From positions 1-32,441 of the forward strand of contig CAITYM010000049.1 of the NCBI GenBank assembly GCA_903896615.1: 32,441 bases of DNA, read 5' to 3'. The translations under genes were made by a program, and so were the position numbers. Source of the stretch: an uncultured Burkholderiales bacterium (GTDB lineage Bacteria > Pseudomonadota > Gammaproteobacteria > Burkholderiales > Burkholderiaceae_C). Under the pieces are notes generated by a model. It saw only the letters and a program-made list of their open reading frames with translations, was not told the DNA's origin and searched no databases. The first letter of the stretch is position 1, and each line of letters starts with the position of its first letter. Positions 1-32,441 of the stretch are shown here, one piece after another.

Positions 1-1
1 A

Positions 2-298
2 GCCAAGAAAGCTCCGGCAAAAAAAGCGGCTCCCAAAAAAGTAATTGCTAAAAAGCCAGCGGCAAAGAAAAAAGCGGTGGTTAAAAAGGCTGCAGCTGCT
101 CACAAACCAGCAAGTGCATCACATGCACCTACCCATCACGCTGGGGACCATCACGCGCACCATGAACCCGAGCACCACGCTCCAGCTCATCACGCGCCGA
201 CTCACCAAGTCACAACGCATGTCAGCCACCACCCAGGTGCACAGACCACGCTGAATCCACAAGCGGCTTGGCCATTCCCAATCGCTAGCAAGCCCTAA
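2..298 (+). CDS. Histone H1-like DNA-binding protein, 3' part, with His-rich tail
   Basis: This is the C-terminal 98 residues of a gene entering from the left edge; the reading frame is open from base 2 to the TAA at 296-298. The first ~35 residues are Lys/Ala/Pro repeats (KKA, AKK, PAAKKK), typical of bacterial histone H1-like proteins (HctA/AlgP type) that bind DNA through a disordered basic tail. The next ~45 residues switch abruptly to a His-rich stretch with 16 histidines, many as HH pairs separated by Ala, Pro, Thr or Glu, ending in a short hydrophobic tail (AAWPFPIA). Family knowledge suggests nucleoid binding; metal binding by the His-rich part is inference. The ATG at 77 is internal and not a believable start. 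A strong terminator follows about 50 bp downstream. Confidence 0.75.
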   Translation, partial: AKKAPAKKAAPKKVIAKKPAAKKKAVVKKAAAAHKPASASHAPTHHAGDHHAHHEPEHHAPAHHAPTHQVTTHVSHHPGAQTTLNPQAAWPFPIASKP

Positions 299-344
299 AT
301 TAGCTTCCCCCTTTGGGAAACTAGTCTAGTCTCACTAGCACGCC

Positions 345-376
345 AACCCGACCGCTGCAAAGCGTCGGGTTTTTTG
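345..376 (+). terminator. Rho-independent terminator of the H1-like gene
   Basis: The arms ACCCGA (346-351) and TCGGGT (365-370) enclose a second stem, CGCT (353-356) with AGCG (361-364), closed by a GCAA tetraloop and with one bulged C at 352. A run of seven T follows (370-376). It lies 47 bp after the H1-like stop codon. Only the plus-strand side has a T tract, so it mainly serves that gene rather than the convergent kinase gene. Confidence 0.85.
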
Positions 377-386
377 TTGCGTGTTT

Positions 387-1283
387 TTAGTGGGCTAATT
401 TTTCAAGCGTATAGTTTTGTGGTCCACGACTTGCTATCTTGATAGAACCTACTTTATTGCCTAAATCTGCACATTTCTCAAGCGACCAACCCTGCTCCAA
501 CCCATAAAGGAGTGCACCGCGCCAAGCATCACCACAACCGGTTGGGTCAACGATCTGAGCGGCTTTAACGGGTGGCACCCAAGTTTTCTCCCCCGCCTGC
601 CAAACCTCACAACCCTCACCCCCTAAAGTAACAATAAGGCCTTGGACTTGTTTTGATATTTCAGCAAAATCCCAACCCGTTCTCTCACTGAGCATTTTGC
701 CCTCGTAATCGTTCACCGTCACCCAAGTTGACTGACCAATCATCTTAGAGAGCTCTACGCCGTCAAACATCGGTAGACCCTGTCCCGGATCAAACACAAA
801 AGGAATGCCTGCATGCGCAAGTTGATCAGCATGTTCAAGCATGGCACTGCGTCCGTCTGGGGAGACGATAGCGAGTTTGATATCTGAACGCTTTTCGACC
901 TTCGTGTTGTGCGCAAAGCTCATCGCTCCTGGATGAAAAGCAGTAATTTGGTTGTTATCTTTATCAGTCATGATCATGGCCTGAGCGGTCATGGAGTTAT
1001 CGACAGTTTTAACAAACTCAAGGGAGATACCAAGTTCTTTTAAGCGCGCCAAATAATCTGCTGCATCTGTCCCAAGTGTTGCCATGGGCAAAGGGGTGCC
1101 GCCAAGGATCTTTAAGGCATAGGCGATATTTCCTGCACACCCCCCAAAATCTCTCCTTAATTGAGGTACCAAAAAAGAGACATTCAAAATATGGAGTTGA
1201 TCGGGGAGGATTTGTTCTGCAAACCGCCCCTCAAAACTCATAATGGTGTCAAAGGCTAAGGAGCCACAAATAAGTGCTGACAT
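387..1283 (-). CDS. PfkB-family sugar/nucleoside kinase (adenosine kinase-like)
   Basis: The 298-residue protein has the ribokinase/PfkB fold signatures. The N-terminal glycine motif GGCAGN is at residues 47-52, and the C-terminal anion-hole motif appears as DPTGCGD, with the likely catalytic base Asp252. The family consensus is GAGD, so Cys replaces Ala at 250; this is a mild change. The family transfers phosphate from ATP to a sugar or nucleoside hydroxyl. Burkholderiales relatives are often annotated as adenosine kinase or simply carbohydrate kinase, and the substrate cannot be read from the sequence. The ATG at 1283 has an AGGA Shine-Dalgarno about 10 nt upstream. It follows the DUF3426 gene with a 131-bp gap, so it may have its own promoter, and it converges on the H1-like gene. 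Confidence 0.8.
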   Translation of the reverse strand: MSALICGSLAFDTIMSFEGRFAEQILPDQLHILNVSFLVPQLRRDFGGCAGNIAYALKILGGTPLPMATLGTDAADYLARLKELGISLEFVKTVDNSMTAQAMIMTDKDNNQITAFHPGAMSFAHNTKVEKRSDIKLAIVSPDGRSAMLEHADQLAHAGIPFVFDPGQGLPMFDGVELSKMIGQSTWVTVNDYEGKMLSERTGWDFAEISKQVQGLIVTLGGEGCEVWQAGEKTWVPPVKAAQIVDPTGCGDAWRGALLYGLEQGWSLEKCADLGNKVGSIKIASRGPQNYTLEKLAH

Positions 1284-1414
1284 GTTTTATATTCCTGTGG
1301 TTGGTTTATTGATTGAGTTGATTGTTTTTAAATTGCTTGCGTTAAATTTATTATTTCAACTGTTGTTGCGCTAGATTATCTCAGAGGCGTCTTTGCAGGT
1401 GCAGTAGAAAAAAT

Positions 1415-2497
1415 TTAAGGATAAAAGAAATCAAGGTGATATCCAACGATGTGGGGTGCGATTTGCTCATCAACTTTAATATTAAACGAGATGATTAAAT
1501 CTTTGTCAGGTGCAATAGCTTGTTGGAGCTCTAGTTCCTTGGTTGAGAAAACCTTCCTCACCAGTACACCCTCATCCCCTCCCAAGAGCGCCAACTCAAG
1601 CCAAGGCGTTTTAACTGCATAGTCTTGATGGTTTTTAAGTCTCAATTTGACTTTGTAGGTCTCCCCAGTAAGTAACTTAAAGCTACTTGACTCTATCTTC
1701 AAACTCTGCGGCTCCATGGGCCAACCAAGCTCTGTACCTAATTCGTTACAAACGCTTTGCAAGAAAAGATGCGACTGAGCACTAAGCGCCCCAATGACCT
1801 CTTTGTTTGCCCATACGATTTGACCAACTGCAATGAGCATTAAAAAGCTCACGGATAAAGCAAGGGTCCATGAAGTTTTTCGCCCCTGCCCCGCCCCCAA
1901 ACTTCGCTCACCCGTTTGCGCCGTAGATTGACGCACTTCAGCCACTCCGCTAGACCCATCAATGCGGGGTTGCTCAGACTGTAGTGAGGGCGCAGCTTGC
2001 TTGGCCCTCAAGCTCTCAAAGGACTGTAGGCCACTAAACTCCTGCATCTCAAGACTAAGGGACTTCATCTTTTGAAGCCCAAAAGTTAAATCAAAATGCC
2101 GACGATCGGGGCTTGACGAGGTATCTGCGTACTCACCGCTCTCACCGCTCTCATCGTCTAAAGTGTCGTGTAGCGCTTTTAGATCAGAATGCAACTCTTC
2201 GATCTTGGTTGTCATCTTTGGCTTGGCTGTTGATTGCAGTGCGCGGGCGCGCTCACCCTCAGACGCACCTGCGCCTTGTTGCTGCTTATTTGAGTTGCCA
2301 GTAACAGCGTGTCCTCTCCCCTTGAATCCCCCGCGGTCTAACGCATGCTCCCCGTCGCGTTCAAAGAGATGCTTATCTGCCTCAAACAACATGGCACATT
2401 TGCCGCACCTTACCCATCCCTGAGCAAGTCTTAGTTGTGCAGTTTCAAAGGCAAATGCAGTTTCACACTGAGGACAGCGAGTAATGAGTTGCATCAT
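1415..2497 (-). CDS. MJ0042-type zinc-ribbon / DUF3426 membrane protein
   Basis: The 360-residue protein has an N-terminal zinc ribbon with two CxxC pairs (CPQC at 8-11 and CGKC at 31-34). A long low-complexity, polar linker follows, then one transmembrane helix around residues 210-230 (LALSVSFLMLIAVGQIVW). The C-terminal ~120 residues match the DUF3426 domain, which probably lies in the periplasm. The function is unknown. In many Burkholderiales this gene directly follows prmA, as here (85-bp gap), and may be co-transcribed with accB-accC-prmA. Two adjacent ATG codons open the frame; the first is used here. The linker is rich in Ser, Gln and Glu and varies in the family. Confidence 0.8.
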   Translation of the reverse strand: MMQLITRCPQCETAFAFETAQLRLAQGWVRCGKCAMLFEADKHLFERDGEHALDRGGFKGRGHAVTGNSNKQQQGAGASEGERARALQSTAKPKMTTKIEELHSDLKALHDTLDDESGESGEYADTSSSPDRRHFDLTFGLQKMKSLSLEMQEFSGLQSFESLRAKQAAPSLQSEQPRIDGSSGVAEVRQSTAQTGERSLGAGQGRKTSWTLALSVSFLMLIAVGQIVWANKEVIGALSAQSHLFLQSVCNELGTELGWPMEPQSLKIESSSFKLLTGETYKVKLRLKNHQDYAVKTPWLELALLGGDEGVLVRKVFSTKELELQQAIAPDKDLIISFNIKVDEQIAPHIVGYHLDFFYP

Positions 2498-2582
2498 GAG
2501 CGGACGAAAGAATTTAAATTCACTTCAGTTTTAGTGCACAAAGGTACGGTCAAAGAAAAGGGCAGCGCCGGGGGTGCAATAT

Positions 2583-3482
2583 TTATTTAGGACTTTGCGC
2601 ACTCATCAAAATCCAGCCGTCCAAGGCGTCAACCACGCTGAGTTTGCAATAGGGCGAGTAGGCTTGAATCAACTCCTGTGCTTGTCGCTCTAAAATACCT
2701 GCTAGCACAAGTGATGCTCCAGGCTTCATGTGCCCAGCAAGTAGGGGCGCCAACACTTTGAGGGGTGAGGCCAATATGTTTGCAAGCACGGTGTCATAAA
2801 CCCCAACTGCTGCATCAGGTAAACCCGCTTGAATGAGCTCACCCAATTGATTAGCTCGAGCGTTCTCAACGGTTGAGCTAACTGCTGCGCTGTCAATATC
2901 CACCGCATCCACGACACTTGCACCGTAAAGTGCTGCACCCATTGCCAAAATGCCTGAGCCGCATCCGTAATCGAGCACACGCTTGTTGAGTGGGGGGTGC
3001 TTAGCAATCCACCTCAAACACATCTTTGTGGTTGGGTGTGTGCCAGTTCCAAACGCAAGTCCAGGATCTAAGCGTAGCACTTTGCTCGCACCCCTTGGTA
3101 GCTCATGCCAAGTCGGCACAATCCAAAACTCAGGTGTAATTTCAACCGGATCAAATTGAGACTGAGTCAAACGGACCCAGTCCTGTTCAGGTACAGCTCG
3201 CACCTTAGAGACGCTCAAATGCTCGGCCAAGTCGCTTTGCTCAATTAACCAATTACCCACCTCCATTGCGCTTTGTTCATCTTCAAATAGGGCAATAACG
3301 ATAGAGCGTGTCCAGCCGAGTTGCTCGGGCGGGGGCATACCAGGCTCCCCGTATTGGGCGCGCTCTTGGTCTGTTAGGGCATCCGCATCTTCAACACTGA
3401 CGCTTAAGGCACCTATCTCCATGAGCGAATCGCTCAAGAGTTCCACAACCTCTTGGGTCACTTGAAGGCAGAGCTCAAACAT
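2583..3482 (-). CDS. prmA: Ribosomal protein L11 methyltransferase
   Basis: PrmA trimethylates ribosomal protein L11 with S-adenosylmethionine in the cytoplasm. The 299-residue length matches the family. The N-terminal L11-recognition domain covers about residues 1-90. The characteristic LDPGLAFGTGTHPTT region is at 138-152, and SAM motif I is DYGCGSG at 171-177. It starts 3 nt after the accC stop, so translation with accC is probably coupled. The accC-prmA adjacency is common in Burkholderiales. No key residue looks missing. Confidence 0.95.
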   Translation of the reverse strand: MFELCLQVTQEVVELLSDSLMEIGALSVSVEDADALTDQERAQYGEPGMPPPEQLGWTRSIVIALFEDEQSAMEVGNWLIEQSDLAEHLSVSKVRAVPEQDWVRLTQSQFDPVEITPEFWIVPTWHELPRGASKVLRLDPGLAFGTGTHPTTKMCLRWIAKHPPLNKRVLDYGCGSGILAMGAALYGASVVDAVDIDSAAVSSTVENARANQLGELIQAGLPDAAVGVYDTVLANILASPLKVLAPLLAGHMKPGASLVLAGILERQAQELIQAYSPYCKLSVVDALDGWILMSAQSPK

Positions 3483-3485
3483 AGA

Positions 3486-4835
3486 TTAACGCTTATGGTT
3501 AGAGAGCCACTCTTCTAAATAATGAATGTTTGTTCCGCCCGTAATGAATTTGGCGTCACTCATAATTTCTCGGTGCAGTGCAATGTTTGTTTGAATCCCC
3601 TCAACGACTGACTCAGACAAAGCAGTTCGCATGCGGGCGAGCGCTTGCTCTCTTGTATCCCCGTACACAATGAGCTTGCCAATCATTGAGTCATAGTTTG
3701 GCGGAACAAAATAGTTGGTATAAGCGTGTGAATCAACCCTAACTCCAGGGCCACCCGCTGCATGCCACATCGTAATTCTGCCCGGTGAGGGAGTGAATTT
3801 AAAGGGGTCTTCAGCGTTGATTCTGCACTCGATCGCGTGGCCTTTGAAAACAATTTGTTTTTGCGTAAAGGGTAATTTCTCACCCGCAGCGACTTGGATC
3901 TGTGTCTTAACGATATCAATACCTGTGATGAACTCTGTCACGGGGTGTTCCACCTGCACGCGCGTGTTCATCTCAATAAAGTAGAACTCTCCGTTTTCAT
4001 ACAAAAACTCAAAAGTACCCGCCCCTCTGTAACCAATCCTCTTGCAAGCGGCCACACACCTCTCGCCCACTTTTTCAATAAGCTTTCTAGGAATTCCTGG
4101 AGCAGGCGCCTCCTCAATTACTTTTTGATGGCGCCTTTGCATCGAGCAGTCACGTTCACCCAAATAAACTGCGTTTTTAAACTGATCAGCAAGGATTTGA
4201 ATCTCGATGTGCCGTGGGTTTTGAAGAAATTTCTCCATGTAGACGGCCGGATTACCAAACGCTGCGCCCGCCTCCGCTTTTGTGGTCTGAACAGCGTGGA
4301 TGAGCGCAGCCTCTGTATTCACAACGCGCATACCTCTGCCACCACCACCGCCCGCGGCCTTGATGATGACCGGATAACCAATGCTCTTGGCGATGCGCTT
4401 CATCTCCGCTGGGTTATCGGGAAGCTCCCCGTCTGAGCCGGGTACGCAGGGAACGCCGGCTTTAATCATGGCTTGTTTAGCAGAGACCTTGTCCCCCATC
4501 ATTCGAATGGATTCGGGCGTAGGTCCTATGAATTTAAAACCACTTTTCTCAACTCGCTCAGCAAAATCGGCGTTCTCACTCAAGAATCCATATCCTGGGT
4601 GAATGGCCTCTGCATCGGTCACCTCTGCTGCGGAGATGATGGCAGGCATGTTGAGGTAACTTTGCGCTGAAGGAGCAGGACCTATACAAACCGCCTCCTC
4701 AGCAAGCTTCACATATTTAGCTTCCCGGTCCGCCTCAGAGTAAACAATCACACCCCGGACACCGAGTTCTTTACAAGCCCTTTGGATGCGAAGCGCAATT
4801 TCACCGCGATTAGCGATCAGAATTTTTTTAAACAT
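3486..4835 (-). CDS. accC: Acetyl-CoA carboxylase, biotin carboxylase subunit
   Basis: AccC carboxylates the biotin on AccB using ATP and bicarbonate, the first half-reaction of acetyl-CoA carboxylase and the entry to fatty acid synthesis. The 449-residue protein has the biotin carboxylase N-domain ([15 protein letters not shown] at 2-16), the glycine-rich ATP-grasp loop GGGGGRGM, the conserved HQKVIEEAP segment, and the catalytic stretch [14 protein letters not shown] that carries the Glu/Asn/Arg residues of the active site. It lies 20 nt after accB and 3 nt before prmA, a clear operon arrangement. Confidence 0.97.
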
Positions 4836-4855
4836 AAAACGCGAACTGCTCTTTT

Positions 4856-5389
4856 TTACTCGATCACAAAAATGGACTGCCCGTACTCGACAGCCTGTCC
4901 GTCATTAACGAGTATTTGAGTGACTGTACCTGAGTGATCGGCTTCAATTTCATTGAGTATTTTCATGGCCTCAATAATACAAATCGTCTCACCCTGTTTG
5001 ACGACAGAGCCTACTTCAACAAAGGGTTTCCCACCCGGTGTCGAGGACCTGTAAAAAGTACCCACCATGGGGGACTTTGCCACGTGACCGGTTACAGCAC
5101 TTGCTGCTTGGGATCCAGTTGATTGACCAGGTGCGCCCGAATCAATCGCGCCACCAGATTCAGTACCTGGGGTGTTCTCAATCACGTGCGGACTTTGAGC
5201 AGCTCCACCGCCCTCATGCTGCTGATATCCAGCGTTGTTTCTGACCGGTTGTGCGGTATAAACCACCCCAGCTGAGGGGCCTTCGCTTTTAACGATGCGA
5301 ACCTTGCCCTCGGCTTCAGTTATTTCAAGTTCTGAGATATTGGACTCGGAAACCAAGTCAATCAGCGTCTTAAGCTTTCTTAAATCCAT
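4856..5389 (-). CDS. accB: Acetyl-CoA carboxylase, biotin carboxyl carrier protein
   Basis: AccB carries the biotin that moves CO2 from AccC to the carboxyltransferase. It has 177 residues: an N-terminal dimerisation segment ([20 protein letters not shown]), a Gly/Ser/Ala-rich flexible linker around residues 50-100, and a C-terminal biotinyl domain. The EAMK motif places the biotinylated lysine at residue 143, 34 residues from the C-terminus as expected. In many Burkholderiales aroQ (3-dehydroquinate dehydratase) sits between a tlpA-like gene and accB. Here that gap is only 83 bp and holds no gene. Confidence 0.96.
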
Positions 5390-5431
5390 AACGTTTAGCT
5401 TATTTCGTGGAAGAGGTAGTATTTTCTACTA

Positions 5432-5445
5432 TTTTCTGCAGAAAA
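5432..5445. promoter_or_regulatory. 14-bp perfect palindrome upstream of accB
   Basis: TTTTCTGCAGAAAA is a perfect palindrome 43 bp upstream of the accB start, in the 83-bp gap after the tlpA-like gene. Next to it is a partial direct repeat (TATTTTCTAC / TATTTTCTGC). It could be an operator for autoregulation of accBC, or chance in an AT-rich gap. No T tract follows on the minus strand, so a terminator is unlikely. Confidence 0.25.
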
Positions 5446-5472
5446 ACCACCTTTACCTCGATTTTTAGCTTT

Positions 5473-6102
5473 TTAAAGCAATGAACTGAGCTCTTCTGCC
5501 TTTAACTTACCTATTTTTTTAAGTAAAACACGCTCATTCGCGCTCAAAATGATCGTAAATGGTAAAGCTCCAGATTTGTTCCCTAGGGTCTGACTGAGCT
5601 CAGTACCCCCTAATCCAGCCAAAACAATAGGATAGCTCACTGGGGTTTGGGTGAGAAAGGATTTCACCCGACTTGGCTGATCAATAGCTAAGCCAAGTAC
5701 TTGCCAACCGTTGGATGCATTTTCTTTATAAAAGCGATCAATTAACGGCATTTCTTCAACACACGGTGCGCACCAGGTCGCCCAAAAATTAATGATGAGT
5801 GGTTTTCCTTTGAATTGACTCCAATTAACATCCTCTCCGTTTGGATGTTGATAATTGGTTGCCCATAACTGTTGAAGCTCTTGGGGACTAGGGGAGGAGG
5901 GCGTATTCCTATACCAAGAATACAAACCGCCAGCCACCAAGCCGAGCACGGCTGCGCTGCCCAAGACTCTTCTGCGAGCAGTTGAAGCCTTATCCTGACC
6001 GGTGTCGGTGTCGATACAAGTGTCGATGCGAGTGTCGATGTGAGTATCGTTATTGCTGCGACTTAGGTCTGGGCTTTTTGTCTGTTCAGGCTTTGAATTC
6101 AT
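5473..6102 (-). CDS. TlpA/ResA-like thiol:disulfide oxidoreductase
   Basis: The 209-residue protein has a thioredoxin fold with the active-site motif WATWCAPC (Cys111 and Cys114), followed by the family's EEMPLIDRFYKE helix. A hydrophobic segment at 46-63 preceded by RRR anchors or exports it, so the domain faces the periplasm. The RRRVLG stretch also resembles a Tat signal. TlpA/ResA proteins reduce disulfides in cytochrome c maturation or other envelope proteins; the partner here is unknown. The N-terminal cytoplasmic part (about residues 21-35) comes from a 12-bp tandem repeat coding for IDT units. The gene lies 35 bp after the unknown gene and 83 bp before accB. Confidence 0.85.
   Translation of the reverse strand: MNSKPEQTKSPDLSRSNNDTHIDTRIDTCIDTDTGQDKASTARRRVLGSAAVLGLVAGGLYSWYRNTPSSPSPQELQQLWATNYQHPNGEDVNWSQFKGKPLIINFWATWCAPCVEEMPLIDRFYKENASNGWQVLGLAIDQPSRVKSFLTQTPVSYPIVLAGLGGTELSQTLGNKSGALPFTIILSANERVLLKKIGKLKAEELSSLL
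6008..6049 (-). repeat. 12-bp tandem repeat in the N-terminal coding region of the TlpA-like gene
   Basis: Three and a half units of the type GTGTCGATGYGA (plus strand; unit starts 6008, 6020, 6032 and partial 6044) encode HIDT/RIDT/CIDT on the minus strand. The period is a multiple of three, so copy-number change would keep the frame and alter only the disordered N-terminus. Confidence 0.8.
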
Positions 6103-6137
6103 AGAAGCCGATTGTAGGGGAGGCGTTCAAAATTGCC

Positions 6138-6830
6138 TTACCCACGGTCAATACCGGTCGAAGTCCCCAGGCTTTGACTCAACAACTCACTGAGCGCTTT
6201 AAGCGAACCGATGGGGGATTTGGGAAATTGAAGTGCGTGCATCAACATTTCTTGCGGGGATCTTAATTCCTGTGATTTGAGTTGAGGCTCCCTCGCCCTA
6301 GCTCCCATTGACAATGCGCCCCTTAAATCATCATGATCGTAGATCATGAGATGCACACCGACTTCCTCTTGTAACCCCTCGCAGTAAGTGCTCAGGCTTA
6401 GGGCGTCTACCTCCTCGCCCCTAAATCCACTTATAGCCCTCACCTGGAAATCGACCCCCTTATTAATGAGCTCAATTTCAGCCTCCTTAGAGTCGTCGCA
6501 AAAGAGCTGAATATGAATATCGTTTAACCGTGTCGCTGTCCCCCTCCACACCGCACCACTCAGATGGGGCCTAAAAGGCTCTAATCGTTGCATCCAAAGG
6601 AGCGCAGTCGCCCTGAGCGCAGCCAATTCCCGGGGTTGGGTGTCTGCGCAAAAAATTCGCAAATACTCGATCACCTCCTCCTCAACCAAGTCGTTAGAGG
6701 GAGCGGCGGCTTTGCCCGCGCCAAGTCCGAGCTCCTTCATAGCCCGCTTCTTGGCAGCTCCGTAGTCCAACCCCTCCTCTACGATCCAACGCGCAGCCTG
6801 TGCTGCTATTTCTTGACTAATTTCTTGCAT
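6138..6830 (-). CDS. Conserved protein of unknown function, possibly nucleotidyltransferase-like
   Basis: The 230-residue soluble protein shows no signal peptide or membrane helix. Residues 1-35 form an amphipathic helical stretch (AARWIVEEGLDYGAAKKRAMKE). A central part, GAVWRGTATRLNDIHIQLFCDD, resembles the G-[GS]-x(n)-DIDL-type core of nucleotidyltransferase-fold proteins, and an acidic D/E set follows. This fold assignment is an inference. I recall similar proteins next to mpl in other Burkholderiales, usually annotated hypothetical. It is the first gene of the minus-strand run with tlpA-like, accB and accC, and is divergent from mpl with a 118-bp shared upstream region. Confidence 0.7.
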   Translation of the reverse strand: MQEISQEIAAQAARWIVEEGLDYGAAKKRAMKELGLGAGKAAAPSNDLVEEEVIEYLRIFCADTQPRELAALRATALLWMQRLEPFRPHLSGAVWRGTATRLNDIHIQLFCDDSKEAEIELINKGVDFQVRAISGFRGEEVDALSLSTYCEGLQEEVGVHLMIYDHDDLRGALSMGARAREPQLKSQELRSPQEMLMHALQFPKSPIGSLKALSELLSQSLGTSTGIDRG

Positions 6831-6948
6831 AAGTCAATTGTGCAATGAAACCCAAGCAAACCTCAGGAGCAGGGGATTTAGACTTAAGGGAGCAGTTACC
6901 CGTTCACAGTCTAGTCCAAAAAAGTTTTAGCACCTTACAATTTGCAGT

Positions 6949-8373
6949 ATGCACATACACATACTCGGCATTTGCGGCACCTTTATGGGAGGCCTTGCAG
7001 CACTCGCTCGCCAAGCGGGACATAAAGTCACTGGTTGTGACGCCTCTGTCTACCCCCCCATGAGCGATCAACTCCAATCGCTTGGGATAGACTTAATTGA
7101 GGGCTACAGCGCAGATCAATTGAGTCTTAAGCCAGATATGTGGGTCATAGGAAACGTTGTTTCTAGAGTTCATGTGGACGCACAGACTCCTAAATTTCCA
7201 CTTATGGAGGCCCTACTAGAGCAGGGTCTGCCCTATACAAGTGGCCCTCAGTGGTTGAGCGAGCACGTCTTGCACACCCCCTCCAATCCTCACCACGTAA
7301 TAGCAGTGGCGGGAACTCACGGTAAAACCACCACCACAGCCATGCTCACATGGGTGCTCGAGTGCGCAGGGCTTGCGCCAGGCTTCTTGGTGGGCGGTGT
7401 ACCGCTTAACTTTAATATTTCTGCTCGACTTGGAACACCAGGCAAACTAAAGCGTGCGCCGTTTGTGATTGAAGCAGATGAATACGATACAGCTTTCTTT
7501 GATAAACGTAGCAAATTTGTGCACTACAAACCGCGCACTGCAATTTTGAACAATCTTGAATTTGACCACGCAGATATCTTTGAGAATCTTGCCGCAATTG
7601 AGCGCCAGTTTCACCACCTCGTGCGCACAGTTCCTAGATCAGGTGAGATTGTTGTTAACGCAGATGAAAGAAGTTTAGAGCGCGTGCTGGCTCAAGGAGT
7701 TTGGAGCGGTGTCTCTCGTTTTGGAATGAGCGAAATTGCCAATTGGCAAGCACGCGGGGAGGCCAACGAATTTGAGGTGATTCACAACTCCCGCGTAGTA
7801 GCAAATGTCAACTGGTCGCTTAGCGGCGTGCATAACCAGATGAATGCGCTTGCCAGTATCGCAGCTGCTGCACACCTAGGAGTTGACCCCGTGCAAGCGG
7901 CGAGCGCGTTGCAAAGCTTCATGAACGTCAAACGTCGTATGGAGATTAAAGGCTTTGTTGGAGGCGCTCCAGGCACAGCAACTGCCATTACGGTATATGA
8001 TGATTTCGCACACCATCCCACGGCCATTGAGACAACGCTTGAAGGACTTCGCAAAAAAGTGGGTAAGAATGCTCGCATCCTCGCGGTATTTGAGGCGCGC
8101 TCAAACACCATGAAACTTGGCTCCATGAACTCACTTCTTCCTCAAAGCCTGGCTGCAGCGGATATATCCTTTTGTCACTCCCAGGGACTTGACTGGAGCC
8201 CTGGTGAAGTGCTGACACCACTTGGCAAAAAGGCCGTAGTCACGCAAAACCTTGAGACACTGGTAAATGCAGTTGTTCAGCAAGCCAAGCCCGGGGATCA
8301 TATTTTGTGTATGAGCAACGGATCCTTCGGTGGCATACACGACAAATTACTCAAGGGCTTAGCCAAGCACTAG
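6949..8373 (+). CDS. mpl: UDP-N-acetylmuramate:L-Ala-gamma-D-Glu-meso-DAP ligase
   Basis: Mpl reattaches recycled murein tripeptide to UDP-MurNAc, saving de novo synthesis. The 474-residue length fits. The N-terminus MHIHILGICGTFMGGLA is diagnostic of Mpl rather than MurC; the Mur-ligase P-loop [10 protein letters not shown] is at 121-130, and the DEYDTAFFDKRSKF segment is characteristic. The ATG at 6949 is preceded by little Shine-Dalgarno sequence. A TACAAT box (6936-6941) ends only 7 bp before the start, so a nearly leaderless transcript is possible, though no good -35 is seen. It is monocistronic and converges on aroG. Confidence 0.95.
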   Translation: MHIHILGICGTFMGGLAALARQAGHKVTGCDASVYPPMSDQLQSLGIDLIEGYSADQLSLKPDMWVIGNVVSRVHVDAQTPKFPLMEALLEQGLPYTSGPQWLSEHVLHTPSNPHHVIAVAGTHGKTTTTAMLTWVLECAGLAPGFLVGGVPLNFNISARLGTPGKLKRAPFVIEADEYDTAFFDKRSKFVHYKPRTAILNNLEFDHADIFENLAAIERQFHHLVRTVPRSGEIVVNADERSLERVLAQGVWSGVSRFGMSEIANWQARGEANEFEVIHNSRVVANVNWSLSGVHNQMNALASIAAAAHLGVDPVQAASALQSFMNVKRRMEIKGFVGGAPGTATAITVYDDFAHHPTAIETTLEGLRKKVGKNARILAVFEARSNTMKLGSMNSLLPQSLAAADISFCHSQGLDWSPGEVLTPLGKKAVVTQNLETLVNAVVQQAKPGDHILCMSNGSFGGIHDKLLKGLAKH

Positions 8374-8409
8374 TTAAAACCTAGCCCACTGGAGTCCAAT
8401 CAATCAACA

Positions 8410-9540
8410 TCAACTCCCTCTTCGCTGTTTGACAGCCTTTGATAAGAGCTCAAGCACGGGGACAGAGTCCTCCCACTTGATACAAGCATCTGTGATGCTT
8501 TGTCCAAAGTTAAGTTTCGCTACATCATCCTTACCAGGCGTGAACTTTTGAGCCCCCTCATTCAGATGGCTCTCAACCATCAGGCCAAAAATCTCCTTAG
8601 ATCCTCCACTTATTTGAGCCGCGATATCTTTCGCAACTTCTATTTGTTTGATGTGCTGTTTGCTGCTATTGGCGTGTGAGCAATCCACCATCAAGCTAGG
8701 TGTTAATTTAGCCTGGACCAACTCAGCACAAGCTACGCCCACACTTTGCTTGTCATAATTAGGAGCCTTACCGCCTCTCAAAATGACGTGACAGTCTGGG
8801 TTGCCCACTGTTTGAACAATCGCGACTTGTCCGTTTTTGTGAACAGATAAAAAGTTGTGTCCCCTTGACGCCGCTTGTATTGCATCGGTTGCAATTTTGA
8901 TATTTCCATCAGTACCGTTTTTAAAACCAATCGGCGCCGATAGCCCAGAGGCCAACTCCCGGTGCACCTGGCTCTCCGTAGTCCTCGCCCCTATTGCGCC
9001 CCAACTAATTAAGTCGCCAATGTATTGAGGGGAGATTACATCCAAGAACTCACTCCCTGCAGGCAACCCTAGGCGGTTGATCTCAATGAGGAGTTGACGC
9101 GCGATGCGAAGTCCCTCATCAATTTTAAAACTCTCATCCAAATATGGATCGTTGATGAGTCCCTTCCAACCCACAGTGGTTCTGGGTTTTTCGAAATAAA
9201 CGCGCATCACGATCTCTAATGTATCTTTAAAGCGCTCGCGCTCTATGACAAGCCGTCTCGCATACTCTAGCGCTGCTGCGGGATCATGAATAGAGCAAGG
9301 CCCCATCACCACCAACAAACGGTCGTCCTCTCCGTGCATGATGCGGTTGATGCTGCGCCGTGTATGGGTGATCAGTTCTTCAACCGGAGTTCCAAGAATA
9401 GGAAAGAAGCGGATCAAATGCTCGGGAGGAGGTAAGACTGTAATGTCTTTGATTCGCTCATCATCTGCATGGCTGGTCTTATCGATGGGCTGTGGGTTTA
9501 CCAATGAATGCACTTGTACGGGAGGGTTAGGGGTGGTCAT
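8410..9540 (-). CDS. aroG: 3-deoxy-7-phosphoheptulonate (DAHP) synthase, class I
   Basis: The enzyme condenses phosphoenolpyruvate and erythrose 4-phosphate, the first shikimate step. The 376-residue protein is the AroF/G/H type: LLVVMGPCSIHDP, the MRVYFEKPRTTVGWKGLINDP block, the GARTTESQ loop, ILRGGKAPNY and the metal-site VDCSHANS are all present. It is about 25 residues longer than E. coli AroG, mainly at the disordered N-terminus. Whether it is Phe- or Tyr-inhibited cannot be told from sequence, but its leader encodes a Phe/Tyr-rich peptide with an attenuator (9628-9754), which suggests control by both. AAGG lies about 13 nt upstream of the ATG, a loose Shine-Dalgarno. Confidence 0.95.
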   Translation of the reverse strand: MTTPNPPVQVHSLVNPQPIDKTSHADDERIKDITVLPPPEHLIRFFPILGTPVEELITHTRRSINRIMHGEDDRLLVVMGPCSIHDPAAALEYARRLVIERERFKDTLEIVMRVYFEKPRTTVGWKGLINDPYLDESFKIDEGLRIARQLLIEINRLGLPAGSEFLDVISPQYIGDLISWGAIGARTTESQVHRELASGLSAPIGFKNGTDGNIKIATDAIQAASRGHNFLSVHKNGQVAIVQTVGNPDCHVILRGGKAPNYDKQSVGVACAELVQAKLTPSLMVDCSHANSSKQHIKQIEVAKDIAAQISGGSKEIFGLMVESHLNEGAQKFTPGKDDVAKLNFGQSITDACIKWEDSVPVLELLSKAVKQRRGS

Positions 9541-9627
9541 CGCTAGCTAAGCCTTAAAGTTGAGTAATATTGAATGTTGCTGAATGTTGCTGAAGGTCTG
9601 TTGAGATGAAAAAAGATCCCACTGTGC

Positions 9628-9655
9628 AAAAAAAAACCGCCTCTGCTGGGGCGGT
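9628..9655 (-). terminator. Intrinsic terminator of the aroG attenuator (segments 3:4)
   Basis: On the minus strand ACCGCC (9655-9650) pairs with GGCGGT (9641-9636), enclosing a short loop, and nine T follow directly (9636-9628). It stands 87 bp upstream of aroG and 30 nt after the leader peptide stop. Its 5' arm overlaps the antiterminator arm at 9651-9657, so the two structures exclude each other. Confidence 0.85.
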
Positions 9656-9718
9656 CGTTTAGGAGTTCAAAGTGCTAAGGGACTTTTAAACCTCTCGACC
9701 GCTCGCAGAGCGTGAGAA
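9651..9718 (-). promoter_or_regulatory. Attenuator hairpins of aroG: 1:2 anti-antiterminator and 2:3 antiterminator
   Basis: Segment 1, CGCTC (9712-9708), pairs with GAGCG (9704-9700) across a 3-nt loop; outer TCTC and GAGA extend this 1:2 hairpin. Segment 2, GCGGTCG (9702-9696), is perfectly complementary over 7 nt to segment 3, CGACCGC (9657-9651), giving the antiterminator. Segment 3 also forms the terminator stem. Segment 1 begins 3 nt after the last Phe codon of the leader peptide (9716-9718). A ribosome stalled on the Phe/Tyr codons would mask segment 1 and favour 2:3, while free translation favours termination. The rest of the 304-bp tldD-aroG gap holds a possible -35 (TTGTCA, 9823-9818) with only a weak -10, and a repeated GCAACATTCA near aroG. 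Confidence 0.8.
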
Positions 9719-9754
9719 ATAAAAGTAGCCAAAAAAGAACTTTGAACCTTTCAT
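9686..9754 (-). CDS. Phe/Tyr-rich leader peptide of aroG
   Basis: This 22-codon open frame (ATG 9754-9752, TAA 9688-9686) contains the run FFFGYFYF at codons 6-13: five Phe and two Tyr in eight residues. It ends within the attenuator and is followed by the terminator before aroG. The logic matches enterobacterial pheL-type leaders, but the sequence differs and includes Tyr. No clear Shine-Dalgarno precedes the ATG. A 6-codon frame (ATG 9771-9769) ends with TGA overlapping this start as ATGA, and AAGG (9785-9782) lies 10 nt before that upstream ATG. The peptide might therefore be translated by coupling. Confidence 0.8.
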   Translation of the reverse strand: MKGSKFFFGYFYFSRSASGREV

Positions 9755-9844
9755 GAATGAAACTGTACCATAAATTTCAGGCCTTATTTGCAACTAATGG
9801 TCACAATTCAAAGAAGCTGACAATTGGCATTAGTGCTAGAAGGC

Positions 9845-11305
9845 TTAAGCCGTTCCCCCAACTGTCAGTCCATCTATACGCAGTGTCGGTTGACCCACAC
9901 CCACTGGAACACTTTGTCCCTCCTTACCGCAGGTCCCAACTCCGCTATCAAGTGCCATATCGTTACCGATCAAACTCACCCTTGTTAGCGCGTCAGGACC
10001 GTTACCCACTAAGGTAGCGCCTTTGATGGGGTAGAGTAATTTACCGTTCTCAACCCACCAAGCCTGGCTTGCGGAGAAGACGAATTTACCCGATGTGATA
10101 TCGACCTGTCCACCACCAAAGTTACTTGCGTAAACGCCTTTTTTAACACTGGCAATGATCTCCTCGGGCGTTTTGTCACCTGCGAGCATATAAGTGTTTG
10201 TCATTCTAGGCATGGGCACATGCGCATAACTCTCACGTCGACCGTTACCGGTTGGCGCAACCCCCATTAATCTCGCGTTCATGTTGTCTTGAATGTAGCC
10301 CTTTAAGATACCGTCCTCAATCAAGACATTTCGTTGAGTGGTGTTACCTTCATCATCGACATTCAAGGAGCCTCTGCGGTCTGACAAGGTACCGTCATCA
10401 AGGACTGTCACGCCTTTGGAGGCCACTCGCTGACCAATACGCCCCGCAAAAGCACTTGAGCCTTTGCGGTTAAAGTCGCCCTCCAAGCCGTGTCCAATAG
10501 CTTCGTGCAACAAAATGCCTGGCCAACCTGAACCAAGCACAACAGTCATCTCACCAGCAGGGGCTGCTTGCGCTTGCAAATTAGTAATCGCCGCTTGAAC
10601 AGCCTCATCAACATACTTCTCAAGCATTCCTTGATCAAAGTATGCCAATCCAAATCGGCCCCCGCCGCCGGAGGAGCCGACTTCACGTCTTGCTCCTTGC
10701 TCAGCGATGACCGACAAGCTCAGGCGAACCAAAGGGCGCACATCTGCTGCAAGCAATCCATCAGCGCGTGCGACCATCACTACGTCATATTCACTAGCCA
10801 AACCAGCCATCACCTGAACGATGCGCGGGTCCTTTGCACGGGCCATCTTCTCTATTCGCTCGAGTAACTGTACCTTGTCCGCACTCCCCAAGCTTGCTAT
10901 GGGATCTTGGTCTAAGTACAGACTCCGGGTCGCGGGGATGCTTTGCTTTGGAATTTGAACGCTTCGCTCTTGCCCGGCATGTGCGATGGTCCTCACTGTG
11001 TTGGCAGCATCCATGAGTGCGTGCATTGAAATGTCATCCGAGTAGGCAAAAGCAGTCTTCTCCCCACTCACAGCCCTAACACCCACACCTTGGTCAATAC
11101 TGAAGGATCCGGTCTTAACGATGCCCTCCTCTAAGCTCCACCCCTCGGAGCGCGTGTACTGAAAATAAAGATCAGCATCATCGACTCGGTGCGCACGAAT
11201 TTGGGCAAGCGCACGGCTCAAATGCGATTCGTCTAAACCGTAAGGTTCTAGTAATAATCGACGTGCTATGGATAAGCGTTCTAAGGTGGGTTCTCTTGAG
11301 ATCAT
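9845..11305 (-). CDS. tldD: TldD metalloprotease subunit
   Basis: TldD forms a heterodimeric zinc protease with TldE (PmbA) that degrades unstructured peptides and matures microcin B17 and CcdA-like substrates in E. coli. The 486-residue protein carries the metal-binding HEAIGHGLEGD motif at 267-277 and the family blocks GSSGGGGRFGLAYF and GWPGILLHE. The C-terminal region contains the conserved GNGRRESYAHVPMPRMTNTY sequence. Length is normal. In other Burkholderiales tldD commonly precedes aroG, as here. The usual upstream neighbours (nitrilase, YhdP, glnE) are not present; a dehydrogenase gene lies upstream instead. Confidence 0.95.
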   Translation of the reverse strand: MISREPTLERLSIARRLLLEPYGLDESHLSRALAQIRAHRVDDADLYFQYTRSEGWSLEEGIVKTGSFSIDQGVGVRAVSGEKTAFAYSDDISMHALMDAANTVRTIAHAGQERSVQIPKQSIPATRSLYLDQDPIASLGSADKVQLLERIEKMARAKDPRIVQVMAGLASEYDVVMVARADGLLAADVRPLVRLSLSVIAEQGARREVGSSGGGGRFGLAYFDQGMLEKYVDEAVQAAITNLQAQAAPAGEMTVVLGSGWPGILLHEAIGHGLEGDFNRKGSSAFAGRIGQRVASKGVTVLDDGTLSDRRGSLNVDDEGNTTQRNVLIEDGILKGYIQDNMNARLMGVAPTGNGRRESYAHVPMPRMTNTYMLAGDKTPEEIIASVKKGVYASNFGGGQVDITSGKFVFSASQAWWVENGKLLYPIKGATLVGNGPDALTRVSLIGNDMALDSGVGTCGKEGQSVPVGVGQPTLRIDGLTVGGTA

Positions 11306-11380
11306 GAGTCCATTGTAATGGCGCTCTCATTCTCGCGCACAACTCCAGGACATTACATGGAACCGAGCTTTAAAGGCTCC

Positions 11381-11442
11381 TTACCTGCCCTTTAGTGCCC
11401 TTTAGTGCCCCTTACCACCCCTTACCTGCCCCTTACCTGCCC
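11381..11442 (-). repeat. 10/11-bp tandem repeat crossing the dehydrogenase stop codon
   Basis: Six imperfect units run in series on the plus strand: TTACCTGCCC, TTTAGTGCCC twice, CTTACCACCC, CTTACCTGCCC twice. The dehydrogenase gene reads into the array on the minus strand; its last residues (GQVRGR) and its TAA (11424-11422) are repeat sequence. Because the unit is 10-11 bp, copy change would shift the frame at the C-terminus. Confidence 0.85.
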
Positions 11443-12363
11443 CTTAAAGTTTCTCAAAAAGGCGAGCATTGCCGCATCATCGCAAGAAGCCAGTCCACTC
11501 GCGCAGGCATCTTTAAAGGTTTGAACGGCGCTTGAGCCAAGCGGGCCAATGTATCCAGCATCTATGCCCATTTCTAGAGCCATGCGAGTATCTTTTTCTA
11601 AAAGAGTCATGTGCGCTAAGGGCACTAATTTGAGTGGGTCAGTGCCCTGAGCGCTAATTGCGCGCCCCATTCGCTCAGAGCCCACCCAACTTTGGCCGCT
11701 AGAGGACTCGATTACCTTTAACGTTGTTGCTAGGTCTAAGCCCACTTTCTCAGCCATTGCTAGAAGTTCGGCGCTGGCAACCAAATTAATCCCGGCTAAC
11801 AAATTATTGATTAGCTTTGTTTTAGAGCCGTCCCCAACTTTCTCGCTCATAAAAAATACTGGATCCGCCAACGCGCGCAGCAAAGTTTCTTGCTTTTGCC
11901 AGGTCTCATGCAGGCATGCGGTCATCAAACTCATGCGCCCCTCTAGAGCGCGCACTGGACCACCTGACATTGGAGCGTCAATCACACTCGCCCCCTGGCG
12001 CAATATGGCTTGTGAGAACCGGATAACGTCTTTTGGAGCAATGGTTGGACAAAGTAGCACAGTGTGCTCTGCTCCAAGTTTAGGCAACAACCCCTCACTT
12101 TGCTCGTCACCCTCTAACACCTTAGCTACTTGTTCTGCGTCGACTACAGCTATGATGATCGTCTTACAAATAGCGGCTAATTGGCTTGGATGATCAAGCA
12201 CTTGGGCACCACACCTTTGAAGGGTCTGGGACTTTACAGCGTCGATATCGTGAACAGCAACTCGCCAACCCTTCGTTAGTAAATTTTGGGCCATAGCGCC
12301 GCCCATATTGCCAACACCTATTACCCCAACTTGCCAGCCTACCCCTGGATCAATGGGCTTCAT
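11422..12363 (-). CDS. Beta-hydroxyacid dehydrogenase (3-hydroxyisobutyrate dehydrogenase family)
   Basis: The 313-residue NAD(P)-dependent enzyme has a Rossmann motif GVIGVGNMGGAMA at 13-25, the substrate-binding motif DAPMSGGPVRALEG at 129-142, and the catalytic Lys183 within GDGSKTKLINN (178-187). The family oxidises or reduces small beta-hydroxyacids such as 3-hydroxyisobutyrate, tartronate semialdehyde or threonate; the substrate here is unknown. Its ATG overlaps the rodA stop as TAATG, so the two are coupled, an unusual pairing with no obvious functional link. The extreme C-terminus comes from a tandem repeat and may be a recent alteration. Confidence 0.85.
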   Translation of the reverse strand: MKPIDPGVGWQVGVIGVGNMGGAMAQNLLTKGWRVAVHDIDAVKSQTLQRCGAQVLDHPSQLAAICKTIIIAVVDAEQVAKVLEGDEQSEGLLPKLGAEHTVLLCPTIAPKDVIRFSQAILRQGASVIDAPMSGGPVRALEGRMSLMTACLHETWQKQETLLRALADPVFFMSEKVGDGSKTKLINNLLAGINLVASAELLAMAEKVGLDLATTLKVIESSSGQSWVGSERMGRAISAQGTDPLKLVPLAHMTLLEKDTRMALEMGIDAGYIGPLGSSAVQTFKDACASGLASCDDAAMLAFLRNFKGQVRGR

Positions 12364-13517
12364 TAAGACTGGACCAATTGTTTGGCCTTAGCAACGGACA
12401 TCAATATACCAATGCCAAACCCAAGCGTCACCATCGCAGTGCCTCCGTAACTAATGAAGGGCAGAGGAACGCCAACGACGGGCAAAATACCGCTGACCAT
12501 ACCCATATTTACAAATGCATAGGTAAAGAAAATAAGGGTGATACTGCCCGCCAATAAACGCGCAAACAAAGTGGGGCCTTGTTGAGCGATGGTAAGCCCG
12601 CGCAGCACTAGGAAGATAAATCCGCCGATTAGCATCAAATTACCAAATAGTCCAAACTCCTCTGAGTAAGCAGCAAATACAAAATCAGTTGTACTCTCAG
12701 GGATAAAGTCTAAGTGAGCCTGTGTTCCTTGCCCGAACCCTTTGCCCCAAAATCCGCCTGAACCAATGGCAATCATCCCCTGAATGATGTGAAAACCTTT
12801 ACCCAGCGGATCTCGCCCGGGATCAAGTAAAGTGCAAATTCGTTGTTGCTGGTAATCGTGCAGAAGAGGCCAATGAAAACCATCTGCACAAAGCGTTGGC
12901 TCAAACACCACCAGCAGTGTCACACTAACCAATCCTATGAGCACGGGGGGCACGATTAACCACCAACTAAGACCTGCAAAGAAGATCACAAAGAGTCCTG
13001 CGGACAGGACCAAAATGGCGGTACCTAAATCGGGTTGACGAATAATCAAGGCAACGGGTACAAAAAGCAAGACACTGGCAACAAGAAAGTCCAAGGGCCT
13101 GAGTTGACCCTCCCGCTTTTGGAACCACCAAGACAAAGCAAGCGGCATGGCAATTTTCAAAATCTCACTAGGCTGAATCACAACACCAATGTTGAGCCAG
13201 CGCTGGGCCCCCTTTTTGGTCAGTCCAAAAAGTGCTACAGCAACCAAGAGTGCGAGTCCAACTGTATAAAGTGGCATTGCAAACGTCATGAGCCTTTGGG
13301 GAGGTATTTGGGCAACGCAAAACATAATGACTGTTGCAAGCATCATGTTACGCAGTTGATCCCAAAACCTTTGCCCGTCCCCGTATCCCGAGGAGTACAT
13401 GGTCAAAAGTCCTGCACAAGCCAAAATTGCGACTGCTAACGCCAAAGGTCCGTCAAACCCCTTGAGCAGGGGTGACAGTCGATAATACAAGTTGGGCCGA
13501 TTAAATACAGTTGGCAT
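12363..13517 (-). CDS. rodA: Rod-shape SEDS glycosyltransferase RodA
   Basis: RodA is the SEDS peptidoglycan polymerase of the elongation machinery and works with PBP2 and MreBCD in the inner membrane. The 384-residue protein has about ten membrane helices and the family blocks GAQRWLNIG, PSEILKIAMPLAL, RQPDLGTAILV and the C-terminal PLPFISYGGTAMV. It is RodA rather than FtsW: it lacks the long FtsW N-terminus, and a separate ftsW lies in the dcw cluster at 27559-28869. In most relatives rodA follows mreBCD-mrdA. Here the upstream neighbour is a divergent esterase gene, so mrdA is elsewhere. Confidence 0.93.
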   Translation of the reverse strand: MPTVFNRPNLYYRLSPLLKGFDGPLALAVAILACAGLLTMYSSGYGDGQRFWDQLRNMMLATVIMFCVAQIPPQRLMTFAMPLYTVGLALLVAVALFGLTKKGAQRWLNIGVVIQPSEILKIAMPLALSWWFQKREGQLRPLDFLVASVLLFVPVALIIRQPDLGTAILVLSAGLFVIFFAGLSWWLIVPPVLIGLVSVTLLVVFEPTLCADGFHWPLLHDYQQQRICTLLDPGRDPLGKGFHIIQGMIAIGSGGFWGKGFGQGTQAHLDFIPESTTDFVFAAYSEEFGLFGNLMLIGGFIFLVLRGLTIAQQGPTLFARLLAGSITLIFFTYAFVNMGMVSGILPVVGVPLPFISYGGTAMVTLGFGIGILMSVAKAKQLVQS

Positions 13518-13627
13518 AAATAAATACGAAAAACTAAATACGAAATACTGAAGTCAGTTCAAATGTCAGGCGACCCATTCACCGAGCACATCGTCTCTAA
13601 GTTTGAATTATCACTCAGAAATCAATC

Positions 13628-14233
13628 ATGCTTCACCATCTCTTATACCTACACGGCTTTCGCTCCTCTCCCCTGTCTTATAAGGCACAGCATCTGAGCG
13701 AAATTTTTAAAAATCACTACCCCAGTGTCCAGTGGGTCTGCCCCCAATTGCCACCCTCTCCAAAGGATGCGGCTGAGTTGATACTTGAATTAACCCCTCA
13801 GTGGGATCCTAAGTCTAGCGCTGTCATTGGCTCCTCCTTAGGGGGCTTTTATGCCAACTGGCTTGCAAACCAAAGGGGATTCAGGAGTATTTTGATCAAC
13901 CCTGCTACGGACCCGGCGAGAGATTTACGCCGTTATATTGGCCATCAAAAGAATTGGCAAACCCCAAATGATTCTTTTTATTTTAAAGAGCAATACTTAG
14001 CTGAGTTGATGAGCCTCTACCCTGTAGCCTCACACATAAGCACCGCCTCCAAGGCTCAGAAACTTTTAATGGCCTGCAAAGGGGATGAAGTGCTCGATTG
14101 GAGGGAAATGGTTGAAACACACCAAGGGGCAACTCAGTACATCATTGAAGGCTCTAACCATGCGATGTCAGATTTTGATCAACATTTAGGTGTGTTGCTG
14201 AAATTTTTAGGTTTGCACAGCAACCCAAACTAG
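13628..14233 (+). CDS. YqiA/YcfP-family alpha/beta hydrolase (esterase)
   Basis: The 201-residue protein has the small alpha/beta-hydrolase fold of the YqiA family: LHGFRSSP oxyanion region at 8-15, nucleophile elbow GSSLGG with Ser70, acidic residues in GDEVLD (Asp153 or Asp157), and His178 in SNHAMSDF. The E. coli family member has esterase activity on short acyl esters; the natural substrate is unknown. It precedes the RNase II-like gene by 22 nt in a plus-strand run, the same pairing seen in other Burkholderiales, and is divergent from rodA across a 110-bp gap. Confidence 0.85.
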   Translation: MLHHLLYLHGFRSSPLSYKAQHLSEIFKNHYPSVQWVCPQLPPSPKDAAELILELTPQWDPKSSAVIGSSLGGFYANWLANQRGFRSILINPATDPARDLRRYIGHQKNWQTPNDSFYFKEQYLAELMSLYPVASHISTASKAQKLLMACKGDEVLDWREMVETHQGATQYIIEGSNHAMSDFDQHLGVLLKFLGLHSNPN

Positions 14234-14255
14234 CCAACCATGGGACAATGCTTGG

Positions 14256-16502
14256 ATGTATGCATTATTTGAAGATTCGGGAAAATTACACTCTGGGCGC
14301 ATTTTGTCCCAAGCACAAGCGTCTGCACAAATTGAGTTAGAAACTGGCAAACGTCTTAAGGTCAAGGACGCAGCGGTTTTACTAAAGTTTGAGAGTCCCG
14401 AGCCAACTCTGCTTTTATCTCAGTCCCAAGACCTGGCTAAAGAAATTGAGCTGCAAATAGCCTGGGAATTCTCGCCCAGTGAAGAGTTCAGCTTCCAAGA
14501 CTTGAGTGTTGAGTATTTCAGCGCCAATCCCACGTTGAGTGAGCAAGTTGCAATGCTCTTAACCCTACAAGGGGCGCCGCACTACTTTAGACGCTCTGGC
14601 AAGGGGAGGTTTAAAAAAGCAAGTGCAGAAGTGATTGAACAAGCGTTGCTAGCTATTGAGCGAAAAAAAGAGGCGGCAGCGCAACTCGATATCTGGGCAA
14701 CTGAGCTTGTAAACGGTGTTTGCCCGCAACCGGTTTTGCAAGATATTTACAAAATTTTATTCAAACCGGATAAAAATTCAGCCGCGTACAAATGCGTTGT
14801 CGAGGCTGCAAAGAGGTGTCAAAAACCGGCCATGCAAGTTCTGCAAAATGCAGGAGCCATTGCATCTGCCTACGAGTTTCATTGGCAGCGTTTTTTATTT
14901 GACCACTTCCCCAAGGGCACTCAATTCCCTGCTCAATTGACACCCCCTGAGAGCACACAAGTTGAGAGCCTAACAAAACACCTCCCCCTATCAGCGGCCA
15001 AGGCATACTCAATTGACGACTCCCACACAACAGAGATCGATGATGCGCTATCTGTTCAAGGCTTGAGCACTGAGGAAATTACAGTAGGTATACACATTGC
15101 AGCGCCTGCACTTTGGATCAAAACACAGGACCCCGTTGATCTCGTTGCTAAATCCCGACTATCAACGGTTTATATGCCTGGTGCCAAAATCACTATGCTC
15201 CCTAAATCCATTATTGAGCATTTCACACTTACACAGGGCAGACTTTGTCCAGCGCTATCTTTGTATGTCACATTTGACGCCTCTACGCTAAGTATTCGAA
15301 GTACGAGGACTTCAATTGAGCGTGTGCATATTGAAAGAAATCTTAGACACGATCAACTCGATCACATTGTGACGCCAAGGTGGCTTGCTTCATTTGATAG
15401 TTCCTTGGCTATCCATAATGAGAAAGCGCCAGGTCAAACCATCGTCACTGCGTCTGAGGACGCGAGTGCTTCAGCATTAGCATTAGCATCAACTTTGCCT
15501 GGCGCTGAGCTTGCTTTCTTGTACCGTCTTGCCCTTCATTTAAAAGCAGCCCGTGAAGTGGTCCGGGGTAAACCTGAAAACTTTAATCGACCCGATTTTA
15601 ATTTTCGCCTCGAACGCACCGAGAGTGAGGCATCAAGTGGTGCCCCCTTAAGAGGGGACGAACCCGTTCATTTGGAGCCCAGACACAGAGGCGCGCCGCT
15701 GGATTTAATAGTTGCTGAGGCAATGATTTTGGCCAACAGCACTTGGGGTAAATGGATGGCAGATCTGGGTGTTCCCGCTATCTACAGAAGTCAAGCCAGT
15801 ATGGCTCCTGGTATTAAAGTCCGCATGGGCACCAAAGCACTTCCCCATGCAGGAATTGGTGTACCTTGTTACGCATGGAGTACGTCCCCACTTAGGAGGT
15901 ATACCGATTTAGTCAATCAGTGGCAAATCTGTGCTTGCGCGGAGCACGGCGCAACCGCGGCACTGGTGGCTCCTTTCAAGCCCAAAGACACCGACCTTTT
16001 GGTGATCATCTCCGCGTTTGATGCCACTTACTCTGCCTACAACGCCTATCAATCGAGCATGGAGAGGTACTGGACACTTAAGTACATAGAGCAACAAAAT
16101 ATTCAAGAAGTAACTGTGAATATTTTCAAAACCTATCCCGGCACGCCGCCCCTTGGACGTGCAGATACCCTTCCCTTGGTGCTCAGCATCAACGGCGCAC
16201 CCGAGATTCCTAGAGGTTCGCTTGTGCGAGTTCGTTTGAGTGGGGTTGATCTAATGACTCTTGATATTAAGGCGGATTTTATTGAGCTGAGCCACTCCCC
16301 TAGCGGGGCGGGCAATGAAATTAGGACTGAGAATGAGTTGGAAGATGAGTTCAGTGAAGACTTTGATAACTCCCCCATCGTGCAAAGTGTGGCTATTGAT
16401 TTAGATCTTGATGCAGCGCAAAATGATGAATCAATTGAATTCACAACAAAGGAAGACCGCGTTGTTTCAACAGTAACTGATTCAAGTGAAATTCAACCTT
16501 AA
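14256..16502 (+). CDS. RNase II-family (RNB domain) exoribonuclease
   Basis: The family degrades RNA 3' to 5' with two magnesium ions. The 748-residue protein has an atypical N-terminal region (about 1-240), the RNB catalytic domain from about 243, and a C-terminal part ending in an acidic low-complexity tail (from about 690). The catalytic cluster is present: IDDSHTTEIDDALSV places Asp254, Asp255, Asp262 and Asp263 near the metal site, and SPLRRYTDL at about 544-552 holds the conserved arginines. A short ALA-type 6-bp repeat lies near 15470-15490. It is the Burkholderiales RNB variant rather than canonical Rnb or Rnr, so no symbol is given. The ATG at 14256 opens with MYALFE. Confidence 0.88.
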   Translation: MYALFEDSGKLHSGRILSQAQASAQIELETGKRLKVKDAAVLLKFESPEPTLLLSQSQDLAKEIELQIAWEFSPSEEFSFQDLSVEYFSANPTLSEQVAMLLTLQGAPHYFRRSGKGRFKKASAEVIEQALLAIERKKEAAAQLDIWATELVNGVCPQPVLQDIYKILFKPDKNSAAYKCVVEAAKRCQKPAMQVLQNAGAIASAYEFHWQRFLFDHFPKGTQFPAQLTPPESTQVESLTKHLPLSAAKAYSIDDSHTTEIDDALSVQGLSTEEITVGIHIAAPALWIKTQDPVDLVAKSRLSTVYMPGAKITMLPKSIIEHFTLTQGRLCPALSLYVTFDASTLSIRSTRTSIERVHIERNLRHDQLDHIVTPRWLASFDSSLAIHNEKAPGQTIVTASEDASASALALASTLPGAELAFLYRLALHLKAAREVVRGKPENFNRPDFNFRLERTESEASSGAPLRGDEPVHLEPRHRGAPLDLIVAEAMILANSTWGKWMADLGVPAIYRSQASMAPGIKVRMGTKALPHAGIGVPCYAWSTSPLRRYTDLVNQWQICACAEHGATAALVAPFKPKDTDLLVIISAFDATYSAYNAYQSSMERYWTLKYIEQQNIQEVTVNIFKTYPGTPPLGRADTLPLVLSINGAPEIPRGSLVRVRLSGVDLMTLDIKADFIELSHSPSGAGNEIRTENELEDEFSEDFDNSPIVQSVAIDLDLDAAQNDESIEFTTKEDRVVSTVTDSSEIQP

Positions 16503-16549
16503 TTTCAGCCACAAACTTACCGCTAAGATACTTAAATTGAATTTTTTTG

Positions 16550-17470
16550 ATGTTAAATGCATTAAATAATCAAAACCACTTTGCACACCAACTCAAAAGC
16601 TCTATCGCTGCTACGGCTGTGTTTTTGCGACTTGACAACGCAGGCGCCCTAACCTGGGCTTTTATCGCTTCAATCACCCTTCACGCAACGCTCCTTAGTC
16701 TGCATTTTGATGTCCCTGCGCGAGTCGACCGTTTGTTTCAAAATAACAATTTACCCATGATCTTGGTAAATGTTCGACTTAAAGCAAATACCAATACTCG
16801 AGCACTAGCGATTGCACAGACCAACTTAACAGGTGGGGGCGAGGACAATTCGGGTCGAATGCGCTCCCCTCTCCCCAGCGCCTATAGAACTGTTGAGGCT
16901 CAGGACACCGAAGATTTAGAGCGCCAAGAGTCAGCTCTTAAGTCCTTAGAGTCCGAGCAATCCAAACTCTTAGCCCAGGTACGGTCTCAAATTGCCAGCC
17001 TCACCCCAACGCAGGCTCACCCCTTGAGTGCAGATCAAGAAAGCAAAAGACAGCGCTTACTTCAAATGCTTGCTGAAATAGAGAGCCGTATTGAGCAAAG
17101 CAACAAACGCCCCCACATACGGTACTTTAGTCCTTCAACGCGTGAGAGCGAATTTGCGATTTATTATGCGCACATGCGTCAAAAGATTGAGTCTTTTGGC
17201 ACACAACACTTTCCAACATACTTGGGGAGAAAAATATATGGCTCCCTTACAATGATTGTGAATGTCAATGCATTTGGGCAAGTACTTTCCGTACAACTCA
17301 TCGAGAGCTCTGGGCAACCCGAGCTTGACCGGCGCGCGCAGGCCATTGTCCTAAGTTCTGGCCCCTTCAACGCCTTTCCTCCCTCCCTGCATGCCAAGGC
17401 GGACCAACTTGCATTGATCTCTAAATTCAGTTTTACTGAGAACGGCACTTTAGAGACCCATCAACAATGA
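16550..17470 (+). CDS. TonB-like energy transducer protein
   Basis: The 306-residue protein has one membrane helix near the N-terminus (about 33-52, LTWAFIASITLHATLLSLHF), a charged coiled-coil-like middle (about 115-190), and a C-terminal TonB-type domain (GSLTMIVNVNAFGQVLSVQLIE, then a LDRRAQAIV helix). TonB proteins couple the ExbBD proton motor to outer-membrane receptors; exbB/exbD are not nearby, and the usual Pro-rich spacer is missing. I start at ATG 16550; a TTG one codon upstream is less likely. Its stop overlaps the mtgA start as ATGA. Many relatives carry aroE between these two genes. Confidence 0.75.
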   Translation: MLNALNNQNHFAHQLKSSIAATAVFLRLDNAGALTWAFIASITLHATLLSLHFDVPARVDRLFQNNNLPMILVNVRLKANTNTRALAIAQTNLTGGGEDNSGRMRSPLPSAYRTVEAQDTEDLERQESALKSLESEQSKLLAQVRSQIASLTPTQAHPLSADQESKRQRLLQMLAEIESRIEQSNKRPHIRYFSPSTRESEFAIYYAHMRQKIESFGTQHFPTYLGRKIYGSLTMIVNVNAFGQVLSVQLIESSGQPELDRRAQAIVLSSGPFNAFPPSLHAKADQLALISKFSFTENGTLETHQQ

Positions 17471-18237
17471 GCGTAAAGCAGTCCATACTCAATTCTTGCA
17501 AAGCCTACATGCTTTATGTATGTATTGCCTTCATTGGCCTTCAACTTTATTTCTTTTTGCGGATAGCCTCCTTTGCTTACATTAACCCCGCGTCCACATC
17601 CTTTGAACGATCTGAGGCTTGGCGTATTGCAAATCTTCGCTCTCAGATTAACGCCACAACCCTAAACATTAGACTACCTTGGCTTCAAGAGTGGAGGGCT
17701 AATCAGTTCATTTCAACTAATTTAAAGCGAGCCGTTATCGTCTCCGAAGATGATATTTTCACAACTCACTACGGAGTTCAGTGGGATGCGATTGAAAGAG
17801 CTTGGAATCACAATGCCAAAGCTGAGGAGCAAGCTCAGATTCGTGCCAAAGGATCCAAGAAGAATGTCAAAATTGTCGGTGCATCTACGATCACTCAACA
17901 ATTAGCTAAAAACCTTTTCCTCTCCAAAGAGCGAAATCTGCTTAGAAAGGGTCAAGAGTTATTGATCACACTTGAGCTAGAAACTCTACTCTCTAAATCC
18001 CGGATATTGGAACTCTACTTAAACCATGTTGAATGGGGTCTTGGAGTTTTTGGTGCAGAGGCAGCCAGCCGTCACTATTTCTCCAACTCAGCCGCTTTGC
18101 TAACACCCAACCAGTGTGCACGACTTGCGGTTATGTTGCCCCGACCAAAATACTTTGAGCGTAATTTAGGATCGACTTACTTAGCTGAGCGCGCAGACGT
18201 TATAGAAGCCCGTATGTATAGCGCTCGATTGCCTTAA
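17467..18237 (+). CDS. mtgA: Monofunctional peptidoglycan glycosyltransferase
   Basis: MtgA polymerises lipid II into glycan strands at the inner membrane without a transpeptidase domain. The 256-residue protein has an N-terminal anchor (13-35) and the GT51 motifs: SEDDIFTTHYG with catalytic Glu94, GASTITQQLAKNLFLS at 138-153, and the KGQELLITLELETLLSKSRILELYLN block at 161-186, whose Glu164 is the likely second acid. Within motif 1 the usual ED-x-x-F-x-x-H is kept with some substitutions. There is a 4-nt overlap with the TonB-like gene and a 33-bp gap to ruvC. Confidence 0.93.
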   Translation: MSVKQSILNSCKAYMLYVCIAFIGLQLYFFLRIASFAYINPASTSFERSEAWRIANLRSQINATTLNIRLPWLQEWRANQFISTNLKRAVIVSEDDIFTTHYGVQWDAIERAWNHNAKAEEQAQIRAKGSKKNVKIVGASTITQQLAKNLFLSKERNLLRKGQELLITLELETLLSKSRILELYLNHVEWGLGVFGAEAASRHYFSNSAALLTPNQCARLAVMLPRPKYFERNLGSTYLAERADVIEARMYSARLP

Positions 18238-18270
18238 CTGCTGCATAGTCAAAATAGAAACAAGTCAATC

Positions 18271-18879
18271 ATGTCAACCCTGTCTCCTAGCGCAACGGCT
18301 ACAACTCCACTTTCTGATCCTGCAGCGAGAAGGATCATCCTTGGGATTGATCCAGGGCTGCAAATTACTGGTTTTGGAGTCATCGAACTTGTAGGTACCC
18401 AGTTGCATTACATCGCAAGCGGCACTATTAGTACCAAACATCTACCCACTGGTAATTTACCTGATCGTTTGAAAGTTATTTTCTCTGGCATTGATGAGGT
18501 CATTGCAAGGTACGGACCAACCGAGGCAGCAATTGAGATTGTTTTCGTAAACATCAATCCTCAGGCATCACTTCTTCTTGGTCAAGCCCGGGGAACTTGT
18601 ATAGCAGCTATTGTCCACAACGATCTCCCGCTCAATGAGTTCACTGCATTACAGATGAAAAAAGCGATTGCAGGTCACGGCAAAGCCGCTAAAGCGCAGG
18701 TACAGGAAATGGTTAAGCGACTCTTAAAACTACCTAAAGTGCCCGGCCCTGACGCTGCTGACGCGCTCGGTCTTGCGATCACTCAGGCTCATGCAGGGCA
18801 TGCACTGAACCTACTGAAGCAATCCAACGGTGACGCTCGCAAGGCGAGTGGTATGTATTTACAAGGCCGCTATAGATAG
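18271..18879 (+). CDS. ruvC: Holliday junction resolvase RuvC
   Basis: RuvC is the dimeric nuclease that cuts Holliday junctions together with RuvAB. The four catalytic acids are present with family spacing: Asp27 in GIDPG, Glu89 in AAIEIVF, and Asp161 plus Asp164 in PDAADALG. At 202 residues it is about 30 longer than E. coli RuvC, with a Ser/Thr/Ala-rich N-terminal extension of ~20 residues and a short basic C-terminal tail. A later start is possible but no ATG or GTG lies between the first ATG and the IDPG motif. ruvA and ruvB, usually next to it, are not here. Confidence 0.93.
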
Positions 18880-18909
18880 AAACTTCTAATTCGAGCATTT
18901 AGTTACGCA

Positions 18910-18979
18910 ACCTAAAGTGCTTTAGGTACTTTAGGTACTTTAGGTACTTTAGGTGCTTTAGGTACTTTAGGTACTTCAG
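18910..18979. repeat. 9-bp tandem repeat (CTTTAGGTA) with leading hairpin between ruvC and lpxC
   Basis: Six 9-bp units CTTTAGGTA or CTTTAGGTG run from 18920 to 18973, followed by CTTCAG. Just before them ACCTAAAG (18910-18917) is the exact reverse complement of the first CTTTAGGT (18920-18927), two bases apart, forming a tight hairpin; it could pair with any unit. The array lies in the 201-bp gap between the convergent ruvC and lpxC genes. No canonical intrinsic terminator was found in this gap. Confidence 0.9.
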
Positions 18980-19080
18980 TCCCGAGTCTTGCTACAAAGA
19001 TTTAAGTTTGCTGGTTTAGTCTGTTTTTTCAACCTAAGACTTCCAAAGTATTCGGGCAGCAATAAACAATTCTTAAAGTC

Positions 19081-20004
19081 TTACCAAGCAGGCTCTAAAT
19101 GTGCCATCCCTTTAGGTGCATTATTCTCATCGTCAAATGATGTGACCTCATAGGCGTCGCCGTCTTTTAGGAGTGCTCTGAGGAGCAAGTTATTTAACGC
19201 ATGTCCAGACCTAAATGCGCTGTAAGCAGCGAGGAGTGGTTTGCCTAGGATATATAAGTCTCCCATCGCATCCAAAATTTTGTGCTTAACAAACTCGTCA
19301 CCATAGCGCAGTCCTTCAGCATTCAAAACCTTGTAATCATCCATTACGATGGCATTGTCTAAACTGCCCCCTAAAGCAAGTCCTTTCGAGCGCATCATCT
19401 CTACATCTTTTGTAAACCCAAACGTTCGAGCTCTTGCAATATCTTTACAGTAAGTACCCGTTTGCATATCAAACTCAACACTTTGGCCCGTCGAGTCAAC
19501 TGCGGGGTGCTGGAAGTCAATCTCAAAATTAAGCTTAAATCCCTCATAGGGTTTTAGACAAGCCCATTTCAAATTCTCACCTTCACCCTCAGTTACGCGG
19601 ATTTCCTTTTTAACGCGAATGAAACGCTTGGGCGCGTCTTGCAAAGCAATACCTGCACTTTGTAATAAAAAGACAAATGAAGCAGCCGAGCCGTCCAAGA
19701 TGGGGACTTCCTCGGCCGTTATATCAACGTACAAATTATCAATACCCAGGCCACTGCAAGCTGACATCAAATGTTCAACCGTTAGTACCTTAGCTCCATT
19801 TGAGGAAATCGTAGAAGCAAGTCTCGTATCCGTTACAGCTGTTGCGTTTACAGCAATTTCAACCGGTTTGGCAAGATCTGTGCGTCTGAACACGATCCCC
19901 ATATTGGGTGGGGCGGGTCTAAGCGTCAACTCCACGCGCTGACCGCTGTGAAGGCCTACGCCCACAGCTTTGGTCAACGTTTGAAGAGTTCTTTGTTTTA
20001 GCAC
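19081..20004 (-). CDS. lpxC: UDP-3-O-acyl-N-acetylglucosamine deacetylase
   Basis: LpxC performs the committed zinc-dependent step of lipid A synthesis in the cytoplasm. The 307-residue protein has the N-terminal LKQRTLQTL and VGVGLHSG blocks, Glu77-His78 in VEHL, zinc ligands His241 and Asp245 in [10 protein letters not shown], and the active-site His268 in SGHALNN. All key residues are present and the length is normal. The start is GTG (20004-20002), 9 nt after the ftsZ stop, so it is likely read with ftsZ. It is the last gene of the dcw cluster, as usual in Beta- and Gammaproteobacteria. Confidence 0.96.
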
Positions 20005-20013
20005 ACCCGTATT

Positions 20014-21315
20014 TTAGTCCGCTTGCTTTCTAAGGAATGCAGGGATCTCATAATCATCCATTCCGCCAGAGGATAATGCATCCACCTTTGCCGCGGCCTG
20101 CGTGCGGTTGGTACGCCATACGCTAGGTACAGCCATCCCGTTGTAGTCAGGTTGAACTGCAGGTGCAACCCCTTGATTCGCCCCAACAGCTGATGCGCTC
20201 ACCATGGATGAGGGCATCATAGAACCAGGCATAGAGCTCGGCATATGAGCAACGCTAGCACTTTGGGTATGGCCCACATTACTGGGTTGCACCGTAAATG
20301 GCGTGTTGTCGGTTCCTGTTCTGAGCACTTGCAAAGTCGGTGCTTGTCTGCGGTTGGTTTGAGCTAAGCCCGTAGCAACAACAGTTACACGGATTTGATC
20401 GCCCAACTTATCATCGTAAGCGGTACCGTAGATGACGTGTGCTTCATTAGAAGCAAATGCACGAATGGTGTTCATAGCCTCTCGCGATTCAGCCAGCTTT
20501 AAATCTCCCTTAGCTGCAGTGATCAATACCAATACGCCTTTAGCGCCTGACATATCAACACCCTCTAGCAATGGGCAAGCTACGGCTTGCTCGGCAGCGA
20601 TTCGGGCCCTATCGGGTCCACTAGCCGTTGCAGTACCCATCATTGCTTTGCCTTGCTCGCTCATCACTGTTCTGACGTCCTCAAAGTCGACGTTCACTAG
20701 AGCTTCCACATTAATGATCTCGGCTATACCGCCCACTGAATTGCGAAGTACGTCATTGGCAAATGCAAACGCCTGATCTTGTGTGACATCGTCACCCAAG
20801 ACCTGTTGTAACTTCTCGTTTAAGACCACGATGAGTGAGTCCACATTGGCTTCGAGCTCTGACAAACCGGCCTCAGCGTTTGTCATCCTACGCCCACCCT
20901 CCCAGTCAAAGGGCTTGGTAACCACACCAACAGTTAAGATGCCCATCTCACGCGCAACACGGGCAACCACAGGGGCTGCGCCCGTGCCGGTTCCACCGCC
21001 CATGCCTGCTGTTACAAACAGCATATTTGCACCCTTGAGCGCTGCACGTATGCTCTCATGCGCGGTCTCGGCAGCCTCTTGTCCACGCTCGGGCTTACTT
21101 CCCGCGCCAAGTCCGCTGTCACCGAGTTGAATGACTTTAGCGGCGCTTGAGGACTTTAGAGCTTGCGCGTCTGTGTTGGCACAGATGAATTCAACGCCTC
21201 GAACACCGCTTTTGATCATGTGCTCAACCGCGTTGCCCCCGCCCCCACCAACTCCAATCACTTTGATTTGTGTTACTGGTGTAAATTCTTCAGCTTCAAT
21301 CATTTCTATACTCAT
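20014..21315 (-). CDS. ftsZ: Cell division GTPase FtsZ
   Basis: FtsZ is the tubulin-like GTPase that builds the division ring. The 433-residue protein has the N-terminal nucleotide-binding VIGVGGGGGNAV, the tubulin signature GGGTGTG at 106-112, the T7-loop region NVDFEDVRTVM, a Met/Ser/Ala-rich spacer of ~100 residues (about 315-415), and the conserved C-terminal peptide DDYEIPAFLRKQAD that binds FtsA and ZipA. The start ATG has GGAG 8 nt upstream. A 350-bp gap separates it from ftsA, so it probably has its own promoter. lpxC follows at 9 nt. Confidence 0.97.
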   Translation of the reverse strand: MSIEMIEAEEFTPVTQIKVIGVGGGGGNAVEHMIKSGVRGVEFICANTDAQALKSSSAAKVIQLGDSGLGAGSKPERGQEAAETAHESIRAALKGANMLFVTAGMGGGTGTGAAPVVARVAREMGILTVGVVTKPFDWEGGRRMTNAEAGLSELEANVDSLIVVLNEKLQQVLGDDVTQDQAFAFANDVLRNSVGGIAEIINVEALVNVDFEDVRTVMSEQGKAMMGTATASGPDRARIAAEQAVACPLLEGVDMSGAKGVLVLITAAKGDLKLAESREAMNTIRAFASNEAHVIYGTAYDDKLGDQIRVTVVATGLAQTNRRQAPTLQVLRTGTDNTPFTVQPSNVGHTQSASVAHMPSSMPGSMMPSSMVSASAVGANQGVAPAVQPDYNGMAVPSVWRTNRTQAAAKVDALSSGGMDDYEIPAFLRKQAD

Positions 21316-21665
21316 AGTTCACTCCATTATTTAAATTTTTTGCAGTTGCTTGACTAATTTTTTAAAACTTTTATTCAGTTTTCTTTGGACTCACCTTACA
21401 AACTTACTCATGTTTTTTTCTTATTTTCTTGACACTTTCGTGCTCTAGGCTCCTCACTCCACTCAATCTACTGAACTCATTTAACTCACTAAATTCACTC
21501 ATTTCGCATTTTTTTATTATTAGCTCAGTCCTTAATGGGTTCATGGCGGTGCCCCCCGACAACACGGTCGCCATCGTCGCCTCGCACATCGGGGCGGTCC
21601 ACATTGATGAGTCAATTTCATTGCCTCATCAATAACAGCTAAAGATTTATGGTTACAAAAATTCA
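21316..21665. other. 350-bp ftsA-ftsZ intergenic region with a GC-rich islet
   Basis: This gap is AT-rich except for 21543-21602, where 43 of 60 bases are G or C. Read on the plus strand from 21546, 19 codons in a row end in G or C (AVPPDNTVAIVASHIGAVH), unlike the surroundings. CCCCGA and TCGGGG flank part of the islet. Degenerate 9-bp units of the AACTCATTT/AACTCACTA type lie at about 21474-21503. The ftsZ Shine-Dalgarno GGAG is the only regulatory element recognised with confidence. Short frames on both strands (21404-21604 minus, 21429-21635 plus) lack a Shine-Dalgarno and family resemblance and are not called as genes. Confidence 0.6.
21603..21633. repeat. 9-bp perfect inverted repeat downstream of ftsA
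   Basis: ATTGATGAG (21603-21611) and CTCATCAAT (21625-21633) are perfect reverse complements around a 13-nt loop, 33 bp after the ftsA stop on the minus strand. No T tract follows in either direction, so it is not a standard terminator. It abuts the GC-rich islet and may be an RNA hairpin or protein site. Confidence 0.7.
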
Positions 21666-22895
21666 TTAGAAGTTTCCAACAAACCAATCTTTAATTTGTC
21701 CAAAACTACTGGAGAAGGAGCCACTCTTTTGAGCTACCTTGAATCCACGCATACGCGCCATCCTCGCCTCCTCTAAAAGTCCCATCACTGTTGCAGCCTT
21801 TGGATGTGAAACCATATCGGAGAGCGAATTGGAATAGTTAGGAATTCCACGTCTTACGGGTTTTAAAAATATATCCTCTCCCAACTCAATCATGCCAGGC
21901 ATGATGACACTGCCACCCGTTAGCACAATGCCCGAGGAAAGCATTTCTTCAAAGCCAGAGTCTCTTATCGCTTGCAAGACAAGAGAAAATATTTCTTCAA
22001 CCCTTGGCTCAATAACCCCTGCAAGTGCTTGACGACTGAGCATCCTAGGTCCCCTATCTCCAAGACCCGGCACTTCGACTTGAATTTCAGGGTTTGCCAA
22101 GAGTTGTTTAGCGAATCCAGATTCCACTTTGATATCTTCAGCATCTTTCGTAGGCGTACGAAGTGCCATGGCAATATCACTGGTAATTAAATCACCTGCA
22201 ATGGGTATCACAGCTGTATGCCTGATTGCCCCGCCCGTGTAAATGGCCACATCCGTCGTTCCCGCTCCGATATCGACCATTGCCACGCCAAGCTCTTTTT
22301 CGTCCTGCGTTAAAACTGACAAACTTGACGCATGCGGGTTAAGCATCAACTGCTCTACATCAAGTCCACAACGCCTAATACATTTAATAATATTTTCCGC
22401 AGCACTTTGCGCGCCGGTCACAATGTGCACCTTGGCTTCCAAACGAATACCGCTCATGCCAATTGGCTCTTTAACGTCTTGCCCGTCAATCACAAACTCC
22501 TGTGGCTCCACCAATAGCAATCGTTGATCGTTGGATATATTGATTGCTTTTGCAGTTTCAACGACTCTAGCCACATCAGGCGCTGTAACCTCACGATCTT
22601 TAACAGCCACCATGCCCGATGAATTAATCCCCCTGATGTGGCTGCCGGTTATGCCTGTGTAAACGCTGGTGATTTTGCAATCAGCCATCAATTCAGCTTC
22701 CTTAAGTGCTTGCTGAATGCTTTGTACAGTTGCATCTATATTGACCACAACCCCGCGTTTGAGTCCATTGCTGGGCGCTACGCCGAACCCAGCGATTTTC
22801 AAATCTCCGCCAGGCAAAACCTCAGCAACGACGACCATCACTTTGCTGGTACCTATATCAAGACCAAATACTAAATCTTTATATTCTTTTGCCAT
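21666..22895 (-). CDS. ftsA: Cell division actin-like protein FtsA
   Basis: FtsA tethers FtsZ to the membrane and recruits later divisome proteins. The 409-residue actin-fold protein has phosphate-1 GLDIGTSK near residue 11, the 1C (SHS2) region after it, phosphate-2 DIGAGTTDVAIY near 208, and TGG in IVLTGGSVIMPG. The C-terminus FGQIKDWFVGNF is an amphipathic membrane-targeting helix, as expected. GGTGA precedes the ATG by about 8 nt. The gap to ftsQ is 17 nt; the 350-bp gap to ftsZ follows. Confidence 0.96.
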   Translation of the reverse strand: MAKEYKDLVFGLDIGTSKVMVVVAEVLPGGDLKIAGFGVAPSNGLKRGVVVNIDATVQSIQQALKEAELMADCKITSVYTGITGSHIRGINSSGMVAVKDREVTAPDVARVVETAKAINISNDQRLLLVEPQEFVIDGQDVKEPIGMSGIRLEAKVHIVTGAQSAAENIIKCIRRCGLDVEQLMLNPHASSLSVLTQDEKELGVAMVDIGAGTTDVAIYTGGAIRHTAVIPIAGDLITSDIAMALRTPTKDAEDIKVESGFAKQLLANPEIQVEVPGLGDRGPRMLSRQALAGVIEPRVEEIFSLVLQAIRDSGFEEMLSSGIVLTGGSVIMPGMIELGEDIFLKPVRRGIPNYSNSLSDMVSHPKAATVMGLLEEARMARMRGFKVAQKSGSFSSSFGQIKDWFVGNF

Positions 22896-22912
22896 TTTTC
22901 AATTCACCTTTT

Positions 22913-23755
22913 TTATTTTCGTGCTACAGGCTCTGATGTCTTAAGCCCACGCACCCGAACTGCGTATCCGTTTTCATGCCTCAAATCAGCTGACTCTAGC
23001 GCACCCACTCTTTTGTCCAACCTGGTTAATACATGTGAGAGCGTTACGACAAAGCGTTTCACCTTTGCTCTGACTTCCTCCACTGTCCCCCTACCTAGTT
23101 CCAATTCAGTACCTGTATCTAGCGTTGCATGCCAACTACCCCGCCCCGATAACTCTAGGCCTTTTAAGGGAAGTTTCAACCTCTCAAACTCCGGTGCCAA
23201 TGCTTTGTACATCTCAAGGACTTGTGCTGATTCACTATCTGGTCCACCTAAGCGTGGCATTGCCTCGTTATCTAGGTCGCCAGAGTTTGCAACAAACACT
23301 TCGCCGACACTGTTTAACAATCTTGAATCTGCAACAGAGCCCCAGTAAGCCACTGCCTGATGTTCCTCCAACCTCACGAGTAACTGATTAGGAAACTCGC
23401 GCTCAACGATAGCCGTGCGTACCCAAGGCACCGACTCAAATGCACGCCTTGCTTTAAACAAATCGAGCGTAAAGAAGTTACCCATCAACTGCGGCGCCAC
23501 ATTTGCGCGCAGGGTGACCGCATTGTTATGCTGCACATCACCAGAAATATTGATATCAGTTAATGCAAATATGGGATTTCGAATTAAAGCCCACAGACCA
23601 GCAGCACACAAAATACCCACAAACAACATAATCAACAAACTAGATACCGCGTTCATCAACTTAACGTCAAGTGGCTCCAACAACACTTCAGGCGCCCGCG
23701 CATAGTTTGGCCTGTAGTGAGCGGAGCGACTGTAGACGTTACTTTTTGAGCTCAC
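22913..23755 (-). CDS. ftsQ: Cell division protein FtsQ
   Basis: FtsQ is a bitopic divisome protein that links FtsL/FtsB to the rest of the complex. The 280-residue protein has a ~35-residue cytoplasmic N-terminus, one membrane helix at about 38-60 ([19 protein letters not shown]), a POTRA domain (about 65-135: [14 protein letters not shown] through [16 protein letters not shown]) and a beta domain. The start is GTG (23755-23753), overlapping the ddl stop as GTGA. Basic residues end the protein. The order ddl-ftsQ-ftsA-ftsZ is standard. Confidence 0.93.
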
Positions 23756-24783
23756 GCCACACTCTCCTTTGAGGAACTTTGCGTAGCGCGCTCAGCAGAG
23801 TTCGCATCCGTAGTTGCACTCATCAAAATGCTCAAACATAGATCTTCATATGAAATTCCGTTCGCCTTTGCAGACATCGGCACCAAAGAGTGTGAGGTCA
23901 TACCCGGACTCGTATTCATTTCAAGCAAAAAAGGTTTTGAGTCTGATGCACGTATCATCAAATCCGCGCGACCCCACCCCCGACAACCGAGTGCCAGATA
24001 AGCTTTCAATGCCAATTCTTGAACCGCCTCTTCAAGACTGGGACTTAACCCACTTGGACAGTGGTACTTCACTTCATCTGTGAAATATTTATTTTGATAG
24101 TCATACCCACCCTCAGGCGCTTCAATGCGGATTACGGGTAAGCACCTTGCATTCGCTCCAGATCCAATAATTGGACACGTTACCTCTGGGCCTTGAATAA
24201 AGGTTTCGCACAACAATTCTGGATCAAATTTAGTTGCTTCTTTGACAGCCCGCTCAAGCTCGTCCGCTCTTTGTACCTTGGTTATTCCTATGGACGATCC
24301 CTCCCTTGGAGGCTTCACCATGATAGGCAACTCAAGCTCTTCTAAAATTTGCTTGATCCTGGCATGAGTTTGCTCATGTGGCTTTAAATATACCGATCTA
24401 GGTGTAGACAGACCACTGGCTATCCAAATTTGTTTTGTCATGTGTTTGTCCATCGCAATTGCTGAGGACATAACACCTGAACCGGTATAGGGGATACCCA
24501 TCAACTCCAACGCACCTTGAATTGTTCCGTCCTCTCCGTGTCTGCCGTGCAGCGCAATAAACACATGGGTAAATCCATGCTGACGAATTTCATCAAGACT
24601 TTGAATTGATGGATCAAAAGGGTGTGCATTTACGCCCTTGGCTAACAATGCAGTTAAGACCCCTTGGCCTGTCATGAGTGAGATCTCACGCTCAGCCGAG
24701 GAGCCTCCCATCATTACTGCAACTTTTGCAGTCTTGATATCAAAAGCTTTTTGCGGCGATGCTTTAGAGGGCGTACTTATCAT
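23752..24783 (-). CDS. ddl: D-alanine--D-alanine ligase
   Basis: Ddl joins two D-alanines for the murein pentapeptide, using ATP. The 343-residue ATP-grasp protein has [14 protein letters not shown] at 28-41, [12 protein letters not shown], the ATP-binding [11 protein letters not shown] loop, and the magnesium-site block [18 protein letters not shown]. The last ~20 residues are a Ser/Thr/Ala-rich tail beyond the usual end. Its ATG overlaps the murC stop (4 nt), and its stop overlaps ftsQ. This is the DdlB copy of the dcw cluster. Confidence 0.96.
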
Positions 24784-26450
24784 GTACCGACTCCTTTGCT
24801 TGCCTTAGAGCCCTTACTTAGCTTATTTGCTTTTGTTCCTTTTGTTCCTTTTGTTGCTTTTGTTTCTTTTGCTGCTTTAACACTCTCAGCTACCTTGATA
24901 TGTTTTGGCATCAAAGCAGATTTTTCTTTACTCACTAAAGTCAACTTAGACATGCCACTCTTTTTGTGTAGGGCTGCCTTTTCTTTGATTTTTAAAATTT
25001 CTTTCTTTTTAGGCTTGTCTTTTATCTTCTTTAGCTCAACCAGTAAATCTGATTTTTTCGCACGTAGCATCACACTCCCAGGTACGGTGCCAATAGATCC
25101 CGCTCCCATACAAAGAATGACATCACCTCCAAGTGCGTTTTGAATAATATGATTGCTTAAGTCCTCTACACTTTTTGCAAAACTCACCTCTTGTTGTCCA
25201 GACAAACGCAGTGCCCGCGTGAGAGATCTGCCGTCTGCACCCGCTATCGGTTTCTCACCCGCTGAGTACACCTCTGTCATCCAAACTGCATCGGCTTGCC
25301 TAAGCACTTGTACAAAATCTTCAAAACAATCTCTCGTACGTGTATATCTGTGCGGTTGAAACGCAACCACAATCCTTTTATCAGGATAAGCACCTCTAGC
25401 AGCTGCAAGCGTTACTCCAAGCTCAACAGGGTGATGCCCGTAATCTTCAATTAACGTGTAGATGCCCCCAGTTGCAGCTTTTAATTCGCCGTGTTTTTGA
25501 AACCGTCGGCCAACACCCTTGAACTCAGATAACGCTTTGATCAGCGCTTTATCAGGAATGTTCAACTCCACAGCTACTGCGATAGCTGCCAAAGCATTTA
25601 GAACGTTGTGCTCGCCTGCCAAATTCAACTCAACCCTCAACTCAGGAAGTGTTATGCCGTTAGAGCGTGCAACCTTAAAACTCATCCGACCGTGCTCTGC
25701 CCGCACATCAAATGCTCTAACTTGAGCGTGCTTTGACAATCCGTATGTCGTAATAGGTCTAGACACTTCAGATAGGATGGAGCGCACAGCTGGATCATCA
25801 ACACACAAAATTGCCGCTCCGTAAAATGGCATCCTATGTAAAAATTCAACAAATGCAGCCTTCAATCGGTTGAAATCATGGCCGTATGTGTCCATATGAT
25901 CTTCATCAATATTGGTTACAACCGACATGACTGGCGATAGATTTAAAAATGAAGCATCTGACTCGTCTGCTTCAACAACAATGTACTCTCCCTGACCTAA
26001 CTTAGCGTTGACTCCGGCGCTGTTTAATTTGCCACCGATCACAAATGTGGGGTCTAACCCCGCTTGAGCAAGAACACTCGCAACAAGGCTAGTTGTCGTT
26101 GTCTTGCCGTGGGTTCCTGCGATTGCAATGCCCTGTTTAAGTCGCATAAGTTCTGCCAGCATGACTGCGCGGGGCACAACGGGGATCAACTTTTTGTGAG
26201 CTAATATGACCTCAGGGTTGTCCTCTTTAACAGCTGTGGAGGTGACGACTGCGTCAGCACCAGCGATATGTTTGGCACTATGTCCGACATATGTTTTGAT
26301 GCCCAGTTTATGAAGTCTTTGTAATACCGCACTCGTATTTAGATCTGACCCAGAAACGGTATAACCCAGGTTAAAGAGCACCTCAGCGATGCCGCTCATA
26401 CCCGCGCCTCCAATTCCAACGAAATGTATATGACGAATAGCGTGTTTCAA
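24780..26450 (-). CDS. murC: UDP-N-acetylmuramate--L-alanine ligase with Lys-rich C-terminal tail
   Basis: MurC adds L-Ala to UDP-MurNAc. I place the start at TTG 26450-26448: it gives the family N-terminus [21 protein letters not shown], lies 8 nt after GAGGAG, and overlaps the murG stop as TTGA; the longer frame upstream is murG sequence in another frame. The P-loop [10 protein letters not shown] is at 111-120, then DEDHMDTYG and the DYGHHPVE block. The core ends near residue 466 ([12 protein letters not shown]). A 90-residue tail follows with 27 Lys and about 8 acidic residues, ending in [12 protein letters not shown] repeats. Family members are usually ~465 residues, so the tail is an unusual addition. 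Confidence 0.93.
24830..24874 (-). repeat. 9-bp tandem repeat coding the MurC Lys-Thr tail
   Basis: Five units of CTTTTGTTC with variants (starts 24830, 24839, 24848, 24857, 24866) encode K-x-T tripeptides on the minus strand. The period keeps the frame, so the tail can grow or shrink by slippage without breaking the enzyme. Confidence 0.85.
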
Positions 26451-27562
26451 ATCACAATCTCCTCGCAAGCTTTGACGACACTCTCCGCTGCCTCTATTTT
26501 TTTCTGAGCAAACGCACACTCTGCCTTCACGAGCAATTCTTCTCGACTCATATTCATCAATAAATTGGACAACCTACTCTCTGTCAAATCCTTTTGCTCT
26601 ATCAACCATCCTGCACCGCTACTCACCATAAATTTAGCGTTTACTGTCTGATGATCATCAATTGCATGCGGAAACGGTACATAAATAGCTGCTACGCCAA
26701 GCGCAGCCAATTCGCTGACAGTGCTTGCCCCGGCGCGACAAATCACAAGATCTGCTTCCATAAATGCTTCAGCCATTTCATCAATAAAAGGCACCAACGT
26801 CACGCCGTCCTCCGCCTTCAGATCTACATTTTGATAAGCAGTTTGTAAGGCGTGCATTTGTTTAGCACCCCCTTGATGAATCACCGAGGGTCGCTTCTCG
26901 TAGGGCAAGAGAGACAATGCTTTTGGAACTACTGTATTTAAGGCTTGTGCACCCAGACTTCCTCCAACCACTAACAAACGAAGTGGGCCACTTCTATTTG
27001 CAAAGCGTTCTTGAGGTGGGGGTTGATTTTTAAATTCTTTACGCAGTGGATTACCAATCCACTGACCCTGTAGTACGCCGGGAAAAGCGCAAAATACTTT
27101 CTTTGCGATCTTTGACAATAATTTATTTGCACTTCCCGCAACTGAGTTTTGTTCATGTAGCAGAACTGGTCTGCCGAGTAACCAGCCCATTAAACAAGGG
27201 GGTACGGTGATATACCCACCTAAACCTACGATTACATCTGGACGAATTTTTCTCATCAAAGCATAACTTTGAATCATCGCTTTTATGAGTCGAATGGGCA
27301 ACTCAATGACAGCCATAAGTCCTTTGCCCCGCACTCCTGAGAATTCAATGGGTTCAAATTGAAAACCTTGCGCAGGCACCAATTGACTCTCCATGCTGGG
27401 AGGAGTTCCTCCCACCCAGTGCACTTGCCAGCCCTGTTCACGCAGTAACCCCGCAACTGCGAGACCCGGGAAAATATGTCCCCCAGTTCCACCGGCTATA
27501 ACCATAGCTGTGCGCTTAGCACCAGTGAGGGTCTGTGCACGCTCGATGCTTATTGCATTCAT
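26447..27562 (-). CDS. murG: Lipid II synthase MurG (GlcNAc transferase)
   Basis: MurG transfers GlcNAc from UDP-GlcNAc to lipid I on the inner face of the membrane. I start at ATG 27562-27560, which overlaps the ftsW stop as ATGA and gives a 371-residue protein; the frame extends further upstream but that part is ftsW in another frame. The family glycine loop [12 protein letters not shown] is at 24-35, the second glycine block is [11 protein letters not shown], and the UDP-binding [16 protein letters not shown] segment is present. Its stop overlaps the murC TTG start. Confidence 0.95.
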
Positions 27563-28869
27563 AAGCGCCCCCCGTGCATCATCAAGCGATTCTCGTAATC
27601 CACACGCATCACGATCGCTAAAGCGATGAGATTCATCAAAATCGCTGAACCCCCGTAACTCATGAGCGGGAGTGTGAGACCTTTGGTGGGTAGAGCGCCC
27701 AAGTTCACCCCCATATTGATGAAGGCTTGGAATCCCATCCATATCCCAACCCCTTGTGCAACAAGACCTGAGAAGACTCGGTCCATTGCAATGGCTTGTC
27801 GCCCTATATACATAATGCGTCTGGTGAGCCACATGAACAGAGCAATGATTATGAATACGCCTACAAATCCAAATTCTTCACCAATCACCGCTAGCAAAAA
27901 GTCTGTGTGAGCTTCGGGTAACCAGTGAAGTTTCTCAACACTCCCCCCCAAACCAACTCCAAATATCTCTCCCCGTCCAAGTGCTATTAACGAGTGGGAG
28001 AGTTGATAGCCTTTTCCAAGCGAATACTTTTCACCCCACGGGTCAAGGTAGGCAAAAATTCGCTCACGTCTCCAATCTGAGAAATAAATCATCAAACTAA
28101 ATGCGACAACCAATACCAAAGCAATCAAAAAGAACATTCTTGCGTTGACACCGCCCAAGAATAATATACCCATCGCGATTACAGCGATCACCATAAACGC
28201 GCCCATATCAGGTTCGTACAACAGTAAAAATCCTACTACCGCTACCGCAATGCCCATCGGAGCAACTGATCTGAAGAATTTCTCCTTCACATCCATCTTT
28301 CTCACCATATAGTTGGCCGCGTACAGCAGTACACCTAATTTAGCCAACTCAGAGGGCTGAAAATTCATAACCCCTAATGCAATCCAGCGTCTAGCGCCGT
28401 TTACGCCCTTGCCAATGAAGGGCAATAAAACCATGCCAATCAAAATAAGTGAACCGACAAAGATGTGAGGTGCATATTTCTCCCAGACATCCATCGGTAT
28501 TTGGAAAACCAGTAAAGCAACAATAAATCCAATGACGAGTGAGAATGCATGCCTAACTAGGTAATGGGTCTGAGAGAAATGCGCAGTGTGCGGGTTATCA
28601 GGCATCGCAATGGAGGCGGAGTAAACCATGATAAGTCCACATAGCAAGAGCGTAACAATAGACCATAGTAAGGGTTGATCAAATCCTTTGATACCCACAG
28701 GCGACGCTGCAGTCCTTGCAAACTCACGTCCGTGAACTCTCACGGGTAATGCATCTGGCCCCTCTTTGGGAGAACCACCCAAAATCACCGATAACCACTC
28801 AGCAAGGCGCGATGATGCGTCTGGAGTTTGTCCACTCTTATTTTGAGCGTAATTTGAGCCGCTGCTCAT
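27559..28869 (-). CDS. ftsW: Septal SEDS glycosyltransferase FtsW
   Basis: FtsW is the divisome peptidoglycan polymerase that pairs with FtsI. The 436-residue protein has a ~65-residue polar cytoplasmic N-terminus, then about ten helices, with [32 protein letters not shown], the [17 protein letters not shown] loop and [13 protein letters not shown]. The extended N-terminus and dcw location separate it from RodA (12363-13517). It overlaps murD upstream and murG downstream by 4 nt each (ATGA), so translation is probably coupled. Confidence 0.95.
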
Positions 28870-30932
28870 ACCACCCCCTCTTCGAGTGCTAACTCTCTTA
28901 CTGTTTTTACAAATACTTCTGCTCTATGCTCGTAATTTTTAAACATATCAAAACTTGCACATGCAGGTGACATTAAAACCGCATCCCCCGACTGGGCATG
29001 ACCGCGCGCCACTTGCACAGCTTCTTCTAGACTGAGGGCGTTGATGATTTTGATCTCTGCTTGGTCTAAAGCTGCTTTAATAATCGGTGCGTCGCGTCCA
29101 ATGAGGATCACTAACTTTGCATGCTTGGACAAGGGCTGTGCAAGAGGGGTAAAGTCCTGCCCCTTACCCTCTCCCCCTAAAATCACAATCAACGGATGCT
29201 CTGAACCCAGTCCTTTAATGGCCGCTAAAGTTGCACCGACATTGGTACCCTTACTGTCATCAAAATATTCGACATCATTGATTCGCATCACGGGCTCAAC
29301 CCGGTGAGGCTCGCCCTTGTACTCACGAAGCGCGTAAAGCATAGGACCATGCCCAAGACTAGTGGCCTTTGCTGTACTGCAAAGCGCCAAGGCGGCTAAA
29401 GCATTCAATGCGTTGTGAGAGCCCCTTATTCGAAGAGCGTCTGCAGGCATTAGACGCTGCATTATCAGCTCATCCACGGACACAGGCGTTTTTCTCCTGC
29501 GACTCTTAACCTCACCCTCGTCATCATTTGGATCTATAGCCTTGACCAACCAGGTCATACCGTTCACCGTTTCCAAACCGTAATGACCTGGCTCACTAGG
29601 TAGATCGCTACCGTAAGTAATTACCTCGCGATCAATCCACTCAAGCTCATTGGACAGTGCCTCGGCTTTTGCTTTCTTTAAAGCTTTCGCATCAAGCTGA
29701 GTCGGTCTCAGCGCCAAGACTTGTGCGTCATCCCTACAAAGTATTTGGTGTGTATGAGGTCCAAATATTTTTGCTTTAGCATTGACATACGAATGCATAT
29801 CAGAGTGCCAATCCAAATGATCCTCTGTGATATTCAAAATAACTGCGGCTGTAGGATCAAAGTCATCGCTATCGTTTAACTGAAAGCTTGACAACTCAAG
29901 TACCCAAGCCTGAGGCAATATGCCTCGGTGCTTCTTATATTTCTTATGTTCAGGATTTAATTCTTGAACAGCAAGAGGGAGTAACGATAACTCGCTCTCA
30001 TCCCCCGCATTTAATTTAACTTCTGCGTGTTGATGCGAACTGATTTGTTCAAATGCACTACTTTGCACTCGAGGATTTTCTTCAATTTGTGATTGATCTT
30101 GCGCAGCAAACTGATCTTCCTCAATTGCATGAGACTCAGTTTCATTTAAGGTTTTAAAATTTAGGCTATCATTTTTTGCATCTACTTCACCCGTTGGCAA
30201 ATCACTAGAATTCTCATTTAGAAATTCAGATGACTCTTGCTTCTGCTGGTGCTCTTGCTCTTGCTCTTGCTCCTGTGCTGTATCCGTGCCTAGCGCGTCA
30301 GCATTATCACTGTGAGTTGGCCCCTGCATTGCAATTGGCTTACCCTCAAAAGCCATTTCCTCCTCATCCTCTTCAGGCGGGATATCTTTAATTTCAGCTA
30401 ATTTTTCTGCCAAGGTATCTAATAGCGTAGGACCAATATTTCCAGCCACTACAGTTCTAAGTCCACCGCGACTAAGCATCTGAGCCGTTAAAGATGTGAC
30501 TGTTGTCTTGCCATTGGTTCCCGTAACAGCAAGTACATTAGGTACGTAGCCCATCTCTGCTTTTAGCTCAGACAAGGCTTTTGCGAATAAACTCAACTCT
30601 GAGCCCACCCACAACCCCATCTCCTTGGCTGCATTCCAAACGGGCGCCACTTCCTCAGGTGTTAACCCAGGGCTTTTAAATACAGCCCGAATATGAGCGT
30701 TCCCTTCCTCTGTTTCTATGGGAGCTTTTATTTGCAAATGCTCAGAGGTAAAGGGACCTCCAATGAACTTAACTTGCGGATAGTCTTTTTTCAGAACGAC
30801 CAAATTTGGTGGATCAATACGGGTGTCTGCTACGCTAACCAGTGAGCCTTGCCCCAAACACCACTTGACCATAGCCAGGCCAGAGGCGCCGAGTCCCAAG
30901 ATTAATACGTGCTGACCTTTAAGATGGTGCAT
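28866..30932 (-). CDS. murD: UDP-MurNAc-L-Ala--D-glutamate ligase with large acidic insertion
   Basis: MurD adds D-Glu to UDP-MurNAc-L-Ala. The protein is 688 residues; the family norm is about 440-520. Domain 1 opens with [17 protein letters not shown], the P-loop TGTNGKTT is at 137-144, and the central ELSSFQL plus [10 protein letters not shown] follow only at about 346-376. Between [10 protein letters not shown] (165-174) and [10 protein letters not shown] (343-352) lies an insertion of ~150 residues (184-338) with about 37 Asp/Glu, about 12 Lys/Arg, many Gln, Ser and Asn, and a QEQEQEQE run. A second insertion (about 480-515, ending in [12 protein letters not shown]) is typical of Burkholderiales. 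Catalytic parts look intact. It overlaps ftsW by 4 nt. Confidence 0.92.
30251..30274 (-). repeat. 6-bp tandem repeat (GCTCTT) in the MurD insertion
   Basis: Four hexamer units, GCTCTT three times then GCTCCT, encode alternating Glu-Gln (EQEQEQEQ) on the minus strand. The frame-neutral period suggests the acidic insertion grew partly by slippage. Confidence 0.85.
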
Positions 30933-30945
30933 ACTGAATTTCGAC

Positions 30946-32124
30946 TTACCTGAGCTTTAATGTTGACAAACCCACCAAGCAAAGCAGCATGGTGATAATC
31001 CAAAAACGCACTACAACCTGTGTTTCTTTCCAACCGCTTTTCTCAAAGTGGTGGTGCAAAGGTTCCATCAAGAGTATTCTTCGTCCTTGTCCAAATTTTT
31101 TCTTTGTATATTTAAAGTAACTTACCTGCACCATGACAGAGAGCGCTTCTACGACAAAAACGCCTCCCATGATGGAGAGCACAATTTCTTGACGAACAAT
31201 GACAGCAATAGTTCCCAGTGCACCGCCCAGTGCAAGTGCGCCAACATCACCCATAAACACTTGAGCGGGATAGGTGTTAAACCACAAAAAAGCCAACCCA
31301 GCACCCGCCATTGCTGCACAAAATATCATCAACTCACCCGAACCAGCAATATGAGGGAGTAGTAAATATTTTGAATAAACTGAGCTGCCAGTGACGTACG
31401 CAAATACGCCTAACGCTGACCCCACCATCACCACAGTCATGATTGCCAAACCGTCAAGTCCATCGGTTAAATTCACCGCATTACTAGAACCCACTATCAC
31501 GAGGTAGGTAAGGATTACAAATCCAAGCACACCCAGTGGATAACTCACCTCTTTAAAGAACGGCAACAACAACCCTGCTTTTGGAGGCAAACTCACATCA
31601 AAACCAGACTGGACCCAAGTTATAAAGAGCTCGAATACCCTGTAATTTGAGTTCTCTGATATGCTGAACACCAGATAAACAGCAGCAAGTAACCCAATCA
31701 CGGATTGCCAAAAATACTTCTCTCTAGAGCGCATACCTTCTGGGTTTTTATCTACAACCTTGCGCCAATCATCCACCCATCCAATTGCACCAAATCCAAG
31801 CGTTACGATGAGAACAATCCAAATAAATCGATTGGTCAAATCAGCCCACAACAGGGTTGAGGTAAATATGGCCAGCAAAATCAGTACACCCCCCATTGTG
31901 GGTGTTCCGTTTTTGCTCATATGCGCTTGCACTCCGTACTCTCTGATAGGTTGACCAATTTTCAGCTCTGTTAAACGCCTTATCACATGCGGACCAGCAA
32001 CTAAGCCGATTAATAAGGCAGTCAACGCACCCATCACTGCTCTGAAAGTAATGTATTGAAACACTCTAAAGAAACCAAAATCAGGAGATAGTGTTTGTAA
32101 CCAGTTTGCAAGATTTAGCAGCAT
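30946..32124 (-). CDS. mraY: Phospho-MurNAc-pentapeptide translocase
   Basis: MraY transfers phospho-MurNAc-pentapeptide to undecaprenyl phosphate to give lipid I. The 392-residue protein has ten predicted helices, the family [14 protein letters not shown] motif at 70-83, the catalytic DD pair (Asp118-Asp119 in GWVDDWRK), the [10 protein letters not shown] motif, and the HHHFEKSGW signature near the end. Length fits Burkholderiales. Its start lies inside the end of murF (10-nt overlap) and it precedes murD by 13 nt. Confidence 0.97.
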
Positions 32125-32441
32125 GTGCTCTCCTTATGTTGAGCAGTTGACTGCGCATCTTTAGTTTTGAGCGCTTGTCCCTGTAAAGCTTCTAAGGCTT
32201 GCACACTTTGCTCCATTTTCATAAACCTAGAACCTTTCACAAGCACACTCTTATACTGGGTTGGCACTTTGACCAACTCGGCTATCAAGGAATCCATGCT
32301 TGAGAAGTGCAGGGCCGGGTGCTTTGAATTTCTAGCCTCGCTGTGATTAAACGCTTCAACGGTATAGCGCGTAAGTTCACCTAGTGCATAAAGAGCGTCA
32401 ACCCCTTTTTGCGCGGCGTACTCTCCGACTTCTTTATGATA
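32115..32441 (-). CDS. murF: UDP-MurNAc-tripeptide--D-Ala-D-Ala ligase, C-terminal part
   Basis: The frame is open from the right edge to the TAA at 32117-32115, giving the last 108 residues of MurF. It reads [22 protein letters not shown] and then [14 protein letters not shown], the hallmark end of MurF. A ~25-residue polar tail follows, ending in Cys-Cys. The ATG at 32297 is internal. The gene overlaps the mraY start by 10 nt, which fits the usual murF-mraY order. Confidence 0.92.

Follow-up and report, generated by a model that had tools for sequence, protein, structure and literature searches.

The aroG gene of an uncultured Burkholderiales bacterium, which encodes the first enzyme of the shikimate pathway, is very probably controlled by a ribosome-mediated transcription attenuator. 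The window, i.e., the whole stretch of 32,441 nucleotides that was analysed (contig CAITYM010000049.1), carries on its minus strand tldD (end at 9845), an extended -10 box, a short leader reading frame, an intrinsic terminator, and aroG (start at 9540), in this order. The anatomy of the element, its conservation, the spacing from the promoter-like box to the ATG, and the mutually exclusive pairings with their energies are matters of observation. The proposal matters in that it describes how a large bacterial family would govern the entry step of aromatic amino acid synthesis: the charged tRNAs of two or three aromatic amino acids would be read together. The coordinates of the features are collected in Table 1.

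Table 1. Features of the aroG leader region (window positions) and the evidence for each
Feature	Positions	Strand	Evidence
Extended -10 promoter-like element TGGTACAGT	9762..9770	-	TGnTAnnnT; 7 nt upstream of the leader ATG
Leader ORF MKGSKFFFGYFYFSRSASGREV, stop TAA	9686..9754	-	Reading frame of 22 codons; 139 distinct loci with an aromatic leader
Control codons FFFGYFYF (5 Phe, 2 Tyr)	9716..9739	-	Simulated stall on any of the 7 aromatic codons favours the antiterminator
Segment 1 core CGCTC	9708..9712	-	Pairing in the window; pair counts among relatives
Segment 2	9696..9704	-	GAGCG is the partner of segment 1 and GCGGTCG that of segment 3; motif kept when the leader frame shifts
Segment 3 CGACCGC	9651..9657	-	Common to antiterminator and terminator
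Intrinsic terminator stem-loop, segments 3:4	9635..9656	-	Folding; 95.8 percent of stem cells paired among 77 loci
Nine-T terminator tail	9628..9636	-	Sequence
aroG, DAHP synthase, regulated gene in the proposed model	8410..9540	-	TIGR00034, 528.8 bits (cut-off 173.2)

The sequence-only reading of this DNA had described a 22-codon FFFGYFYF leader upstream of aroG, and the leader was recovered exactly, base for base. The pairing of CGCTC with GAGCG (9704-9700) is also present as claimed, and the 1:2 hairpin proved larger than claimed, extended by the pairing of AUUUCUC with GAGAGGU. The same reading had placed a perfect 7-nt antiterminator between GCGGTCG (9702-9696) and CGACCGC, a terminator ending in nine T, a third segment common to both structures, and a gap of 3 nt between the last Phe codon and the start of segment 1; all of these stand. 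The window thus shows the parts of an attenuator, i.e., a short upstream ORF with a cluster of codons for products of the pathway, an intrinsic terminator between the leader and aroG, an antiterminator that shares the 5' arm of the terminator, and, overlapping the arm of the antiterminator, a 1:2 protector. A further possible pairing was noted in the window, between GGUUCAAAGU (codons 3-6) and ACUUUGAACU located 3' of the stop codon (9664-9748, minus strand). It is the dominant feature when the whole leader is folded to minimum energy; by eye, the nearest relatives (L083 and L087) have kept it only in part.

Folded alone, the antiterminator piece (9713-9650) has an energy of -20.2 kcal/mol, the 1:2 hairpin piece (9727-9686) of -12.0 kcal/mol, and the terminator piece (9665-9628) of -11.6 kcal/mol; the fold of the whole leader has a z-score of -3.15 against 200 shuffles. 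Ribosome stalling was simulated by trimming the RNA at its 5' end to mimic the part taken up by a ribosome, with an assumed footprint of 12 nt from the first base of the stalled codon. The probability of the terminator is 0.99 without a ribosome (0.91 with a second set of pairs), falls to between 0.00 and 0.14 when the free RNA starts at nucleotides 27 to 51, and rises to between 0.89 and 1.00 from nucleotide 54 on, where the free RNA starts inside segment 2. All seven aromatic codons are located in the antitermination zone (0.0 to 0.13 with the second set of pairs). The simulated switch point lies between Ser14 and Arg15, with termination once the ribosome has passed Ser14.

From here we infer the events in the cell, namely transcription start, stalling, termination, and the signal amino acids, which would act via their charged tRNAs. 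RNA polymerase, directed by the extended -10 box, would begin its transcript with the leader AUG or right beside it, so that the ribosome would load on a 5'-terminal AUG without a Shine-Dalgarno site. When charged tRNA-Phe or tRNA-Tyr is short, the ribosome would stall on FFFGYFYF and cover segment 1, segments 2 and 3 would pair, and transcription would continue into aroG; in most relatives outside the genus, a shortage of tRNA-Trp would be a signal as well. When charged tRNA is plentiful, the ribosome would reach the stop codon and cover segment 2, the 3:4 terminator would form, and an RNA of about 127 nt would be released. If the leader is not translated, the 1:2 hairpin would form, and termination would follow too.

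The distribution of the element was examined in a set drawn from the best 80 AroG loci among named contigs and from the genus of the window, in which aroG is present in 78 of 84 genomes. An aromatic leader, defined by at least four Phe, Tyr, or Trp in nine codons, precedes aroG in 144 of 156 loci. Of the other 12, three have truncated flanks and four are second copies of aroG; the rest come from Polynucleobacter (four) and Cupriavidus (one). Removal of four duplicates and of L133, which has a GTG start, left 139 distinct loci including the window, and 130 of these leaders contain at least five aromatic residues in nine codons. One locus in the set lies on a contig labelled Solimonas (L064), where a similar leader precedes an AroG 78 percent identical to that of the window. 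Solimonas is a gammaproteobacterium, and the leader at this locus may reflect transfer, mislabelling, or shared ancestry.

A covariance model was then built from the 77 sequences of alignment A1, out of 137 prepared sequences. It matched 289 of the 299 genomes searched in the family and 137 of 141 genera, some of these genomes possibly being sources of the model itself. In the genome of the window, this locus scores 95.1 bits; a second copy of the element was sought there as well, and only weak matches, at most 20.9 bits, were found beyond this locus. Judged by its sequence, the element is family-wide and not a lone one. The model also matched 74 of 300 order genomes, nine of which belong to the family of the window, and 8 of 229 class genomes, three of which belong to it. 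All of the 29 order-level matches examined besides the window (eight from its own family) precede an aroG homologue, with 57 to 82 percent identity. Among the five class-level matches outside the family, two precede aroG; the other three (L193, L194, L195) have no aroG in the locus and were set aside as probable chance matches.

A strict rule, requiring an ORF with at least five aromatic residues in nine codons followed by a hairpin and a T-run, was applied outside the family to 86 of the best 92 places. It was satisfied at 25 of the 86 aroG loci (18 among the 26 closer ones, 7 among the 60 that are more distant), and the element therefore appears patchy beyond the family. The remaining 61 loci did not satisfy it; these include L243, where the leader is present and the terminator is absent by the rule, and among the six places left of the 92, genomes G443 and G489 have matches to the covariance model. 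No sequence passed the strict rule among 1280 shuffled upstream regions and 64 reverse complements, and one reverse complement passed at the relaxed threshold of four in nine. Together with the presence of an aromatic leader at 139 distinct aroG loci, these controls bear out the earlier judgement that such geometry is hard to get by chance. Since the leader frame and the pairings are kept in close relatives and beyond, the earlier reading of the element as an attenuator is also supported.

Over the 139 leaders, Phe is encoded by TTT 441 times and by TTC 190 times, Tyr by TAC 112 times and by TAT 101 times, and Trp by TGG 75 times. The use of both synonyms indicates that the aromatic codons, not their letters, are kept. 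Segment 2 behaves differently, its motif being kept as letters: the leader reads through it in the usual frame at 121 loci and in another frame at 14 (unrecognised at four), and the leader stop codon falls inside segment 2 in 8 of 135 loci. The layout in alignment A1 is common to the window, Variovorax (L005), and Polynucleobacter (L066).

The choice of amino acids varies among the relatives. Phe, Tyr, and Trp codons occur together in 63 of 70 leaders outside the genus of the window vs. 7 of 69 inside, with L006, L025, and L039 counted inside because they are identical in sequence to loci of the genus. In 56 of the leaders outside, Phe comes immediately after Trp, close to where the block ends. 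The usual form thus looks like a three-way sensor, a sensible ancestral form for an enzyme common to three pathways. The genus of the window seems to have mostly replaced Trp, the direction of change being our reading of the codon patterns. The earlier description as a Phe/Tyr attenuator therefore holds for the window and needs amendment for the element at large, as the commonest form outside the genus adds Trp. The coexistence of Phe/Tyr/Trp and Phe/Tyr forms among relatives offers a natural experiment in the choice of signals by attenuators.

We also sought whether the pairings of the three stems are under constraint. In the terminator, 10 cells are changed on both sides, and these double changes exceed the shuffled and all slid controls. 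The 1:2 stem was aligned in two registers sharing an outer helix, each with five pairs changed on both sides; the covariation of the first register is 0.132 vs. at most 0.109 in slid controls, and that of the second (0.060) is below slid controls of up to 0.090. The cells of the 2:3 helix are 72.2 percent paired, mostly through invariance, and a slid control reaches the same covariation score. When arms were swapped between loci, the own 2:3 pairs beat the swapped ones in 1089 of 2055 comparisons within the family and 225 of 375 within the order, a weak result, and the own 3:4 pairs won in 1258 of 2055 and 341 of 375, respectively. One column was followed through segments 2, 3, and 4: among 23 order-level loci with the motif, it reads T-A-T in 11 and C-G-C in 6, and among 120 family loci, C-G-C in 79, T-G-C in 10, and A-G-C, which breaks 2:3, in 17, counts that are inflated by kinship, several of the order-level loci coming from one genus. 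The sequence-only reading had proposed a comparison of related loci for conserved codons and compensatory changes in the three stems; the leader frame, the aromatic codons, and the changes in the terminator and the 1:2 stem came out in its favor, and compensatory change in 2:3 is weak.

The exclusive pairings are mostly present in the relatives, where the simulated switch is less clear. In the equilibrium fold of the full RNA, the terminator probability drops below 0.5 for any aromatic stall in 27 of 138 loci, or for 99 of 864 aromatic stalls, vs. 9 of 414 in shuffled controls. Equilibrium switching thus failed as a general proof in relatives. In most of them the terminator remains the preferred fold of the full RNA while a ribosome is stalled, so the switch there would have to be kinetic. 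When the RNA was halted before segment 4, segment 3 was sequestered in 820 of 864 aromatic stalls; 137 of 138 loci have at least one aromatic stall that sequesters it, a ribosome placed on the stop codon does so in 2 of 138, and sequestration exceeds 0.5 without a ribosome in 57 of 138. This test agrees with a switch better than the equilibrium test does, and its shuffled control is high, with sequestration above 0.5 in 258 of 414 maxima. Locus L023, which has no recognised T-run, was left out of both tests. By these measures, the leader in the window is a cleaner switch than many leaders of its relatives.

At 136 of 139 loci, the sequence TGnTAnnnT occurs 6-8 nt upstream of the ATG that opens the leader, and none of the 1501 further ATGs in these regions has it. 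The count for the leaders is favoured by taking the second ATG in eight loci beginning MPM, MRM, or MKM. No consensus -35 box was seen upstream of the leaders. A Shine-Dalgarno-like sequence precedes 1 of 139 leaders vs. at least one candidate aroG start in 112 of 134 loci. With an extended -10 box at a fixed distance of 6-8 nt, the leader ORF of the family is probably leaderless, transcription being predicted to start at or next to its ATG. The box is present in some order-level loci and absent in others, thus we restrict the claim of a leaderless start to the family.

Several other explanations were considered. The tldD gene (668.9 bits, cut-off 513) ends just upstream on the same strand and is located upstream in 123 of the 139 leader loci, as would be expected if the terminator only ended the tldD transcript and the Phe/Tyr-rich frame were a chance ORF. 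At the other 16 leader loci, however, tldD was not seen in the examined flank, and in four Polynucleobacter loci (L068, L069, L072, L080) aroG directly follows tldD with no leader and no intergenic T-run. The leader therefore goes with aroG. This independence from tldD, together with the promoter-like box at fixed spacing and the failure of every shuffled region under the strict rule, led us to reject the explanation, to which we assign hardly any probability. Two other Polynucleobacter loci (L066, L071) carry the full element, and the leader has apparently been lost or gained within this genus. A switch between the two folds by a protein or ligand instead of a ribosome draws on the fact that alternative folds exist without a ribosome. 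The conserved sensor, however, is a run of in-frame aromatic codons with synonymous exchange, and no Rfam family matches, so we regard this explanation, too, as extremely improbable.

Two further explanations were weighed. Leaderless, about 127 nt long, and ending in a terminator, the short mRNA predicted here resembles rnTrpL in layout as described in PMC7298713, so the released RNA or its peptide might be a trans-acting regulator, like rnTrpL/peTrpL of Sinorhizobium, with or without attenuation. The C-terminus of the peptide is not kept as protein, given the loci noted above with another frame or with the stop inside segment 2, and conservation falls on the parts required for attenuation; we consider a trans role quite improbable. 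It is also conceivable, if unlikely, that the leader senses nothing but Phe or the general speed of translation, the Tyr codons being passengers. Phe is indeed the commonest aromatic codon (631 Phe, 213 Tyr, and 75 Trp in total), but Tyr is found in 131 of 139 leaders, and a simulated stall on either Tyr codon of the window leads to antitermination.

The gene downstream of the attenuator scores below the cut-off of a narrower model, NF006723 (533 bits vs. 568), in addition to its clear match to the DAHP synthase family. A second DAHP synthase gene is present elsewhere in the genome of the window (L155, contig C48); its product is 56 percent identical to AroG, and it has no aromatic leader.

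Rfam 15 gave no match at the curated gathering score in the window, nor in 11 loci comprising that of the window, eight relatives with an aroG leader, and two leuA loci. A known Rfam RNA was rejected as an identity, the best sub-threshold match being nse_sRNA with 21.7 bits vs. 75. Vitreschak et al. (2004) reportedly carried out a comparative survey of proteobacterial attenuators. Among the matches listed in open-licence PubMed Central, no aroG attenuator of Burkholderiales was recognised; an earlier description is possible, in that survey or as the motif 'Burkholderiales-1' listed by Weinberg et al. 2010. The nearest precedent, compared by description only, is the aroR leader of Corynebacterium glutamicum, which contains Phe-Tyr-Phe, precedes the DAHP synthase gene aroF, and is reported to raise transcription upon ribosome stalling (Neshat et al. 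2014, cited in PMC11802643; PMC4046766). The sequence-only reading knew of no Phe/Tyr leader on a betaproteobacterial aroG; within the literature covered this stands for Burkholderiales, and a DAHP synthase gene of Corynebacterium does have one. Both systems place a short Phe/Tyr leader before a DAHP synthase gene. They differ in phylum, in the block of the window, where seven of eight codons are aromatic, in the Trp codons usual in relatives outside the genus, and in the wide occurrence of our element in its family.

In E. coli, the pheL-pheA and pheST attenuators use terminator and antiterminator folds, and pheL has a Shine-Dalgarno site. Both are described as Phe leader-type attenuation in PMC11802643, a likeness to our element. 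Unlike them, the window leader precedes aroG, at the common step, and not pheA or pheST; it adds Tyr codons (and Trp in relatives) and has no Shine-Dalgarno site. In enterobacterial ilvGMEDA and thrABC, a single leader responds to more than one end product of a common pathway, as would be the case here, although with branched-chain or Thr/Ile codons there and aromatic codons here. The trpLE(G) attenuator RNA of Sinorhizobium meliloti, rnTrpL, starts at the leader ATG, and both rnTrpL and peTrpL are reported as trans-acting regulators (PMC7298713). Our attenuator RNA is likewise predicted to begin at the ATG of the leader frame; rnTrpL differs, by that account, as a Trp leader with trpE as target, in an alphaproteobacterium, and with its reported trans role. 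The element is widespread and, it appears, uncatalogued, and the three-way codons in relatives and the probable leaderless start are its notable traits.

A related leader was observed upstream of leuA in the genome of the window (L315, contig C151). There, the Leu leader MNISLALLLLRHSGRVE starts six bases after TGTTAAAGT, looks leaderless, and is followed by a GGCCCG/CGGGCC terminator. The covariance model found a second match in 18 family genomes. Of the 12 matches examined, one (L214) is a second aroG and eleven precede leuA homologues with Leu-rich leaders (nine by script and two by eye). Compared with LeuA of this genome, nine of the eleven homologues are 81 to 86 percent identical and two are distant, at 26 to 27 percent. 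The leuA leader is a putative sibling Leu attenuator, here and in relatives.

More broadly, Burkholderiales may possess leaderless attenuators of an old class, with the promoter, the start codon, and the sensor combined in a single compact unit, the aroG version reading all three aromatic amino acids and the leuA sibling reading leucine. Such a set may replace the enterobacterial repressors of shikimate entry, with lineages tuning it by gain and loss of Trp codons, as the genus of the window seems to have done. We hold the arguments for and against this broader view to be evenly balanced. If it is true, transcription would start at the AUG, and sensing would begin at nucleotide 1.

Upstream of trpE in the same genome (L318, contig C78), no clear intrinsic terminator was seen. 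A short ORF, MFIHSTTVTGCSYRGAWPWRG, with Trp-Pro-Trp, identified by eye, lies there about eight bases after TTAAACT and is a possible trp leader.
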